Assembly (NCBI GenBank): GCA_017547285.1
Contig: JAFYQB010000148.1
Span: forward strand, 1-64,000
Source: Clostridia bacterium
GTDB lineage: Bacteria > Bacillota > Clostridia > Christensenellales > Aristaeellaceae
Reading direction: 5' to 3'
DNA length: 64,000 nt
Positions within the stretch are counted from its first letter, which is position 1. Each line of letters begins with the position of its first letter. A program made the position numbers and the translations under genes. Positions 1 through 64,000 of this stretch are shown in pieces. The notes under the pieces were generated by a model. That model was given only the letters and a program-made list of their open reading frames with translations. It did not search any database and was not told the origin of the DNA.

Positions 1-2
1 CC

Positions 3-368
3 AAGTACGGCGAAGAGCTGGTTAAGAAGATGGAAAAGAGCGGCGCCAAGGCTTACCTGGTCAACACCGGCTGGAACGGCACCGGCAAGCGCATCTCCAT
101 CAAGGATACCCGCGGCATCATCGACGCCATCCTGGACGGTTCCATCCTGAAGGCCGAAACCAAGACTATCCCCTACTTCGGCTTCGAGGTTCCCACCGCT
201 CTGCCCGGCGTTGACAGCGGCATTCTGGATCCCCGCGACACCTATGCCGATGCCTCCGAGTGGGAAGCCAAGGCCAAGGATCTGTCCGAGCGCTTCATCA
301 AGAACTTCAACAAGTACACCGGCAACGACGAAGGCAAGGCCCTGGTCGCCGCTGGCCCCCAGCTGTAA
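3..368 (+). CDS. pckA: ATP-dependent phosphoenolpyruvate carboxykinase, C-terminal part
   Basis: The window opens inside this gene. The frame is open from base 3 and ends at TAA 366-368, leaving the last 121 residues. The [17 protein letters not shown] segment is the conserved stretch of ATP-type PEP carboxykinases that precedes the C-terminal helices, followed by the family's typical [12 protein letters not shown] segment. The enzyme interconverts oxaloacetate and phosphoenolpyruvate with ATP/ADP in the cytoplasm; in fermenters it often runs towards oxaloacetate. A strong terminator follows 24 bases after the stop. The N-terminal half, including the P-loop, lies outside the window. Confidence 0.93.
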
Positions 369-392
369 TCGGCTGAAAACCGCATAAACCCT

Positions 393-420
393 CCCGGCAG
401 AGCGATCTGCCGGGTTTTTT
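393..420 (+). terminator. Intrinsic terminator of pckA
   Basis: An 8-bp perfect stem (CCCGGCAG at 393-400, CTGCCGGG at 407-414) with a 6-base loop is followed by TTTTTT. Its T-tract touches the -35 box of the nagB promoter. Confidence 0.93.
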
Positions 421-421
421 G

Positions 422-450
422 TTGTACTCCATCCGCAAATGATGTATAAT
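422..450 (+). promoter_or_regulatory. Promoter of nagB
   Basis: TTGTAC (422-427), a 17-base spacer and a perfect TATAAT (445-450) lie 45 bases upstream of the chosen nagB start. Confidence 0.75.
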
Positions 451-494
451 GGGTGCATCAGGAAATCAACAGCAATCCGGAAAGGATGATTCAT

Positions 495-1265
495 ATGGCA
501 ATTCTCAAGGATTTTACCGCAGATGCGCTGAACGTGAAAATCATGGACAGCCGCGATCATATGGGCCGTGTGGCCGGAAAAGAAGCGGCGGATTGCCTGC
601 GCAGGCTGCTCAGCGAAAAAGAAACCGTGAACGTGATTTTTGCTGCTGCGCCGTCTCAGGATGAAACGCTGCTGTATCTTTCGCAGGCCGAAGGCATCGA
701 CTGGCAGCGCGTGAACGCTTTCCACATGGATGAATACATCGGCCTGCCCGAAGGCGCGCCCCAGGCGTTCAGCCTGTACCTGACGGAGCATATTTTCAGC
801 AAAGTTCCGTTTGGCAAAGTTTTCCTGCTGAACTCCCAGGCCAAGGATGCACAGGCGGAGTGCGACCGGTATGCGCAGCTTCTGCGCGACTACCCCACGG
901 ATATGGTCTGCCTTGGCATTGGCGAAAACGGTCACATTGCCTTCAACGACCCGTGGGTGGCAGATTTTTGCGATGAAAAGCTGGTTAAAACCGTTCCGCT
1001 GGATCCTGTGTGCCGCCAGCAGCAGGTGAACGACGGCTGCTTTGCCAGGCTGGAGGATGTACCCGAGAACGCCATCACCCTCACCATTCCTGCACTCACC
1101 CGCGCCGGCCACCTGTTCTGCACCGTGCCCGCCAAAACCAAAACCTGGGCCGTTACGCAAACCGTGCAAGCGGAAATCAGTGAGACTATTCCTGCCACTA
1201 TTATGCGCCGTCATCCCGACGCTACCCTTTTCTGTGACTCTGACAGCGGTTCGGATCTGCTTTAA
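495..1265 (+). CDS. nagB: Glucosamine-6-phosphate deaminase family protein
   Basis: This 256-residue NagB-family enzyme would convert glucosamine-6-phosphate to fructose-6-phosphate and ammonia. It carries the family blocks FHMDEYIGLP (active-site Asp) and GIGENGHIAFNDP (active-site His), and a C-terminal hexose-binding region with ITLTIPAL. An in-frame ATG exists at 453, but it sits on the start point expected for the TATAAT promoter, while ATG 495 has GGAAAGGA 8 bases upstream; 495 is therefore preferred. The gene is monocistronic between two terminators. The matching deacetylase nagA is in the window at 53.7 kb but not linked. A related sugar-phosphate isomerase specificity cannot be excluded. 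Confidence 0.85.
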   Translation: MAILKDFTADALNVKIMDSRDHMGRVAGKEAADCLRRLLSEKETVNVIFAAAPSQDETLLYLSQAEGIDWQRVNAFHMDEYIGLPEGAPQAFSLYLTEHIFSKVPFGKVFLLNSQAKDAQAECDRYAQLLRDYPTDMVCLGIGENGHIAFNDPWVADFCDEKLVKTVPLDPVCRQQQVNDGCFARLEDVPENAITLTIPALTRAGHLFCTVPAKTKTWAVTQTVQAEISETIPATIMRRHPDATLFCDSDSGSDLL

Positions 1266-1300
1266 AATGAGATTGTCGCTCATTTGCTTTATATTGCAAA

Positions 1301-1330
1301 AAGCAAGGTTTCCTAATCGAAACCTTGCTT
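1301..1330. terminator. Bidirectional terminator between nagB and the ACT gene
   Basis: AAGCAAGGTTT (1301-1311) pairs perfectly with AAACCTTGCTT (1320-1330). Runs of T follow on the + strand and of A precede it, so it can stop both converging transcripts. Confidence 0.88.
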
Positions 1331-1349
1331 TTGCATAACGAAACACAAT

Positions 1350-1721
1350 TTACTTTTGGATCACTGACCATCCCGTTTTTTCCAGAACACAAATCGCAGA
1401 AAGCATGTATTCATGCTTCATCAGAACGTAATCCGTATTAAAAGTTGAAACCACAAAAACGGGAATATTCTGTTTCGCCAAAACACCTGTGATTTCAGCC
1501 AAAATGCCTACTAATGAAAAGTCCAGCACGCCTTCTATCCGCACAGCACGCCAACCGTCATTTCTTTCCACTGCCGATACCGGCACATATTCCTCCGGAC
1601 AAACCAATGAGCATTCCTCATCAGTACGGCTGGCAAAGCAAAACGGAGTATTCCAGTTAACGGAACCTAAATCAGGCACTTTGCATATCGTAAAATGGGG
1701 CTCAAGCAGCCTTAGTTCCAC
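1350..1721 (-). CDS. ACT domain-containing protein
   Basis: This is a 123-residue protein with a C-terminal ACT fold: the block EGVLDFSLVGILAEITGVLA followed by FVVSTFNTDYVLM is typical of the ACT_7 type that binds amino acids. The start is a GTG at 1721, two bases after the TAA of the upstream YitT gene, with GAGGAG ten bases away inside that gene's last codons, so translation is probably coupled. The ligand is unknown. Linkage to a YitT membrane protein suggests a small-molecule sensing or transport role, but that is inference. Confidence 0.78.
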   Translation of the reverse strand: MELRLLEPHFTICKVPDLGSVNWNTPFCFASRTDEECSLVCPEEYVPVSAVERNDGWRAVRIEGVLDFSLVGILAEITGVLAKQNIPVFVVSTFNTDYVLMKHEYMLSAICVLEKTGWSVIQK

Positions 1722-1723
1722 CT

Positions 1724-2587
1724 TTACATCACTCCTCGGAAACCATTGCCGATAATCTCTGTGGTGTTGGTAATCAGAATAAAGCTGTTGGGATCCACCT
1801 TGCGGGCTTGCTGGCGAAGTTTGACTGCCTGCATACGGTTGACAACCGTCAGAATAACGGTCTTGTCCTCATATGTATAAGCTCCTTTTCCGTCAATACG
1901 TGTTGCACCGCGCTTGAGTTCGCCAGTAATGTATGCCGTGATCTCCTCTGGCTTAGAAGTGATGATCTGTAACACTTTGTGAGTATTGATGTTCTCCAGC
2001 ACCATATCTACAATAACAGACTTAAGCGTCAATCCCAGCACACAGAAAAGACCGGTTTCGATCCCAAAGACTACACCCGCCAGGACAGTAATGGAAATGT
2101 CCACACACAGCAGCGCATTACCAATATTCAGGCTGGTGTACTTGCGCAGGATCATTGCTACAATATCTGTACCACCGCTGGAAGCTTGTCTGTTAAAAAG
2201 GATTGCACTGCCGATCGCGTGAAGCGCAACTGAAAATATCAGTTCCAGAAGAGGCTCATCCGTCATAGGTGCAGAAAGCGGAACAATATATTCCAGTCCC
2301 CAGGTTATGCCGGAAAGCACCAGACTGACATAAGCTGTTCTAACCCCGAAGGACTTGCCAAAAACAGCAAATCCAATCGCCAGCAACAGCTGATTAATGA
2401 TGAACACATATGCGCCCGGCGTAAAGCTGGGAAATACTTCACCAAGAATGATCGCAAGACCGCTAATTCCGCCGAAAGAAAAACGGTTGGGAAATTTGAA
2501 AAAATAAGTACTCAGCGCAACTACCACTGTACCCAACGTAATCAGGGTAAAATCCTTGATGTTTTCCCGAAGAGACTGCTTTTGCAT
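1724..2587 (-). CDS. YitT family membrane protein (DUF161-DUF2179)
   Basis: This 287-residue integral membrane protein has about five hydrophobic segments in its first 200 residues (DUF161), including the conserved FSFGGISGLAIILG and ASSGGTDIVA motifs. A cytoplasmic DUF2179 domain covers roughly residues 210-280. Members are widespread in Firmicutes and mostly of unproven transport function. Two ATGs are possible: 2593 is only one base from GGAGG, whereas 2587 lies seven bases from it, so 2587 is chosen. It heads a two-gene operon with the ACT protein, driven by a good promoter. Confidence 0.88.
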   Translation of the reverse strand: MQKQSLRENIKDFTLITLGTVVVALSTYFFKFPNRFSFGGISGLAIILGEVFPSFTPGAYVFIINQLLLAIGFAVFGKSFGVRTAYVSLVLSGITWGLEYIVPLSAPMTDEPLLELIFSVALHAIGSAILFNRQASSGGTDIVAMILRKYTSLNIGNALLCVDISITVLAGVVFGIETGLFCVLGLTLKSVIVDMVLENINTHKVLQIITSKPEEITAYITGELKRGATRIDGKGAYTYEDKTVILTVVNRMQAVKLRQQARKVDPNSFILITNTTEIIGNGFRGVM

Positions 2588-2619
2588 ATCCATTCCTCCA
2601 AATTGGTTTCACCTGCGGT

Positions 2620-2648
2620 ATTATAGGGTATAAATGTAAAGAATGCAA
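2620..2648 (-). promoter_or_regulatory. Promoter of the yitT-ACT operon
   Basis: On the minus strand, TTGCAT (2648-2643), 17 bases and TATAAT (2625-2620). The -35 box overlaps the first of a set of TTGCAA-type repeats. Confidence 0.75.
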
Positions 2649-2691
2649 GTTTTATTGCAAATTTTCAAGCTTATTGCAAGTTTTGTTGCAA
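2644..2691. repeat. TGCAAGTTTT(A/G)TTGCAA direct repeats between divergent genes
   Basis: Two near-identical 16-17 base copies, TGCAAGTTTTATTGCAA (2644-2660) and TGCAAGTTTTGTTGCAA (2675-2691), lie 31 bases apart, with TTGCAA palindromes repeated inside. They sit between the yitT -35 box and the ZIP ribosome binding site. They may be operators; no regulator is assigned. Confidence 0.55.
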
Positions 2692-2707
2692 AAAGGAGGA
2701 TGTTTTT

Positions 2708-3496
2708 ATGTCACCTGTACTGCTAGCGTTTTTAGGAACAACCTTTACTTTCTTAGCCACTGCTGTAGGCGCTGGTACCGTTTACCTCTTTCGCAAAGAA
2801 ATTCCGCAGCGCATTCAGCGAATTTTTCTGGGGTTTGCCGCTGGCGTAATGATTGCCGCATCCGTTTGGTCGCTTTTAATTCCTGCCATGGAAATGGCAG
2901 AGGAGCAAAATATGGCGCACAGCTGGCTCCCAGCTGCTGGCGGCTTTGTGCTTGGCGGCGTATTCCTGCTGGCGCTGGATCACCTTCTCCCCCATATGCA
3001 TCCTGGTGCCGGAAAGGCGGAGGGCGTCAAAAGTTCTTTCACTCGTACGACCATGCTGGTGCTCGCAGTAACATTGCACAACATTCCAGAGGGTCTGGCC
3101 GTAGGTCTGGCATTTGGCATGGCCGGTGAAAGCAGCGCCATTTCCCTCTCAGGTGCTTTGGCGCTATCCGTTGGTATGGCACTGCAAAATTTCCCTGAAG
3201 GCGCAGCCATCTCTTTGCCCCTCAAAAAAGAAGGGCTGAGCAACAACCGCAGCTTTTTGCTGGGTGCGCTCAGCGGAATTGTGGAGCCCATTGCCGGTGT
3301 AACCGGCGTGCTGGTAGCAGGAAGCATCACTGGCATTATGCCGTGGTTCCTCGCTTTTGCAGCGGGCGCCATGATTTATGTAGTGGTGGAAGAACTCATC
3401 CCGGTAGCCAACCTTGGCGAACACAGCCACACGGGTACGCTCAGCGTGATGGCCGGCTTCCTTGTGATGATGATTCTGGATATCGCTCTGGCCTGA
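2708..3496 (+). CDS. ZIP family metal transporter
   Basis: This 262-residue membrane protein has about eight hydrophobic segments. The metal-binding helix signatures HNIPEG (TM4) and QNFPEG (TM5) define the ZIP/ZupT-GufA family, which imports Zn2+ and other divalent cations. A His-rich loop (DHLLPHMHPG) precedes TM4. AAGGAGG lies seven to eight bases before ATG 2708. The TGA (3494-3496) directly abuts the stop codon of the convergent regulator gene, with no terminator between them. The second TM5 motif has Q and F where canonical members have H and N or I, which may alter metal preference. Confidence 0.9.
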   Translation: MSPVLLAFLGTTFTFLATAVGAGTVYLFRKEIPQRIQRIFLGFAAGVMIAASVWSLLIPAMEMAEEQNMAHSWLPAAGGFVLGGVFLLALDHLLPHMHPGAGKAEGVKSSFTRTTMLVLAVTLHNIPEGLAVGLAFGMAGESSAISLSGALALSVGMALQNFPEGAAISLPLKKEGLSNNRSFLLGALSGIVEPIAGVTGVLVAGSITGIMPWFLAFAAGAMIYVVVEELIPVANLGEHSHTGTLSVMAGFLVMMILDIALA

Positions 3497-4219
3497 TTAG
3501 AGCGTGAACTCCACGCGAACCACGCGGCCAATGAATGTAATTTCCGGCAGAGCTGCAGCTTCGGCGTTATATTCGCGATCATAACTCTGCAAAAGGACGT
3601 TCATACCATCCAGCTTCTTGACTTTACGAATACAGCGGTGATGATTGTATTCAACCAGCATAATTGCACCGTCGATCGGGCTGTTGGACGGAACGATCAA
3701 ACACTGATCTTCGCGCAAAATACGAAAACCGCGCATGCTGTCATCCGGAGCAGACAAATAGAATACTTTGTCGGGCGCAGAACCTTCGATCTTGCCATCC
3801 ATAATAGGCAGCAAGCGGTGTCCCACTTCCTTCATCACAGCATTGTAAACCGGCACGCGTTTGAGCACACTGGTCAGTGCATCCAGCCAGATGCCGCCGC
3901 TTACAGTTTCCTCAGCCTTGCTCTGGTAAACAGTTTCCGAATCCCTGGCAGCAGGCTTGGAAATCGCAGGCTTTTTGGGGGCGATGGTCTCTACATCAAC
4001 CGTCGCAGCAATATCCTCCAGCGAGAAACCAGCCTCATTATGCTCTTTCAAGCCCATCTTCTTCAGAATCCGGCGAGCCTGGTCATCCGCAATGATGCGC
4101 TTGCCCTCCTCAACATCCTTCAAATATCCTTCGCTTACGCCGCCAAGTTTGGCTACCTGCTTCAAAGTCATCTTTCTGCGCAGGCGTTCCGTATGCAGCA
4201 AATCTCCCAAACGGCTCAT
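3497..4219 (-). CDS. XRE-type regulator with LexA/CI-like C-terminal domain
   Basis: This 240-residue protein has an N-terminal helix-turn-helix (about residues 4-55, with LKQVAKLGGVSEGYLKDVEEG) and a C-terminal S24-like fold (about 150-238). The S24 domain keeps the DDSM serine block, but at the place of the catalytic lysine the alignment suggests RCIRKV, so self-cleavage may be lost. The middle is a low-complexity linker (IAPKKPAISKPAA). It is probably a DNA-binding repressor. It stands alone and its coding end touches that of the ZIP gene with zero spacing. The target genes are unknown. Confidence 0.75.
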   Translation of the reverse strand: MSRLGDLLHTERLRRKMTLKQVAKLGGVSEGYLKDVEEGKRIIADDQARRILKKMGLKEHNEAGFSLEDIAATVDVETIAPKKPAISKPAARDSETVYQSKAEETVSGGIWLDALTSVLKRVPVYNAVMKEVGHRLLPIMDGKIEGSAPDKVFYLSAPDDSMRGFRILREDQCLIVPSNSPIDGAIMLVEYNHHRCIRKVKKLDGMNVLLQSYDREYNAEAAALPEITFIGRVVRVEFTL

Positions 4220-4263
4220 GTTACAATCTCCTTTACCAAATAAAGTGGTAGTAGAATCAGTAT

Positions 4264-4293
4264 ATCATACTTTCAGCTGAATTTCATCACCAA
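4264..4293 (-). promoter_or_regulatory. Possible promoter of the LexA/CI-like regulator
   Basis: On the minus strand, TTGGTG (4293-4288), 18 bases and TATGAT (4269-4264), 45 bases upstream of the start. The match is moderate. Confidence 0.35.
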
Positions 4294-4306
4294 TTCTTAA
4301 TTCTGT

Positions 4307-4349
4307 GTTCAGGTAGGTTTCCAAAGCTGCCTGAACGCTTGTTTTTTTA
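4307..4349 (+). terminator. Terminator-like hairpin upstream of yicC
   Basis: GTTCAGGTAG (4307-4316) pairs with CTGCCTGAAC (4327-4336) with one G-T pair; a run of seven T follows. No + strand gene ends nearby except the ZIP gene 800 bases upstream, which lacks its own terminator. Confidence 0.6.
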
Positions 4350-4367
4350 TTTGAACAATGTTATAAT
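4339..4367 (+). promoter_or_regulatory. Promoter of the yicC-gmk-rpoZ-coaBC operon
   Basis: TTGTTT (4339-4344), 17 bases and TATAAT (4362-4367). The -35 box lies within the T-tract of the preceding hairpin. Confidence 0.6.
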
Positions 4368-4403
4368 GAAAGTTGAAATCCTGAAAGGAGGCGACTGGTC
4401 TTT

Positions 4404-5279
4404 ATGCAGAGCATGACGGGCTACGGCCGCTGTCGCGTATGTGCGGACGGACGTGAACTAACCCTTGAGCTCAAAGCTGTCAACCATCGTTTTTTGGATA
4501 TTACATTCAGGCTTCCAAAGAATCTGGCGTTTCTGGAGGATTCCCTGCGTACCAGAATCAACCAGAGCAATCTGCGCCGCGGTCATGTGGATGTGTTTGT
4601 TACCTACCAGAACACCCGCACTGATGCGCGCGTTGTCAACATCGATGCCGGACTGCTTGAAGCCTTTAATGCTGCTATGAAAACAGTTCACAAATCGCTT
4701 GATGATTTTCGCCGCGCATCTGCCGCTGAGGTTCTTACCCTGAGCGGAGCACTCAGCGTAGCTCAGGCTGATGAAGATACTGAAGCTGTTACTGTGCTTG
4801 CTCAACAGGCTTTTGACGGCGCCGTGGAGGCGCTCATCGCCATGCGTGACCGAGAAGGCGCCCACCTTGCCGAAGATCTGCTTTCCAATTTGAAAGAGTT
4901 GGCCTCCCTGCGTGAGAAGATTGCAGAACGCGCTCCTTCTGTACCTGAAGAATACCGCACTCGTCTGACTGCTCGACTGGAAGAGTGGCAAGTAAATGCC
5001 GTTGATCCCCAGCGAGTTGCGCAGGAAGTAGCCATCATGGCCGACCGCTGCGCCATTGATGAAGAGCTCAGCCGTCTGGAAGGACATATCGTTCAATTTA
5101 CCGACAGTGTACAGAACGGTACAGAAGTTGGACGCAAGTTGGACTTCCTGCTGCAGGAAATGAACCGAGAAGTCAATACCACAGGTTCTAAGGCTTCTGA
5201 TGCACTGATTACCCAGGCCGTCGTAGATGCCAAGTGTATTATCGAAAAACTGCGTGAGCAGGTGCAAAACGCGGTTTAA
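4404..5279 (+). CDS. yicC: YicC/YloC family endoribonuclease
   Basis: This 291-residue protein has the family start MQSMTGYGR followed by LTLELKAVNHRFLDITFRLP, and the C-terminal block GRKLDFLLQEMNREVNTTGSK with conserved Asp, Glu and Asn. Members are YicN/YloC-type RNases acting on RNA in the cytoplasm. AGGAGG at 4386-4391 is 12 bases before ATG 4404, slightly long. It is the first gene of a four-gene operon with gmk, rpoZ and coaBC, an order conserved in Bacillota. The usual RemA-like gene between yicC and gmk is absent. Confidence 0.92.
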   Translation: MQSMTGYGRCRVCADGRELTLELKAVNHRFLDITFRLPKNLAFLEDSLRTRINQSNLRRGHVDVFVTYQNTRTDARVVNIDAGLLEAFNAAMKTVHKSLDDFRRASAAEVLTLSGALSVAQADEDTEAVTVLAQQAFDGAVEALIAMRDREGAHLAEDLLSNLKELASLREKIAERAPSVPEEYRTRLTARLEEWQVNAVDPQRVAQEVAIMADRCAIDEELSRLEGHIVQFTDSVQNGTEVGRKLDFLLQEMNREVNTTGSKASDALITQAVVDAKCIIEKLREQVQNAV

Positions 5280-5322
5280 CCCTTTTTCTCCCTTACGCAC
5301 ACACGAAAGAGAGGTTGTTACC

Positions 5323-5931
5323 ATGGCGGTAGAAGCAAAGCGCACTGGCATGCTTCTCATCATCTCCGGACCTTCCGGCACCGGTAAGGGTACACTGGTT
5401 GAAAAGCTGATGAAGGCTGATTCTTCCTTCCGCTTTTCCTGCAGCGTTACCACCCGTGAACCCCGCGTTGGCGAAATCAACGGCGTGCATTATCACTTTG
5501 TAACCGTTGAAGAATATAACAAGCTGGTCGCTGAAAATGCATTCCTTGAATATGCCACAGTTCACGGCAATCACTACGGTACGCTGCGCAAACCCATCGA
5601 GGAAATGATGGCGCAGGGGCAGAATGTTCTGCTGGATATCGATACCGTAGGCGCCATCAACGTAATGGAAAACGCTGATGATTATGTGAGCATTTTTATT
5701 CTGCCGCCCAGTTATACAGAACTGCGCAGGCGTTTGGAAGGCCGCGGCACAGATTCTCCCGAAGTGATCGAACGCCGCATGAACAACGCCCGTGGTGAAA
5801 TTGCCAAGGTCAACCGTTATCAGTACTCCATCGTGAACGATGATCTGGAAATCGCCTATGAGCAGCTCAGACAGATCATTGAAGCCGAAAAACAGCGCAC
5901 CAATCGCTGTGAATACACGATTCCCGAGTAA
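5323..5931 (+). CDS. gmk: Guanylate kinase
   Basis: This 202-residue enzyme phosphorylates GMP to GDP with ATP. The P-loop GPSGTGKG is at residues 16-23, followed by the GMP-binding region with TTREPRVGEINGVHYHFV and the lid RRRLEGRGTDSPEVIERRM. The frame is open further upstream to 5227, but ATG 5323 starts the canonical N-terminus and has GAGAGG about eight bases upstream. It lies 43 bases after yicC and belongs to the same operon. Confidence 0.97.
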   Translation: MAVEAKRTGMLLIISGPSGTGKGTLVEKLMKADSSFRFSCSVTTREPRVGEINGVHYHFVTVEEYNKLVAENAFLEYATVHGNHYGTLRKPIEEMMAQGQNVLLDIDTVGAINVMENADDYVSIFILPPSYTELRRRLEGRGTDSPEVIERRMNNARGEIAKVNRYQYSIVNDDLEIAYEQLRQIIEAEKQRTNRCEYTIPE

Positions 5932-5972
5932 GCCGTTACTCATCACCCATATTTTTGAAGGAGGAACCTCTA

Positions 5973-6185
5973 ATGCCTATCGTACAGCCCACCATCAACG
6001 AACTCATGGAAAAAGTAGATTGCCGTTACACCCTGGTCGTGGAAGCCAGCAAGCGCGCCCGCCAGCTGGTGGACGAAGCCCAGCCCCTGATTGATCCTAA
6101 GGACATGAAGCCCCTTAAGATTGCCGTAGAAGAAATCAACCGTGGTCTGCTGACCTATGAGCGCGACGCTGACGTGGAGGGTTAA
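5973..6185 (+). CDS. rpoZ: DNA-directed RNA polymerase subunit omega
   Basis: This 70-residue protein matches omega, with PTINELMEKVDCRYTLVVEA, ASKRARQL and a C-terminal PLKIAVEEINRG helix. It assists assembly of RNA polymerase around beta'. An in-frame ATG at 5955 precedes the Shine-Dalgarno sequence; AAGGAGG at 5958-5964 is eight bases before ATG 5973, which is therefore the start. It is shorter than many omega proteins because the acidic tail is reduced. coaBC starts two bases after its TAA. Confidence 0.95.
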   Translation: MPIVQPTINELMEKVDCRYTLVVEASKRARQLVDEAQPLIDPKDMKPLKIAVEEINRGLLTYERDADVEG

Positions 6186-6187
6186 CA

Positions 6188-7384
6188 ATGCTTAGTGGCA
6201 AGCATGTGGTGCTTGGCGTAACCGGCGGCATTGCAGCCTACAAAGCCTGTGAGGTGGTCAGCCGTCTTCGCAAAATGCACGCGGAAGTGGATGTGATCAT
6301 GACTGAAAACGCCACCCGTCTGGTGCAGCCGCTTACCTTCGAAACGCTTAGCAACCGTCCTGTATGTGTGGACACCTTTTCCCGCGTAGAATCATGGGAT
6401 GTAAAGCATATTTCCCTTGCGCAGAAGGCGGATCTCATGGTCGTTGCTCCTGCAACCGCCAACATCATGGCCAAGCTCGCGCATGGCATTGCCGATGATA
6501 TGCTTTCCACTACGCTGCTTGCCACCAAAGCCCCCATTCTTCTGGCGCCTGCCATGAATACCGGTATGTGGACGGCAGAGGCAACGCAGCAGAATCTGCA
6601 AACGCTTCTGAATCGCGGCATCAAGACCGTCGGTCCTGGCAACGGCTTCCTTGCCTGCGGCGATACAGGATCCGGCCGAATGAGCGAACCCGCTGAAATT
6701 GCCGAAGCCATTCAGGCCATTCTCTGTCCCAAGCGCGATCTGGAAGGCATGAAGGTACTGATCACAGCCGGCCCCACGGTGGAACGCATTGATCCGGTTC
6801 GCTACCTCACCAACGATTCCTCCGGTAAGATGGGTTATGCCATTGCAGAAGCAGCGCAGAAACGCGGCGCTGATGTTACGCTGGTTTCCGGCCCGGTTCA
6901 CATCCCTGTCCCTGCCGGCGTAAACGTTGTGCCTGTTACTTCCACACTCAGTCTTTATGACTGCATGATGGAGCTTTGTGAAAAGCAGGATATCATCATT
7001 CAGGCGGCAGCTCCTGCAGACTACCGTGTAGAGCACATTGCAGAGCAGAAAATCAAGAAGCAGTCTGGCGAACCCTTTACGCTGACGCTTGTCGAAAATC
7101 CCGATATTGCCAAAGCCGTCGGTCAGCGCAAACAGCAGGGTCAGATTCTGGTCGGTTTTGCAGCAGAGACCCAAAATGTACTGACCAATGCGCAAAGCAA
7201 GCTTGCAAAGAAAAATCTTGATTTGATTGTTGCAAATGATGTAACTGCTGAAGGCGCCGGTTTCGGTGTAGATACCAATATTGTTACTTTTGTTTCCAAG
7301 GAAGGTTCCACCCACCTTCCCAAGATGAGCAAGCGCGAGGTTGCTGACCGCATTCTGGATAAGGCTCTTGCACTGAAAAATTAA
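6188..7384 (+). CDS. coaBC: Bifunctional phosphopantothenoylcysteine decarboxylase/phosphopantothenate-cysteine ligase
   Basis: This 398-residue fusion performs two steps of coenzyme A synthesis. The N-terminal CoaC flavoprotein half (about 1-180) has GVTGGIAAYKA, the PAMNTGMW block and the active-site Cys loop FLACGDTGSGRM. The C-terminal CoaB half has ITAGPTVERIDPVRYLTN, AAPADYR and the KIKK motif. ATG 6188 lies two bases after rpoZ, so translation is probably coupled. Length is normal for the family. It is the last gene of the operon, followed by a strong terminator. Confidence 0.97.
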   Translation: MLSGKHVVLGVTGGIAAYKACEVVSRLRKMHAEVDVIMTENATRLVQPLTFETLSNRPVCVDTFSRVESWDVKHISLAQKADLMVVAPATANIMAKLAHGIADDMLSTTLLATKAPILLAPAMNTGMWTAEATQQNLQTLLNRGIKTVGPGNGFLACGDTGSGRMSEPAEIAEAIQAILCPKRDLEGMKVLITAGPTVERIDPVRYLTNDSSGKMGYAIAEAAQKRGADVTLVSGPVHIPVPAGVNVVPVTSTLSLYDCMMELCEKQDIIIQAAAPADYRVEHIAEQKIKKQSGEPFTLTLVENPDIAKAVGQRKQQGQILVGFAAETQNVLTNAQSKLAKKNLDLIVANDVTAEGAGFGVDTNIVTFVSKEGSTHLPKMSKREVADRILDKALALKN

Positions 7385-7391
7385 AAAGTAG

Positions 7392-7424
7392 AAGACGTTG
7401 TATTAAAAGCAAATACAACGTCTT
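7392..7424. terminator. Bidirectional terminator between coaBC and topB
   Basis: A 13-bp perfect stem, AAGACGTTGTATT (7392-7404) with AATACAACGTCTT (7412-7424), has T-rich sequence after it and A-rich sequence before it. Confidence 0.9.
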
Positions 7425-7436
7425 TTATTATAGTAA

Positions 7437-9542
7437 TTATTTTTTTGGTGTAAATGTTATAAAGCCATCACGGTAATGCAAAACACCTGTAGAACCTTTT
7501 AAGTCTCCATTTTCAGCAACCAGTAATGCTTTGACGAGCTTTTCATTGATCACCGGACCGCCAATTTTGGAAACACAATCTTTCCAAATGGTGAACTTGC
7601 ACCCTTCACGCCAGTTCGAACAACCAAATGCTTTTTCATTTTCGGTAATCTGGCCTTCTTTGCATAGCGGACATGGAACATTGATTGAAGAAGAAACTTT
7701 ACGGCTCTTTCCTTTCCCCTTCCGCTCTTCATGTTCAAAATAGATCTCCGCAGCATTTTGCGCAGCATATTTCGTCAGAAAGGCAGCCAGTTTGCGGATT
7801 CCCTCCATAAAACGCTCACTATCGCCTTTGCCTTGTGCTATTTTCTCCAAAGCCTGCTCCCATTTACCCGTGGTTTCCGGCGAAGCGATTTCGGGCGGCA
7901 CCGCTTCAATCAAACGGACGCCCTTATCAGTAGCCAAGATGACTCTTCCTTTACGCTTTGCATATCCAACGGTGATCAAACGCTCAATAATTGCTGCACG
8001 TGTTGCCGGCGTGCCAAGAGAGCATCCTTTCATTTGCTCTCTCAGCATTTCATCTTCGATTCTGCGGCCTGCATGCTCCATCTCAGAAAGCAACGATGCA
8101 TCTGTGTGTTCTTTGGGCGGTTTGGTCTGATCCTTTTTGACAGTTGCCTTTTTGACAATGCGTTCATCGCCTTCTGCAAGCGGCGGCAGTGTGCTTTCTT
8201 CAGCAGTTTTTGTTTTCTTTTTGGGTTGGAGTTCTTTATAAACCTGTTTGAATCCTTCCTGCAGCACAACCGTACCATTCGAAACAAAGTTTTCACCGTT
8301 GACTTCCGTGATAACCTTCGTCGCATTGTATACATAAGGCGGATAAAACGCTGCAATAATCCGTCTTGCCACCAAATCAAACAGTTTCCTTTCATCGTCC
8401 GTAAGAGCAGATATATTCGCCTTGCGACCAGTAGGAATAATCGCATGATGATCTGTCAGCTTGGTATCATCAAATATACGCTTTGACTGCGGAATGGGCT
8501 GCGCAAGTACCAGAGCAGCAAGCTGCGAATAGGTTTCAGGAAGTGAAAGGAGCGCTTTTTTGACCGAGGGACCCATATCCCGAGAAAGATAACGACTGTC
8601 CGTACGGGGATAGGTGATCAGTTTATGTTTTTCATAGAGCGCTTGGGCTGTTTTCAACGTTTTATCTGCGGTAAAGCCAAGCATGCCTGAGGCTTCTCTC
8701 TGAAGCGTGGTCAAGTCATACAGCTGCGGCGGAAGCTCTCGTTTCTCATCACACTGTGCAGTTTTAACCTTTGCTCTCTGACCTTTGACTTTATCTGCAA
8801 TGGTTTTCGCACGTTCTTCCTGAAGAATGCGTCTGTCTCCATCTTTGGCTGGATCAAACCAAGTTCCCTGATAATCGCCAAAATCCGCCTGCACAGTATA
8901 AAATGGTTCGGTAGTAAAAGAATCAATTTCTTTACGACGTTTGACCAGAATCTGCAAAGTAGGCGTCTGTACACGACCCACCGAAAGAAGGGCATCATAG
9001 CGAAGGGTAAATGCACGGCTGGCATTCATGCCAACCAGCCAGTCAGCCTCCGAGCGGCAGCGTGCGCTTTCATACAAAGCATCATAATGGCTGCCCGGTT
9101 TCAAACTATTAAAACCCGCTCGGATGGCTTCATCTGTCATCGATGAAATCCATAAGCGCTCAAATGGCTTTTTGCACTCTGCCATATGATAGATATATCG
9201 AAAAATCAATTCGCCCTCACGGCCAGAGTCAGTGGCGCAAATCAAAGAATCCACGCCCTTGCTGTTCATTAATTTTTTGACTACAGAAAATTGTGATTTC
9301 GTTTTGGGCAGAATCTTTAATTCCATTTTTTCAGGAAGGATGGGAAGATCAGCTACACGCCAACGCTTATACCTTTCATCCAGTTCTTCCGGTTCTTTTA
9401 GACTAACCAGATGGCCAATTGCCCAGGTAATCAAATATTTCTGACTGCTGAGGTAACCTTCCATTTTTGTTTTAACCTCAAGCACGCGTGCAATATCCCG
9501 GGCAACAGAAGGTTTTTCTGCCACTATCAGTATTTGTCCCAT
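7437..9542 (-). CDS. topB: DNA topoisomerase III
   Basis: This type IA topoisomerase has about 701 residues from the chosen start. The Toprim domain begins with ILIVAEKPSVARDIARVL and includes CATDSGREGELIFRYI; the active-site tyrosine block is KHKLITYPRTDSRYLS. The C-terminal end has a CPLC...C...C zinc-ribbon-like segment. It decatenates replication intermediates in the cytoplasm. The first ATG (9551) overlaps the Shine-Dalgarno AGGTGA, whereas ATG 9542 lies ten bases downstream of it and begins the canonical MGQILIV, so 9542 is preferred. The gene appears to be monocistronic. Confidence 0.95.
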   Translation of the reverse strand: MGQILIVAEKPSVARDIARVLEVKTKMEGYLSSQKYLITWAIGHLVSLKEPEELDERYKRWRVADLPILPEKMELKILPKTKSQFSVVKKLMNSKGVDSLICATDSGREGELIFRYIYHMAECKKPFERLWISSMTDEAIRAGFNSLKPGSHYDALYESARCRSEADWLVGMNASRAFTLRYDALLSVGRVQTPTLQILVKRRKEIDSFTTEPFYTVQADFGDYQGTWFDPAKDGDRRILQEERAKTIADKVKGQRAKVKTAQCDEKRELPPQLYDLTTLQREASGMLGFTADKTLKTAQALYEKHKLITYPRTDSRYLSRDMGPSVKKALLSLPETYSQLAALVLAQPIPQSKRIFDDTKLTDHHAIIPTGRKANISALTDDERKLFDLVARRIIAAFYPPYVYNATKVITEVNGENFVSNGTVVLQEGFKQVYKELQPKKKTKTAEESTLPPLAEGDERIVKKATVKKDQTKPPKEHTDASLLSEMEHAGRRIEDEMLREQMKGCSLGTPATRAAIIERLITVGYAKRKGRVILATDKGVRLIEAVPPEIASPETTGKWEQALEKIAQGKGDSERFMEGIRKLAAFLTKYAAQNAAEIYFEHEERKGKGKSRKVSSSINVPCPLCKEGQITENEKAFGCSNWREGCKFTIWKDCVSKIGGPVINEKLVKALLVAENGDLKGSTGVLHYRDGFITFTPKK

Positions 9543-9578
9543 GGTAACCATTCACCTGCATTCATACAATTGCGATCC

Positions 9579-9587
9579 AGTATAGCA
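9579..9587 (-). promoter_or_regulatory. Extended -10 promoter of topB
   Basis: TGCTATACT on the minus strand (9587-9579), about 35 bases from the start. The -35 region (TAGAAA) is weak. Confidence 0.5.
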
Positions 9588-9613
9588 TGTTTACTGAAAA
9601 ATTTCTATAAAAA

Positions 9614-9640
9614 AGCTCTGAAAGCGATTCTTTCAGAGCT
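9614..9640 (-). terminator. Terminator of the DegV-family gene
   Basis: AGCTCTGAAAG (9614-9624) pairs perfectly with CTTTCAGAGCT (9630-9640). On the minus strand it is followed by TTTTTT. Confidence 0.9.
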
Positions 9641-9650
9641 TGAGCTACCA

Positions 9651-10484
9651 TCAGGCAATTTCAAAACCAATCAGCAAGCCGCCCTTTTCAGCATAAAAGC
9701 TGCACAGAGCCCCATTTTCGCCGATACGAATATCCGCTCCCGGGAATTGTTCAAGAATAGCCTCGCGCAGTTTGCCGGCAGCATCGGGATTTGAGCAATG
9801 GTCAATGCGCACTTTTCCTCCACAATAGCCACTTGCAGACAAATGCTTCATCAATTCAGGAATCAGCTTCTTTTCTCCGCGGGCTTTTCCAATCGGCTGC
9901 AAGGTGCCAACCTCGCTTGCTTTTCCAACGAGTCGAATTCCCAGCATTCCGGCAATCGCGGCAACGGCATTGGGAACACGACCGTTATTGGCAAGATTAT
10001 GAAGTGATTCCAGCGAAAACAAAAGTCTGGTTTTCTGCTGATAAGCCTTCACCTGTTCAACGATCGACTCAAAGGAGGTATTTTTCAATATCAATTCAGC
10101 GATTTTTTCTGCAAGCAAAGCCATTTCGCCGCCCGTAGACAAAGAGTCAAACACATGGACTTTACGCTCCGGATGCTGCTCCTGATAGGTACGTGCCGCA
10201 ACTTCTGCCGCATTATAACTGCCGGAAAGATTGCTGGTGATGGTCACACAATATACGTTATCCGCTTCAGCAAATGCATCCAAAAATTCGCCTACGCCAG
10301 GACAGGAAGTAGATGTTTTGCCCTTGTATTCTCCCAGGAAACGAACCATTTCCTGTACATCGTTTTTTTCGTCATCTACAAACTCTCTGTCGCCTGCAAG
10401 AATTTTAAGCGGTACGCTTACAAAATCAACATTTTCAAAGCAGTGCAGGTTTCCAGACGAATCCAATACAATTTTGCTGCTCAT
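9651..10484 (-). CDS. DegV family fatty-acid-binding protein
   Basis: This 277-residue protein has the DegV/FakB layout: N-terminal VLDSSGNL, the TSTSCPGVGEFLDAF block with the lipid-contacting TS motif, VYCVTITSNLSGSYNAA, VFDSLSTGGEM, and C-terminal GFEIA. FakB-type members carry fatty acids for phosphorylation by FakA; no fakA is nearby, so the partner is not shown. It is a cytoplasmic, single-gene unit with its own promoter, divergent from dus. Confidence 0.88.
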   Translation of the reverse strand: MSSKIVLDSSGNLHCFENVDFVSVPLKILAGDREFVDDEKNDVQEMVRFLGEYKGKTSTSCPGVGEFLDAFAEADNVYCVTITSNLSGSYNAAEVAARTYQEQHPERKVHVFDSLSTGGEMALLAEKIAELILKNTSFESIVEQVKAYQQKTRLLFSLESLHNLANNGRVPNAVAAIAGMLGIRLVGKASEVGTLQPIGKARGEKKLIPELMKHLSASGYCGGKVRIDHCSNPDAAGKLREAILEQFPGADIRIGENGALCSFYAEKGGLLIGFEIA

Positions 10485-10531
10485 ACCTTACTCCGATCTG
10501 TCATTTGTAACAGTCAAGTGCTGTCTTTGGT

Positions 10532-10560
10532 ACTATATCAGCTTTTCAGCATTCCGTCAA
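10532..10560 (-). promoter_or_regulatory. Promoter of the DegV-family gene
   Basis: Minus strand TTGACG (10560-10555), 17 bases and TATAGT (10537-10532). Confidence 0.65.
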
Positions 10561-10578
10561 GGGTTCTTGAAAAACCGA

Positions 10579-10607
10579 TTGACAGTTTTTTGTTTCCGGG
10601 TTAAAAT
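10579..10607 (+). promoter_or_regulatory. Promoter of dus
   Basis: TTGACA (10579-10584), 17 bases and TAAAAT (10602-10607), 37 bases before the start codon. Confidence 0.8.
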
Positions 10608-10644
10608 AACTACTCTAATTATACTTTATCCTTCAGGAGCTTTT

Positions 10645-11616
10645 ATGACGATTTATTTTGCACCATTGGAAGGCGTAACCGATGTCATTTACCGCCGGAC
10701 GCATGCTTCCTGTTTTTCGGGCGTTGACAAATATTTCATCCCGTTTGTCAGTCCTACCCATCATCTGGTTTTTACACCAAAGGAGAAGCGTGCCGTTTCG
10801 CCTGCTGAGAATACAGGTTTTAACGCAGTACCGCAAATCCTAAGCAAAAATGCCGAGCAATTTATATGGGCTGCTAAAGAGCTGCACGCACTTGGATATC
10901 AGGAGGTCAACCTGAATCTTGGCTGTCCTTCCGGAACCGTTACCAGTAAAGGCAAGGGTTCTGGCATGCTCCGTGATCTTGACACGCTGCGTAGTTTTCT
11001 GGATGAAATCTTTATGCACACACCTGTAAATATTTCCCTTAAAACACGCATCGGGTTCAGTGATATTGCTGAATGGTCACAAATATGGGATATCCTTTCC
11101 CAGTATCCCGCAAGCGAAGTGATCATTCATCCTCGCACCCGGCAACAGTTTTACAAAGGAAGCCCCTTCCACGATGCATATGCGCATGCGCTCCAAACAT
11201 CTTCCCAGCCATTGGTTTACAACGGCGATCTCTTTACAATTGATGATTGCCGCGCTTTAACGGAACGTTACCCGCAAACATCCGCGCTGATGCTTGGACG
11301 CGGTCTCCTCTCCTATCCAACGCTTGCTCAGGAACTGAAGGGTGGAGCAAAGCTGACGCGAGAAACGCTCCGTGACTTCCACGACCGACTTTACAATGCG
11401 TATTTGCAAAACGATCCAAAAAACGTTGCGCTCATACGTATGAGAGTCGTCATGAACCATCTGGCATGCTGTTTTACAGAGCCCGGGAAAGCATTGAAAA
11501 CAATACGCAAAGCCCAAAATGATAACGCTTATCTTCAGGCAATTCAGCAGCTTTTTGAAGAATACGATATGTGCGAAACACCTAGATATTATGGGCCTGA
11601 TGAACTGAATTTTTAA
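10645..11616 (+). CDS. dus: tRNA-dihydrouridine synthase family protein
   Basis: This 323-residue FMN TIM-barrel enzyme reduces uridine to dihydrouridine in tRNA D-loops. Motifs seen are APLEGVTD at the N-terminus, VNLNLGCPSGTVTSKGKGSGML containing the catalytic Cys, SLKTRIGF, IIHPRTRQQFYKG and LMLGRGLL. ATG 10645 has AGGAG six to ten bases upstream and begins the canonical barrel; the longer upstream frame runs antisense to the DegV gene and is not used. Substrate positions cannot be assigned from sequence. It is a single-gene unit with promoter and terminator. Confidence 0.93.
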   Translation: MTIYFAPLEGVTDVIYRRTHASCFSGVDKYFIPFVSPTHHLVFTPKEKRAVSPAENTGFNAVPQILSKNAEQFIWAAKELHALGYQEVNLNLGCPSGTVTSKGKGSGMLRDLDTLRSFLDEIFMHTPVNISLKTRIGFSDIAEWSQIWDILSQYPASEVIIHPRTRQQFYKGSPFHDAYAHALQTSSQPLVYNGDLFTIDDCRALTERYPQTSALMLGRGLLSYPTLAQELKGGAKLTRETLRDFHDRLYNAYLQNDPKNVALIRMRVVMNHLACCFTEPGKALKTIRKAQNDNAYLQAIQQLFEEYDMCETPRYYGPDELNF

Positions 11617-11619
11617 GCA

Positions 11620-11646
11620 AAGAAGCCGTCTGACCGACGGCTTCTT
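11620..11646. terminator. Bidirectional terminator between dus and the AI-2E-type gene
   Basis: AAGAAGCCGTC (11620-11630) and GACGGCTTCTT (11636-11646) form an 11-bp stem with a 5-base loop. T follows on the + side. Confidence 0.87.
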
Positions 11647-11651
11647 TCTGT

Positions 11652-12734
11652 TTATGCAACTGTTGCTTCGTTTCCTTCTCTTTTACGCTTGGTACGATAC
11701 ATAGCAGTCGTAACAGCTACGCAAACCGGCAGTGCAAACAAACCAACAACACCAAAAAGCTTGAGGCCTACCAGCATTGACACCAGCGTGGCAAGAGGAT
11801 GCAATCCAATCTGCTTGCCGACAATTTTTGGCTCAAGCGTTTGACGAATACCCGTAATTACAAGGTACAAAACAAGCAGTCCAACCGCTCGCACCCAATT
11901 TCCTACCAGTAAAGCCAAAAGCGCCCACGGAAGAACGATACCGCCTGTACCAAGAATAGGCATCAAATCAAAAATCGAAATAGTGACGGCAATCAGTACT
12001 GCATTTTTAACTCCCAAAATCAGGAATCCAATACTCAATTCTACAAAAGTAAGCAAGAACAGAAGTGAATAGGATTTGATATACACCGAAATCATCGTTT
12101 TGGTGTAATGCAGACTGGTAGAAAACAGCTCGCGCTTGCTGGCAGGAATCAGTTTCAGCAAAAACTTACAAATTTTCTCATAATCCAGCAGGACAAAGAA
12201 GGTTGAAATAACGGTGATCACAATCTGTACAATCAAACCCGGAATAGAAGTGGCGCAGTTGGTCACAAACACTACAGCCGTTTTGGAAAAATCCGTTACA
12301 AATTTACCAAGATTGCCTACAACGCTGCTGGTCAGAGAATCGATATAACTGGCCAGCTGTGTATCATAAGGTGTAACGGCCGTTTCCAGCCGGGTAGCCA
12401 TTGTGTCCAGAAAAGGCATGATCTGATTGCTGAACGTGGATGGAATCGAAGTCAGAATACTTCCCGCCTGATTGATCAGCTTGGATCCGGCAATCAGTAC
12501 GCCAATAAAAACCAGCGCATACAGAATGGAGCAAAACAGAATCGCTACAAGTCTGCGCAGGCTTTCACGTTTGAAGTGCATCATCCCGGTCAGCCAGTTG
12601 AACAGGCTGGCGACTGCAAACGCAATGATGAACGGCGTCAGGATCGGCAAAATATATTTACCAACCAGCAAAGCAATCGCGATTACAATACCATAAAAGA
12701 TGATATTGACAATAAAGCTTTTTTTAGCTTCCAT
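11652..12734 (-). CDS. AI-2E family transporter
   Basis: This 360-residue integral membrane protein has six to eight hydrophobic segments, the PxLTPFIIAFAVA segment near the N-terminus, and the C-terminal family block ILGTGGIVLPWALLALL followed by TLEPKIVGKQIGLHPL. The family (PF01594) includes putative exporters and the sporulation-associated YtvI. The name reflects TqsA; AI-2 transport is not implied here. The C-terminus is basic (KRKREG). ATG 12734 has GGAGGAA about ten bases upstream. Confidence 0.88.
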   Translation of the reverse strand: MEAKKSFIVNIIFYGIVIAIALLVGKYILPILTPFIIAFAVASLFNWLTGMMHFKRESLRRLVAILFCSILYALVFIGVLIAGSKLINQAGSILTSIPSTFSNQIMPFLDTMATRLETAVTPYDTQLASYIDSLTSSVVGNLGKFVTDFSKTAVVFVTNCATSIPGLIVQIVITVISTFFVLLDYEKICKFLLKLIPASKRELFSTSLHYTKTMISVYIKSYSLLFLLTFVELSIGFLILGVKNAVLIAVTISIFDLMPILGTGGIVLPWALLALLVGNWVRAVGLLVLYLVITGIRQTLEPKIVGKQIGLHPLATLVSMLVGLKLFGVVGLFALPVCVAVTTAMYRTKRKREGNEATVA

Positions 12735-12791
12735 AACAAACCCTTCCTCCGGAGGATATTGCTGTACATTGCATGCACGCTGTTATTGTTC

Positions 12792-12820
12792 AGTCTATCA
12801 CAGCTTTCCTTTAACTGCAA
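12792..12820 (-). promoter_or_regulatory. Promoter of the AI-2E family gene
   Basis: Minus strand TTGCAG (12820-12815), 17 bases and TAGACT (12797-12792), with TG one base upstream of the -10 box. Confidence 0.55.
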
Positions 12821-12846
12821 GCAACCAGAGACAAAAGATTCGTTGT

Positions 12847-13746
12847 TTACAATGTGGACATATCTGCCAGCATTGCTTCCACTTCAGCCGCAAACGGAAT
12901 AGAGCTGGACGCACCGGGTCGTGATACGCTTATTGCTGAAGCACACGCAGCTCTTTTCATGCATTCCTCCAATGAATAGCCCTGCGTGCAAGAAGCGATA
13001 AAATACCCTGTAAATGTGTCGCCGGCAGCAGTTGTATCCACCGCCTGTACAGAAAAAGCCTGCTGGGCAATCCTTTTAAGCGGCGTATCACATATTGCAC
13101 CCATTTCGCCAAGGGTAAGCACAATTTTTATCGAAGGATACCTCTTGCGCAAAACAGTCAGTATCCTTTGAGGATCAACTTCACCTGTCATTTGATAGCC
13201 CTCCACCTCATTGATGAATAACCATTCAACGAGGCTGAAATCAAGCTCATACAGTTTTTCTTCGAACGGCGAAGGGTTGAGCACAATACGCATTCCATGT
13301 TTGCCGGCTTGCTGCACCATTTCAGCAAGACAACTTACCTCGTTCTGCAAAACCAGCCAGTCTCCGCTTTGAAAACAGGAGATCGTTTCCCTTACCTGCT
13401 GAGAAGTAATCTCACGGTTGGATCCTCCATAAAGCAAAATAGCATTCTCTCCTGAAGGTGTCACCTGAATAACAGCATTCCCCTGAAGATGCTGGCTCTG
13501 TTTCAGCCAGGTAACATCCACATGGTCTTTTCGAAGCACATCAACAAGCATTTCACCACCCGAACCAACCATTCCGGCATGGCAAACATTTACGCCCGCC
13601 CGCGCCAGCGCAACACTCTGATTTAATCCCTTGCCGCCAGGCATTATTTCAACAGCAGAAGCCGCCATGGTTTCACCCGGGGCTAAAAAGTGCGGAACCT
13701 GATATACATAATCCAAATTCAAAGAACCAAAATTCAAAATTTTCAT
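12847..13746 (-). CDS. rbsK: Ribokinase-like PfkB family carbohydrate kinase
   Basis: This 299-residue kinase has the two PfkB signatures: the N-terminal sugar-binding GSLNLDYVYQVP and PGGKGLNQSVALARAG, and the C-terminal ATP/anion-hole block DTTAAGDTFTGYF with the catalytic Asp. It would phosphorylate ribose or a similar sugar at the terminal hydroxyl. There is no linked sugar transporter, so the substrate is uncertain. AAAGGA is eight bases upstream of ATG 13746. Two GATATTC repeats (13769-13775 and 13793-13799) upstream could be operators. Confidence 0.85.
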   Translation of the reverse strand: MKILNFGSLNLDYVYQVPHFLAPGETMAASAVEIMPGGKGLNQSVALARAGVNVCHAGMVGSGGEMLVDVLRKDHVDVTWLKQSQHLQGNAVIQVTPSGENAILLYGGSNREITSQQVRETISCFQSGDWLVLQNEVSCLAEMVQQAGKHGMRIVLNPSPFEEKLYELDFSLVEWLFINEVEGYQMTGEVDPQRILTVLRKRYPSIKIVLTLGEMGAICDTPLKRIAQQAFSVQAVDTTAAGDTFTGYFIASCTQGYSLEECMKRAACASAISVSRPGASSSIPFAAEVEAMLADMSTL

Positions 13747-13869
13747 TTTTATATCCTTTCGACATTTCGATATTCAAAGGAAACCATATTTGGATATTCC
13801 ATATTTTCTCGTATTTTCCTGCATAATATACCAGTGTCACTGAGATACAAAATTTTCACCATTCAAGTA

Positions 13870-13898
13870 TTGCTTTTTTATTTTTTCTTTGCTATAAT
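13870..13898 (+). promoter_or_regulatory. Promoter of tRNA-Ala
   Basis: TTGCTT (13870-13875), 17 bases and TATAAT (13893-13898), with TG extending the -10 box; 30 bases before the tRNA. Confidence 0.75.
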
Positions 13899-13927
13899 AT
13901 CATTCGCTGGTTGAAACGCTGGCACAT

Positions 13928-14003
13928 GGGGCATTAGCACAGTTGGTAGCGCGCTACATTCGCATTGTAGAGGTCACCGGTTCGAATCCGGTATGCTCCA
14001 CCA
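13928..14003 (+). tRNA. tRNA-Ala (anticodon CGC)
   Basis: A 76-nucleotide cloverleaf including an encoded CCA. The acceptor GGGGCAT pairs with ATGCTCC and contains the G3-U70 pair that marks alanine tRNAs. The anticodon stem CTACA/TGTAG encloses TTCGCAT, giving CGC, which reads GCG. The T-arm is ACCGG-TTCGAAT-CCGGT. The D-stem GCAC/GCGC has one A-C mismatch. A strong terminator follows immediately, so it is transcribed alone. Confidence 0.95.
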
Positions 14004-14005
14004 CA

Positions 14006-14046
14006 TCATCACCTAGTTTTTGATACAAACTGGGTGATGAATTTTT
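14006..14046 (+). terminator. Terminator of tRNA-Ala
   Basis: A 14-bp stem, TCATCACCTAGTTT (14006-14019) with AAACTGGGTGATGA (14027-14040) and one G-T pair, is followed by TTTTTT. Confidence 0.92.
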
Positions 14047-14054
14047 TATACTTC

Positions 14055-14098
14055 AAAGGCTCAGAAATCTTGTAATCACAGGGCTTCTGAGCCTTTTT
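14055..14098 (+). terminator. Second hairpin with T-tract after tRNA-Ala
   Basis: AAAGGCTCAGAA (14055-14066) pairs perfectly with TTCTGAGCCTTT (14085-14096), followed by TTCT. It lies 15 bases after the first terminator and may be a backup or the terminator of a lost gene. Confidence 0.65.
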
Positions 14099-14511
14099 CT
14101 ATTTTGGGGATGGGGTAATCTTCTCCCCAGACAATGAGTTTTTCTGCTCTTATTTCGATCGGAAGCGAAACACTAAGGTTTTTGTTTTACCCTATGACTG
14201 ATACAGTTACACACAAGAACACATAATCACACACTCGCCCACACAAGAAAACGAAACCCGTACTTATCCGGTCAATTCTTCCCTTAAACGGGAAATAACA
14301 ATCACACGGTAATGGATTCATTGACTGATGTTCCTTGTTTATGGTACTGTTTCTTGCTTGGATGGTATAGTGGATTGGGAATGCTTGTGGTGATCAGGGG
14401 TGATCCATCAGATCGTAAAAAATGCACTTGCTGACCATCTCTGTGACGGTGAGCAAGTGCGTTTTCTGCTTCGCCTGATAAATGGAAATTGACTAACCCA
14501 AAGATGATGAG
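14099..14511. other. Gene-poor stretch with one hairpin
   Basis: About 410 bases with no supportable coding region on either strand. It contains a hairpin, GCACTTGCT (14424-14432) with AGCAAGTGC (14452-14460), followed by GTTTT, which looks like a terminator with no gene in front of it. Next to a tRNA and a decayed gene, it looks like eroded sequence. No copy of the tRNA 3' end was seen. Confidence 0.5.
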
Positions 14512-15116
14512 TCAGCCTTTCTGTGCACGCAATACCATGCGTTGTCCGATCTCATATGTTCTTTGCAAATCGATTGGAAATTATTTCTCGCTGATCGGCT
14601 TTCGTTCTTCATTGGTCCGAAATCCATCATACTTATCATAATCATACTGGTATGTTCCATAGGCGGTCATCGTCTCAAAGGAGCCAAACGTCCGCTTGAA
14701 CAGCCTGGAAGAAGTTGCATTATGACCGGAATTATATCCCAGGTCATCCATACCAAGATCATAAATTGTAGCGAAAGGCTTTTGATAAGGACAATCGCGA
14801 AACAGGAATGGATAGCTCAGCCGTTCCACAAAGGCCCGCATCACGGCGGTATCCGTCCCATTGTAGATGGGCGAACCCAGGATGACACCATCTGCCTTTC
14901 GAATCTTCTCAAGCACTTGCTGAAGTTCTTCCGGATAACTGCACATAGCCATTGCCTTGTCCTTGCGCTTACAGGCAGGGCAACTGTAGCAGCCCTAAAA
15001 TCATAATCGTAAAGAGGATCAATTCTGTGTCAGCGCCGCTTTTTTCGGCCTCCCTCTAAAGCTCTGGCAGTGTTCCTGTTCTTACGGGGGCTTCCGTTAA
15101 TCGCTAAAATGTACAT
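14512..15116 (-). pseudogene. Decayed flavodoxin-like NAD(P)H oxidoreductase gene
   Basis: Joining frames on the minus strand restores a protein of about 195-200 residues of the flavodoxin-like FMN reductase family. Segments in order are the start MYILAINGSPRKNRNTA (ATG 15116, AAAGGA nine bases upstream), SGADTELI, LYDYDFR, GCYSCPACKRKDKAM, ADGVILGSPIYNGTDTAVMRAF, and after a TAA at 14583-14581 the in-frame tail FPIDLQRTYEIGQRMVLR. Frame changes are needed near 15045, 15015 and 14996. At least three frameshifts plus one nonsense codon show that the gene is dead. The 123-codon open stretch 14581-14952 is only its surviving middle. Confidence 0.85.
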
Positions 15117-15173
15117 TGCCACAAATCCTTTCTGTCACTGAACTCAGCATTCTGTGAAGGTGTAGATTTTGCT

Positions 15174-15359
15174 TTATGATTTATGATCACGCCATGCCTT
15201 GAAAAAATGAACCATCACCGGAATATATGTACCTGCAAAGACAATACCTGCAACAACGGCTACTGCAGTTTCTGCTTCAGAGGGGACAAGAATACCAAAT
15301 AGAATGCCCAGACTGATCAAGCAGAATTTGATCATTGAAAAATGCTGCCATTTCAGCAA
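15174..15359 (-). CDS. Small hydrophobic protein, unrecognised
   Basis: A 61-codon open frame beginning with TTG at 15359; an internal ATG at 15335 would give 53 residues. Two hydrophobic stretches (FCLISLGILFGILVP and AVAVVAGIVFAGTYIPVMV) are followed by a basic tail (KAWRDHKS), as in small membrane proteins. No convincing Shine-Dalgarno sequence precedes either start. It lies 57 bases upstream of the dead flavodoxin gene on the same strand and may itself be a remnant. Confidence 0.4.
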   Translation of the reverse strand: MLKWQHFSMIKFCLISLGILFGILVPSEAETAVAVVAGIVFAGTYIPVMVHFFKAWRDHKS

Positions 15360-15410
15360 TGCAATATACTAATTCGCAAATTCAAACAAAATAAGCGTTC
15401 CGTGCTCCAA

Positions 15411-15440
15411 AAACCCTTCGACATTTTGTCGAAGGGTTTT
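15411..15440. terminator. Bidirectional terminator after the SDR gene
   Basis: AAACCCTTCGACA (15411-15423) pairs perfectly with TGTCGAAGGGTTT (15427-15439) around a TTT loop, with A before and T after. Confidence 0.9.
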
Positions 15441-15459
15441 TACGTATGAATATAATGGC

Positions 15460-16113
15460 TCAATCTTTCCAGACAAAATGGTAATTGATCGCTTCTCCTC
15501 CATCCACCAAAATGTTCTGACCTGTGCAGAAGGTGTTGGTTACCGTCAGGAAATACGCCCATTCGGCAATTTCTTCTGTGGTGGCCCAGCGTTTGAGTGG
15601 CGTTTCTTCCATAATTTGAGCCCACAGTTCGGGGTCATCCATCACGCACTGATTCAGTGGTGTCAGCACGCCGCCGGGATCAAGGCTGTTGCAGGTTGCG
15701 CCGTAGGGAGCGATGCGCATGGCCACGTTCTTGGTATAAGCAAGCACGCCGCCCTTACTGGCACAATATTCGGGGAATTCTGCGCCGGTGTGACCGCTGG
15801 CGGATCCTATGTTCAGCACGGATTTGATCTGGGGCTGAATGCCGTAGGTTTCTGTAATGTGAATCAGTGCTTTCAGGTTAATGCCGATATCATCCTCATT
15901 CTGGGTACCTGCATTGTTGATCAGAATCTGTACACCGCTGATTTGAGGCAGATGTTCTCTATCGCGCACATCACACACATAGTGGGTGTATGCAGGATGG
16001 CCTATGCTCTGCTGCATACGGTCGATCCCGGTTACTTCATGGCCGTTTTTGAGAAAAAGTTCAGCAATAGCCTTGCCAATTCCCTGACTGGTTCCAGTAA
16101 TCAATACGTTCAT
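15460..16113 (-). CDS. SDR family NAD(P)-dependent oxidoreductase
   Basis: This 217-residue short-chain dehydrogenase has the cofactor motif TGTSQGIG at residues 6-13, the NNAG motif, the active-site Ser in NIGSASG and the YCASK catalytic Tyr/Lys block, ending with ILVDGG. It is shorter than typical SDRs (about 250). The substrate is unknown. Its ATG (16113) overlaps the stop codon of the upstream VUT gene by four bases (ATGA), so the two are co-translated. Confidence 0.88.
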   Translation of the reverse strand: MNVLITGTSQGIGKAIAELFLKNGHEVTGIDRMQQSIGHPAYTHYVCDVRDREHLPQISGVQILINNAGTQNEDDIGINLKALIHITETYGIQPQIKSVLNIGSASGHTGAEFPEYCASKGGVLAYTKNVAMRIAPYGATCNSLDPGGVLTPLNQCVMDDPELWAQIMEETPLKRWATTEEIAEWAYFLTVTNTFCTGQNILVDGGEAINYHFVWKD

Positions 16114-16868
16114 TTAATCATTCCTTTCCCGATTGCATTCAGATATTCCCTGCCAACATCCTCAGCTTGCCATTTCCGCGTAATTCTATAGCCAATCGGC
16201 GTAAAGACGATTTCCATGATCAGTTCTGCGCAGGCGCCTGTCAGGGCGCACATCAAACACTGAAGAACTGTCCAATGAAAGCCATCCCAGTATATTCCAG
16301 CAAAGTAGACAAAAACAATCACAGAGAAGATAAAATTATCCAGGAACTGACCGATAAACGTGGAAATATATGTTCTTGCAGCGAAAGCAAGTTTTCCATC
16401 CGGGCGCTTACGGAATCCTTTGCCGATCATCCAGTTGAGTATGTTGTTAATCATACCGGATGCCAGAAACGCTATTGTGCTGCCCAGCAGAATAAACCAT
16501 GTACCACCGAAAATACCGTCGAATGCGCTGAAATCACCAGCATTTGAAGGAATTGCACTGGCAACAAAAAAGATCAGGCACGTGAGCAGATTGATGAGCG
16601 CAGCAAGAACGGTAATGCTGTTGGATGCTTTGGGACCAAAGTGCTTTGTAGTAATATCCATGCACATAAACGAAAGCCAGGAAATCAGAATGCCGCCGTC
16701 CAGTGCAATCCATTCCAGTTGCAGAAGCGTTTTATTGGCAAGCAGGTTCATGCATATGACGCTTACAACAAAGAAGGTGACTACGGTTGCCGGAATTGAG
16801 CGCAGAAGCAATCCAAACTCCTCCGCCTCATGTCGAAACGCTGTTATCATTCGATCCTTTTGTTTCAT
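16110..16868 (-). CDS. VUT family (YhhQ-type) queuosine precursor transporter
   Basis: This 252-residue protein has about six hydrophobic segments. The family signatures are SWLSFMCMDITTKHFGPKAS in the N-terminal half and a later TYISTFIGQFLDNFIFSVIVF block. YhhQ/VUT proteins import queuosine precursors such as preQ0/preQ1. AAAGGAG is seven bases before ATG 16868. A leader of about 110 bases with a candidate aptamer and an intrinsic terminator precedes it, consistent with riboswitch control. It forms an operon with the SDR gene; a queuosine role of the SDR is not shown. Confidence 0.88.
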   Translation of the reverse strand: MKQKDRMITAFRHEAEEFGLLLRSIPATVVTFFVVSVICMNLLANKTLLQLEWIALDGGILISWLSFMCMDITTKHFGPKASNSITVLAALINLLTCLIFFVASAIPSNAGDFSAFDGIFGGTWFILLGSTIAFLASGMINNILNWMIGKGFRKRPDGKLAFAARTYISTFIGQFLDNFIFSVIVFVYFAGIYWDGFHWTVLQCLMCALTGACAELIMEIVFTPIGYRITRKWQAEDVGREYLNAIGKGMIK

Positions 16869-16885
16869 TCGAAAACTCCTTTACA

Positions 16886-16915
16886 TCAAAAACGGCCCTG
16901 CAAAACGCAAGGCCG
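16886..16915 (-). terminator. Leader terminator (attenuator) of the VUT operon
   Basis: On the minus strand, CGGCCTTGC (16915-16907) pairs with GCAGGGCCG (16901-16893), one G-T pair, then TTTTT. It lies between promoter and start codon, so it must act conditionally. Confidence 0.75.
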
Positions 16916-16929
16916 CTCAAAGCACAATT

Positions 16930-16980
16930 GGCTAGTCCTGGTTTTGTTTAACGACAGGATGGCACTAATGAACTGTCGGC
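16930..16980 (-). promoter_or_regulatory. Candidate preQ1-I-like riboswitch aptamer
   Basis: Immediately after the predicted start point, the minus strand can form CGACAG (16978-16973) with CTGTCG (16957-16952). The loop begins with TTC, and an A-rich tail TTAAACAAAACCAGG follows. This recalls class I preQ1 aptamers (short hairpin, TTC in the loop, A-rich tail pairing back). The loop is longer than usual (15 bases) and the pseudoknot pairing is weak. The downstream gene family fits the ligand. It could be another type of attenuator. Confidence 0.45.
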
Positions 16981-16986
16981 AAAAGC

Positions 16987-17015
16987 ATTATAGGGGATCT
17001 GCTGCCGAAATGCAA
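16987..17015 (-). promoter_or_regulatory. Promoter of the VUT-SDR operon
   Basis: Minus strand TTGCAT (17015-17010), 17 bases and TATAAT (16992-16987). Transcription would begin at about 16980, at the first base of the candidate aptamer. Confidence 0.78.
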
Positions 17016-17052
17016 GCGGAAAACACGCTGCATCTGAATTTTAAGTTTTGCA

Positions 17053-17081
17053 TGGATTTTCTCCATGGAATATGCTATAAT
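17053..17081 (+). promoter_or_regulatory. Extended -10 promoter of the DMT transporter gene
   Basis: TGCTATAAT (17073-17081) with a weak TGGATT at -35 (17053-17058). An inverted repeat CATGG/CCATG (17051-17067) overlaps it. Confidence 0.6.
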
Positions 17082-17133
17082 CAAACGCCTCAAACGGCGC
17101 AACAATTTGCACAAAGGCGGAGGAAGAACAAAC

Positions 17134-18048
17134 ATGTGGCTGATTTACACATTGGCGACGACCCTGCTGTGGGGTCTTGCAGAACTGTTCTACAAGAAGG
17201 GCTCCCACGAAAAAGAAAAGTACTGTCATCTGAAAGTGTGTGTGATGGTAGGTCTGGTGATGGGCCTGCATGCGGTGTATACCCTGCTCACCGGCGGTTT
17301 CGTATATGATCCCATGAACCTGATCGCCTACCTGCCTGTTTCCGCATGCTATATTCTGTCGATGGCGTTCTCCTTCTTCGGCATGCGTTTTATTGAAGAA
17401 TCCATTTCCGACCCCATTGAGAACACATCCGGCGCTATGTGCGCGCTGATGTGTGTGATCTTCCTGGGTGAAAGCATCAGTCTGCCTGCCGGTATCGCCA
17501 TTGCAATTATTGCTGTGGGCGTTTTCGGCATCGGCTATCTGGAAAACAGCGGCGACCTGCGCCGCCGCAAAACGCTGGGCAAAAAACTTGCAGTCATCGC
17601 TTTCTGCATGCCCTTCCTGTATGCCTTTATTGATGCGTTTGGCTGCGTGCTGGATATTTATTTCCTTGAAATGGAAACCAGCCCCCTGATCGGCATCACC
17701 GAAGAGAACATTGAGTTGATCGCAAATGTGTCCTACGAACTGACCTTTGCACTGGTAGGCTTAATTATGTTCATCTTTATGAAGGTGAAAGGTGTCAAGT
17801 TTGGCAGCATGGTGGAGCAGAAGGATAAGGCACTCGCCGCCGTGTGCGAAACGGCCGGTCAGCTTACTTATGTATATGCCATGAGCGGCAACGGCGCCAT
17901 CGCCGCGCCCATCATTTCTGCGGTGTGTGTGGTGTCTCTGCTCCTCTCACGCATCTTCCTCAAGGAAAAGCTCACCAAAAAGCAGTATATGTTCATTTCC
18001 ATCATCATTGTGGGCATTCTGATGCTCGCCGTGATCGAGGGTGAATAA
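17134..18048 (+). CDS. EamA/DMT family transporter
   Basis: This 304-residue membrane protein has about ten hydrophobic helices arranged as two EamA-like halves. The first half ends with LGESISLPAGIAIAIIAVGVF and the second with FLKEKLTKKQYMFISIIIVGILML, the usual EamA repeat ends. Family members move metabolites or drugs across the membrane; the substrate is unknown. GGAGG at 17119-17123 is ten bases before ATG 17134. The longer frame from 17065 lacks a ribosome binding site and begins too close to the promoter. Confidence 0.88.
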   Translation: MWLIYTLATTLLWGLAELFYKKGSHEKEKYCHLKVCVMVGLVMGLHAVYTLLTGGFVYDPMNLIAYLPVSACYILSMAFSFFGMRFIEESISDPIENTSGAMCALMCVIFLGESISLPAGIAIAIIAVGVFGIGYLENSGDLRRRKTLGKKLAVIAFCMPFLYAFIDAFGCVLDIYFLEMETSPLIGITEENIELIANVSYELTFALVGLIMFIFMKVKGVKFGSMVEQKDKALAAVCETAGQLTYVYAMSGNGAIAAPIISAVCVVSLLLSRIFLKEKLTKKQYMFISIIIVGILMLAVIEGE

Positions 18049-18056
18049 TCATTCTG

Positions 18057-18083
18057 ACAGCATCCTTTCGGATGCTGTTTTTT
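18057..18083 (+). terminator. Terminator of the DMT transporter gene
   Basis: ACAGCATCC (18057-18065) pairs with GGATGCTGT (18070-18078), followed by TTTTT. Confidence 0.92.
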
Positions 18084-18095
18084 CATGTTTATTTA

Positions 18096-18104
18096 TGCTA
18101 TAAT
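18096..18104 (+). promoter_or_regulatory. Extended -10 promoter of the UroD-like operon
   Basis: TGCTATAAT (18096-18104), 40 bases before the start codon. The -35 position is T-rich, within the preceding terminator tail. Confidence 0.6.
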
Positions 18105-18143
18105 CAGACTAATAAATGTAAAGCACAAAGGAGATTTGTATTC

Positions 18144-19229
18144 ATGCTTGCACGTGAGCGCTATTTGCGAACAATGACCTTTCAGCCTGTTGATCGTGTG
18201 CCTCTGATCGAATGGCCAATCCGCGGGGCTACCATGGCGCGGTGGATCAAAGAAGGCTATCCCGAAGGGCTTGAATCGCAGACGTTTTTTTCGCTGGATA
18301 CCAATACGCTGGAAGTCCCTGTCAATCTGGGTATGTACCCGAAATTTGAGCCGGAAATTCTTTCTCAGGACGGCAACTACAAAATCTGGCGAGACGATCT
18401 GGGCGCAATCCGCAAGGATTTTCTGCGCGATGCCACACCCGGCTTTGTCACCCGCAGTTGGCTCAAGTTTGCAGTGGAAGACCGCAAGGATTTTGAAGAA
18501 ATGCAGAAGCGCTACATCGCCGCTCAGAAAGAACGCTACGCGGCAAATTTTGAAAAGCGGGTACACATTCTCAATCAGGGTGTAGCGCCCACACAGCTGG
18601 TAATCCCCTATCTGTTCTGGACGGTACGCGACTGGGTGGGCTTTGAAAACCTTTGCATGATGTTCTATGACGATCCGGATCTGGTAAAGGAAATGTTTAT
18701 TTTTCTCACCGATTTTGTGATTGAAACCCTGCGTCCGTTCATTGACAGCGTGCAAATCGACGTGGTAGAGCTTAAAGAAGATATGGCCTACAAGCATGCG
18801 CCCATGATCAGCCCCGCCATGTTCAGGGAGTTTATGTACCCACAGTATGTGCGGCTGATCAGCTTTCTCAAAGGGCACGGAGTAAAGCTTGTTTTCGTGG
18901 ACTGCGACGGCTATCCCGGCAACGAATTGACCGCTCTTTGGCTGGATGCAGGAGTGGATGCAGTCAGTCCCTGCGAAATTGCTGCCGGCAACGATCTCAT
19001 TCAGCTTCGCAAGGATTTCCCCAAGCTCGGCATGTTCGGCGGCATTGATAAGCGTGCGCTGGCGCAGGGCAAGGAAGCCATCGACCGCGAGGTGATGAGC
19101 AAGGTGCCATGGCTTTTGGAACGCGGCGGCTATATTCCCCACATCGACCACGCTATCCCCCACGACGTATCACTTGAAAATTATATTTATTACCGTAAGC
19201 TTCTCACCCGTGTAGTGTACGGAGGTTAA
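18144..19229 (+). CDS. Uroporphyrinogen decarboxylase-like (URO-D fold) protein
   Basis: This 361-residue protein has a URO-D/MtaA-type TIM barrel: N-terminal RYLRTMTFQPVDRVPLIEWP, a central FVIETLRPFIDSVQIDVVELKEDMA, then VKLVFVDCDGYPGNELTALW, GVDAVSPCEIAAGNDL and FGGIDKRALAQG. Relatives outside haem synthesis are methyltransferases or decarboxylases of unknown substrate; the HxD-type block here is unlike true HemE, and no haem genes are nearby. AAAGGAG is followed by ATG 18144. It heads a run of three closely spaced genes with a metallophosphoesterase and a sugar isomerase. Confidence 0.85.
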   Translation: MLARERYLRTMTFQPVDRVPLIEWPIRGATMARWIKEGYPEGLESQTFFSLDTNTLEVPVNLGMYPKFEPEILSQDGNYKIWRDDLGAIRKDFLRDATPGFVTRSWLKFAVEDRKDFEEMQKRYIAAQKERYAANFEKRVHILNQGVAPTQLVIPYLFWTVRDWVGFENLCMMFYDDPDLVKEMFIFLTDFVIETLRPFIDSVQIDVVELKEDMAYKHAPMISPAMFREFMYPQYVRLISFLKGHGVKLVFVDCDGYPGNELTALWLDAGVDAVSPCEIAAGNDLIQLRKDFPKLGMFGGIDKRALAQGKEAIDREVMSKVPWLLERGGYIPHIDHAIPHDVSLENYIYYRKLLTRVVYGG

Positions 19230-19249
19230 AGGAAAAAGGAGAGAATTCT

Positions 19250-20098
19250 ATGCCTTCCAAAGTGGTTATCATGAGCGACGTACATCTATGTCAGGGCGAC
19301 TGGCACGGCATGTCGAGCCCAGACCGAATGGAAAAGATGGTTTCTGACCTCAATGCCGCTTACGAGCGCGAACCTTATGATGCAGTTTTCTTTCTGGGCG
19401 ATTACTCGCTGGATTTCTGGAAATACGAGAAATCCGGCTCCTTTCTGTATCAGGGCGTAAGCAACACGCAGCGTCTGGTGAATGATTATCTGCCCCACCT
19501 TCTGTGTCCATACCGCTACCTGATTCCGGGCAACCATGAGCAGTATGGCAATGAGAAATGGCAGAAAATCACTGGCATGGCACGTCAGTTTTCGGTGATG
19601 CAGGACGGCTATCTGTTTCTGATGCTGGATACTTTCAGCGGTGATCTGGATCCCGACTTTGATTCGGACGGCACCTATACGCCTGCGGACGTGGATTTCA
19701 TACGTGCAGAAATGGCCAAATACCCGGATGCGCCGGTGATTCTTTGTGCGCACTTTTTTGCACTGCAGCGTGAAACGGAGGCGTTCAAGGAACTGGCCAA
19801 GAATGAAAAGCGCATTGTTTGCCTCTTTTGTGGACATGATCACCTGAATCGCATCGAGGCTGCGCCGGAGATCGGCGGTAAGCTCATCATTCACGACGGA
19901 CACTTTTCCTACTCCGGGTTTCACGACGCTTCGCGATGCCCATGGGGATGGACGGAAGTGCGCCTGACGGAAGAAGGTATCATCAGCACTTACATACACC
20001 CCGAAAGCGAAATGGACGGCATCCACATCTACTCCGGAAATGGTCCAATGGTTCAGATACAGCTGGATGCAGACAAACCGTTCCCGCGCCGTAAATAG
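19250..20098 (+). CDS. Calcineurin-like metallophosphoesterase
   Basis: This 282-residue cytoplasmic phosphoesterase has the full metal-binding set: SDVH (Asp10, His12), FLGDYSLD, IPGNHE, CAHF and the final GHDH. A dinuclear metal centre is therefore expected. The substrate cannot be read from the sequence. It lies 20 bases after the UroD-like gene, with AAAAAGGAGAG before ATG 19250, and 14 bases before the isomerase gene, so the three are one transcription unit. Confidence 0.88.
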   Translation: MPSKVVIMSDVHLCQGDWHGMSSPDRMEKMVSDLNAAYEREPYDAVFFLGDYSLDFWKYEKSGSFLYQGVSNTQRLVNDYLPHLLCPYRYLIPGNHEQYGNEKWQKITGMARQFSVMQDGYLFLMLDTFSGDLDPDFDSDGTYTPADVDFIRAEMAKYPDAPVILCAHFFALQRETEAFKELAKNEKRIVCLFCGHDHLNRIEAAPEIGGKLIIHDGHFSYSGFHDASRCPWGWTEVRLTEEGIISTYIHPESEMDGIHIYSGNGPMVQIQLDADKPFPRRK

Positions 20099-20112
20099 AA
20101 AGGAGTTTTGTA

Positions 20113-20922
20113 ATGAATAAGATCAAGATGGCGTCTCCTCTTTACATTGTGCGCGAAGACTGTGAGCGCGATCTGGCCGGTGTTTTGAAAAAACTGGCTC
20201 AAATCGGTTTTGACGGCATTGAGTTTTTAGGTTTTTTTGGTCACACGGCAGAAGAAGTAAAACAGATGTTAGCTGAAAACAGGTTGGAAGCGCTGGGCAA
20301 CCACGTGCCCTATGCCGAATTGACAGCAAATGCCGATGACATTTTTGCATTCCACAAAACAGTTGGTTGCCGGTATTTGACAGTTGCAGAACTTCCATTG
20401 AATGACTTTAGCGTTGTTTCAACTGTCTTGGATGATCTTGCTGTCAAAGCAGCTGCACATGAAATTCGTCTGTTGTATCACAACCACGATCAGGAGTTGA
20501 CCGAGAAAACCGACGGTCAACAGAATCTGGCATACATCATGGACCACACCAAAGCAGAAACACTCGCATTGGAACCTGACCTTGGCTGGATTGCCATCGG
20601 CGGAGGCGACCCGGGGCATTACCTGCAAACCTACGCCGATCGCTGCCCTGTGATTCATCTCAAGGATTATTTTACGACCGACCACAGCAAATTAGGCCGT
20701 GTACGTGAATTTGTTCCAGCGCGCGGTACGGCAGAACGCGGATACTTTGAATTCCGCCCCACCGGATATGGCGTTTTGAATCTGCCTGTGCTTATGCCGC
20801 TATGCCTTGCATGCGAACCCGAATGGATGGTGATGGATCACGATCTGGCTTACGAACGCGACAGCTACGATGACCTGAAAATCAGTCTTGAAATGGTCCG
20901 CACACTGCTTGCCATGCATTAA
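20113..20922 (+). CDS. Sugar phosphate isomerase/epimerase (AP endonuclease 2 TIM barrel)
   Basis: This 269-residue protein matches the xylose-isomerase-like barrel family. Motifs include KKLAQIGFDGIEF, LLYHNHDQELTE, LALEPDLGWIAIGGGDPGHYL and CPVIHLKDYF, with the conserved Glu, Asp and His metal ligands. Members interconvert sugars or inositols; the substrate is unknown. GAAAGGAG precedes ATG 20113. It closes the UroD-like/phosphoesterase/isomerase unit, and the ZIP gene behind it has its own promoter overlapping this gene's end. Confidence 0.88.
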   Translation: MNKIKMASPLYIVREDCERDLAGVLKKLAQIGFDGIEFLGFFGHTAEEVKQMLAENRLEALGNHVPYAELTANADDIFAFHKTVGCRYLTVAELPLNDFSVVSTVLDDLAVKAAAHEIRLLYHNHDQELTEKTDGQQNLAYIMDHTKAETLALEPDLGWIAIGGGDPGHYLQTYADRCPVIHLKDYFTTDHSKLGRVREFVPARGTAERGYFEFRPTGYGVLNLPVLMPLCLACEPEWMVMDHDLAYERDSYDDLKISLEMVRTLLAMH

Positions 20923-20937
20923 AACGTGTGATATACT
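20909..20937 (+). promoter_or_regulatory. Promoter of the second ZIP gene
   Basis: TTGCCA (20909-20914), 17 bases and TATACT (20932-20937) with TG extending the -10 box. The -35 box lies inside the end of the isomerase gene. Confidence 0.65.
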
Positions 20938-20988
20938 TCGTTGTCGGCTTTTTTCGACACACAAATGATGCAAACAGGAAGTGTTCAT

Positions 20989-21831
20989 ATGGGTGTAATC
21001 GAAACCTTGCTTGTTACCACTGCCTTGGCAGGCGTTGGAGGAACCGGTCTGGGCGGTTTGATCGGCGCGCTTCTGCAAAAGGATTCCAATCGAGTCGTCA
21101 GTCTGCTTTTGAGTTTTGCAGGCGGTGTAATGCTCAGTGTGGTCTGCTGCGATTTGATCACGGAAGCTATTGCCACAAACGTGGGCGTTGGTATGGTTTG
21201 TTTTTCCGTTGCAATCGGCGTGGGGATCATTTTTCTGCTTAACCACATCATTGACCGCCGCACCGCACCGCAGGTTCCGCACACCAATACCAACCATCCC
21301 AAAACAGCGGATGATCTGGATGAATTGATTCATGCTGACCACTACAAACATCATCAGGATGAAAAGAGCAGCAATCGTTTTGCCCTCTTTGTGGCCGGCA
21401 TTGTAATGGCCAGTGCGATCGCCCTGCATAATATCCCGGAAGGCATGACCATCGGTGCGAGCTACGCAAGTTCCGAAGGCGTAATGGGAGGCGCTGCCAT
21501 CGTTCTGGCAGTGCTGATTGGCCTGCATAACATTCCTGAAGGTATGGCCGTATCTGTTCCGCTTATTTCCGGCGGGATGCGCAAGCTGAAAGCCGTTACC
21601 ATTACAGCACTGTCCGGCCTCCCCACGGTTGTTGGTGCGCTGCTTGGCTACTGGCTGGGCGAAATCGGCCCATTGGGACTGGCTGTAAGCCTTGGTTTTG
21701 CCAGCGGAGCCATGCTCTACGTGGTATTTGGTGAAATTCTGCCTCAGGCCATTCTGATGTATCGAAGCAAACTTCCTGCCTTTTCTGCAATTTTTGGCAT
21801 TCTGGCAGGCGTGCTGATTATTTTCGGATAA
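20989..21831 (+). CDS. ZIP family metal transporter
   Basis: This 280-residue membrane protein has eight predicted helices. It has two exact HNIPEG motifs (ALHNIPEGMTIG and GLHNIPEGMAVS), the ZIP metal-binding helices, and a His/Asp-rich cytoplasmic loop (LIHADHYKHHQDEK) between TM3 and TM4. It probably imports Zn2+ or Fe2+. ATG 20989 has AGGAAG about nine bases upstream; earlier in-frame starts at 20941-20968 lack one. It differs from the first ZIP protein (2.7 kb) in keeping both canonical motifs. Confidence 0.9.
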   Translation: MGVIETLLVTTALAGVGGTGLGGLIGALLQKDSNRVVSLLLSFAGGVMLSVVCCDLITEAIATNVGVGMVCFSVAIGVGIIFLLNHIIDRRTAPQVPHTNTNHPKTADDLDELIHADHYKHHQDEKSSNRFALFVAGIVMASAIALHNIPEGMTIGASYASSEGVMGGAAIVLAVLIGLHNIPEGMAVSVPLISGGMRKLKAVTITALSGLPTVVGALLGYWLGEIGPLGLAVSLGFASGAMLYVVFGEILPQAILMYRSKLPAFSAIFGILAGVLIIFG

Positions 21832-21847
21832 TTCCTAAATGACATAA

Positions 21848-21890
21848 ACAGGAGTCCAGGAACACGAATGTTCCTGGACTCCTGTTTTTT
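21848..21890 (+). terminator. Terminator of the second ZIP gene
   Basis: A perfect 17-bp stem (21848-21864 with 21869-21885) around a CGAA tetraloop is followed by TTTTT. Confidence 0.96.
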
Positions 21891-22023
21891 AATAGAATCA
21901 TAGTCATTCAATAACCAGTCCCGCATATCTGCAATTTAATCGCAGCAGCGGTTGCTGCCGGCATTGGAATCATCCCTGGTTGTTTTCATTTCGCAGCGCC
22001 ACAGGTTTTTTTGAAATCTGCCT

Positions 22024-24498
22024 TCAGTTTTGGCACGCGATCTGTCTTGCAGCCAAAACCAGGAACATATAATGGCTGCTTCCGCCGCCAAGTACATACT
22101 CCGTCTGCTGCCAGAGGAAAGGCCATTTAAGCAACTCAGGGAAATCCGGGCGGATCAGCGCGGTTCCGCTGATAACGCCGCCGGGTGTATAACTGAAATC
22201 GGCACGGTTGATGCCGTAAGCCGCTGTTGCGCTGTCCGCTCCCACACCGCTGGCAAAGCTCATGCTGTTTACACCCGGATGACATCCCAGCACAAAATGG
22301 AGTGCATTGTAGATCAAATCGGGCTTGAAGATTTCAGGCATCGCCCTATGGAGGTAGTAATACTCAGCACCCAAACGCTGAATATCCCACCCGGCGCCCC
22401 AGATGTGCGGACGATACGGAATGCCATAAGGCGTTTCGGCACTCAATTCTTCGTAGCTCTTTTGCAGTTTTACAAAAGCAGGACGAAGTTTTTCTTCAAA
22501 CGCTTTATCTGCCACTGCATTCAGCGCTTTTGCAACAATCCAGCCCAGCTTCTGAATATTCTCCGCAATGAAGCTTGTTTCGCTAATCAAGTGCTGCCTG
22601 TATGTTTCTTCACCCGTTGTGAGCAGTAATTCAGCTGCTGCGCCAATCTTGGCGATGCGTGCTGCATTGTCCTCTACGCGAGTGATATCATACAGTTCGC
22701 GTGCCGCTTTAACAGCATCAGCAGCGAGCGTGTCATTAAATCCTTTCATCGCTCGTGCACCCGCCGCCAAATGCCCGGCCGTATTCAGTTCACGAGGCGG
22801 ATTGTCCTCTGTAAACACCCAGCGGTCGTCTGCGTTGCCGGAAACATTATCCGTCATCGCCGCCGGATCACCCAGCAATACATACTGTCTGAGGTCATTG
22901 GCAATAATACCGCGATAAAGTCTTCCCAGCGATTTGTAAGCGCCTACAACGCTCAGCAGGCCATGCTCAACCTGCTGAAGAATATCATTTTTTCCATCAG
23001 GCTGATGAATCTCTACAAGTTTGTTGTGCTGATCGATGGCAGTCGCGTCATAATAAACATTAAATGCCTCATAAGCGTTGGTAAGAATATATACCTCGCC
23101 TGCCTGCGATTCTACACGCAAATCGTAATCGCCCGCATCGTGCCATCCGCCAACATTCAATCCGGGCACGCAGTCGCCAGGCTGATAATGGGTAAGCGTA
23201 TCTGCACCCTGCCAATAACCATCCACATGATTGTAACTCACAGGAGCCATCCGCGCGTCATCGTCATGGCACAAATCATGCCACACGCGGTACTTCTCCA
23301 TCACCCTCATATGGCACATCTGTACCGGCAGAAAATATTCCAGCACCGGCTGCCAGACGCCTCGATCAAAAACATCCTTGGCAATGCGGAACGGCGCACT
23401 GGAGGAAGAATCATATGTAAGTCGATACATCCCCTCGTCTGTATCAGAAAAATCGAAAACCAAATAGCGATAGCGGAGAAAACGTCCCCATTCTTTGCCT
23501 GTAATCGTTTTAACAGGTATCCAGCCGATTTCAGTCAGTCTTTCAAGCAAAGCGGGAAGCATGCTCTCATCACGTTCGTCCAATTCAACGATGGCACGTT
23601 TGGGCATTTCAGGCAGGTAACCAACCTGAGACACCTGAACGACAGGCTTATACAGCCACTTTTCATCTACAGCAGGTGTAATGATCCATTCAACAGCTTT
23701 TTCAGCAGTATGCAGCGGCAGATCACAGCTGACAACAAACCAGCCGTTATTATGATTCATACGTCCATCATACAGTTTGAGTTCTGTTCCCCGGCTTTCG
23801 ATGGTAAACCGATGAAGCGGATCATCCGGACGTACCGTAAAACGTTTTCCCTGCGCATAAGGCGCAGCAATCAAATCATCCGCAATCAGAGGATTATATA
23901 CCGTATGATCGCCCGAAAGCTTTTCACGGCTCGCCTTCAAACCGTCTGCTCCTTGTGTAGAAGCCGTTTTTTCATAATTAGAAGGCATTTCAGCTACGGG
24001 ACCATTGGGTTGGCGAGGAAAATATCCCTGCTGATCATCCATCAGCCAAAGCTTACCAAAAAGATCTGCTGGAAACAATTCCATGTTGAAGCACAATTTC
24101 CCCGCGTATTCAGCCGGAATGGGCGCATCCAGATCAACCGTAACACGAACTGCAGCTTCTTCTCCATGAACGGTAACGGTATATGTGAGTTCCAGGTCAG
24201 GATACAGCATGGGATTAAATCCCGTCAAATGGCGGGACCGGTCAGGAAAGGCAAGGCGTGTAACAATGGCGTTGTTTTTTTCATCCAGCTTTCGGCTGAT
24301 TTGCTTGGGAACAGGCTGCCACTGGCCCGGGGTTTGCTCAAAACGCACATCTCCATTAGTGGCAACACGCGCTGCATGCATCAGAATACTAACGCCGCTT
24401 TGGTGACCCTCGGGATAAAAATCATCAAAAGCCATTACATTCACGCCGTGGTTCTGAAAATAACCCTTTTGCGGATTCAGTTTGAAGCCGTTCGACAC
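22024..24498 (-). CDS. Glycoside hydrolase family 9 protein, cytoplasmic
   Basis: This 824-residue protein begins with a roughly 280-residue unassigned beta-rich region. An Ig-like CelD_N domain follows (VVQVSQVGYLPEMPKRAIVE), then a GH9 catalytic barrel with GGWHDAGDYD near residue 450 (catalytic Asp) and LGCHPGVNSMSFASGVG near the C-terminus. No signal peptide is present, so it acts inside the cell on imported oligosaccharides such as cello- or chito-oligomers. The start is GTG 24498 with AGGAGG eight bases upstream. No sugar transporter is linked. GH9 identity is firm; the exact substrate is not. Confidence 0.87.
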   Translation of the reverse strand: MSNGFKLNPQKGYFQNHGVNVMAFDDFYPEGHQSGVSILMHAARVATNGDVRFEQTPGQWQPVPKQISRKLDEKNNAIVTRLAFPDRSRHLTGFNPMLYPDLELTYTVTVHGEEAAVRVTVDLDAPIPAEYAGKLCFNMELFPADLFGKLWLMDDQQGYFPRQPNGPVAEMPSNYEKTASTQGADGLKASREKLSGDHTVYNPLIADDLIAAPYAQGKRFTVRPDDPLHRFTIESRGTELKLYDGRMNHNNGWFVVSCDLPLHTAEKAVEWIITPAVDEKWLYKPVVQVSQVGYLPEMPKRAIVELDERDESMLPALLERLTEIGWIPVKTITGKEWGRFLRYRYLVFDFSDTDEGMYRLTYDSSSSAPFRIAKDVFDRGVWQPVLEYFLPVQMCHMRVMEKYRVWHDLCHDDDARMAPVSYNHVDGYWQGADTLTHYQPGDCVPGLNVGGWHDAGDYDLRVESQAGEVYILTNAYEAFNVYYDATAIDQHNKLVEIHQPDGKNDILQQVEHGLLSVVGAYKSLGRLYRGIIANDLRQYVLLGDPAAMTDNVSGNADDRWVFTEDNPPRELNTAGHLAAGARAMKGFNDTLAADAVKAARELYDITRVEDNAARIAKIGAAAELLLTTGEETYRQHLISETSFIAENIQKLGWIVAKALNAVADKAFEEKLRPAFVKLQKSYEELSAETPYGIPYRPHIWGAGWDIQRLGAEYYYLHRAMPEIFKPDLIYNALHFVLGCHPGVNSMSFASGVGADSATAAYGINRADFSYTPGGVISGTALIRPDFPELLKWPFLWQQTEYVLGGGSSHYMFLVLAARQIACQN

Positions 24499-24542
24499 AA
24501 CAATCGCCTCCTGTGTTCAGTTTTTGCGAAACAGTTTTCTAT

Positions 24543-24572
24543 ATTGTATCACACATTGTTCAGGCGTTGCAA
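24543..24572 (-). promoter_or_regulatory. Promoter of the GH9 gene
   Basis: Minus strand TTGCAA (24572-24567), 18 bases and TACAAT (24548-24543). Confidence 0.6.
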
Positions 24573-24632
24573 TGAATATATCAGCTGTATCTTCAAGAGA
24601 ATCTTCGATAAGCCGTTGGGCTTACGATATAT

Positions 24633-25094
24633 TCAACAATTCGTGTAGTTCAGTTCGTGATTATGACAAACCCAGTAGTTTTCAGTCAGTTCATCATTTT
24701 CAAAGACCCGTATCATTGCGTCAAACCCATGAGGAAGCGCATGGTTTTCAAGTTCTTTGCGTTCAATCCAGAATACGTTTCCTTCTTCAGAAGACTTGAT
24801 TTCTCCCGCAAAGCGATTGGCTTTATACAGCAGAACAATATAACGGTCATATTGTTCTGTCCCGGCTTCCGGAACATACTGTTTGATTCCGCAGAGCCGA
24901 ACATCTGAAATTTCCAGTCCCGTTTCCTCTCTGACTTCCCTGATCACAGAAGCAACAAAACTTTCTCCCGGCTCGACATGACCGCCCGGAAAAGTAACAC
25001 CGCGCCAGTTTTTCTTTCGTTCCAGAACCAGTACGCGGCTCCCGTCGCAAATCATACACATATTGGTCAGTTCAACGCGTTCGATCCGTCCCAT
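24633..25094 (-). CDS. Nudix hydrolase
   Basis: This 153-residue protein has a complete Nudix box (GGHVEPGESF followed by REVREETGLEI), with the catalytic REVREE glutamates intact, in a MutT-like layout. It would hydrolyse a nucleoside diphosphate linked to another moiety; the substrate is unknown. Its start (ATG 25094) overlaps the end of the upstream GyrI-DUF402 gene by 23 bases, so translation is coupled. A weak hairpin (TAAGCC/GGCTTA) lies just after the stop, without a T-tract. Confidence 0.9.
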   Translation of the reverse strand: MGRIERVELTNMCMICDGSRVLVLERKKNWRGVTFPGGHVEPGESFVASVIREVREETGLEISDVRLCGIKQYVPEAGTEQYDRYIVLLYKANRFAGEIKSSEEGNVFWIERKELENHALPHGFDAMIRVFENDELTENYWVCHNHELNYTNC

Positions 25095-26112
25095 CCTTCA
25101 GTTGTCCTTTCAGCTTTTTCATTTGAGTGCAGCAAAACTCCGCAAAGGCCAGACCGTTTTCTTTCAGCCAGCAATACAGTTTCTGACCCTCTGAAATACT
25201 TTTCTGATACTGCTTTTCGGAAACAATTCCAGTAGCATATGCTTCATCAAGTTCTTCTCTGTCAAGTTCGAACAGGCTGCCGTCCGGTTCCATCACAATA
25301 TCCAGATACATATCCTCAAATGTGGGATTGTCGGCAGGCTCCAGCTGATTACCATCGGTGATATCAAAATAAATCTGCAACAGTCTGTCATGCCGATCAA
25401 ACATGGCGGTTACCCACACATACTGATTCCGAAATGCGATCTGCAGCCACGACATGCCCTGATCCACAATGGTAACTTCATGATCGCCATTGCGGACAAC
25501 CAACGGCTGTACAACTTCCCGAATCAGGATCAGTGATGCGATTCCTTCTTTCTCCTGGAAAGTACATCGATCCCATACATACTTCCTTTTCAGGATGCGT
25601 TTCCAGTCGGAACGCCGCATATCCTTTCGTTTGTGTGCAGGAATATTTACCAGCTTTTTGATTGGGAAAAACAGAAAGTTTTTTCCTGTCTGAGGACAAG
25701 TGAAATCGTGTACTGCACCCGCCAGCGGCAGCTGATTTTCTTTCATCCAGTCAATCACTTGGGAAAATGTTTTGGGATCCGTACGCTCGGTATACAGGTA
25801 TTCATAAGACGGAATGACCCATTTGGTCCATCCTTCAGGCGGTTCCTGCTCCATGCTGCACTGTACGCCAGCCAGATAAAGTCCTTCGGTAAACTCGTTT
25901 TCCCAAGGCTGAAAAGCACGGTTCATATCGCTCATTGCGCCCCAAATACCCAGCAGGTTCCCGTCTTCATCTTTTGCCGCCAATTCGGCAACTTCATTGA
26001 AATGTTTGTTGGCTTCTTCCCACAGTTTGGCAACAAAGCCTTCTCCGTCGTTTGTAGACCCTTCCTTACCAATCACTGCAAATGCAGGTATTTCACAGCG
26101 TTCCAGCTTCAT
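25072..26112 (-). CDS. GyrI-like effector-binding domain fused to a DUF402 domain
   Basis: This protein of about 346 residues has two parts. Residues 1-150 resemble a GyrI/AraC effector-binding domain (AVIGKEGST, FVAKLWEEANKHFNEVAELA, then YLAGVQCS and IPSYEYLYTE). Residues 160-330 form a DUF402 nucleoside-diphosphate-phosphatase-like domain, with YVWVTAMFDRHDRLLQIYFDIT and the acidic FEDMYLDIVMEPDG block. ATG 26112 is seven bases from GGAGG and ATG 26115 four bases, so the start may be either. It forms an operon with the Nudix gene. The fusion suggests a ligand-sensing phosphatase, which is inference. Confidence 0.75.
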   Translation of the reverse strand: MKLERCEIPAFAVIGKEGSTNDGEGFVAKLWEEANKHFNEVAELAAKDEDGNLLGIWGAMSDMNRAFQPWENEFTEGLYLAGVQCSMEQEPPEGWTKWVIPSYEYLYTERTDPKTFSQVIDWMKENQLPLAGAVHDFTCPQTGKNFLFFPIKKLVNIPAHKRKDMRRSDWKRILKRKYVWDRCTFQEKEGIASLILIREVVQPLVVRNGDHEVTIVDQGMSWLQIAFRNQYVWVTAMFDRHDRLLQIYFDITDGNQLEPADNPTFEDMYLDIVMEPDGSLFELDREELDEAYATGIVSEKQYQKSISEGQKLYCWLKENGLAFAEFCCTQMKKLKGQLKDGTDRTR

Positions 26113-26133
26113 CATTTTACCTCCAAAAGCGCA

Positions 26134-26175
26134 AAAGCTTTCTGTTCCTGCAAAATTGAAGGAACAGAAAGCTTT
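26134..26175 (-). terminator. Terminator after engB
   Basis: AAAGCTTTCTGTTCC (26134-26148) pairs with GGAACAGAAAGCTTT (26161-26175). On the minus strand it is followed by TGCGCTTTT. Confidence 0.8.
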
Positions 26176-26181
26176 TTGCAA

Positions 26182-26802
26182 TTATTCTTTGGTTTCCTCG
26201 GATGCTTGCGCCGCAGCATCTTCTTCCAGAATCTGATCAATCAGCTCGAGCAATTGATCGCGGCCGGTATTGTCCTCGCTGGAGGAAACAATCACTTCCC
26301 ACGGCTGAACAAGCATCTGACGGCAGATGGGTGCAAGCTGCTTCATGCGTGCACCACGGCTGATCTTGTCCGCCTTGGTGGCTACCACCGTAAACGGAAT
26401 ATCCATTTGACGGAAATACTGGGCCATTGCCACGTCATCCTGGGTTGGATCATGACGGATATCTACCAGCAGCAGCACATGCATCAGCAGTGAGCTGTCC
26501 TGAAAATAATGATCCATCATGGCGCCCCAACGTTCTTTTTCCTTTTTATCCACCTTTGCAAAGCCATAGCCGGGCAGATCAACCAGATGAAACTGATCAT
26601 TGATCAGGAACACATTGATCAGGCGCGTCTTGCCAGGCGTCGCGCTGGTTTTGCAGAGCTTTTTACGATTGCAAAGAGCATTGATAAGCGAGCTTTTGCC
26701 AACGTTACTCTTGCCTACTACGGCCAGCTGAGGCAGATTGATGGGCGCATTCTCGTGGTACTGTGCCAGACTGGTTACAAAGGACGCAGATTTGATTTCC
26801 AT
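26182..26802 (-). CDS. engB: Ribosome biogenesis GTP-binding protein EngB (YsxC)
   Basis: This 206-residue GTPase assembles the 50S subunit. G1 is GKSNVGKSS (residues 30-38), G2 is the TSATPGKT segment, G3 is DLPGYG and G4 is TKAD. An ATG at 26823 exists but overlaps AGGTGA; ATG 26802 begins the canonical MEIKSASFV, lies one base after the lon stop and has AGAGG in lon's last codons, so it is the likely start. The tail is acidic (EEDAAAQASEETKE). The lonB-lonA-engB order matches Bacillus. Confidence 0.96.
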   Translation of the reverse strand: MEIKSASFVTSLAQYHENAPINLPQLAVVGKSNVGKSSLINALCNRKKLCKTSATPGKTRLINVFLINDQFHLVDLPGYGFAKVDKKEKERWGAMMDHYFQDSSLLMHVLLLVDIRHDPTQDDVAMAQYFRQMDIPFTVVATKADKISRGARMKQLAPICRQMLVQPWEVIVSSSEDNTGRDQLLELIDQILEEDAAAQASEETKE

Positions 26803-26803
26803 A

Positions 26804-29212
26804 TTATGAACCTCTGTATGCATTCACCTGACCGTTCGCGTGAATCGTCAGGGGTGTTTCCATTTGTGTATCGGAGATAACAGGCGGTTCGCACACCAGC
26901 GCAGTACGAATCACATCTGTCACATCTTCCACAGGCGTAATCTCGATGCGCTTGAGGATTGCCTCATCCACATCTTCCAAATCCTTTACGTTTTCACGGG
27001 GAATGAGCACATTTCTGATGCCCGCGCGATAGGCAGCCATCAACTTTTCTTTCAGACCGCCAATCGGCAGTACCCGACCACGCAAAGTAATTTCACCGGT
27101 CATGGCGACACACTGCTTAACAGGAATGGAAGTCAGTGCGCTGACCAGCGCAGTAATGAGCGTTACGCCCGCGCTGGGACCGTCCTTGGGCACAGCGCCT
27201 TCAGGAACGTGAATGTGCAGATCATGCTGCTTGAAAAAGTCTGCAGAGATTCCCCATGCGTCTGCATGAGCGCGAACCCAACTGAGCGCAGCCTTGGCGC
27301 TTTCCTGCATAACTTCGCCAAGTTTGCCCGTCAGCTGCAACGCTCCGCTGCCCTGCATGACCGTACATTCCACCTGAAGCATTTCGCCGCCGACCGTTGT
27401 ATACGCAAGACCGTTAACAACACCAATACGGTTTTCTTTTTCCAGAGCCTCTCGGGTAAAGCGTACCGCGCCCAGATACTTGTTCAGCTTTTCCGGCGTT
27501 ACACTTACGCACTCAGTCTTATCATCCAGCATTTCCACAGTAGCCTTTCGCACAACACGGGCGATGGTTCGTTCCAGTGTACGAACACCGGCTTCACGGG
27601 TGTAGCCTTCAATGATGGTTTTCATCACTTTATCGTTGACCTTGACCGTTTTGGGCTGAAGTCCATGCGCAGCGATTTGTTTGGGAAGCAGATGCTTGCG
27701 GGCGATTTTGAGTTTTTCCTCATCGGTATAGCTGGGTACCTCAATAATCTCGAGGCGATCCAACAGCGCAGCGGGAATAGAATCGATATTGTTAGCCGTA
27801 GTTATGAACATAACATGGCTCAGGTCAAAAGGCAGCTCCATATAATGATCGCGAAACGCATCGTTCTGTTCGGCATCCAACACTTCCAGCATGGCGGATG
27901 CAGGGTCGCCACGGAAGTCGCTGCTCATCTTATCGATCTCGTCAAACAGGAAAACGGGATTCATGGTACCCGCCTGCTTGATGCCGCTGATGATACGACC
28001 GGGAATCGCTCCGACATAAGTACGGCGGTGACCGCGGATCTCCGCTTCATCACGCACGCCGCCAAGAGACATCTGCACAAACTCGCGCCCAACCGCCTTG
28101 GCTATACCGCGTACAATGGAGGTCTTGCCTACGCCGGGAGGGCCTGCAAAACACAGGATCGGTCCCTTCATGTCCTTCTTCATACGAAGAACAGCAAGAT
28201 ATTCAATAATACGCTCTTTGACCCGTTCCATACCGTAGTGATCTTCTTCAAGCACTTTGCGGGCGCGTTTGAGATCCAGATTGTCGGTAGTCATCTTGCC
28301 CCAGGGCAAATCCAGAATCCATTCCACATAGGTACGGCTTACGCCGATTTCCGGCGTACCGGGCGCCATGCGGCTCAGGCGTTCCAGTTCTTTTTCAGCC
28401 TTTTCACGTGCTTCGTCATTCAGCGGCGTTTTGGCCAGCCGCTCACGCAGATCTTCTACATCGGTGGCTTCCTTATCGCCCAGTTCCGTCTGAATGGCTT
28501 TGATCTGCTCGCGAAGATAGTAATCTTTCTGATTTTTTTCAATCTGACGCTTAATCCGTGCCTGAACCTGCTTTTCTACGTCCGCCAGTTCGGTTTCGCG
28601 TAGCAGAATGGTGCAAAGCTGTTCCAGACGATCCTTGGCTTTCAATTTCTCCAGAATGGCCTGACGATCCTCCAGACGGGTGAGAACATTGGCAGCAATG
28701 ATATCCGCCAGCTGATCCGGCTTGTCCACGTCCAGTACCGAGCGCATGGTCTCCTGCGAAACACGCATGCTGGCAGTGCAGTATTCTTCAAAAAATTCAT
28801 GTGCCGTACGTACAAGCGCCTTCATTTCGGCCGATTCGCGTCCGTTCTCTTCTTTAACAGGACGAATATCCGCCATCATGCAAGGTTCTTCTTCCGTCAT
28901 GTTCTGCAGCACGCCGCGCTGCAGACCTTCCACCAGCACACGGATGCTATCACCAGGCAGGTTCAGTACCTGCTTGATTTGAGCAATGGTGCCAACGCGG
29001 CACAAATCATTCTGATGAGGATCATCCACATCGGCGTCCTGCTGGGCAACTAGAAAAATACGCTGATCCTCCATCATAGCCTTTTCAAGAGCAGCTACGC
29101 TCTTGGGGCGGCCCACGTCAAAATGAAGCACCATATGAGGGAAAACCATCATCCCTCGCAGTGCAAGCACAGGCATGCTTACCAGCGCGCCTCTGCGCAA
29201 TGTTTCCTGCAT
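26804..29212 (-). CDS. lon: ATP-dependent protease LonA
   Basis: This 802-residue protease has an N-terminal LAN substrate domain, a coiled middle, an AAA+ module with Walker A GPPGVGKT near residue 356 and [10 protein letters not shown], and a C-terminal Ser-Lys protease domain ([10 protein letters not shown] with Ser near 680, [10 protein letters not shown] with Lys near 723). It degrades misfolded and regulatory proteins in the cytoplasm. GGAGG lies six to seven bases before ATG 29212. A TTGCAT/TATAAT promoter drives lonA-engB. No CIRCE or CtsR site was seen. Confidence 0.97.
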
Positions 29213-29278
29213 AGTGTTCCTCCATTGGCCCGAAACAAAAGCGGGCTTACTTGCGGCTGCATATTACCGCAGTATATG

Positions 29279-29307
29279 ATTATAGCTGTAATCGCAGTCA
29301 AATGCAA
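29279..29307 (-). promoter_or_regulatory. Promoter of lonA-engB
   Basis: Minus strand TTGCAT (29307-29302), 17 bases and TATAAT (29284-29279). The 60-base leader can form GCCCG/CGGGC just before the ribosome binding site. Confidence 0.78.
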
Positions 29308-29343
29308 GAAGCAGAAACGGTTTGTTGATCAGAAGAACTTCCT

Positions 29344-31050
29344 TTATCGCATGCTTTTGGCTGTATGTTCTTCCACGGAAAGAACTGCGGCGGGCATAGA
29401 AGCCGGTGCACTGCACGGTTCATCGGGGTGCAAACTTTCCGCGGGAAGAAGCATCGTTTCCAGCGCCTCCTCCAGCGTATTGATGGGCGTTACTTCTATG
29501 GTTGTATGTTCAAAGCGCTCGAGTCTGTTCTCCATGGGAATCAGAACCTTTGTCAAACCTGCGTGTTCCGCCGCCTCTACCTTGCCCGGCACACCGCCTA
29601 CCGGCTTTACGAGGCCACGAACAGATACTTCGCCGGTTACCGCCATTGTTCCGTCCACAGGTCGTCCGGTCATAGCGCTGGCTGCAACCACCGCCATCGC
29701 CACACCAGCCGAAGGACCGTCCACAGGCGTACCGCCGGGGAAATTGATGTGCAGGTCATACTCCTGCGTATGATAGCCCATCGAATGAAGCAGCGTCATC
29801 ACATTCTCCAGCGATCCTCGCGCCGTGGATTTTCGTTTGATTTTCCTTCCTTCGGAACCGATCTCTTCTTCTTCCACGATGCCGGTAATCGTCAGTTTGC
29901 CCGTTCCCGGCTGAGCGACAGCTTCAATTTCCATTGTTGCTCCCTGATGGCTTCCAACAATCGCAAGTCCATGTACGACGCCAACACGATTGCTTGTATC
30001 TGCTTTCTGGTCCGGTCGGGCAGGATAATGTCCTGAATAAATCACCCACTCCACATCCGCGGTTGCTATTTCCGTCCGCTCTTCCAGCTGAGCCAATCCC
30101 GCGCACATTTGGACAATGTTGACAGCGTCGCGTCCGCAGCTTGCAAAACGGCCGATCGTTTGCGCATCCTCATGTGACATCGTATATCCGGCGCGTTCGG
30201 CAGCGTGAAAAGCAATGTCTGCCACTTCTTCCGTTTCGAGGCCGCGGAAGTAAATTTCCATGCAGCGGCTTCGAAGCGCAGGAGATATCTCAGAAGGACT
30301 GCGTGTGGTCGCCCCAACCAGACGGAAGTCGGCCGGAAGACCGTTTTTGAAAATATCATGAATATAACGCGGCGTCCCTGCATCATCAGGACTGTAATAA
30401 GCGGATTCCAGCATCACCTTTCTGTCTTCCAATACTTTCAGCAGCTTATTCATCTGAATAGGATGAAGTTCACCGATTTCATCCAGAAAAAGCACGCCGC
30501 CGTGCGCTTTACTGACGGCGCCCGGCTTGGGTTGCGGGATGCCCTGAACGCCCAGAGGACCCGCACCCTGATAGATAGGATCATGTACGCTGCCGATAAG
30601 CGGATCTGCGATTGCACGTTCGTCGAAGCGTACGCAGGTAGCATCCATTTCAATAAAAGGCGCATTGGACTTAAACGGGGTATCCTTGCTTTGCTTGGCC
30701 GCTTCCAGCACAAGACGGGCAGCACACGTTTTACCAATGCCGGGAGGTCCGTAGATCAGTACATGTTGCGGATTTTTGCCACATAGAATGGCTTTGAGCG
30801 ATTTGATTCCATCTTCCTGTCCGATAATGTCCTCAAATGTTGCAGGTCGTACCCTTTCCGCCAGCGGTTCGCTCAAATGCAGCGAACGCATTTTCTGAAG
30901 TTTCTCATATTCACGTCCGCTCTCCTTGCGGTGTGCGGGCTGCGACTTGTTCTGCTGCCTAAGCTGCGTGTAAAAGTAAATACCCACTACAATGGTGACC
31001 AACAGCTGAATGCCAAACAAAACAGCACTGACCAACAATGAACCCTCCAT
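29344..31050 (-). CDS. lonB: ATP-dependent protease LonB, membrane-anchored
   Basis: This 568-residue protein has an N-terminal membrane segment (about residues 5-28), an AAA+ domain with Walker A GPPGIGKT at 101-108 and GVLFLDEIGEL, and a C-terminal Lon protease domain with PVDGPSAGVAMAV (Ser) and KPVGGVPGKVEAA (Lys). In Bacillus LonB is made in the forespore, and the gene precedes lonA as here; that suggests but does not prove spore formation. No strong Shine-Dalgarno sequence precedes ATG 31050. The C-terminal 40 residues beyond the domain are low complexity. Confidence 0.92.
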   Translation of the reverse strand: MEGSLLVSAVLFGIQLLVTIVVGIYFYTQLRQQNKSQPAHRKESGREYEKLQKMRSLHLSEPLAERVRPATFEDIIGQEDGIKSLKAILCGKNPQHVLIYGPPGIGKTCAARLVLEAAKQSKDTPFKSNAPFIEMDATCVRFDERAIADPLIGSVHDPIYQGAGPLGVQGIPQPKPGAVSKAHGGVLFLDEIGELHPIQMNKLLKVLEDRKVMLESAYYSPDDAGTPRYIHDIFKNGLPADFRLVGATTRSPSEISPALRSRCMEIYFRGLETEEVADIAFHAAERAGYTMSHEDAQTIGRFASCGRDAVNIVQMCAGLAQLEERTEIATADVEWVIYSGHYPARPDQKADTSNRVGVVHGLAIVGSHQGATMEIEAVAQPGTGKLTITGIVEEEEIGSEGRKIKRKSTARGSLENVMTLLHSMGYHTQEYDLHINFPGGTPVDGPSAGVAMAVVAASAMTGRPVDGTMAVTGEVSVRGLVKPVGGVPGKVEAAEHAGLTKVLIPMENRLERFEHTTIEVTPINTLEEALETMLLPAESLHPDEPCSAPASMPAAVLSVEEHTAKSMR

Positions 31051-31137
31051 TCATGGGGCGATTTCTCTCTTTCCCCTCTTCCTTGGTATGATGTGAGAAA
31101 AAACGCGCTTCCATGTATGGCAGTCAGATAGAAAAAG

Positions 31138-31163
31138 ATGGCATCCTCAGATGAGGATGCCAT
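31138..31163 (-). terminator. Terminator overlapping the end of def
   Basis: ATGGCATCCTCA (31138-31149) pairs with TGAGGATGCCAT (31152-31163); on the minus strand CTTTTTCT follows. The def stop codon lies in the stem. Confidence 0.88.
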
Positions 31164-31557
31164 TGCAATGATCAATCTCATGTTGGATGATCTGTGCCAC
31201 CCAACCGCTATATGTCATACGCTGCGAATGAAAATATTGATCAAGATATGTAACTTCAATGGTTTCGTATCTTACGGTTTTGCGCTGCCCTGTCAGAGAC
31301 AGACACCCCTCTTCCGTCTCATACGAACCTGTCTGCCGAACGATTTCCGGATTATACATGCCAATACAGAAAGGGCCTGCATAAAAGGCAATGATCCGTT
31401 TGTGAACGCCTATCATATTCGCCGCCATACCCACACAGTGCTCCTGATTGGCTTTAAGCGTATCAATTAAATCAGCCATCACCTGCGCATCCGCCTGTGT
31501 AGCTTCCGCAGATTTCTGACTCAAAAACAAAGGATCCTTCATGACAGCTCTGATCAT
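31147..31557 (-). CDS. def: Peptide deformylase
   Basis: This 136-residue metalloenzyme removes formyl groups from nascent N-termini. The three motifs are VGMAANMIG (42-50), EGCLS (83-87, Cys ligand) and HEIDH (126-130, two His ligands and catalytic Glu). The longer open frame to 31650 lacks a ribosome binding site; ATG 31557 has GGAGG eight bases upstream. It is one of the short Gram-positive deformylases. It stands alone, divergent from darA, with a weak extended -10 (TGTTACAAT, 31596-31588). Confidence 0.93.
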   Translation of the reverse strand: MIRAVMKDPLFLSQKSAEATQADAQVMADLIDTLKANQEHCVGMAANMIGVHKRIIAFYAGPFCIGMYNPEIVRQTGSYETEEGCLSLTGQRKTVRYETIEVTYLDQYFHSQRMTYSGWVAQIIQHEIDHCNGILI

Positions 31558-31635
31558 TTTGCACACCTCCAAACATATGATGTGCCTATTGTAACACAGC
31601 AGACAGAGGATGAACAGTTCGATAACTGCAAAGTG

Positions 31636-31664
31636 TTGCGCAAAACGCAATTTTATTGTATACT
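31636..31664 (+). promoter_or_regulatory. Promoter of darA-holB-ricT
   Basis: TTGCGC (31636-31641), 17 bases and TATACT (31659-31664). The inverted repeat TTGCG/CGCAA (31636-31650) covers the -35 box. Confidence 0.65.
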
Positions 31665-31706
31665 AATGTTGGAATCTTAGATACCAAAACAGGAGGTATT
31701 GTGTAT

Positions 31707-32036
31707 ATGAAACTCATTATTGCAATCGTACAGGATGAAGACGCTTCCCGCCTGGTAGGCCAGTTGATGAACGATGGCTTTGGCGTAACCAAGCTTGCTA
31801 CCACCGGCGGCTTCCTGCGTGCCGGTAACACCACCCTTCTCGTCGGCGTGAACGACGACCGTTTCCAGACTGCCATGGACATCATCGAAAAGGTCTGCAA
31901 GAGCCGCAAGCAAATTGCGCCTTCCTCCTCTTCCATGGTGGGTATGCCTGGTTCTTACTCTCCGTACCCCATCGAAGTCGTGGTTGGCGGCGCTACCATC
32001 TTCGTGCTGTCTGTTGACCAGTTCGTTAAGCTGTAA
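31707..32036 (+). CDS. darA: Cyclic-di-AMP receptor DarA (YaaQ, PII-like)
   Basis: This 109-residue protein begins with MKLIIAIVQDEDASRLVGQL and has GFGVTKLATTGGFLRAGNTT, the conserved c-di-AMP-binding region of DarA/PstA proteins, then VGGATIFVLSVDQF at the end. It is a trimeric cytoplasmic signalling protein; its outputs are poorly known. AGGAGG lies ten bases before ATG 31707. It leads an operon with holB and ricT, the order of the Bacillus yaaQ-holB-yaaT region, here without tmk or yaaR. Confidence 0.94.
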   Translation: MKLIIAIVQDEDASRLVGQLMNDGFGVTKLATTGGFLRAGNTTLLVGVNDDRFQTAMDIIEKVCKSRKQIAPSSSSMVGMPGSYSPYPIEVVVGGATIFVLSVDQFVKL

Positions 32037-32054
32037 TCCGGAGAGGAATCTGTT

Positions 32055-33074
32055 TTGGCCATTCTTGAAACAGAAAACCGATTGCCCGCGTTCATGCAGT
32101 ATGAAAAGCTGAACGCGGCAATTGGTGTTGTAAAGCAGCAGTTTTCCCGGCAGCAGCCGGTACATGCCTATCTTTTGACGGGCGCGCGCGGCCTTGGCAA
32201 GCGTACTCTTGCAAGGGTTCTGGCAAGCGCCCTGTTTTGTACGTCTGAAAACAAACCATGCGGCGTCTGTCCAGCGTGCCGGCGCGTTATGGACGGAAAT
32301 GAACCGGACTTTCTGGAAGTCTATTCAGATGACGGCAGCACAATCAGTGTAGATCGCGTGCGCGAGATTATCCAAAAAGTATCCCAGCATGCTTTTGGTA
32401 CGGGCTACCGCGTTGTGTTGATCGAACCGGTTGAAAAGATGACTTTGCAGGCTCAGAACTGCCTGCTTAAATCTTTGGAAGAGCCAATTGCCAACGTAGT
32501 TTTTTTGCTGATGACGCATGAATTGACTGCCACGCTGGGCACCATAGCTTCGCGCTGCATCCGTGTAAAACTGACGCCCTGGCCGGATGACATACTTCGG
32601 GAAACGCTGCTTGATGCAGGATACGTTTCAACCGATATTGAAAATGTTCTCTCACGCTGCGGCGGTAATATTGGCACTGCTTTGGATACGCTGGACGCAG
32701 GCAAACTGAACAGCGAGGCTCAGCAATTTGCCATGGATGCACTGGCCGTCCTGAACGACGCTGCAGCAGTAAGTCTAAGCACAAAGCTCAAAGAAGACAA
32801 AGGCAGCGCAGATACCTATCTCACGGCGATCGAACATGCTATTCACCAGGCGCTGATGGTTCGCACCAGTCAGTTGGATCCGTCTTTTATCAGTCAGTAT
32901 CCATCTCACTGGCAAAAAGCCGCCGAAAAAGCGCCTGTTTCAGAAATCAATGCGCTTCTCTCCGCTGTTTTTGCAACACGGCGCAGAAAAGCAGGCCAGG
33001 TCAACTGGCAGTCAAATATCGATCATCTGATGATCAGACTATTGGAGGAAAATACCCGATGGCAGCAGTTGTAG
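32055..33074 (+). CDS. holB: DNA polymerase III subunit delta'
   Basis: This clamp-loader subunit has 339 residues. The AAA+ domain carries LTGARGLGKRTL (P-loop), a zinc-binding CGVCPAC cluster, and the clamp-loader SRC motif (IASRCIRV). The start is TTG 32055 with AGAGGA seven bases upstream; the ATG at 32094 has no ribosome binding site and would cut into the conserved N-terminus. It overlaps ricT by 16 bases. Confidence 0.93.
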   Translation: MAILETENRLPAFMQYEKLNAAIGVVKQQFSRQQPVHAYLLTGARGLGKRTLARVLASALFCTSENKPCGVCPACRRVMDGNEPDFLEVYSDDGSTISVDRVREIIQKVSQHAFGTGYRVVLIEPVEKMTLQAQNCLLKSLEEPIANVVFLLMTHELTATLGTIASRCIRVKLTPWPDDILRETLLDAGYVSTDIENVLSRCGGNIGTALDTLDAGKLNSEAQQFAMDALAVLNDAAAVSLSTKLKEDKGSADTYLTAIEHAIHQALMVRTSQLDPSFISQYPSHWQKAAEKAPVSEINALLSAVFATRRRKAGQVNWQSNIDHLMIRLLEENTRWQQL

Positions 33075-34084
33075 GCGTACGTTTTAAGAACGCCGGTAAA
33101 TTATACTATTTTGATCCGGGCAAGCTTTGGCCTGCTGCAGGAAATTTTGTGGTTGTTGAAACCGCACGAGGCGTGGAATATGGCCAGGTGATAACCGGCG
33201 TGCGTGAGGTGGATGACGATCTCATTTCTTCCCCTTTGAAACCCGTCCTGCGAATTGGCACTGCTGAAGATGCAGCCCACGCAGCCGAAAACGAAAAGTT
33301 TGAAAAAGAAGCTTATCAGATCTGTCAGCACAAAATTGATGAACACAAGCTGGACATGAAACTGGTTGGTGTGGAACAAACCTTTGATAATGCTAAGATC
33401 CTGTTCTATTTTACCGCAAACGGTCGTGTTGACTTCCGTTCGCTGGTTAAAGATCTGGCTTCTGTTTTTCATACGCGCATCGAATTGCGCCAGATTGGCG
33501 TTCGTGACGAGGCCAAAATGCTGGGAGGTCTTGGCCCCTGCGGTCGTCCCATTTGCTGCGGCAGTTTTCTGGGTGACTTCCAGCCTGTAAGCATTAAAAT
33601 GGCCAAGGAACAGAACCTTTCGCTGAATCCCACCAAGATCAGCGGCGTTTGCGGACGTTTGATGTGCTGTCTCAAATTTGAGCAGGATCATTACGAGGCC
33701 ACCCGAAAGCGCATGCCCAAAGTTGGCAAGGAAGTGGATACTCCCGAAGGTTTCGGTTCGGTTTTTGATATCAACGTTCTCAAGGAAACCGTAACTGTAC
33801 GCATCCACAAAGGCGAAGCGTTTGAACTTAAAACCTTCCCGCTGGAAGAAATCAAGTGGAACAAGCCCGCTTCTCCTCTGCCTGCAGTCGAAAAGCGCGA
33901 AGAAAACAAGGCAGATGCAAAACGTGCCAAAAAAAACAAAACTCCCAAACTTCTTTCCTCAGATCCCGCCACAGAGCAGGAAGAAACGGCAGAGTCTGTA
34001 GAAGAAATTAAACCTGTCGAACAGTCTAATGACTGGCTGCGGGCAGTGGAAGAAGCGCTTAATGCCGCTCAGAGCAAGCAATAA
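33059..34084 (+). CDS. ricT: RicT (YaaT, PSP1 domain) regulator of RNA maturation
   Basis: This 341-residue protein has the PSP1 domain and the cysteine-rich blocks GGLGPCGRPICCGSF and GVCGRLMCCLKFE, which bind an iron-sulfur cluster in Bacillus RicT. RicT with RicA and RicF supports RNase Y-dependent mRNA maturation; ricA and ricF are not in this window. The C-terminal 70 residues are a charged, Lys/Glu-rich extension. It starts inside holB, so translation is coupled. Confidence 0.95.
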   Translation: MAAVVGVRFKNAGKLYYFDPGKLWPAAGNFVVVETARGVEYGQVITGVREVDDDLISSPLKPVLRIGTAEDAAHAAENEKFEKEAYQICQHKIDEHKLDMKLVGVEQTFDNAKILFYFTANGRVDFRSLVKDLASVFHTRIELRQIGVRDEAKMLGGLGPCGRPICCGSFLGDFQPVSIKMAKEQNLSLNPTKISGVCGRLMCCLKFEQDHYEATRKRMPKVGKEVDTPEGFGSVFDINVLKETVTVRIHKGEAFELKTFPLEEIKWNKPASPLPAVEKREENKADAKRAKKNKTPKLLSSDPATEQEETAESVEEIKPVEQSNDWLRAVEEALNAAQSKQ

Positions 34085-34110
34085 GAGCAAAGCTTATACA
34101 GAAACAAGGC

Positions 34111-34139
34111 TTGCATTCGTACACCTTTTGTGATAGTAT
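34111..34139 (+). promoter_or_regulatory. Promoter of the small ferredoxin gene
   Basis: TTGCAT (34111-34116), 17 bases and TAGTAT (34134-34139), with TG one base before the -10 box. Confidence 0.6.
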
Positions 34140-34196
34140 ATGCACAGTAACTAATCATTCTGTGAAGTTTGATTAGAATTTGTTGGAGGTGCAATC

Positions 34197-34367
34197 ATGG
34201 CTTACATCATCACCGATGAATGCATCAGCTGCGGCGCTTGCCAGGCTGACTGCCCCGTGGATGCCATCGCTGAGGGCGACGGCAAGTACGTCATCGACGC
34301 CGATAAGTGCATCGAGTGCGGCGCTTGCGCTGGCTCCTGCCCCGTTGGCGCTCCTGTTCAGGGCTAA
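34197..34367 (+). CDS. 2[4Fe-4S] ferredoxin
   Basis: This 56-residue clostridial-type ferredoxin has two CxxCxxCxxxCP clusters: CISCGACQADCP at residues 9-20 and CIECGACAGSCP at 38-49. It carries low-potential electrons, for example to the [FeFe] hydrogenase of the same window. The gene is short but has GGAGG eight bases before ATG 34197, its own promoter and its own terminator, and its codon use suggests high expression. Confidence 0.97.
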   Translation: MAYIITDECISCGACQADCPVDAIAEGDGKYVIDADKCIECGACAGSCPVGAPVQG

Positions 34368-34385
34368 TCCTTTAAAGAGGCTCCC

Positions 34386-34421
34386 AAACCGGTCAGTTTT
34401 GATACTGACCGGTTTTCTTTT
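34386..34421 (+). terminator. Terminator of the ferredoxin gene
   Basis: AAACCGGTCAGT (34386-34397) pairs perfectly with ACTGACCGGTTT (34404-34415), followed by TCTTTT. Confidence 0.93.
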
Positions 34422-34475
34422 ACCGATTTAGAAGGCGCTGAACCCTTGAAATCAAAAGAAAAATCATTCTATCTC

Positions 34476-34504
34476 TTGCACAGCAGTCCAAAAGATGGTA
34501 TACT
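34476..34504 (+). promoter_or_regulatory. Promoter of tig
   Basis: TTGCAC (34476-34481), 17 bases and TATACT (34499-34504) with TG extending the -10 box. Confidence 0.75.
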
Positions 34505-34566
34505 GTGAAATGGTGCTCTGTGATAAACAACCATTCAGGCATATGCCTGCTTAGGAGGAAACACAT

Positions 34567-35874
34567 ATGGAACATACCATCGAAAAACTGTCCGGTAACA
34601 AAGTAAAGATTGCTTTCAAGGTGCCCGCTGCTGATTTCGAGCAGGCCATCGAGAAGGCTTATATCAAGCTGCGCGGCCAGATTGCTGTGCCCGGCTTCCG
34701 CAAGGGCAAGGCTCCCCGCAAGCTGATCGAAAAGATGTACGGCACTGCCATCTTCTACGAAGAGGCTCTGGATATCGTCTTCCCCGAGGCTTATATGTCC
34801 GCCGTGAAGGAAAAAGAGCTCAAGGTCGTCAGCGCTCCCTCCCTGTCCTCTATCGACGTGATGGAAGCCGGCAAGGATCTGGAGTTCACCTGCGAAGTTT
34901 ATGTTATGCCCGAAGTGAAGCTGGGCGACTACAAGGGCGTTGAAGTTGAGAAGAAGGTCCGCAAGGTCACCGAAGAAGACATCAACAACCGCATTGAGAG
35001 CGAGCGCAAGCGCGTTGCCCGCAGCATCGAAGTCACCGACCGCGCTCTGGAGAACGGCGACAACGCCGAGCTGGACTACTCCGGCAGCGTTGACGGCGTA
35101 AAGTTCGAGGGCGGCACCGCTGAGCATCAGCACCTGGTGATCGGCTCCGGCAGCTTCATCCCCGGCTTCGAAGAGCAGATGATCGGCATGAACATCGGCG
35201 AAGAGCGCGACCTGAACGTGAAGTTCCCCGAGCAGTATCACTCTGAGGATCTGAAGGGCAAGGATGCTGTGTTCCACGTAAAGCTCCACGCCATCACCCG
35301 CGAAGAGCTGCCCGAGCTGGATGACGATTTTGCCAGCGAAGTCAGCGATTTCGACACCATGGCTGATTACCGTGCCGACGTTGAAAAGAAGCTGCAGGAA
35401 GCTGCCGCCGCCCAGGCTGACGAAGCTACCCGCAACGCTCTGATCGACAAGGTCATCGAGAACGCCGAGGTTGAGATCCCCGAACCCATGGTCGAAGACA
35501 AGCTGAACGACATGATGCAGGAAATGGGCTGGCGCATGCAGCAGCAGGGCTTCAGCATGGATATGTACCTGAAGATGCTGGGTCAGACCGAAGCTCAGAT
35601 GCGCGATATGTACCGCGTAGAAGCCAAGAACAACGTCAAGTCCGAGCTGGTGCTGGACGAGATCATCAAGGTTGAAGGCATCGAAGCCGACGACGCCGAT
35701 GTGGACAAGCTGCTGGAGAGCTATGCCAGCGCCATGAACCAGACCCTTGATCAGCTCAAGGAGCAGTTCAACGCCGAGCAGATGGATTACTTCAAGCATC
35801 GCGCTCAGGTGACCAAGGCTCTGGACATGATCTGGGAAAACGCCAAGGTGACCGAGGCCGAAGCTGAGGCCTGA
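34567..35874 (+). CDS. tig: Trigger factor
   Basis: This 435-residue ribosome-associated chaperone has the N-terminal ribosome-binding signature GFRKGKAPRKLIEKMYG, an FKBP-type prolyl isomerase domain (about 160-245, GSGSFIPGFEEQMIGM), and a C-terminal helical domain rich in Met and Gln. It meets nascent chains at the exit tunnel. TTAGGAGG is followed by ATG 34567. It begins the tig-clpP-clpX run, with a hairpin between tig and clpP. The C-terminal end is acidic. Confidence 0.97.
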   Translation: MEHTIEKLSGNKVKIAFKVPAADFEQAIEKAYIKLRGQIAVPGFRKGKAPRKLIEKMYGTAIFYEEALDIVFPEAYMSAVKEKELKVVSAPSLSSIDVMEAGKDLEFTCEVYVMPEVKLGDYKGVEVEKKVRKVTEEDINNRIESERKRVARSIEVTDRALENGDNAELDYSGSVDGVKFEGGTAEHQHLVIGSGSFIPGFEEQMIGMNIGEERDLNVKFPEQYHSEDLKGKDAVFHVKLHAITREELPELDDDFASEVSDFDTMADYRADVEKKLQEAAAAQADEATRNALIDKVIENAEVEIPEPMVEDKLNDMMQEMGWRMQQQGFSMDMYLKMLGQTEAQMRDMYRVEAKNNVKSELVLDEIIKVEGIEADDADVDKLLESYASAMNQTLDQLKEQFNAEQMDYFKHRAQVTKALDMIWENAKVTEAEAEA

Positions 35875-35889
35875 TAAGCCACGTATAAA

Positions 35890-35940
35890 GCGCGCATCGC
35901 ATGCATATGCTTAAAAGTATAGCTTGCGGTGCGCGCATTT
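35890..35940 (+). terminator. Hairpin between tig and clpP
   Basis: GCGCGCATCGCA (35890-35901) pairs with TGCGGTGCGCGC (35925-35936), with one G-T pair, followed by ATTTTC. The short T-tract suggests partial termination. Confidence 0.6.
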
Positions 35941-36000
35941 TCAAAACCGCAGAGGACGGCGCATTGCGCGCCCTTTCCTATTGCCGAAGGAGTGAACGAT

Positions 36001-36591
36001 ATGCCTTTGATCCCTATGGTTATCGAACAGACGAACCGCGGCGAACGTTCGTTTGATATTTACTCCCGCCTGCTGAAAGACCGTATCGTCTTCCTGGGCG
36101 GCGAGATCAATGATGATGTTGCCAATCTGGTGGTGGCTCAGCTGCTGTTTCTGGAAATGGAGAATCCGGATTCCGATATCTCCCTGTACATCAACAGCCC
36201 CGGCGGCAGCGTAACCGCAGGCATGGCCATTTATGACACCATGAACTACATCAAGTGTGATGTACGCACTGTGTGCATCGGCATGGCTGCCAGCATGGGC
36301 GCTTTCCTGCTGATGGCCGGTCAGAAGGGCAAGCGTCTGGCGCTGCCCAACAGCGAGATCATGATCCACCAGCCCCTCGGCGGCGCCAGCGGCCAGGCGA
36401 CTGATGTGGCCATCCGCGCCGAATGGCTGCTGAAAACCAAGGAAAAAATGACCCGACTGACCTCCGAGATGACCGGTCAGGATATTGAAAAGGTCAAGCA
36501 GGACGTGGAGCGCGACTACTTTATGAGCGCAAAGGAAGCTCTCGACTACGGCATCATCGACGAGATCTATCAGCCCCGCAGCGTAAAGTAA
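36001..36591 (+). CDS. clpP: ATP-dependent Clp protease proteolytic subunit
   Basis: This 196-residue serine protease has the triad Ser98 (MAASMGAF), His123 (MIHQPLGG) and Asp172, plus SPGGSVTAG. It assembles as a tetradecamer with ClpX. GAAGGAG lies about eight bases before ATG 36001; the longer upstream frame is within the tig-clpP hairpin. There is essentially no propeptide beyond [11 protein letters not shown]. clpX follows after 38 bases. Confidence 0.98.
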
Positions 36592-36629
36592 TCTCTCCTA
36601 CTCCCCTATTTCTATAATGAGGTGACAAC

Positions 36630-37949
<1,320 letters not shown>

Positions 37950-37960
37950 GAACGCCAATG

Positions 37961-37992
37961 CCCCTGTTTCTTTTTGAAACAGGGGCGTTTTC
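37961..37992 (+). terminator. Terminator of clpX
   Basis: GCCCCTGTTTC (37961-37971) pairs with GAAACAGGGGC (37977-37987), followed by GTTTTC. Confidence 0.88.
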
Positions 37993-38008
37993 ATATCCAA
38001 AAAGCCTT

Positions 38009-39049
38009 TCATCGCTTGCTATTCCAGATGGGACTGCCGATCGCGATTCGAAGATTTCTGGTTTCATCAAATACTTCCGCACGATAAAAGCGAACGTTTT
38101 GGGTTTGCACTGAGAAGCACATCATCGTATTGCAATCAATGGGCTTGCTGCAAACCACGCCCTGATCATCCAGAAGATCCACTCTGTAGTGATGTTCAGC
38201 ATCGGCAGCGCTCGGGTGGAAATCACCCACAGCAACGATCAGCTTCTGGTGCTCAAACGGGCAGGAACCTCCCGAAACGGTATCGCCAATACACATGCGG
38301 ATGCCGACAGGACCGCAGGTAAAATCACCGCGCCGCAGGTGAGCCAGGTAGGCCGCATTGGTTTTTTCTTCCGCGTAGATGGTTGTAAGAGCCCCCGTGC
38401 TTGCATCGGCATGTTCATCGCAGCCTGCGCAGGCCCACACGCGCTTGCCAGCAGCCAGCAAAGCCATCCACAACTGATAGTTTTTGACCGTATGCTCCGA
38501 TGCCATATCCTCATAAAAGACTTCGATGCCCGTTTCATCACGGAACCAGTAATCGCACGGGTCATCCGACTGCATGATCAGCGTGGGATGCGGATGCACA
38601 AACAGTCCGCCGTGCGCCTTGATGGCATCAATCAGTTCGCCAAAGCGTTCCGTGGTGAACGTGGGATAAACAAAATGCCCCTCAATCCCGCCGGTAAACT
38701 GATATTCCGGGAATTCAGCCAACAGTTTGGCCAGTTCATCACGGTGCGGCAGCAGAATGTTATAATGCATGTCTTTGACTGACGCTTTGCTGTCCGTAAT
38801 CCGCGTACCCGGCTCTGTTCCGGAAAGAAACAGGCCGTCTTTCCATTCCGGCTGATACATATGCCGAACCTGACGATGATCCAGGATGGCTGCAAAATCC
38901 ATTTGGAGCCCCTTCATCTGCTCCACCCATTCTGCCAGCGTACGTTTTCCATCGCTGGTTCCGCCGGAATTGGAATGATCGTGCAGTTCACCGTGATAAG
39001 CACTGCATCCCTGATAACATTTCTGCAGCTGCTGATATTCCTGACACAT
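38009..39049 (-). CDS. PHP domain-containing phosphoesterase-like protein
   Basis: This 346-residue protein has PHP metal-binding features: GELHDHSNSGGTSDGKRTL near the N-terminus, FAAILDHRQ, GLFVHPHP and the late CAGCDEHAD. The last 80 residues form a separate beta-rich segment. The substrate is unknown; PHP relatives hydrolyse phosphate esters with three metal ions. GGAGGAG is about ten bases before ATG 39049 and a strong promoter lies upstream. It is monocistronic and convergent with clpX. Confidence 0.82.
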   Translation of the reverse strand: MCQEYQQLQKCYQGCSAYHGELHDHSNSGGTSDGKRTLAEWVEQMKGLQMDFAAILDHRQVRHMYQPEWKDGLFLSGTEPGTRITDSKASVKDMHYNILLPHRDELAKLLAEFPEYQFTGGIEGHFVYPTFTTERFGELIDAIKAHGGLFVHPHPTLIMQSDDPCDYWFRDETGIEVFYEDMASEHTVKNYQLWMALLAAGKRVWACAGCDEHADASTGALTTIYAEEKTNAAYLAHLRRGDFTCGPVGIRMCIGDTVSGGSCPFEHQKLIVAVGDFHPSAADAEHHYRVDLLDDQGVVCSKPIDCNTMMCFSVQTQNVRFYRAEVFDETRNLRIAIGSPIWNSKR

Positions 39050-39080
39050 TTACACTTCACTCCTCCACTGACTTTTCAGC

Positions 39081-39109
39081 ATTATAGCATGCTGCAATTC
39101 CTCCGTCAA
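39081..39109 (-). promoter_or_regulatory. Promoter of the PHP gene
   Basis: Minus strand TTGACG (39109-39104), 17 bases and TATAAT (39086-39081), with TGC extending the -10 box. Confidence 0.82.
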
Positions 39110-39129
39110 CGAATCCTGCACATACAAAA

Positions 39130-39157
39130 AGAGCATCCGAGAAAATTCGGATGCTCT
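39130..39157 (-). terminator. Terminator of rpsF-ssb-rpsR
   Basis: AGAGCATCCGA (39130-39140) pairs with TCGGATGCTCT (39147-39157); TTTT follows on the minus strand. Confidence 0.93.
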
Positions 39158-39167
39158 GGAATGGCTC

Positions 39168-39422
39168 TTACTCTACGGAGTAGGGCATCAAGGCGATGGC
39201 ACGAGCGCGCTTGATGGCTTCGGAGAGCTGACGCTGATGCTTAGCGCAGTTGCCGCTCATACGACGGGGCATGATCTTGCCGCGTTCGTTCACAAAGCGA
39301 CGCAGACGGTTCACATCTTTGTAATCGATGTATTCGATCTTATCCACGCAGAAGCTGCACACCTTGCGGCGGGGCTTGCGTCCGCGGGGACGAGGGCGAC
39401 GTTCACCACGATCCTCAGACAT
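39168..39422 (-). CDS. rpsR: 30S ribosomal protein S18
   Basis: This 84-residue protein has the S18 core [31 protein letters not shown]. It keeps CSFC and NCAKH, so it is the zinc-binding (C+) form of S18. The N-terminus is very basic ([13 protein letters not shown]). It is the last gene of the rpsF-ssb-rpsR operon, 52 bases after ssb, with AAAGGAGG before the ATG. S6 and S18 pair on the 30S platform. Confidence 0.98.
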
Positions 39423-39474
39423 GGGCTTAACCTCCTTTGGGTTATCATCAAGACACAGTCTCTCGACTGCTTAT

Positions 39475-39894
39475 TTAGAAGGGAAGATCCTCATCGTCTA
39501 CTTCCTCAAAACCGTTCATAGCAGGAGCTACAGGAGCAGGCTGAGAGGGGGCTGCGGGAGCATAACCCGCATCTTCATTACGAGAGGACAGGAATTCAAC
39601 GTCATCAGCCGTTACTTCCAGAGAAGCACGGGTAGTGCCATCGTTGCCGGTATAAGTCTGTACAGACACCGGACCAACAACTGCGACCTTGCGGCCTTTG
39701 GCCAGATAACGCTGACAGTTTTCGCCCAGCTGACGCCAGGCAGAAACGCGGAAGAAATCCGCTTCAGGCTGATTGCTGTTCGCAGAACGGCGACGATTCA
39801 CCGCCACGGTAAACGTACAAACGTTAATACCGGAGGAAGTAGTGCGCAGTTCAGGATCACGCGTGAGATTACCGATGATCGTCAACTTATTCAT
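39475..39894 (-). CDS. ssb: Single-stranded DNA-binding protein
   Basis: This 139-residue SSB has the OB-fold start MNKLTIIGNLTRDPELRTT, FFRVSAWRQLGENCQRYL, and the partner-binding acidic tail ending DDEDLPF. A Pro/Ala-rich linker of about 20 residues joins them. It lies 14 bases after rpsF and 52 before rpsR, in the standard order. Confidence 0.98.
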   Translation of the reverse strand: MNKLTIIGNLTRDPELRTTSSGINVCTFTVAVNRRRSANSNQPEADFFRVSAWRQLGENCQRYLAKGRKVAVVGPVSVQTYTGNDGTTRASLEVTADDVEFLSSRNEDAGYAPAAPSQPAPVAPAMNGFEEVDDEDLPF

Positions 39895-39908
39895 TGATCA
39901 ACCCATCC

Positions 39909-40289
39909 TTACTCAGCGATCTCAGCAGCAGGAGCTTCGGCTTCAGCAGCGGCCACGGGGGCAGCAGCACGCACGGGGCGGGGCTTCACGCTGTGCTTCT
40001 TCTCTTCCAGCTTGATGATCAGGCAACGCAGGATATTTTCGTTGATACCCATGTTACGCTCGATCTCGCGGGGCAGCTCGGCGGGGGCCTTCATGGTCAC
40101 CAGCACGTAGTAGCCCTCGACCTTGTCATTGATGGCATACGCCAGACGACGCTTGCCCCAAGTCTCATCCACCTTCTCAACTTCGCCGCCGTTAGCGGTG
40201 ATGAGGCTGGAGAACTTTTCGATCAGCTCCTTGCGAGCGGTCTCCTCCAGCGCGGTGTCGATGATGTAGGTCAGTTCGTACCTATTCAT
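39909..40289 (-). CDS. rpsF: 30S ribosomal protein S6
   Basis: This 126-residue protein begins MNRYELTYIIDTALEE and has WGKRRLAYAINDKVEGYYVLV, typical of S6, followed by an Ala/Glu/Pro-rich tail of about 30 residues. A GTG at 40298 is in frame but overlaps the Shine-Dalgarno; ATG 40289 is eight bases after GGAGG and matches the usual start. The leader contains an 8-bp hairpin (40316-40337). Confidence 0.96.
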   Translation of the reverse strand: MNRYELTYIIDTALEETARKELIEKFSSLITANGGEVEKVDETWGKRRLAYAINDKVEGYYVLVTMKAPAELPREIERNMGINENILRCLIIKLEEKKHSVKPRPVRAAAPVAAAEAEAPAAEIAE

Positions 40290-40315
40290 TCCATTCACCT
40301 CCTCTTGGACTTATG

Positions 40316-40337
40316 GCGTTGCGTCCCTGCGCAACGC
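40316..40337 (-). promoter_or_regulatory. Hairpin in the rpsF leader
   Basis: GCGTTGCG (40316-40323) and CGCAACGC (40330-40337) form an 8-bp stem 27 bases upstream of the start. It may take part in S6:S18 autoregulation, but the CCG-containing bulge expected of that motif was not recognised. Confidence 0.4.
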
Positions 40338-40355
40338 AAGGATGTGCCAGCAATG

Positions 40356-40384
40356 ATAATACCAAAAATACAATCAAAATGCAA
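40356..40384 (-). promoter_or_regulatory. Promoter of rpsF-ssb-rpsR
   Basis: Minus strand TTGCAT (40384-40379), 17 bases and TATTAT (40361-40356). The rest of the 340-base gap between rpsF and the XRE-cupin gene is AT-rich and non-coding. Confidence 0.75.
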
Positions 40385-40536
40385 GCCCTTTTTCACGTTT
40401 TTTTCAACATTTTTGTATTTTTCTTTACTATTTTCAAACCGCTTATTCCATCTGTAACATTCGGCGGTTTTGCTCCCAGAAAAGTAAAATACCGTTCATA
40501 AAAAAATATTTTGTAAGCGATAAATGATTATGCATA

Positions 40537-40565
40537 TTGACATGCACATTGCTTTGTGGTTTAAT
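40537..40565 (+). promoter_or_regulatory. Promoter of the XRE-cupin-potABCD operon
   Basis: TTGACA (40537-40542), 17 bases and TTTAAT (40560-40565) with TG extending the -10 box. Confidence 0.75.
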
Positions 40566-40575
40566 TTTATCGACC

Positions 40576-40603
40576 TCGAAGTTTACTATTTCTAAACTTT
40601 CGA
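40576..40603 (+). promoter_or_regulatory. Inverted repeat, likely operator of the XRE-cupin operon
   Basis: TCG-AAGTTTA (40576-40585), seven bases, then TAAACTT-T-CGA (40593-40603) form an imperfect palindrome starting 10 bases after the -10 box, a position where a bound repressor would block transcription. Confidence 0.55.
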
Positions 40604-40643
40604 ATTCTTACATAACTTTTCTACATTAAAGGAGGGCTGCGTG

Positions 40644-41183
40644 ATGGAAATCGGTGAAAAGCTGCGCGAGCTGCGAATTCAGCGCGGTCTTACACAAGAG
40701 GAAATGGCCGACCGCTGCGAACTAAGCAAAGGATTCATCTCTCAGGTGGAGCGCGATCTGGCTTCTCCCTCCATTGCTACACTTAAAGACATGCTGGAAT
40801 GTCTGGGTGTTACACTGCAAAACTTTTTCAGCGAAACCAGCAACGAGAAAATTGTTTTTTCACCTCAGGATATGTTTGAAAAAGAAGTTCCTGAACAGGG
40901 GCTTAAAATTACATGGCTGGTGCCGGATGCGCAAAAGAACAGCATGGAACCAATTCTTCTGGAGCTTGAACCCGGCGCGCAAAGTCAGGTGCTTCCTCCG
41001 CTGGAAGGCGAAGAATTCGGCTATGTACTTCGCGGACAGATCACGCTCGTTCATGGTAAAAAACGCATGATCGTACGAAAAGGCGGCAGTTTCTGTCTGC
41101 ATCCCTCGGCCACACACCAGATTGAAAATTCCGGCAGCAAACCCGCTGCTGTTCTGTGGGTATCCACCCCTCCCAGTTTTTAA
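40644..41183 (+). CDS. XRE family regulator with cupin domain
   Basis: This 179-residue regulator has an N-terminal helix-turn-helix (about residues 5-60, LTQEEMADRCELSKGFISQVE) and a C-terminal cupin (about 100-175, with GEEFGYVLRGQITLVHG and CLHPSATHQIEN). This PuuR-like layout is common in front of polyamine transport genes, where the cupin senses a small molecule. ATG 40644 is eight bases from GGAGG. The gene lies 24 bases before potA, so it probably controls its own operon. Confidence 0.93.
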   Translation: MEIGEKLRELRIQRGLTQEEMADRCELSKGFISQVERDLASPSIATLKDMLECLGVTLQNFFSETSNEKIVFSPQDMFEKEVPEQGLKITWLVPDAQKNSMEPILLELEPGAQSQVLPPLEGEEFGYVLRGQITLVHGKKRMIVRKGGSFCLHPSATHQIENSGSKPAAVLWVSTPPSF

Positions 41184-41207
41184 TGACCAACAAAGGAGTG
41201 CTTTGCC

Positions 41208-42275
41208 ATGATGGAGCAGGAGCATCTGATTGACCTGAAGGATATTTCTAAGGATTTTGACGGCACCACAGTGCTGAATCATATTAACCTCTATGTTCGC
41301 AAAAAAGAATTTATCACTTTGCTCGGGCCCAGCGGCTGCGGCAAGACCACTACCCTTCGCATTATTGGCGGCTTTGAATATCCTACCACAGGTACCGTTT
41401 ATTTTGAAGGCAAGGATATAACCAGTCTGCCGCCTTATAAGCGCCGTGTAAATACCGTTTTCCAGAAATATGCACTGTTTCCTCATCTTAATGTGCAGGA
41501 TAACATTGCCTTTGGTCTTAAAATTGCCAAAACTCCGCGTGATGAGATCAAAAAACGCGTAGATCGTATGCTGGACCTGGTTAACTTGAACGGTTACGGC
41601 AAACGTAAGGTGGATCAGCTTTCCGGCGGCCAGCAGCAGCGTATTGCCATCGCCCGCGCATTGGTCAACGAGCCTGAAGTTCTTTTGCTGGACGAACCTC
41701 TGGGCGCTCTCGACCTCAAACTTCGTAAGGAAATGCAGCTTGAACTGAAGAGCATGCAGCAGCGTCTTGGGATTACTTTCATCTACGTGACCCATGATCA
41801 GGAAGAAGCTTTGACCATGAGCGATACCGTCGTTGTCATGAACGATGGCAAGATTCTGCAGATCGGTGATCCGAAACGAATCTATGATGAGCCCGCCAAT
41901 GCCTTTGTTGCTGACTTCATCGGCGAGAGCAACATTCTGCGCGGCACCATGGTGCATGACGAGCTGGTACATTTCAGCGGTTTTGATTTCCCCTGCGTAG
42001 ACTCCGGTTTCGGCGACAACGCGCCAGTAGACGTGGTCATCCGCCCCGAGGATATTATGATCGTAGGCGAGGACATCGGCCAGATTCGCGGTGTCATCAA
42101 GAGCGTTCTGTTCAAAGGCGTTCATTACGAAATGATGGTCGACTGCGGCGAAACCACTTTCAAGGTTCATTCCACCATTATGCAGCCTCAGGGGTCACAC
42201 GTTGGTCTGACCATTGTTCCTTACAACATCCATATTATGAAGCCCATGGCTGAGGAGGCGCACGCCGATGCTTGA
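41208..42275 (+). CDS. potA: Spermidine/putrescine ABC transporter ATP-binding protein
   Basis: This 355-residue ATPase has Walker [10 protein letters not shown] (residues 40-48), the signature [15 protein letters not shown], Walker [13 protein letters not shown], the switch His in YVTHDQEEA, and a C-terminal TOBE domain (about 270-345) with VIRPEDI. It powers polyamine import by PotBC. AAAGGAG precedes two adjacent ATG codons at 41208 and 41211; either may be used. Its end overlaps potB by eight bases. Confidence 0.96.
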
Positions 42276-43257
42276 TCTGTCTCTCCCGTGGTGGGGATGG
42301 CTGCTGATGGGTGCCGGTCTGGTTGGCTTTATTGCCATGCTGGTTGTTTCCATCCGCCGCAATCAGGGCGTGAAACGCAGCCTGTTTGCATCCCCTTATA
42401 CACTTTGGATGATTATTTTTACCGTTCTTCCGGTCATTTTGATTGGCTATTACGCTTTCACGGATATGAACGGCAACTTTACACTGGATAATTTCCGCAA
42501 CTTTTGGGACAGTAACTACGAATCCAACAAGGTGATCATGCAGGCCATGGGAGAAGCCGGTGCCGCTTATGTAAGTCGTGGCACGGTTAACGTGGACACG
42601 CTGGTCTATTCGCTGTGGATGGCATTCAAATGCACGGCTATTTGTCTGATTGCCGGCTATCCTGCTGCTCTGTTCATGGCAGACCGCAACATGAAGCTTG
42701 GCCCCACTCTGGTAGTTCTGTTTATTATTCCCATGTGGATGAACTTTCTTCTGCGCACCATCGCATGGATGAGCCTGCTGGAAGACAGTGGTCTCATCAA
42801 CAGTTTCCTTCGGAAACTTGGTTTTGATGGCGTTCAGCTGATGTATAACTCCAACGCCGTGCTGCTTGGCATGGTGTACAACTTCCTGCCGTTCATGGTA
42901 TTCCCTATCTACACGGTTCTGAACAAGATGGATTTCCGTCTTTCCGAAGCTGCTGCCGACCTTGGCTGCAACAGCTGGCAGACACTGTACAAGGTTGTAA
43001 TGCCACTTTCCATTCCGGGCGTGATCAGCGGCATTACAATGGTATTCATGCCTTCTGTTACCACCTTCTTTATCCCCCGCATGCTGGGTGGCGGCAACAC
43101 CATGATGTTTGGCGACCTGATCGAGTCCAAGTTCCTGGTAGAAGGCAACTGGAACGTGGGTTCTGCACTTTCACTGATTATGATGGTCCTGATTCTGATC
43201 AGTCTCTCCATTCTGCGTAAAGCAGATCCTAATGGTGAAGGAGGCGGTATCGCATGA
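42268..43257 (+). CDS. potB: Spermidine/putrescine ABC transporter permease PotB
   Basis: This 329-residue permease has the EAA-type loop [22 protein letters not shown] and six core membrane helices. It is 40-50 residues longer than typical PotB. The extra N-terminal part contains an additional hydrophobic helix ([20 protein letters not shown]) before the usual first helix. There is also a roughly 40-residue periplasm-side insertion after TM1 ([20 protein letters not shown]). It overlaps both neighbours (8 bases with potA, 4 with potC). Confidence 0.94.
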
Positions 43258-44021
43258 TGAAATTTCTCAAGCGGTTCTACCTCGGTATTATTCTGGTGTT
43301 TCTCTATGTCCCTATTGGCGTGCTGATCGTACAATCTTTTAACGCAGGCAAGAGCCGAGCCAAGTGGGAAGGTTTTTCTTTCCGCTGGTATGTCGAACTG
43401 TTTCAGGACACGCGCATCATGAACGCGCTGTATGTAACCGTCTCTATTGCTTTGCTTGCCATGATCTTTGCCACTATTCTTGGCACGCTCGCAGCCATCG
43501 GTATTTACAGCATGAAAAAGCGTCCTCAGGCACTAATGATGACGCTGACTAATCTGCCGAATACCATGCCGGATATCGTAACTGGCATCTCGCTGATGCT
43601 TCTGTTCCTGTTTACAAAGGTAGAACGCGGCTATATGACCATGCTTCTTGCTCATATCACGTTTGATGTACCGTACGTTATTCTATCCGTGCTGCCAAAG
43701 CTCAAGCAGATGAACAAGCACACCTACGAAGCCGCACTGGATTTGGGAGCAACACCCACTTACGCATTGACTCATGTCATTATCCCCGAGTGCAAACAGG
43801 GCATTATCACCGGAGCCATGCTTGCATTCACGCTTTCTCTGGATGACTTTACAATCAGCTACTTTACAACCTCTCCCCTCGTTCAGAACCTGTCCACGCT
43901 GATCTATTCCGCTGCTCGCAAAGGCATTGAGCCCTCTCTGAATGCACTGAGTGCGCTGATGTTCATTTCCTTGCTTGTACTTCTGCTCATTGTTAACCGC
44001 CGCACCGCTGAAAACAACTAA
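43254..44021 (+). CDS. potC: Spermidine/putrescine ABC transporter permease PotC
   Basis: This 255-residue permease has six hydrophobic helices and the ATPase-contacting loop EAALDLGATPTYALTHVIIPE. The sequence NLPNTMPDIVTGISLMLLF and the SLDDFTISYF segment are typical of PotC. Its ATG overlaps the potB stop by four bases (ATGA), so synthesis is coupled. Length and topology are normal. Confidence 0.96.
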   Translation: MMKFLKRFYLGIILVFLYVPIGVLIVQSFNAGKSRAKWEGFSFRWYVELFQDTRIMNALYVTVSIALLAMIFATILGTLAAIGIYSMKKRPQALMMTLTNLPNTMPDIVTGISLMLLFLFTKVERGYMTMLLAHITFDVPYVILSVLPKLKQMNKHTYEAALDLGATPTYALTHVIIPECKQGIITGAMLAFTLSLDDFTISYFTTSPLVQNLSTLIYSAARKGIEPSLNALSALMFISLLVLLLIVNRRTAENN

Positions 44022-44044
44022 TCCAACAAGGAGGACTTCAAACA

Positions 44045-45082
44045 ATGAAAAAAATCCTGTCTGTTCTGCTCCTGCTGGTGCTGCTTCTGCCCGCTTATGC
44101 GCTGGCAGATGAAGTAGTCAATGTATTCAACTGGGAGGACTACATTGATGAAGCTGTTCTGGAACAGTTTACTGCCGAAACCGGCATTAAGGTCAACTAC
44201 ATGAACTTCACTACTGTAGAAGATATGATCGTTCAGGTGGAAGCCAACCCCGGCGCATTCGATCTGTGCTTCCCCTCTGATTACATCATCGAACGCATGA
44301 TCAAGAAGGACATGCTGGCTGAAATCAACTTTGACAATGTTCCCAACGCCAACCAGACCATCCCCTACCTGCAGAATCCTGCCTACGATCCTGATAACAA
44401 GTACTCTGTTCCCTACCTGTGGGGCACCGTTGGCATTTTGTATAACACCACCAAGGTGGATGACCCGGTAACCAGCTGGGACATCCTGTGGAACCCCAAG
44501 TATGCCAGCAACGTCTTCATGCTTGATTCCATCCGCGACTCGATGGGCATCACCCTTAAGCATCTGGGTTTCTCCCTGAACACCCATGATATTCCTTCCA
44601 TCATGGCTGCCAAGCAGAAGCTGATTGAGCAGAAGCAGAGCGGCATCGTAAAGGCTTATCAGGTGGATGAAACCAAGGACAAGATGGTTGCTGGCGAAGC
44701 TGCTCTGGCCGTGGTATGGTCCGGTGATGCGCAGTATGCCATCGACCTGAACGCTGATCTGGCTTATGCCGTGCCCGAAGAAGGCTCCAACGTGTGGGTG
44801 GATGGCATGGTCATTCCCAAGGATGCTAAGAACAAGGAAAACGCTGAAAAGCTGATCGACTTCCTGTGCCGTCCTGAGATCGCCAAGGCCAACTGCGAAT
44901 ATGTTCGCTATGCCTGCCCCAACGCTGGCGCTATTGAGCTGATGGGTGAAGTTTATACCAGCAATCCCGTTCAGAATGCGCCCGAAGAGCTGCTCAATAA
45001 ATGCGAATTCTTCCACGATATCGAACCCGCTTTCCTCAGCATCTACGAGGCTATGTGGATGGAAGTTAAAAACACCAAATAA
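44045..45082 (+). CDS. potD: Spermidine/putrescine substrate-binding protein
   Basis: This 345-residue binding protein has a signal peptide (MKKILSVLLLLVLLLPAYALA, cleavage after ALA) and the PotD blocks VFNWEDYIDEAVLEQF, FDLCFPSDYIIERM, VPYLWGTVGILYN and the late AVVWSGDAQYA. It delivers polyamines to PotBC at the cell surface. No lipobox cysteine is present at the cleavage site, which is unusual for a Gram-positive binding protein. AAGGAGG lies before ATG 44045. It is the last gene of the operon. Confidence 0.95.
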   Translation: MKKILSVLLLLVLLLPAYALADEVVNVFNWEDYIDEAVLEQFTAETGIKVNYMNFTTVEDMIVQVEANPGAFDLCFPSDYIIERMIKKDMLAEINFDNVPNANQTIPYLQNPAYDPDNKYSVPYLWGTVGILYNTTKVDDPVTSWDILWNPKYASNVFMLDSIRDSMGITLKHLGFSLNTHDIPSIMAAKQKLIEQKQSGIVKAYQVDETKDKMVAGEAALAVVWSGDAQYAIDLNADLAYAVPEEGSNVWVDGMVIPKDAKNKENAEKLIDFLCRPEIAKANCEYVRYACPNAGAIELMGEVYTSNPVQNAPEELLNKCEFFHDIEPAFLSIYEAMWMEVKNTK

Positions 45083-45097
45083 CACAAGCAAAGTCTC

Positions 45098-45139
45098 AAA
45101 AACGGTCATATGCCGCCCAACTGGCATATGACCGTTTTT
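45098..45139. terminator. Terminator of the pot operon
   Basis: A perfect 17-bp stem (45098-45114 with 45123-45139) ends in TTTTT, with AAAAA on the left arm, so it may work both ways. Confidence 0.95.
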
Positions 45140-45142
45140 GAC

Positions 45143-45188
45143 AAAAAAGATCTTCCGCTGTATTTTTCATCAGCAGAAGATCTTTTTT
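45143..45188 (-). terminator. Terminator of the DUF853 gene
   Basis: AAAAAAGATCTTC (45143-45155) pairs with GAAGATCTTTTTT (45176-45188), with an inner CTG/CAG; on the minus strand TTTTTT follows the stem. Confidence 0.85.
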
Positions 45189-45201
45189 CTTTAGAAGCCT
45201 T

Positions 45202-47076
45202 TTACTTTTTCTTGCCGGTCAAAGTCCCCAGCAGTCCGCGTGTAAGAGAACTGGTAATCGTACGGGTAGCCGTCGAAATCGCTGTATTTTTGATTCGTCC
45301 AAGCACGCTATCGTTTCTGCGAGCACGTTCAGCGCGTTCCTCGCGCAGCTCATCCGAGCGCTGGCGACGAGCTGCTGCCTGACGTTCCTTTTCGGCTTTT
45401 GCAGCAGCTTTCGCAGCCTTTTCCTGCTCAGCAGCCATCTTCCGGGTCTCTTTCTCGTCCACAGCAGGTTGCGTAGGCTGATACTGACCGCTGGCAGGAT
45501 CGAAGGTCATGCTCATCATCTGCTGCTTATAGGTGCCGGTGACAGGATCATACACAAGCACCATCTGCTGTACAGGTTGTACAGGTGCAGCAGTTATTAC
45601 CGGGGCAGGAGCAGCTTGCTGTACAGCAGGCATGGTTTCCAACTGTTTCTGCACATATGTACCGGTAGCAGGATCAAATACCATGAATCCCTGAGGTGCA
45701 GCAACAGGACGAGAGGTCGTTTCCACCACAGGCTGGGGCATTACTGACTGCATCACAGGAAGAGCAGGCTGCACGGGTGCAGCGGTTTCCTGCATGGCAG
45801 CTACCAGATATTCATAGGCGCTTTCGCGGTCGATCATTTCATCATACACACCATAGTAGGGGCTGGTTTCGATGAAGGTTTTACGAAGCTCGGGCCCGAT
45901 AGCGCCAATGTAGCTCTGCGGGGGCAGAATGGTGGCACGGGAGACCACGCCAGGCGCACCGTTTTCATCCAGGAAGGAAATGAGAGCCTCGCCAGTCTTG
46001 AGTTGAGTGATGGCTTCTTCAGTATCAAACTCAGGATTAGCGCGGAAAGTCTGAGCAGCCACCTTCACAGCCTTCTGATCCAGAGGCGTGTATGCACGGA
46101 GCGCATGCTGCACACGGTTACCCAGCTGGCCAAGAACGTTCATGGGGACATCACATGGATTCTGGGTAATGAAATACACGCCAACGCCCTTGCTTCGGAT
46201 CAAACGAACAACCTGCTCAATCTTGTCCATCAGCTGCCTGGAGCAATCATCAAACAGCAGGTGCGCTTCGTCAAAGAAGAAGACCATACGGGGCTTATCC
46301 AGATCGCCCGCTTCAGGCAGCATCTCATACAGCTCGCTCATCATCCACAGCATAAAGGTGGAGTACATCAGCGGGCTCATAAACAGCTTGTCGCAGGCAA
46401 GAATGTTGATGAAGCCACGGCCTTCCTCATCCAGCTGCATCCAGTCAGAAATCTTGAGCGCGGGTTCGCCAAAAAACTTATCGCCGCCCTGATCCTCCAG
46501 AACAGCAATTGCACGCTGAATGGCGCCAATAGAGGCCTTGCTCACATTGCCGTAGTTCAGCGTATACTGACTGGCGTTCTCACCCACATAGGCCAGCATC
46601 GCCTTGATATCCTTGAGGTCCACCAACAGCATGCCCTCATCATCCGCCACACGGAAGAGAATGTTCAGTACGCCGGTCTGGGTCTCATTCAGACTGAGCA
46701 TGCGCGAGAGCAGCATGGGGCCCATTTCGCTCACTGTGGTGCGCACAGGATGACCCTGCTCGCCGTACACATCCCAGAACATGGTGGGATAGCTGTCGTG
46801 GCGGAAACTGGAAACACCGGTCTGCATCAGGCGTTCGGTAATCTTATCGCTCTGTTCGCCCGGCTTGACCATGCCGCTCAGGTCGCCCTTGATATCGCCC
46901 AGAAAGACGGGCACGCCCATATCGGAGAAGCCCTCTGCCATCACCTTGAGAGTAACAGTCTTGCCTGTACCGGTCGCACCTGCGATCAAGCCATGGCGAT
47001 TGGCCATCTGAGGCAAAAGCATGGCGGGCTGATAATTTGCGCCTGTGCCCACCCAGATTTTGCTATCATAAAACAT
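45202..47076 (-). CDS. DUF853 / HerA-like ATPase with repeat-bearing C-terminal extension
   Basis: This 624-residue protein has an N-terminal HerA/FtsK-type ATPase (about residues 1-420) with Walker [11 protein letters not shown], Walker [16 protein letters not shown] and a late FITQNP sensor. This is the YjgR (DUF853) family, whose biological role is unsettled. The C-terminal 170 residues are unusual: Pro/Gln-rich sequence with three units like FDPATGTY (near residues 465, 505, 523), then a Lys/Glu/Ala-rich helix and a basic tail ending TGKKK. AAGGAGG is eight bases before ATG 47076. Confidence 0.9.
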
Positions 47077-47106
47077 ATGTTTTTCCTCCTTTATGAATGT
47101 TATCTT

Positions 47107-47136
47107 ATTTTACAACGTTTGACAGTCTTTCGTCAA
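47107..47136 (-). promoter_or_regulatory. Promoter of the DUF853 gene
   Basis: Minus strand TTGACG (47136-47131), 18 bases and TAAAAT (47112-47107). The -35 box overlaps the end of the neighbouring deacylase gene. Confidence 0.65.
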
Positions 47137-47648
47137 TCGTTTTCGGACAGATGGATACAAACCGGATCAATTCCCATGGCAGGAATCACCTTCTGCCAGA
47201 AAACTTCTTGCTCAAAGATCAGCGTAGCGCTGTTATCGCACGGATGAAAAGCGATTCGCGGCGTACTGCATACAGCCTTGTCGTAGGCTAGTCTGATGGT
47301 ATGCTCCTGATCAAACAACAGCCCCAGCGGGCTTACGCTACCGCTGGTCAGATGCATCTTCTCCTCCATCGTTTCAACCGGCCCAAAGCTCAGCCGAGAG
47401 GAGCCAAGCATCTTACTCACCACTGAGGTACGAAATGGCGTCAGTGGCCGCAGAAGCAACAGAAAATAGTTGGTTTTGCGGTCGTTGCACAGGAAAATAT
47501 TGCGGCAGATGGTTACATCTTCCGTGATAAAAGGCATACGTAGGCATTCGTCAATGCTGGCAGCGCGTTCGTGTTCGTGGTATTCATAAGGGATGGCTTG
47601 CTCATCCAGAAAAGCAAGCACTTCCCTGCGTGTACTCAGTAGTTCCAT
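47133..47648 (-). CDS. Prolyl-tRNA deacylase-like (YbaK/ProX-type) protein
   Basis: This 171-residue protein matches the YbaK/ProXp-ala editing domain: FLDEQAIPYEYHEHERAAS, CRNIFLCNDRKTNYFLLLL with the conserved Lys, and LTSGSVSPLGLLFD at the binding loop. It would clear Ala from mischarged tRNA-Pro. In-frame ATGs at 47669 and 47657 sit on or before the AAAGGA element; ATG 47648 is nine bases after it and is used. It is a free-standing editing protein upstream of the DUF853 gene. Confidence 0.9.
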   Translation of the reverse strand: MELLSTRREVLAFLDEQAIPYEYHEHERAASIDECLRMPFITEDVTICRNIFLCNDRKTNYFLLLLRPLTPFRTSVVSKMLGSSRLSFGPVETMEEKMHLTSGSVSPLGLLFDQEHTIRLAYDKAVCSTPRIAFHPCDNSATLIFEQEVFWQKVIPAMGIDPVCIHLSEND

Positions 47649-47724
47649 TTTGTACATTCCTTTCGGCATTTGTAAGCATTATACCGCAAAGTTGAACGAA
47701 TGTATAGCCTAACGGCATTTTGCA

Positions 47725-47733
47725 TGATATAAT
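47725..47733 (+). promoter_or_regulatory. Extended -10 promoter of tex
   Basis: TGATATAAT (47725-47733), 35 bases before the start codon. No good -35 box is visible. Confidence 0.6.
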
Positions 47734-47767
47734 TAACTTTGTGTTTTTGACAGAAAGGATGTATGGA

Positions 47768-49924
47768 ATGAACATTGTAGAAATTCTGTGCAGGGAATTT
47801 AGTCTCAAAATCGCTCAGTGCGAAAACGTGCTTCGGCTGATTGATGAAGGCAATACCATCCCCTTCATCGCCCGCTACCGCAAGGAACAGACGGGATCGC
47901 TGGATGATCAGGTACTGCGTGAGATTTATGAGCGGTTGCAGTATCTTCGCAATCTGGACAAGCGGCGCGAAGAAATTGAAAAGGCTCTCACCGAGCAGGG
48001 CAATCTGACGGAAGAAATCAGCGAAAAGCTGGCCGCCGCTGCCACTATGACGGAATTGGAGGACATCTACCGTCCCTTCCGCCCCAAGCGCCGTACCCGT
48101 GCTACCATGGCCAAGGAGAAAGGTCTGGAACCGCTCGCCCTGACGCTGATGATGCAGAACGTAAAATCCGGTACAGCCGAAGATCTTGCATTGCCTTACA
48201 TTAACGCCGAAAAAGGCGTAAACGATGTACAGGAGGCTTTACAGGGCGCGCGCGATATTCTGAGCGAACAGATGAGCGACGATGCAGACGTGCGTAAGAA
48301 TCTGCGTTCTCTGGTGATGCGCACGGGTCTGTTGGAAAGCCGCAAGGCCAAGGATGAAGACAGCGTATACAGCATGTATTACGAGTTCTCGCAGGAGGTG
48401 CGCAGTATTCCCGCCCACCGCGTGCTGGCCATCAACCGCGGCGAACGCGAAGAATTTTTGAAGGCGGATGTACGTGTGAGCGACGAAGCATGTATCGCCG
48501 TGCTGGAAAAGGCCTTTGTGCGTGAAGGCAGCGTAACCACTGAACAGGTGCGTATGACTGCCGCCGACGCCTGGGAACGCCTGCTCAAACCCAGTATCGA
48601 ACGTGAAATCCGCAGCGATCTGACCGACCGCGCCAATGAGAGCGCTATTCAGGTATTTGGCAAAAACCTGCATCAGTTGCTGATGGCACCGCCTGTCAAG
48701 GGACGTGTAACCCTTGGCGTTGACCCGGGTTTTCGCACAGGCTGCAAACTGGCTGTGGTTGATGAAAACGGCAAGGTGCTCGCGACTGGCGTAGGTCACT
48801 TTACCCTGCCCGGTCAGGAAGCTGCCAAGGCGCGCGCACGCATGGAAATTCTTGAAATGTGCCGCAAGCACGGCGTGACCGCCATTGCCATTGGCAACGG
48901 AACCGCCTCTCGCGAGGCCGAACAGTTCATCGCCTCACTGCTGCCCGAACTGCCGCAGGGCACTGCATACATGATTGTGAGTGAAGCAGGTGCGTCCGTG
49001 TACTCCGCCAGCAAACTCGCAGCAGAAGAGTTCCCCCAGTTCGACGTATCTCTGCGCAGTGCAGTCAGCATCGCCCGACGAATGCAGGACCCGCTGGCCG
49101 AGCTGGTCAAAATCGATCCCAAAGCCATCGGCGTGGGTCAGTATCAGCACGATCTGAAGGAAAAGGAACTGGAAGCCACTCTGGATGGTGTGGTGGAAGG
49201 CTGCGTAAACAGCGTGGGCGTGGAAGTCAGCACCGCCTCCCCTTCTTTGCTTTCGCATGTGGCCGGCATCGGCCCTGCACTTGCCAAAAACATCGTGGCA
49301 TACCGTGAAGAAAACGGCATCACCAGCCGTGCGCAGCTCAAAAAAGTGCCCAAGCTGGGACCCAAGGCTTTTGAACAGTGCGCCGGTTTCCTGCGCGTAC
49401 GCGACAGCAAAAACGCACTGGACACAACTGCTGTCCACCCCGAAAGCTACGATATCGCCAAGGCTTTGCTGGAAACGCTGGGTTATCAGCTCAGCGATAT
49501 CAAAAACCGCAAGCTTGACGATCTGCAGAAACGTGCCGAGGAGCGTGGTCTGAAAGCCCTTGCCAAAGAACTGGATGCCGGCGAACCGACCCTGGCCGAT
49601 ATTATCCGTGAGCTTCAAAAGCCTGGACGGGATCCCCGCGATGATCTGCCGAAGCCCATTTTACGCACAGACGTGCTGGATATCAAGGATCTTGCACCAG
49701 GTATGGAGCTGATGGGTACTGTGCGCAACGTCATCGACTTTGGCGCTTTTGTGGATATCGGCGTTCATCAGGACGGTCTTGTGCACATCAGCCGCATGAG
49801 CACACGATTCATCAAGCATCCGGCAGAAGTGGTCAAGGTTGGCGATGTGGTGAAGGTATGGGTGGTGGATGTAGATGTCAAAAAGCAGCGCATCAGCCTG
49901 ACCATGCTGCAGCCCAAACAGTAA
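47768..49924 (+). CDS. tex: Tex family RNA-binding transcription accessory protein
   Basis: This 718-residue protein has the Tex layout: N-terminal helical region with NTIPFIARYRKEQTGSLDD, a YqgF-like RNase H fold (GVDPGFRTGCKLAVVDENGK), helix-hairpin-helix motifs (VAGIGPALAKNIVAYREENG), and a C-terminal S1 domain (MGTVRNVIDFGAFVDIGVHQDG). It acts on RNA and transcription complexes in the cytoplasm. Three in-frame ATGs occur; 47768 is eight bases after AAAGGA. It is a single-gene unit. Confidence 0.96.
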   Translation: MNIVEILCREFSLKIAQCENVLRLIDEGNTIPFIARYRKEQTGSLDDQVLREIYERLQYLRNLDKRREEIEKALTEQGNLTEEISEKLAAAATMTELEDIYRPFRPKRRTRATMAKEKGLEPLALTLMMQNVKSGTAEDLALPYINAEKGVNDVQEALQGARDILSEQMSDDADVRKNLRSLVMRTGLLESRKAKDEDSVYSMYYEFSQEVRSIPAHRVLAINRGEREEFLKADVRVSDEACIAVLEKAFVREGSVTTEQVRMTAADAWERLLKPSIEREIRSDLTDRANESAIQVFGKNLHQLLMAPPVKGRVTLGVDPGFRTGCKLAVVDENGKVLATGVGHFTLPGQEAAKARARMEILEMCRKHGVTAIAIGNGTASREAEQFIASLLPELPQGTAYMIVSEAGASVYSASKLAAEEFPQFDVSLRSAVSIARRMQDPLAELVKIDPKAIGVGQYQHDLKEKELEATLDGVVEGCVNSVGVEVSTASPSLLSHVAGIGPALAKNIVAYREENGITSRAQLKKVPKLGPKAFEQCAGFLRVRDSKNALDTTAVHPESYDIAKALLETLGYQLSDIKNRKLDDLQKRAEERGLKALAKELDAGEPTLADIIRELQKPGRDPRDDLPKPILRTDVLDIKDLAPGMELMGTVRNVIDFGAFVDIGVHQDGLVHISRMSTRFIKHPAEVVKVGDVVKVWVVDVDVKKQRISLTMLQPKQ

Positions 49925-49956
49925 ATGTTTTTCCAATGTTTTTTGCTTCTCTGCTA

Positions 49957-49984
49957 TTGACACCCGGAGAAACTCAGATAAAAT
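49957..49984 (+). promoter_or_regulatory. Promoter of the lysine-riboswitch operon
   Basis: TTGACA (49957-49962), 16 bases and TAAAAT (49979-49984); transcription would begin just before the aptamer at about 49991. Confidence 0.75.
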
Positions 49985-49990
49985 AGACTA

Positions 49991-50162
49991 CGAAATAGAG
50001 GCGCGGCCGCCAAGAGTAGCCTGCGGTAGTCCATCACCGGACGATGACCGTTTGCGAAAGGGAAAGCCGCCGAAATGACTGGCCGGGTGATACGGTCAGG
50101 AGTTGGTTGAAGGAAGAATATTCCTTCGACTGTCACGGCAAATGCTGTGGAGCGCTATTCGG
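49991..50162 (+). promoter_or_regulatory. Lysine riboswitch aptamer
   Basis: The conserved L-box elements occur in order: AGAGGCGCGG near 49998, AAGAGTAGCC near 50012, GGGAAAGCCGCCGAAAT near 50060, TCGACTGTCAC near 50126 and GTGGAGCGCTATT ending at about 50159. P1 can form between CGAAATAG (49991-49998) and CTATTCGG (50155-50162). A terminator lies 20 bases downstream. The transporter behind it is thus predicted to be made when lysine is scarce. Confidence 0.92.
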
Positions 50163-50182
50163 CTTTTCTGATGAATCATTGA

Positions 50183-50216
50183 AGCAGCGATGGCGCTATG
50201 CCGTAGCTGCTTTTCT
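50183..50216 (+). terminator. Lysine riboswitch terminator
   Basis: AGCAGC (50183-50188) pairs with GCTGCT (50206-50211), with an inner GGC/GCC, followed by TTTCTGTT. It ends 32 bases before the first gene of the operon. Confidence 0.8.
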
Positions 50217-50247
50217 GTTATCAAAGAATATTTGGGAGGAAACCACA

Positions 50248-51054
50248 ATGAAGAGAATGCTTGCTATGATCCTGACCGCCATGATGCTCCTGTCCTGTGC
50301 ATCTGCCATCGCAGAAGGTACTTTCCGTGTTGGCATGGAGTGCAACTATGCGCCCTTTAACTGGACTCAGGCCGAACCCAGCGAATATACAGTAGCTATT
50401 GAAGGCGGCGGCGGATATGCCGACGGCTACGACGTACAGATTGCCCGGAAGATCGCCGAGGGTCTGGACAAGGAGCTTGTGATCGTCAAAACCGAATGGG
50501 AGGGTCTTCCCATGGGAGTGATGAGCGGCGCTTTTGACGCCATCATTGCTGGCATGAGCCCCACTGCTGAACGCAAGTTCACCCTTGACTTCTCCGATTC
50601 CTACTACACCAGCCAGCTGGTGGTGGTGGTCAGGAAGGACGGCTCCTTCGCAAATGCGAAGTCCCTGGCCGATCTGGGCGGCGCTTACATCACCGGTCAG
50701 CTCAACACCTTCCATTATAGCGTGATCGATCAGATTCCCGATGTGAAGCAGGCCATGGCCATGGAAACCTTCCCCGCTATGATCGTCGCCCTGCGCAGCG
50801 GTGCGATTGACGGCTATGTAGCTGAAGAACCTGGCGCCGTAGCAGATACCACCGCCAATCCTGACCTGACCTACATTAAGTTTGACGAAGGTATGGGCTT
50901 CAACGCCTCTGAGGAAGATACTTCCATCGCAGTAGGTCTGGCCAAGGGAAGCGACCTGACCGCTTCCATCAACGCCATTTTGGCTGAGCTGGATGAAGAA
51001 ATCCGCTTGCAGATGATGCTGGACGCTACCGCCCGTCAGCCGCTCAACCAGTAA
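50248..51054 (+). CDS. Amino-acid ABC transporter substrate-binding protein, probably for lysine
   Basis: This 268-residue protein has a signal peptide (MKRMLAMILTAMMLLSCASA) and a periplasmic-binding-protein type II fold, with FRVGMECNYAPFNW, GYADGYDVQIARKIAEGL and GVMSGAFDAIIAGMSPT. The sequence LLSC might be a lipobox, but its -2 residue is atypical, so it may instead be cleaved after ASA. Position directly behind a lysine riboswitch indicates lysine as substrate; the sequence alone would allow other cationic amino acids. GGGAGGAA precedes ATG 50248. Confidence 0.92.
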   Translation: MKRMLAMILTAMMLLSCASAIAEGTFRVGMECNYAPFNWTQAEPSEYTVAIEGGGGYADGYDVQIARKIAEGLDKELVIVKTEWEGLPMGVMSGAFDAIIAGMSPTAERKFTLDFSDSYYTSQLVVVVRKDGSFANAKSLADLGGAYITGQLNTFHYSVIDQIPDVKQAMAMETFPAMIVALRSGAIDGYVAEEPGAVADTTANPDLTYIKFDEGMGFNASEEDTSIAVGLAKGSDLTASINAILAELDEEIRLQMMLDATARQPLNQ

Positions 51055-51063
51055 GCTTTCCAC

Positions 51064-51092
51064 ACGCGCCGCTTGAAAACGGCGCGTTCCTT
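51064..51092 (+). terminator. Hairpin between binding-protein and permease genes
   Basis: ACGCGCCG (51064-51071) pairs perfectly with CGGCGCGT (51080-51087), followed by TCCTTCT. It may stabilise or partly terminate the message so that binding protein exceeds permease. Confidence 0.55.
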
Positions 51093-51128
51093 CTGTCCGT
51101 CCTCTATCTTGTGTAAGGAGTAATCCGC

Positions 51129-51920
51129 ATGTCTGAACTTCCTTCCTCCTTTTTTGGCTGGGTCGGCTTTATTCTGGAAAAGTACGGTTCGCTGTTTCTG
51201 CGCGGCACCGGCATTACGCTGGCCGTAGCCATTACCGGCACGGTACTAGGCTTTGTGCTGGGTCTGCTGGTGGCTATTCTACGCACCATTCCGATTCCAG
51301 CCCGCGCAAAGTGGTATCAAAAGATTCCCGTTAAAACGCTGTACGGCATTCTTGGCGTATACATCGAGGTATTCCGCGGAACGCCCATGATTGTACAGGC
51401 AATGGTCATCTATTACGGCGGCATGCAGATGGGTATGCGCCTGCCAGTGCTGACCGCCGCCATCATGATCGTTTCCATCAATACCGGCGCATATATGGCC
51501 GAAATCATTCGCGGTGGCATCATCAGCGTGGATAAGGGACAAAAAGAGGCTGCACATGCACTGGGCATGACTCACTGGCAAAGTATGGTGCATGTGGTGC
51601 TGCCTCAGGCAGTGCGCAATATCATGCCCTCCATCGGCAACGAGTTTGTGGTCAACATCAAGGACTCCAGCGTGCTCAACGTAATCTCCGTCAATGAACT
51701 GTTCTTCATGAGTAAATCCGCAGCCGGTACATATCTGCGTTATTTTGAAGTCTTCTTTATTACCGCATGCATCTACCTGATTCTGACATTCTCTGTCACC
51801 CGCCTGCTGCGCGTTCTGGAACGAAAGATGGATGGTAAAACCAATTATGTGATCTACGGTTCCCAGAGTGATTCCAAGGCCAGCATCGTCATTCAGAAAG
51901 AAGGTATTCCCAATGACTGA
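51129..51920 (+). CDS. Amino-acid ABC transporter permease, probably for lysine
   Basis: This 263-residue HisM-type permease has five to six hydrophobic helices. Its conserved blocks are [35 protein letters not shown] and the ATPase contact loop [22 protein letters not shown]. The C-terminal 30 residues ([16 protein letters not shown] onward) extend past the usual end. AAGGAG precedes ATG 51129. It overlaps the ATPase gene by eight bases. Confidence 0.94.
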
Positions 51921-52656
51921 CCGCTCCCCCGTTCTAAGCATTGAACACCTGCAAAAGCATTTTGGTGATCATGTGGTGCTGCGCGATATCTCCTTTGACG
52001 TGCATCAGGGCGACGTTGTCAGCATTATCGGCCCCAGCGGCAGCGGCAAAAGCACGCTTCTGCGCTGCATCAACTTTCTTGAGCAGCCTACCGGCGGTAC
52101 GATCCGTTTTCACGGCAAAAACGCCGAAACCGAATGGTCAAGCGCGCAATATCACGCCAGAGTGGGCATGGTGTTTCAGAGCTTTAATCTGTTTTCCAAT
52201 ATGAGTGTGCTGGAAAACTGTGTGTCCGGCCAGATGAAGGTGCTCAAGCGCAGCCGCAAGGAAGCCGAACAAAAGGCGCTGTTTTATCTGGAAAAAGTGG
52301 GTATGTCGCCTTACCGCAGTGCTCGTCCTGCCCAGCTTTCGGGTGGGCAGAAACAGCGCGTTGCCATTGCCCGCGCCTTGGCCATGGACCCCGAAGTGCT
52401 GCTCTTTGACGAGCCTACCAGCGCGCTTGATCCTGAAATGGTAGGCGAAGTCCTCGCTGTTATGCGCGAATTGGCAGCCAGCGGTCTGACCATGCTGGTG
52501 GTAACACATGAGATGGCCTTTGCCCGTGATGTGAGCAAACGCGTGATCTTCATGGATGAAGGTCTGATTGCCGAGGAGAGTGCTCCTCAGCAGTTGTTCA
52601 CTAGCCCTGCCCAGCCTCGTACACGCGAATTCCTGAGCCGCATTCTAGACAAATAA
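51913..52656 (+). CDS. Amino-acid ABC transporter ATP-binding protein, probably for lysine
   Basis: This 247-residue GlnQ-type ATPase has Walker [10 protein letters not shown] (residues 40-48), [15 protein letters not shown], Walker [15 protein letters not shown] and the switch His in VVTHEMAFA. The frame is open from 51868, but ATG 51913 with AAGAAGG upstream and the overlapped permease stop gives the normal N-terminus. It ends the riboswitch-controlled operon. Confidence 0.95.
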
Positions 52657-52661
52657 ACAGC

Positions 52662-52696
52662 AAACCCGACAGCGTTGAAAAGCTGCCGGGTTTTGT
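52662..52696 (+). terminator. Terminator of the lysine transporter operon
   Basis: AAACCCG-A-CAGC (52662-52673) pairs with GCTG-C-CGGGTTT (52682-52693), with one internal mismatch, followed by TG-TTT. Confidence 0.82.
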
Positions 52697-53494
52697 TTAG
52701 AAGCCGTTCATAAGTGTTTGAAGCGTGTATCCATTCAGTAGCTTCAGGATAATCAGAAAAATCAGATGCAAGGGATACAGGCCGTATCCAAGCCATTTGG
52801 GCATGCGCAAATGCGTATGAGTGGTGCAGGCGATCAAAGGCAGAGCGAGCCATATCATGCCCTGCAATCTAAAAAAGGATCCAAGCACTGTTCCAAGTTC
52901 TCCCAATTTGGAAAAAGCCAGATCAATGCCTAAAAAGCTGCGCACAACCGAGCTGGTAGAACCCCAAAACAGCGAATACGCCAGAAATGCTGCGCATAGA
53001 CCGGAGCGCCTTTCACGCGCAAGGTACAGCACAATGATAAAGGCCACACCTTTCCAGCCATAATCCACCTTCAAATAGCTCAGCGCAAAAAAACATAGTG
53101 CGGGAACCCAGAAGGCACTTCCGTATCTGTTTACACGTATACCTTGAATGGCTACAAGCGCAATCAGCAGTGTAAACAGAATGTTCATATTCGCCCAGGT
53201 GTGATTCAAAGCCATCATATACAGAGGCTGAGATACAACAGCCATCACCAGTAGACGAAGTCCATAGCGCAGCGGTGATCTTGTTTTTACACTGCCAACA
53301 ACCAGGCACCATGCATACAACGGAAAAGCCATGCGACCGATGATCCTCAACTCGGGAATTTTCGGCAAAAGCGTTGCACCCAGATGATCGATCAACATTA
53401 ATGCTAGAGCAAGCAGTTTAAGAAAAGCTGTATCAGGATTGCCGCCTATCTTTTCGGTCGAAACAGGTAATTCCCGGCTATCCGGTCTTATCAT
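52697..53494 (-). CDS. TraX family membrane protein
   Basis: This 265-residue integral membrane protein has about eight helices and the TraX family start FLKLLALALMLIDHLGATLLP followed by RIIGRMAFPLYAWCLVVG. TraX of the F plasmid acetylates pilin, but chromosomal homologues in Firmicutes have unknown, probably acyltransfer-like, functions. No conjugation genes are present. AGAAGAATG precedes the start with a weak Shine-Dalgarno (GGGGGAGAGAAG). It is a single-gene unit with an extended -10 promoter. Confidence 0.88.
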   Translation of the reverse strand: MIRPDSRELPVSTEKIGGNPDTAFLKLLALALMLIDHLGATLLPKIPELRIIGRMAFPLYAWCLVVGSVKTRSPLRYGLRLLVMAVVSQPLYMMALNHTWANMNILFTLLIALVAIQGIRVNRYGSAFWVPALCFFALSYLKVDYGWKGVAFIIVLYLARERRSGLCAAFLAYSLFWGSTSSVVRSFLGIDLAFSKLGELGTVLGSFFRLQGMIWLALPLIACTTHTHLRMPKWLGYGLYPLHLIFLIILKLLNGYTLQTLMNGF

Positions 53495-53518
53495 TCTTCT
53501 CTCCCCCTTTTCGTTTGC

Positions 53519-53527
53519 ATTATAGCA
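53519..53527 (-). promoter_or_regulatory. Extended -10 promoter of the TraX-like gene
   Basis: TGCTATAAT on the minus strand (53527-53519), about 27 bases from the start codon; -35 TGTTAA is weak. Confidence 0.6.
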
Positions 53528-53671
53528 TGTTTGTTGTTCGATTAACAGATAAAATTACAATATTAAAAGGAAAACAGATTCCCAGCAGAGAATATATAAT
53601 CTATCTGAAAATCCCCTTACACTTGACAAATAGGCCGCGCAAACCGGTCAATTGAAAGGAAGACAATACAC

Positions 53672-54787
53672 ATGCTTATCAAAAATGCAAAAGCCTTTGT
53701 AAACGGTTCTTTTCAGGAGAATACCGATCTGCTGATCAAAGACGGTAAGATCGCCGAAATCGGCTGCAATCTGTGCGGCTGCAATGAAGACGTGATCGAC
53801 CTGAACGGCGATGTACTGCTGCCCGGCTTCGTTGACGTTCACATTCACGCTTTCATGGGCAAGGATACCATGAACGGCGAAGAAGCCGTACGCCACATGA
53901 GCCGCGAGCTCAAAAAGTTCGGCGTTGCCGCTTTCCTGCCCACAACGATGAGCGCCAGCCCCGAGGATACCTGCAAAGCGCTTGAAGGCATTAAGGCTGT
54001 GATGGACGCTCCTGAGGCTGAAGGCGCGGTCGTGTTGGGCGCTCATATGGAAGCCCCTTTCCTGAACGAGGGCAAGGCCGGTGCACAGCCCAAGCAGTTC
54101 TTTGTACTGCCCACCGAGGAAAACTGGCAGCGCTATACCGGCGGCAATGAAGGCATCGTTCGTCTGATCACTATGGCTCCTGAAAAGGAAGGCGCGCTGG
54201 ATTTCATCACGCGTCTGACCAAGGCAGGAATTACTGTCAGCATCGGCCACACTGGAGCAGATGCCGAAACAGTGCACGCTGCAGCTGATCACGGCGCCAA
54301 CCATATTACCCACACCTTCAACGCTCAGACTCCTCTCAACCACCGTGCTCCTGGCGTTCCCGGTGCTGCCATGGTGGATGAGCGCATTGCCTGCGAGTTC
54401 ATCAGCGATGGCATCCACCTGCATCCCGATATTTGCCGTCTGATCATGCGCTGCAAGGGCAAAGAACTGGCTGTAGCCATCACGGACGCTATGGAAGCCG
54501 CCGGTATGCCCGATGGCAAGTATCAGCTTGGTGGTCAGGACGTATTCGTGAAGGAAGGCGCTGCGCGTCTGGAAGATGGCACGTTGGCTGGCAGCACGCT
54601 GACCATGATCCGCGCATTCCAGAACCTGATGAATTTTGGCGCAACACCCGAAGAAGCCGCAACTATGACCACTTCTACCCCCGCCAAGTCCATCGGCAAC
54701 CAGGAGTACGGCGTTATTAAAGTTGGCTCTCCTGCCGTTTTTGCCCGTTTCACCAAAGAATATGAATTTGTTGGTACCATCGGTTAA
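53672..54787 (+). CDS. nagA: N-acetylglucosamine-6-phosphate deacetylase
   Basis: This 371-residue amidohydrolase deacetylates GlcNAc-6-P to GlcN-6-P. It has LPGFVDVHIHAFMG, GAHMEAPFLNEGKAGAQ, SIGHTGADAE, THTFNAQTPLNHR and the catalytic Asp in AITDAMEAAGMPDG. GAAAGGAAG precedes ATG 53672. No clear promoter was found: TTGACA at 53623 has no -10 partner, while TATAAT at 53595-53600 has no -35 partner. Its product is the substrate of the NagB encoded at 0.5 kb. Confidence 0.96.
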   Translation: MLIKNAKAFVNGSFQENTDLLIKDGKIAEIGCNLCGCNEDVIDLNGDVLLPGFVDVHIHAFMGKDTMNGEEAVRHMSRELKKFGVAAFLPTTMSASPEDTCKALEGIKAVMDAPEAEGAVVLGAHMEAPFLNEGKAGAQPKQFFVLPTEENWQRYTGGNEGIVRLITMAPEKEGALDFITRLTKAGITVSIGHTGADAETVHAAADHGANHITHTFNAQTPLNHRAPGVPGAAMVDERIACEFISDGIHLHPDICRLIMRCKGKELAVAITDAMEAAGMPDGKYQLGGQDVFVKEGAARLEDGTLAGSTLTMIRAFQNLMNFGATPEEAATMTTSTPAKSIGNQEYGVIKVGSPAVFARFTKEYEFVGTIG

Positions 54788-54801
54788 GTTTTGAATATAC
54801 G

Positions 54802-54830
54802 AAAAGAGGATGACATTGTCATCCTCTTTT
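54802..54830 (+). terminator. Terminator of nagA
   Basis: AAAAGAGGATGAC (54802-54814) pairs with GTCATCCTCTTTT (54818-54830), a 13-bp stem with a 3-base loop and terminal T-tract. Confidence 0.92.
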
Positions 54831-54907
54831 TACGTTTCATTTTAATAGGCTAATAATGGCTTCCATTGTTACAACAGATTGCCGTGCACATGCGAACGCT
54901 CCGTGCA

Positions 54908-54945
54908 AATAAAGAACGTCCTGTCTGTCCAGGACGTTCTTTATT
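54908..54945 (-). terminator. Terminator of the motor operon
   Basis: AATAAAGAACGTCCTG (54908-54923) pairs perfectly with CAGGACGTTCTTTATT (54930-54945). The left arm in minus orientation contains the stop codon of the last operon gene. Confidence 0.85.
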
Positions 54946-55432
54946 ATTGACCGTAAACAGTTTTGATATTACCTGAAACACCCCACAAATAGTAAGTCAC
55001 GATCATTTCGCGAATTGGATGTGAATTTTTAGGAGACAGAATCTGAACCTGAACTTCGCCTTCTGATTTCAAATCAAGCGATTTGACTTTCAAATCTGCC
55101 TTCTGTAAAATGTCGCCAGACTGAGGAACAACCTGAAGTTCAATCATATCAATAGGTACAAGACAGTTATTGCGAATACGAACCGTATATGTAAGGTATA
55201 CATATTCGGAAGCATCCGACCACTCATGAGGTTTCTGAAACAAAGTGCCATAGAAGGTTTGCTGCTCTATAGATTGTTTCAGCAAATCCAATTCAGTTTG
55301 CTCCACAGGAATTCCCTGCGCCTGAATATCTACTATCTGTACTTCAGCTGTCAAAAACAGATAACCCACACAACCTGCCATCACCAACAGCAGCGATACA
55401 GACATAATGGCTGCAAATTTAAGTGCTCGCAT
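54944..55432 (-). CDS. Membrane-anchored protein of unknown function, third gene of motor operon
   Basis: This 162-residue protein is not recognised. It has one N-terminal hydrophobic segment (about residues 5-28, SVSLLLVMAGCVGYLFLTAE), which is either a membrane anchor or a signal with MAGC as a poor lipobox. The rest is outside the membrane: a polar helical stretch (QTELDLLKQSIEQQTFYG) and a beta-rich domain with YVYLTYTVRIRNNCLVPIDMIELQVVP. It lies 16 bases after the OmpA-like gene and before a strong terminator, so it is made with the motor proteins and may work with them at the cell surface. Confidence 0.8.
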   Translation of the reverse strand: MRALKFAAIMSVSLLLVMAGCVGYLFLTAEVQIVDIQAQGIPVEQTELDLLKQSIEQQTFYGTLFQKPHEWSDASEYVYLTYTVRIRNNCLVPIDMIELQVVPQSGDILQKADLKVKSLDLKSEGEVQVQILSPKNSHPIREMIVTYYLWGVSGNIKTVYGQ

Positions 55433-55448
55433 TGTCTTTCACCGTCCT

Positions 55449-56591
55449 TCAACGATTATCACTGCTCAATATACGCCTGATTTCATCAATCATTTCAGAA
55501 TCCTTCATGCGGAATTTAAATTCCACTCTGCGCGACGCATCCATATTTACTGTTCCATCCGCATGATAGATAGGATCTGAATAGCTTTTGCCTTTGGCTG
55601 TCAAAATATCGCGCAGCCTGTCCAAATGTGTTTTACTCAACTGCGGCATTTCAAGGCAATAAGTTGCTACACTGAGAGCGCGTTCCTGTGACAGCTCCAG
55701 ATTCACCAAATAGGTACCGGAAGTATCGGTATGGCCTTCAATGATAATTTCTCCCAAATAATCATCGTATTCAGGCTGAAGAAGAACCCCCAGATAAACC
55801 GGAATAAATCGTTCAAGAAACTCCCGTCCGCCTTCTTTGATTGCATTTTTGCCAACATCAAAAAATACTGCGCTTTCCAGAACAATATCGCCTGTATTAG
55901 CATCAACGCTGGCACGCAAATCCGCATTTGAAAGAGCATCCGTTAGTTCTCTTACTATTTGAGTACGAACACCAACCAGATCATCCAGTTTTTTTTGCTG
56001 AAGTTCCATCGCATTTTGTTGTTCCCCAAGCAGCACAGTAGCATCCGCCAACTCCTGCTGCTTGTTTTCAAGTTCCAGATTTGCAGCATTCAATTCTGCC
56101 TCTTTAACAGCAAGCGACTGCTGAGCGGCAAAAATGATCTTCTGCTGTTCTTCCAGCGTAAGTGTCTGATCCGCAAGCAGTCCCTGCTGCTGTTCAAGTT
56201 GATTCCGTGCACTGGCTAATTCGTTTTCTTTGTCAAGAAGTGCGAGTTGCTGCTGCACCAGTTCAGCCTGCTGTTCTTCCAGCGTAGTCTGCTGAGCAGC
56301 AAGGGTCGTTCTCTGTTCATCCAGTGTGGATTGTTGAGCATTCAGCATAAGCCGCTGCTCCTCAAGTGTGCTTTGCTGCTCAGTCAGCGTATTCTGCTGC
56401 ACAGTAAGCAAAGCACTTTGCTCATCCAGTTCAGCGGTTTTGGTTTCCAGCATCAGAAAATACTGATATACACTGTAACAAAGTACCAGAACAAAAAGCA
56501 GCAGCAATGCAGCCATCATATCCGAATAACTGATCCATGCTGCACCGCCATCAGCTTTGCTGCCACGGCGCAAATAACGTTTGCGGCTCAT
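55449..56591 (-). CDS. MotB/ZorB-like protein with OmpA domain
   Basis: This 380-residue protein has a short basic cytoplasmic start, one membrane helix preceded by WISYSDMMAALLLLFVLVL with Asp24 in the place of the ion-carrying Asp of MotB/ZorB, and a coiled coil of about 165 residues rich in Gln. A C-terminal OmpA/MotB peptidoglycan-binding domain follows (about 235-375), with FFDVGKNAI and IIIEGHTDTSG...LS.ERA. It would anchor an ion-driven motor to the cell wall. It lies 11 bases after the MotA-like gene. It is larger than flagellar MotB because of the coiled coil. Confidence 0.88.
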   Translation of the reverse strand: MSRKRYLRRGSKADGGAAWISYSDMMAALLLLFVLVLCYSVYQYFLMLETKTAELDEQSALLTVQQNTLTEQQSTLEEQRLMLNAQQSTLDEQRTTLAAQQTTLEEQQAELVQQQLALLDKENELASARNQLEQQQGLLADQTLTLEEQQKIIFAAQQSLAVKEAELNAANLELENKQQELADATVLLGEQQNAMELQQKKLDDLVGVRTQIVRELTDALSNADLRASVDANTGDIVLESAVFFDVGKNAIKEGGREFLERFIPVYLGVLLQPEYDDYLGEIIIEGHTDTSGTYLVNLELSQERALSVATYCLEMPQLSKTHLDRLRDILTAKGKSYSDPIYHADGTVNMDASRRVEFKFRMKDSEMIDEIRRILSSDNR

Positions 56592-56602
56592 AGCACCCTC
56601 CT

Positions 56603-57811
56603 TTACTGTACATCAGTTTCTTCCTGCTGCACACCATTCAGTTCAACCGTGAGCAGATCAATTGCAACCTGCATGCGGTTTAATGAATCATTCAGACTCT
56701 CCAGCCGCACAGCAAGATGCTGAGCTTCTTCTTCCGCTGTGGAAATATGTGCATGGCGCTTTACGGTTTCTACCTTCAATTCTTCGCTCAACAATTTAAT
56801 CTGCTCGGCAATATCAGACGTAGACTGGCGAATAATCTCCGCATCTCTCGACATGCACTGTGCGGCTGCCATGGTATTGTGCAAATTTCGCTGCGTGTTT
56901 CTCTGGTCTTCCGTAACAGCAGTGATCACTTTGCTCAGATCGCTCATTTGATCTCCCAACGAAGTATTCATTTGCTGTACAAACTGACCAACAATCCTGC
57001 GAACGCCATCCACCTGTTCCCGTGTTGCACATTTGATGAAGGTATCCAAAGATTGGGTAAGCGGCATCATAGCACGAGATAGTGCCATTTCAAGCGAAGC
57101 AGAAACACGGTTTCCGATAGCATCTGCCATCTGCATCAGCCTGGCATCCTCGTCCTGCTTCTGACAAATCATTTGTACTTCCGGCTGAAGCGGGCGCGGC
57201 ATGGCCTGTTCATAGAAGGAGTCTTCAAAATGATCCAGTGCACGCATTGCTCGGCCTGCTGCCATACGATAGAACATATTAAATAAAAGCGAACAGGCAA
57301 TACCAGCCACAGAGGTAGCAAAGGCAAAACGCATGCCACTCAGCAACTGAGGAATACTTTGAATGGTGCCTTCTGCATTCGAAAAATCCACGCTTGTCAA
57401 TCCCTGCATTAAACCCATAAAGGTTCCCAAAATACCCAGCGAAGTAAGCAGTCCGGGAATCAATTCAGCAAGCTGTGCATGACCAGGTTTATCGATTACT
57501 GTTTCTTCGTTGATATATTCGCGTGTATCGCACGGTATACCACGCAAATCCAACTGTGAAGCATTCAGGAGAAACTGCTGCCATTCATTTCGCAATGAAC
57601 GCCCCAAAAAGCGGTTTTCCCTCCATAAGGGCCTTTCACCTCTGGCCATACTTCTTTCCAATTTGAGTACCGCTCGATTCAAAAGAGCAGCATTGCGCAA
57701 AAGCGGATAAATACACTTGCAGAAGCCAACCAGGGTGACAATAACAATTGCGGCATAAACGGCAATTTCAGATAAATTGGCGGTCAGACTGCTGAGCATT
57801 ACAGATTCCAT
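56603..57811 (-). CDS. MotA/TolQ/ExbB-like (ZorA-like) ion channel protein
   Basis: This 402-residue protein has a first hydrophobic helix at about residues 14-34. A MotA/ExbB channel core follows at about 110-190 (ELIPGLLTSLGILGTFMGLM, then MRFAFATSVAGIACSLLFNMF). The cytoplasmic tail is about 210 residues, largely helical and coiled-coil-like (residues 200-400, many Gln, Glu and Met). Flagellar MotA lacks such a tail; ZorA has one. The frame is open to 57874, but ATG 57811 has AGGAGG six bases upstream. No flagellar or chemotaxis genes are nearby. Confidence 0.86.
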   Translation of the reverse strand: MESVMLSSLTANLSEIAVYAAIVIVTLVGFCKCIYPLLRNAALLNRAVLKLERSMARGERPLWRENRFLGRSLRNEWQQFLLNASQLDLRGIPCDTREYINEETVIDKPGHAQLAELIPGLLTSLGILGTFMGLMQGLTSVDFSNAEGTIQSIPQLLSGMRFAFATSVAGIACSLLFNMFYRMAAGRAMRALDHFEDSFYEQAMPRPLQPEVQMICQKQDEDARLMQMADAIGNRVSASLEMALSRAMMPLTQSLDTFIKCATREQVDGVRRIVGQFVQQMNTSLGDQMSDLSKVITAVTEDQRNTQRNLHNTMAAAQCMSRDAEIIRQSTSDIAEQIKLLSEELKVETVKRHAHISTAEEEAQHLAVRLESLNDSLNRMQVAIDLLTVELNGVQQEETDVQ

Positions 57812-57833
57812 ATCGTACCTCCTGGCAGAAGCA

Positions 57834-57862
57834 AATGATAAATATATACAATTTAATTGTAA
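57834..57862 (-). promoter_or_regulatory. Possible promoter and palindrome upstream of the motor operon
   Basis: A 15-base palindrome TACAATT-T-AATTGTA (57847-57861) overlaps a possible -35 TTACAA (57862-57857), spaced 16 bases from TATCAT (57840-57835) on the minus strand. The promoter match is weak; the palindrome is exact. Confidence 0.4.
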
Positions 57863-57931
57863 CCTTTTTTTCATCTTTTGTAAATACTAATGGAATCAAT
57901 CCGGAATGTACAGCGTTCTTAAACAATGTAA

Positions 57932-57961
57932 AAAGATCCGGAGCTTATGCTCCGGATCTTT
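57932..57961 (-). terminator. Terminator of the hydrogenase operon
   Basis: AAAGATCCGGAGC (57932-57944) pairs perfectly with GCTCCGGATCTTT (57949-57961); TTTTTAC follows on the minus strand. Confidence 0.94.
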
Positions 57962-57973
57962 AGAAGTATGAGC

Positions 57974-59716
57974 TTACTTGTACAGCTCACGCTTGGCGTA
58001 AGTGGTGTGCAGCAGCTCATGAGCCTTGTGGCTGTTGGGCTCGCCAAGGAAATCAGCGTAGATCGCCTTGATTTCGGGGTTCTCGTGGCTCTTGCGGAGG
58101 GTCTTGGACTCGTCCTCAGAGTAGAGAGCCTTGGCACGCTCGGCGCGAATATCCACCCAGTTACGAACCTGAGCGGTAACGATGGGCTGACCACCGCCAT
58201 TGACGCAACCGCCGGGACAACCCATGACCTCGATGAAGTGATAGGTCTTCTCGCCATTCTTGATGCTATCCAGCAGCTCGGCAGCCTTGCCGGTAGAAGA
58301 GCAAACAGCAACGTTCACATCCAGGTCGCCAACCTTTACAGTGGCTTCCTTGATGCCTTCCATGCCGCGAACAGCGTGGAAGTTCACGTCCTTCAGTTCT
58401 TCGCCGGTCAGAACTTCGTAAGCGGTACGCAGGGCAGCTTCCATAACACCGCCGGTTACGCCGAAGATAACGGCAGCGCCGGTGGACTCGCCCATCAGCT
58501 TGTCGAAGTTTTCTTCGGGCAGGTTGGCGAAGTCAATGCCAGCTTCCTTGATCATGCGAGCCAGCTCGCGAGTGGTGATAACCATATCAACATCGGCCAG
58601 ACCGTCGTGACCCAGCTCAGGACGCTTGGCCTCGAACTTCTTGGCGGTACAGGGCATCACAGACACAACAACGATGTCCTTGGGATCTACGCCAGCCTTC
58701 TCGGCATAGTAGGTCTTGATCATCGCGCCGGCCATCTCGTGAGGAGACTTGCAGGAGCTCAGGTTGGGGATGAACTCGGGATAATAGTGCTCGCAGAACT
58801 TGATCCAGCCGGGAGAGCAGCTGGTGATCATGGGCAGGACGCCGCCGTTCTTCACACGGTCGATCAGCTCATAGCCTTCTTCCATGATGGTCAGGTCAGC
58901 AGCAAAGTCAGTGTCGAACACCTTGTCAAAGCCCAGACGCTTCATAGCGGAAACCATCTTGCCGGTTACGCTGGTGCCCATTTCGAAGCCGAATTCCTCG
59001 CCCAGAGCGGCGCGGACAGCGGGAGCGGGCTGCACAACAACATGCTTGGTGGGATCAGCCAGAACGTCCCAAACTTCCTTGGTCTCGTCCTTTTCAGTCA
59101 GAGCGCCTACGGGGCAAACAGCGATACACTGACCGCAGTTGATACAAGCCATGGAGGCCAGATCCTTGTCCCAGGGGCTGGCGATAGCGGTCTTGAAACC
59201 ACGCATCATAGCGCCGATAACGCCGACCTTCTGGTTCTTACAGGCGCCAACGCAGCGACGGCACAGGATACACTTGTTGTTGTCGCGCACGATGGAGGTG
59301 GAAGACAGATCGAGGGGATACTCGTTCTGAGCGCCTGCAAAACGATCGCCGTTTTCTACGCCCAGATCCAGGCACAGCTTCTGCAGTTCGCAATTCTGGC
59401 TGCGGGGGCAGGAGAGGCACTTCTTGTCGTGGTTGCTCAGGATCAGCTCCAGGTTGAGCTTACGGGCAGCACGCACAGCAGGAGTGTTGGTCTTAACAAC
59501 CATGTTGGGGGTTACGGGCAGAACGCAGGCAGCCTGCAGGGTGCGGGCGCCGGTATCAACCACACAGAGACGGCAGTTGCCGGTCTCGTTGATATCCTTC
59601 AGATAGCAGAGCGTGGGGATGTTCACATTGGCCTTGCGAGCAGCTTCCAGCACAGTAGTACCGGCAGGAACCTCAACCTTCACGCCGTCAATTGTAAGCG
59701 GAATCATCTGTTCCAT
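57974..59716 (-). CDS. hydA: [FeFe] hydrogenase catalytic subunit HydA
   Basis: This 580-residue enzyme has an N-terminal [2Fe-2S] domain, a His-Cys cluster region (CLSCPRSQNCELQKLC), two [4Fe-4S] sites (CILCRRCVGACKNQ and CINCGQCIAVCP) and the H-cluster motifs L1 TSCSPGWIKF (near 298), L2 MPCTAKKFE and L3 EVMGCPGGCVNGGGQP (near 500). It makes or splits H2 in the cytoplasm. With HydB and HydC upstream it belongs to the trimeric NAD- and ferredoxin-linked type. It is the last gene of the operon. Confidence 0.97.
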   Translation of the reverse strand: MEQMIPLTIDGVKVEVPAGTTVLEAARKANVNIPTLCYLKDINETGNCRLCVVDTGARTLQAACVLPVTPNMVVKTNTPAVRAARKLNLELILSNHDKKCLSCPRSQNCELQKLCLDLGVENGDRFAGAQNEYPLDLSSTSIVRDNNKCILCRRCVGACKNQKVGVIGAMMRGFKTAIASPWDKDLASMACINCGQCIAVCPVGALTEKDETKEVWDVLADPTKHVVVQPAPAVRAALGEEFGFEMGTSVTGKMVSAMKRLGFDKVFDTDFAADLTIMEEGYELIDRVKNGGVLPMITSCSPGWIKFCEHYYPEFIPNLSSCKSPHEMAGAMIKTYYAEKAGVDPKDIVVVSVMPCTAKKFEAKRPELGHDGLADVDMVITTRELARMIKEAGIDFANLPEENFDKLMGESTGAAVIFGVTGGVMEAALRTAYEVLTGEELKDVNFHAVRGMEGIKEATVKVGDLDVNVAVCSSTGKAAELLDSIKNGEKTYHFIEVMGCPGGCVNGGGQPIVTAQVRNWVDIRAERAKALYSEDESKTLRKSHENPEIKAIYADFLGEPNSHKAHELLHTTYAKRELYK

Positions 59717-59735
59717 GTTCGTTCCTCCTTAGGCG

Positions 59736-61529
59736 TTAGTTCTTAACGATGGCGCCAAAGCGGCACTTCTCCATGCAGGAACCGCACTTGATACACTTGG
59801 TGGTATCGATGTGGTGCATTTCCTTCACGCTGCCGGTGATGGCGTTAACGGGGCAGACACGGGCACAAGCGGTACAGCCGCGGCACTTGTCAGTGATCTC
59901 GTAGTTGAGCAGCTTCTGGCAGTGATGCGCGGGGCAACGCTTCTCCTTGATGTGAGCCTCATACTCGCTGCGGAAGTACTTGAGGGTGGACAGAACGGGG
60001 TTGGGAGCAGTCTGACCCAGGCCGCACAGAGCGGTGGACTTGATGTTGTTGGCCAGAGCTTCCAGCTTTTCAATATCGCCTTCCTCGCCCTTACCCTCGG
60101 TGATGCGTTCCAGGATCTCCAGCATGCGCTTGGTGCCGATACGGCAGGGAGTGCACTTGCCGCAGCTTTCGTCTACGGTGAAGTCCAGGAAGAAACGGGC
60201 GATGTCAACCATACAGTTGTCTTCGTCCATAACGATCATACCGCCGGAACCCATCATGGAGCCGATGGAGGTCAGGGAGTCGTAGTCGATGGCGATGTCG
60301 AGGTGCTCAGCGGGGATGCAGCCGCCGGAGGGACCACCGGTCTGAACAGCCTTAAAGGCCTTGCCGTTGGGAATGCCGCCGCCGATCTTATAGATAACGT
60401 CGCGCAGGGGGGTGCCCATGGGAACTTCGACCAGACCAGTATTGTTGATCTTGCCGCCCAGAGCGAATACCTTGGTACCGCTGTTGCCAGGAGTACCGAT
60501 GCTCTTGAACCAATCAGCGCCCTTGTTGATAATAAGGGGGATGTTGGCGTAGGTTTCAACGTTGTTGATGTTGCTGGGCTTGTCGAACAGACCACGCACA
60601 GCGGGGAACGGAGGCTTGGGAGTGGGCTCGCCGCGGCCGCCTTCGATGGAACGCATCAGAGCGGTTTCTTCGCCGCAGACGAAGGCGCCGGCGCCCAGAC
60701 GGATGTACATATCAAAGTCGAAGCCGGAACCAAAAATGTTCTTGCCCAGCAGGCCGTATTCGCGGGCCTGATCGATAGCCAGCTGCAGACGCTTAACAGC
60801 GATGGGATACTCGGCACGAACGTACACATAGCCTTCGGTAGCGCCGATGGCGTAGCCGCCGATTGCCATAGCTTCGATGACGGAGTGGGGATCGCCTTCC
60901 AGGATAGAGCGGTCCATGAACGCGCCGGGATCGCCCTCGTCAGCGTTACAGATGATGTACTTCTGGTCAGCCTTGGAAGCAGCCGCGAACTGCCACTTCT
61001 TGCCGGTGGGGAAACCGCCGCCGCCACGACCGCGCAGACCGGAGTCGATCATTTCCTTGATAACGTCTTCAGGCTTCCACTCGGTCAGAACCTTAGCCAG
61101 AGCCTTGTAGCCGTCAAAGGCGATGTATTCATCAATGTTCTCAGGGTCAATAACGCCGCAGTTGCGAAGAGCAAGACGCATCTGGGGACGGTAGAAATCG
61201 ATGTTTTCCAGAGTGGCATGCTGTTCTTCCTCAGCAGCCTTCTCCTTGTAAACGAGGTGCTGAACGGTACGGCCCTTGAGCAGATGCTCGGAGACGATTT
61301 CGTCAACATCCTCAACGCGGATGCGGCTGTAGAAAGTGCCTTCGGGATATACAATAACAACAGGGCCAGCTTCGCAAAGACCGAAGCAGCCGGTGCGGAT
61401 AACCTTAACTTCCTTGTCCAGACCGTTCTTGGCAATCTGTTCTTCAAAACGGGCAATCAGTTCAGCAGAGCCGCTCGAAGTACAGCCAGTACCGCCGCAG
61501 ACAAGTACATGTGCGCGAAAAAGATCCAT
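59736..61529 (-). CDS. hydB: NuoF-like hydrogenase subunit HydB
   Basis: This 597-residue subunit has three parts. First is an N-terminal thioredoxin-like [2Fe-2S] domain (CGGTGCTSSG, CFGLCEAGP). Second is a NuoF core with FMN and NADH sites (LRGRGGGGFPTGKKW, CNADEGDPGAFMDR) and the [4Fe-4S] motif ESCGKCTPCRIG. Third is a C-terminal pair of [4Fe-4S] clusters (CRGCTACARVCP, CIKCGSCMEKC). It passes electrons among NADH, ferredoxin and HydA. GGAGGAA precedes the ATG; hydA starts 19 bases after its stop. Confidence 0.96.
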   Translation of the reverse strand: MDLFRAHVLVCGGTGCTSSGSAELIARFEEQIAKNGLDKEVKVIRTGCFGLCEAGPVVIVYPEGTFYSRIRVEDVDEIVSEHLLKGRTVQHLVYKEKAAEEEQHATLENIDFYRPQMRLALRNCGVIDPENIDEYIAFDGYKALAKVLTEWKPEDVIKEMIDSGLRGRGGGGFPTGKKWQFAAASKADQKYIICNADEGDPGAFMDRSILEGDPHSVIEAMAIGGYAIGATEGYVYVRAEYPIAVKRLQLAIDQAREYGLLGKNIFGSGFDFDMYIRLGAGAFVCGEETALMRSIEGGRGEPTPKPPFPAVRGLFDKPSNINNVETYANIPLIINKGADWFKSIGTPGNSGTKVFALGGKINNTGLVEVPMGTPLRDVIYKIGGGIPNGKAFKAVQTGGPSGGCIPAEHLDIAIDYDSLTSIGSMMGSGGMIVMDEDNCMVDIARFFLDFTVDESCGKCTPCRIGTKRMLEILERITEGKGEEGDIEKLEALANNIKSTALCGLGQTAPNPVLSTLKYFRSEYEAHIKEKRCPAHHCQKLLNYEITDKCRGCTACARVCPVNAITGSVKEMHHIDTTKCIKCGSCMEKCRFGAIVKN

Positions 61530-61550
61530 GTTCGTTCCTCCTTAGCAGTC

Positions 61551-61925
61551 TTATTTGCCTTCGGCAGCGCCGATGGTATATTCCTGAACAGGACGGCCGT
61601 TGACGATGTGCTCGGCAACAATGCGGGAAACCATATCAGGATTGACCTTTACGTAGGTAACCTTTTCCTTGCCGGGCATGATCACGTCCAGCATGGGCTC
61701 CAGACGGCACATGCCGATGCAGCCGGTCTGAGAAACGGTCACGTTCTGCAGATTGCGCTTCTGGACTTCTTCCACGAACTTGAGCATTACAGGACGGGCA
61801 CCGGCAGCGATGCCGCAGGTAGCCATGCCGACCACGATACGCACAGCGTCGTCGCCTTCCTTGCGCATAGCCACCTTTTCAAGAGTCTTTGCGCGGATCG
61901 CTTCCAATTCAGCCAGAGACTTCAT
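61551..61925 (-). CDS. Thioredoxin-like [2Fe-2S] ferredoxin domain protein
   Basis: This 124-residue protein has the four-cysteine pattern of thioredoxin-like [2Fe-2S] domains: ATCGIAAGA near residue 37 and QTGCIGMCRLEP near 70. It resembles the N-terminal domain of HydB as a free protein and is a common member of hydrogenase operons of this type, where it probably carries electrons. The first 30 residues are a charged helix (ELEAIRAKTLEKVAMRKEG). It starts three bases after the HATPase gene. Confidence 0.92.
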   Translation of the reverse strand: MKSLAELEAIRAKTLEKVAMRKEGDDAVRIVVGMATCGIAAGARPVMLKFVEEVQKRNLQNVTVSQTGCIGMCRLEPMLDVIMPGKEKVTYVKVNPDMVSRIVAEHIVNGRPVQEYTIGAAEGK

Positions 61926-61928
61926 AAA

Positions 61929-62477
61929 TCAGGACACCTCCAAAATCGGTTTGAATTCTTCTTCGATGCTTTCCTTCATCCAGGCAATCACATCCGGCTC
62001 GTTCAGCGGCACGCCGCCAAGAACTTCACGCAGCTGGCGGGTGTCAAAACTCGCTTCCGCAGTCGGAGAAGTTGCCTGAAACAGAAATTCGGGTTGATCA
62101 GGATTGAGCATGACCAGTGTAAGCAGCGAATCGCAAATATCCCCCATGGGAATACAATCGATGTTTCGGGTATCAAAGCTGGCGTGTATAGTAGTACCGA
62201 CACCCACTTCACTTTCTATGCCAAAGTCTCCCCCGCACATTTCCGCGCTCTGCTTCAGCATCGGAATTCCCAGACCAACCTTGCGGGTGGTTCGGGACGT
62301 AGTAAAGGGATCCGTAACACGGGAAAGGAATTCAGGCGTCATGCCGCAGCCATCATCCTGAACGGAAAAAACAAGCTTGCCGTTTCCGTCCATTACAAAA
62401 GCAACGGCCACCAGTTTCGCTTTCGCTTTGATACTGTTCTGGGCAATATCCAGAACATGCATGCTCAGATCACGCAT
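61929..62477 (-). CDS. HATPase-domain (histidine-kinase-like ATPase) protein
   Basis: This 182-residue protein has a GHKL ATPase domain (about residues 1-105): N box DIAQNSIKAKA, G1 DDGCGM, and GLGIPMLKQSAEMCGG as G2. There is no sensor, dimerisation helix or phosphorylatable His, so it is not a full sensor kinase. The C-terminal 75 residues are unassigned. It is a regular but unexplained member of HydABC-type operons, possibly regulating or assembling the complex. It lies three bases after hydC. Confidence 0.88.
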   Translation of the reverse strand: MRDLSMHVLDIAQNSIKAKAKLVAVAFVMDGNGKLVFSVQDDGCGMTPEFLSRVTDPFTTSRTTRKVGLGIPMLKQSAEMCGGDFGIESEVGVGTTIHASFDTRNIDCIPMGDICDSLLTLVMLNPDQPEFLFQATSPTAEASFDTRQLREVLGGVPLNEPDVIAWMKESIEEEFKPILEVS

Positions 62478-62480
62478 GGT

Positions 62481-62954
62481 TTAAGAAGCCTTGTACTTGG
62501 CGATGATAGCGGGAACTTCAGCTTCCGTCAGACGACCATAGACATCATCATTGATCATCATAACAGGAGCCAGACCGCAGGCGCCCAGGCAACGGGTAGC
62601 CTGAACGGTGAACAGACCATCAGCAGTGGTCTGACCAGGCTGAATGCCCAGTTCGGAGCACAGCTTGTCCAGCACCTTCTGGGAATTCTTTACGTAGCAG
62701 GCAGTGCCGAGGCAAACGCCGGCCACATACTGACCCTTGGGCTGCAGAGAGAACTGGGAATAGAAGGTGGCAACGCCGTAAACCTCGCTCAGGGTAACGC
62801 CGAGGCCTTCGGCAATGATCTTCTGAACGTCCTCGGATACGCAGCCGAAGATGTTCTGTGCTTCCTGCAGCACAGGCATCAGCGCACCCTTTTGCTCCTT
62901 ATGAGCCTTGATGACTTCCGCCAGCTTTTCATATTTTTCGTTATGATTGGACAT
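62481..62954 (-). CDS. hydC: NuoE-like hydrogenase subunit HydC
   Basis: This 157-residue subunit has a helical N-terminal half with LMPVLQEAQNIFGCVSEDV and a thioredoxin-like [2Fe-2S] domain with CLGTACYVKN and CLGACGLAP, the NuoE cysteine pattern. It completes the HydABC electron-bifurcating complex. GGAGGAGG lies upstream of the ATG. It is the first gene of the operon. Confidence 0.96.
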   Translation of the reverse strand: MSNHNEKYEKLAEVIKAHKEQKGALMPVLQEAQNIFGCVSEDVQKIIAEGLGVTLSEVYGVATFYSQFSLQPKGQYVAGVCLGTACYVKNSQKVLDKLCSELGIQPGQTTADGLFTVQATRCLGACGLAPVMMINDDVYGRLTEAEVPAIIAKYKAS

Positions 62955-63017
62955 GGCAGTCTGAGACCTCCTCCATTATAGTTACAGACGAAATGTACAT
63001 AGGTACACATCGTTTAT

Positions 63018-63026
63018 ATTTTAGCA
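63018..63026 (-). promoter_or_regulatory. Extended -10 promoter of the hydrogenase operon
   Basis: TGCTAAAAT on the minus strand (63026-63018); the -35 position reads GTGCAA. An inverted repeat TGTAC-ATAG-GTACA (62994-63007) lies just downstream. Confidence 0.5.
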
Positions 63027-63151
63027 TACATTGACACAAATTGCACGCCTTTTCCGCGTGGTTTGTGAAATTTTTATTATATTTTACGGAAACGACGGGC
63101 TTTCTCTCCCTATTTTAAATGAAAATCCCGATAGAGTGAGCAAGCAAAACA

Positions 63152-63190
63152 AAAGGACATGCTCCCGCTTCATCAAAAAGCACGTCCTTT
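63152..63190 (-). terminator. Terminator of the PHP gene
   Basis: AAAGGACATGCT (63152-63163) pairs with AGCACGTCCTTT (63179-63190), one mismatch; TGTTTTG follows on the minus strand. It separates the PHP unit from the hydrogenase operon. Confidence 0.78.
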
Positions 63191-63194
63191 CGCT

Positions 63195-63899
63195 TTACGA
63201 TTCACTTTTTGTCCGAATCAAATCCAGCACAGCTTTTGCGCTGGGTTCCACAGGCAGTTCAAAAACCTGCTCCTGAATATCCTCCAGCCGGTGGGCATCA
63301 CTCGAATGCAGAAGGAAGCGCCCCTTGGTTGCATAGGAAGGACAGTCGACTCCTTTGTATACCTCAACCACTGGGTATTCCGGCAGAAACGGCATCAAAC
63401 CCAGAGCGCCGATCATACCGTTGCTGCCTCTGTTGATATGTGCAGGCAATGGGATGCCATTATGTGCACGAATCAGCTCACATACCTCGTCCACGCTCAG
63501 ATCTGTCGCATTGATCAACAGCTTGTCAAGCGTACCGGAAGGCGTGTCTCCATTACGCATAATAATCTGATTGCCAAACAACATCGGTTGATTGGAGATG
63601 GCTGGCAAATGCGCATATACCTTTTCTCCTGCTGCCACCGCATCTTCCAGTGTGTAGAAATAAGCCAGCATATGCACTTCTTCGCGGGAGGTAATCTCCA
63701 TTCCAGGGATCACCTCTACCCCATATTCTCTGCCGGCCGCCATTGCATCTTCAGCATTCAGCACAGCATTATGATCCGTGATGGCAATCACATCAAGCCC
63801 TTTGATTTTGGCCATACCTACCATGTTCCACGGGGTCATGTCATCCTCCGCACAGGGAGAGAGACAGCTGTGCAGATGCAGGTCACAAAACGCACCCAT
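63195..63899 (-). CDS. PHP domain-containing protein (TrpH-like)
   Basis: This protein of about 234 residues has the PHP signatures DLHLHSCLSPC, AITDHNAVLN, PGMEITSREEVHML, a central LPAHINRGSNG and a late LLHSSDAHR. It would be a metal-dependent phosphoesterase. The frame is open to 63944, but ATG 63899 overlaps the stop codon of the upstream gene by one base (TGATG) and begins the canonical barrel. PHP proteins often accompany HydABC-type hydrogenase genes, in an unknown role. Confidence 0.9.
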   Translation of the reverse strand: MGAFCDLHLHSCLSPCAEDDMTPWNMVGMAKIKGLDVIAITDHNAVLNAEDAMAAGREYGVEVIPGMEITSREEVHMLAYFYTLEDAVAAGEKVYAHLPAISNQPMLFGNQIIMRNGDTPSGTLDKLLINATDLSVDEVCELIRAHNGIPLPAHINRGSNGMIGALGLMPFLPEYPVVEVYKGVDCPSYATKGRFLLHSSDAHRLEDIQEQVFELPVEPSAKAVLDLIRTKSES

Positions 63900-64000
63900 C
63901 ACTCTGCAGGCGGCAGCACGCCGGCCTGACCCATCAGCACGCAAACTTCATAGGCTGTTTTGTTGGTTGCCAGAATAGGCATTTCTTCGTCAATGGCCTT
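63899..64000 (-). CDS. C-terminal end of a DRTGG-domain-like protein
   Basis: The last 33 codons of a gene running in from beyond the window end at TGA 63901-63899. The visible sequence KAIDEEMPILATNKTAYEVC resembles the end of DRTGG-domain proteins, which are usual neighbours of the PHP protein and HydABC. The fragment is short, so the name rests partly on context. Confidence 0.6.
   Translation of the reverse strand, partial: KAIDEEMPILATNKTAYEVCVLMGQAGVLPPAE

Follow-up and report, generated by a model that had tools for sequence, protein, structure and literature searches.

What does a ZorAB-type motor do in a cell where the nucleases that it recruits in the Zorya defence systems are not found beside it? 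The question is raised by a three-gene operon (A-B-C) in the stretch of 64,000 nucleotides analysed here (the window), which corresponds to contig C145 of the 3.04-Mb draft genome G000. The analysis suggests that Candidatus Limiplasma and its family have inherited a ZorAB pair which is accompanied by a small surface protein in place of DNA-cutting partners, and that this set of proteins serves cell-wall work. On balance we consider it somewhat probable that a motor of the ZorAB clade is core envelope equipment of this family of non-flagellated, single-membrane gut Clostridia, and not a Zorya defence system.

Organization of the operon

The three genes (Table 1) stand alone between a [FeFe]-hydrogenase-type gene and a NagA-like gene. 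They are separated by gaps of 11 bases (A-B) and 16 bases (B-C), and each is preceded by a Shine-Dalgarno-like sequence. The hairpin behind C has a folding energy of -25 kcal/mol (z = -6.9), and none of 200 shuffled sequences was equally stable. The coordinates, gaps and terminator that the initial annotation had given for a minus-strand three-gene unit were all borne out. At the other end, the inverted repeat with its T-run forms the 5' boundary of the operon. Eight promoter-like sites of the type listed were found as compared to 5.4 expected, and the one nearest to A is barely above chance. A chance origin of the A-B-C arrangement is ruled out by its conservation across dozens of genera.

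Table 1. Features of the A-B-C operon and its boundaries (positions in the window)
Feature	Position	Strand	Description
Gene A	56603..57811	-	402 aa; ZorA-like MotA/TolQ/ExbB ring subunit
Gene B	55449..56591	-	380 aa; ZorB-like axle subunit
Gene C	54944..55432	-	162 aa; family-specific; membrane helix and beta-sandwich (predicted)
Terminator-like hairpin, 16 pairs	54908..54945	-	overlaps the stop codon of C
Promoter-like TTTACA-17-TACAAT	57856..57884	-	upstream of A; weak
Inverted repeat and T-run	57932..57963	-	closes the upstream [FeFe]-hydrogenase-type gene; read by eye

Upstream of the operon, the plus strand carries two long open frames of 599 and 1056 amino acids (57947-59746 and 59811-62981), antisense to hydrogenase/NuoF-type genes, which are almost certainly codon-bias artefacts.

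Subunits A and B resemble ZorA and ZorB

Gene A matches the Pfam family MotA_ExbB (3.7e-7), and gene B matches OmpA (6.6e-11) and, weakly, MotB_plug. Hydropathy indicates three membrane helices in A (about residues 16-34, 117-138 and 162-180) and one each in B (20-38) and C. Protein A continues in a cytoplasmic tail of ca. 218 residues, with a range of 196-353 among unfused relatives. In one relative (genome G020, L055:9486-11651) A and B form one open frame of 722 amino acids, which reflects either a genuine fusion of the two genes or a faulty assembly. Thr166-Ser167 of A and Asp24 in the membrane helix of B do not vary among the 47 family members compared. The same applies to His287, Asp289, Asn297 and Arg304 of the OmpA-like domain of B (208-375), which is a predicted peptidoglycan-binding domain. 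In Zorya, the membrane Asp packs against a ring of Ser/Thr residues and the OmpA domain binds peptidoglycan (PMC11890865); since the invariant residues match these roles, the motor appears to be intact at the residue level. The initial annotation had already described a MotA/ExbB protein with a long tail and a MotB/OmpA protein with Asp24 at the membrane, which agrees with the domain matches, hydropathy and invariance found here. A feature beyond that description is a linker of ca. 160 residues in B (about 45-205), rich in Q, E, L and A and coiled-coil-like, between the membrane helix and the OmpA domain.

With PADLOC profiles, A is recognized as ZorA1 (5.6e-19) and B as ZorB1 (7.7e-69). The best matches of the two proteins in the PDB are the Zorya structures 8vvn, 8qyy and 8vvi; among solved structures, A matches ZorA 8vvn with 4e-18 and B matches ZorB 8qyd with 2.3e-10. 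The NCBIfam models for ZorA and ZorB give matches as well, with scores below their curated cut-offs (ZorA_2, 77.7 bits versus 100; ZorB1, 69.4 versus 400). As references, the phylogenetic trees included MotA/MotB, TolQ and ExbB of E. coli along with bona fide Zorya proteins from E. coli, Klebsiella and Pseudomonas plasmids. The A proteins of the family form a clade of their own (UFBoot 98), and MotA, TolQ and ExbB fall outside the ZorA-like set (UFBoot 77). The B proteins group with the ZorB proteins of Zorya I and II (UFBoot 98), with E. coli MotB outside this grouping; they are nearest to Zorya I (UFBoot 95) and separate from a second clostridial ZorB-like clade (UFBoot 90-97). Their exact position inside Zorya I is uncertain because of long branches. 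Judged from sequence, trees and key residues, A and B are a ZorAB-type motor outside MotAB, TolQ and ExbB, as had been proposed initially, and homology to 8vvn, 8vvi and 8qyd indicates that it is probably a 5:2 assembly of five A and two B subunits.

A flagellar stator or an energiser of the Tol/Ton type would have the MotA/ExbB and OmpA/MotB_plug domains in common with the pair. Such a role is rejected in view of the trees and of the lack of interacting components: FliG was detected in none of the 60 family genomes searched and Omp85 in none of 40, with 4 and 7 controls detected, respectively. The three membrane helices and long tail of A also speak against it, and we regard this explanation as extremely improbable.

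Distribution, inheritance and missing effectors

The sample comprised 100 related genomes, 60 of the GTDB family and 40 from other families of the order Christensenellales. Nearly all are draft genomes in which a single absence may reflect incompleteness, and the genes in these relatives are open reading frames selected in this analysis. The AB pair is present in 55 of the 60 family genomes, covering about 40 genera, normally as a single copy and in one place each, as compared to one weak match in the 40 genomes from other families. The tree of concatenated A and B correlates with that of RpoB (Mantel 0.83; best of 999 shuffles 0.18) and has 23 of 39 splits in common with it, with one strongly supported conflict. 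Separate A and B trees gave Mantel values of 0.79 and 0.71, with best-of-999 nulls of ca. 0.2. Near-universal presence and congruence with RpoB show core inheritance, unlike that of a defence cassette, and the patchy, horizontally spread distribution typical of defence systems is not what is seen for AB. Searches of plasmids and phages gave distant relatives only, several of which are annotated as Zorya genes.

The neighbours of the AB loci are mostly housekeeping genes. No ZorC, ZorD, ZorE, ZorF or ZorG occurs among the PADLOC matches listed (25 of the 31 matched families) for 141 neighbour proteins of 44 loci; the matches listed are regulators or isolated proteins (one Cas6, one IetA/AAA-like). 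In positive controls from other Clostridia, the same library finds ZorC and ZorD beside ZorAB (L288, L289) and ZorE (L296). The initial statement that the operon has no known effector thus holds for the neighbour matches listed.

These results bear on the possibility that the operon is a Zorya variant after all, in which ZorAB would detect an incoming phage at the wall, and infection would be stopped by C, by an effector encoded elsewhere or by ion leakage alone. Such a variant would be in line with the kinship described above, the nearest relatives by both sequence and tree being Zorya ZorA and ZorB, and with conservation of the A tail, which Zorya needs for defence (PMC11890865). Moreover, PADLOC reports a Zorya III with other accessory genes (PMC8565338). 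It is opposed by the vertical inheritance, single copy number and near-universality of AB in about 40 genera, by the housekeeping nature of most neighbours, and by the predicted location of C outside the cell, which is the wrong side for a DNA-targeting effector. An EH_Signature protein was likewise found in 0 of 60 genomes, but no control genome was matched either. The defence variant that the initial annotation had considered is rejected on the grounds of inheritance and of missing nuclease or helicase partners among the neighbour matches listed, and we assign it a low probability. The linkage of C to an M15 peptidoglycan dipeptidase speaks for the cell-envelope machine, which had been offered beside it.

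Gene C and its link to peptidoglycan

Protein C has no family match in Pfam, PADLOC or NCBIfam. It was found in 49 of the 60 family genomes and in none of the 40 genomes outside the family. The AlphaFold2 model (56 sequences, pLDDT 96.3) consists of an N-terminal membrane helix (residues 2-28) and a predicted extracytoplasmic Ig-like beta-sandwich (30-162). Fold searches returned generic beta-sandwiches (best Foldseek match 5bxg, 3.7e-4; Z ≤ 8.4), and a search of the C profile against PDB sequences returned nothing. Since the fold matches are common beta-sandwiches, no function is read from the fold.

The genomic context of C is more informative. In two loci C is fused to a Peptidase_M15 domain (L054, 1.8e-53, and L134), and in 13 further loci C is followed by an M15 gene whose frame overlaps that of C by 8 to 55 bases. 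M15 genes make up 19 of the 1970 genes in the loci, and all but one are beside or in C (a duplicate record of one locus included). The linkage is found in one sublineage and one convergent neighbour (L064); this sublineage excludes Limiplasma, which has its M15 gene elsewhere in the genome. Fusion and adjacency link C to peptidoglycan. As the M15 domain of the fusion protein is located behind the N-terminal membrane anchor, it is probably outside the cell, where the wall peptides are.

Several genera also harbor a Cys-rich protein of ca. 270 amino acids near C (cluster k8; L043:2168-2992, L068, L074, L102 and others), which has no Pfam match and resembles a surface or spore-coat protein.

An extracytoplasmic beta-sandwich could also fit a gliding-like motility or secretion motor in which AB would move a component that is secreted or exposed on the surface, with C belonging to a track or adhesin. 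According to PMC11890865, gliding and type 9 secretion rely on 5:2 motors from this superfamily, and the MotA_ExbB gene of the window's genome is its only one. Yet among the genes that recur around the operon in the family loci, none is of the adhesin, outer-membrane or secretion type, the absence of Omp85 weighs against this role as well, and the enzyme that does recur is a peptidoglycan dipeptidase. We consider a motility or secretion motor improbable.

How closely C is tied to AB is a separate issue. Gene C lies behind B in most genera, including the greater part of one of the family's two main clades, on the same strand and with short spacing. The initial annotation had proposed the third gene as a new surface partner of the motor: the conservation behind AB and the predicted outside location of C agree with this, but in about ten genera C is not linked to AB, and one genome of the window's genus (G014) retains C without AB. 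In the latter, the conserved genes that flank the AB site are in place, AB itself is cleanly deleted and C is intact (L089:9187-12096 as compared to L090:5372-10557). Neither of the outcomes that would have overturned the initial proposal, a firm placement of the pair within MotAB or ExbBD or a third gene that is not conserved beside it, was obtained. Furthermore, C was undetected in nine AB-carrying genomes, and the two co-occur in 46 family genomes where ca. 45 are expected, with no association beyond chance. It follows from the loss in G014 and the chance-level co-occurrence that AB is neither essential nor tied to C.

Where C is unlinked in one clade, its slot behind AB is held by T (c3), a membrane-anchored NTF2-like protein without Pfam match, which is present in 72 of the 100 genomes of the order (in G000 at C62:5126-5662), also in genomes that lack AB. 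That T is a version of C was rejected, as the predicted folds differ and T is distributed order-wide without AB. In one clade, a long coiled-coil protein that is anchored in the membrane and has a C-terminal domain (cluster k9; L065:630-2312, L169:10819-12621) is encoded a few genes behind A-B-T, behind an mnmA-like gene.

The separations of C from AB, together with the unrelated T in the same slot, would suit an explanation in which C is an independent envelope protein that happens to lie behind AB, and AB acts alone or with a cytoplasmic partner of the A tail. That C and AB share a strand and lie close together in most genera, including most of one main clade, argues against independence, as does the restriction of both C and the close AB relatives to the family in the order-level sample. 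We regard independence of C as rather unlikely, though a serious alternative.

Proposed function

In our best reading, A-B-C would be an ion motor, anchored to peptidoglycan, by which the cell senses or remodels its wall; C would be the adaptor on the envelope side. For Zorya it has been proposed that wall contact of ZorB opens an ion path and that the ZorA tail then turns and recruits nucleases (PMC11890865). In a corresponding mechanism for A-B-C, the Asp24 helix of B would thread through the A ring and the long extracytoplasmic linker would bring the OmpA-like domain to the peptidoglycan. Binding to the wall, or strain in it, could then open the ion path, upon which A and its cytoplasmic tail would turn relative to the wall. 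The beta-sandwich of C, outside the cell, is a likely adaptor that may relay the state of the motor to wall enzymes, which in one sublineage would be the M15 D-Ala-D-Ala dipeptidase encoded beside or fused to C. The longer linker of B could place the OmpA domain further from the membrane, which would suit a thicker wall. Conservation of the A tail even though nucleases are absent leaves room for a cytoplasmic partner. What the sequences show is kinship to ZorA and ZorB, conserved ion-path and OmpA residues, vertical inheritance and the linkage of C to M15; the passage of ions, attachment to peptidoglycan, interactions of C with AB or M15 and the function in the cell are what we infer.

A wider proposal, advanced tentatively as a possibility short of probable, is that a Zorya-clade motor has become, or has always been, a core wall machine of this monoderm Clostridia family: anchored to peptidoglycan, it would sense or act on the wall and regulate peptidoglycan hydrolases via a membrane beta-sandwich adaptor. 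It would then be the single-membrane equivalent of Tol-Pal, and a root or an offshoot of Zorya outside defence. If the wall role is true, single-membrane bacteria own an ion-powered envelope motor, and the origin of Zorya becomes testable: a wall-sensing motor may have been recruited to defence, or a defence motor may have been domesticated. For experiments, handles are offered by the species that has lost AB naturally and by the fusion of C to M15. For annotation, it is relevant that defence-gene models call such pairs Zorya; a ZorAB match by itself does not mean defence, since the same motor is inherited here like a housekeeping gene without an effector.

Comparison with known systems

Other Clostridia harbor further ZorAB-like pairs, either in operons with a TPR gene (L291-L295, L298, L300) or as bare pairs (L299, L301-L305), which like the operon described here have no recognised nuclease partner and a long linker in B. 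In the TPR operons (for example L291:5761-9384 and L294:6054-9479), AB is followed by a TPR-like protein of ca. 300-325 amino acids, with no PADLOC effector. These pairs differ from those of the family in forming a separate clade (UFBoot 90-100) and in having a TPR-like third gene or none, and no C. In L286:4400-9811 and L287:2744-7996, a ZorAB-like pair is followed by a 402-aa protein and then by genes for PilB-like type IV pilus ATPases; no Zorya effector was seen beside these pairs, which possibly represent a pilus-linked ZorAB setting. A literature search of partial coverage retrieved no description of effectorless ZorAB operons in Clostridia.

The M15 domain that accompanies C in one sublineage, as a fusion or as the next gene, is similar to the VanX-type M15 D-Ala-D-Ala dipeptidases, although it is absent from the window's operon and in the fusion would sit outside, behind a membrane anchor. 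With the TolQ-TolR-Pal and ExbBD systems, A-B-C would share the principle of an energised 5:2 motor serving the envelope, but the cells of the family have a single membrane and lack Omp85, and their AB proteins belong to a different clade.

The closest similarity is to the ZorAB proteins of Zorya I and II, in which the ring protein likewise spans the membrane with three helices and has a long tail, and the axle carries the Asp and an OmpA domain; the B proteins of the family fall inside the Zorya I/II ZorB clade. Unlike Zorya, the operon is devoid of ZorC, ZorD and ZorE, AB is inherited vertically and is nearly universal, and a membrane beta-sandwich gene is found behind AB in the family. The span from the Asp to the EGHT motif of B is also longer, with 191-289 residues in the family as compared to 114 in Klebsiella ZorB1 and 143 in L288. 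A-B-C would thus work like a ZorAB motor and, by the defining effectors and the distribution, is not a Zorya defence system.
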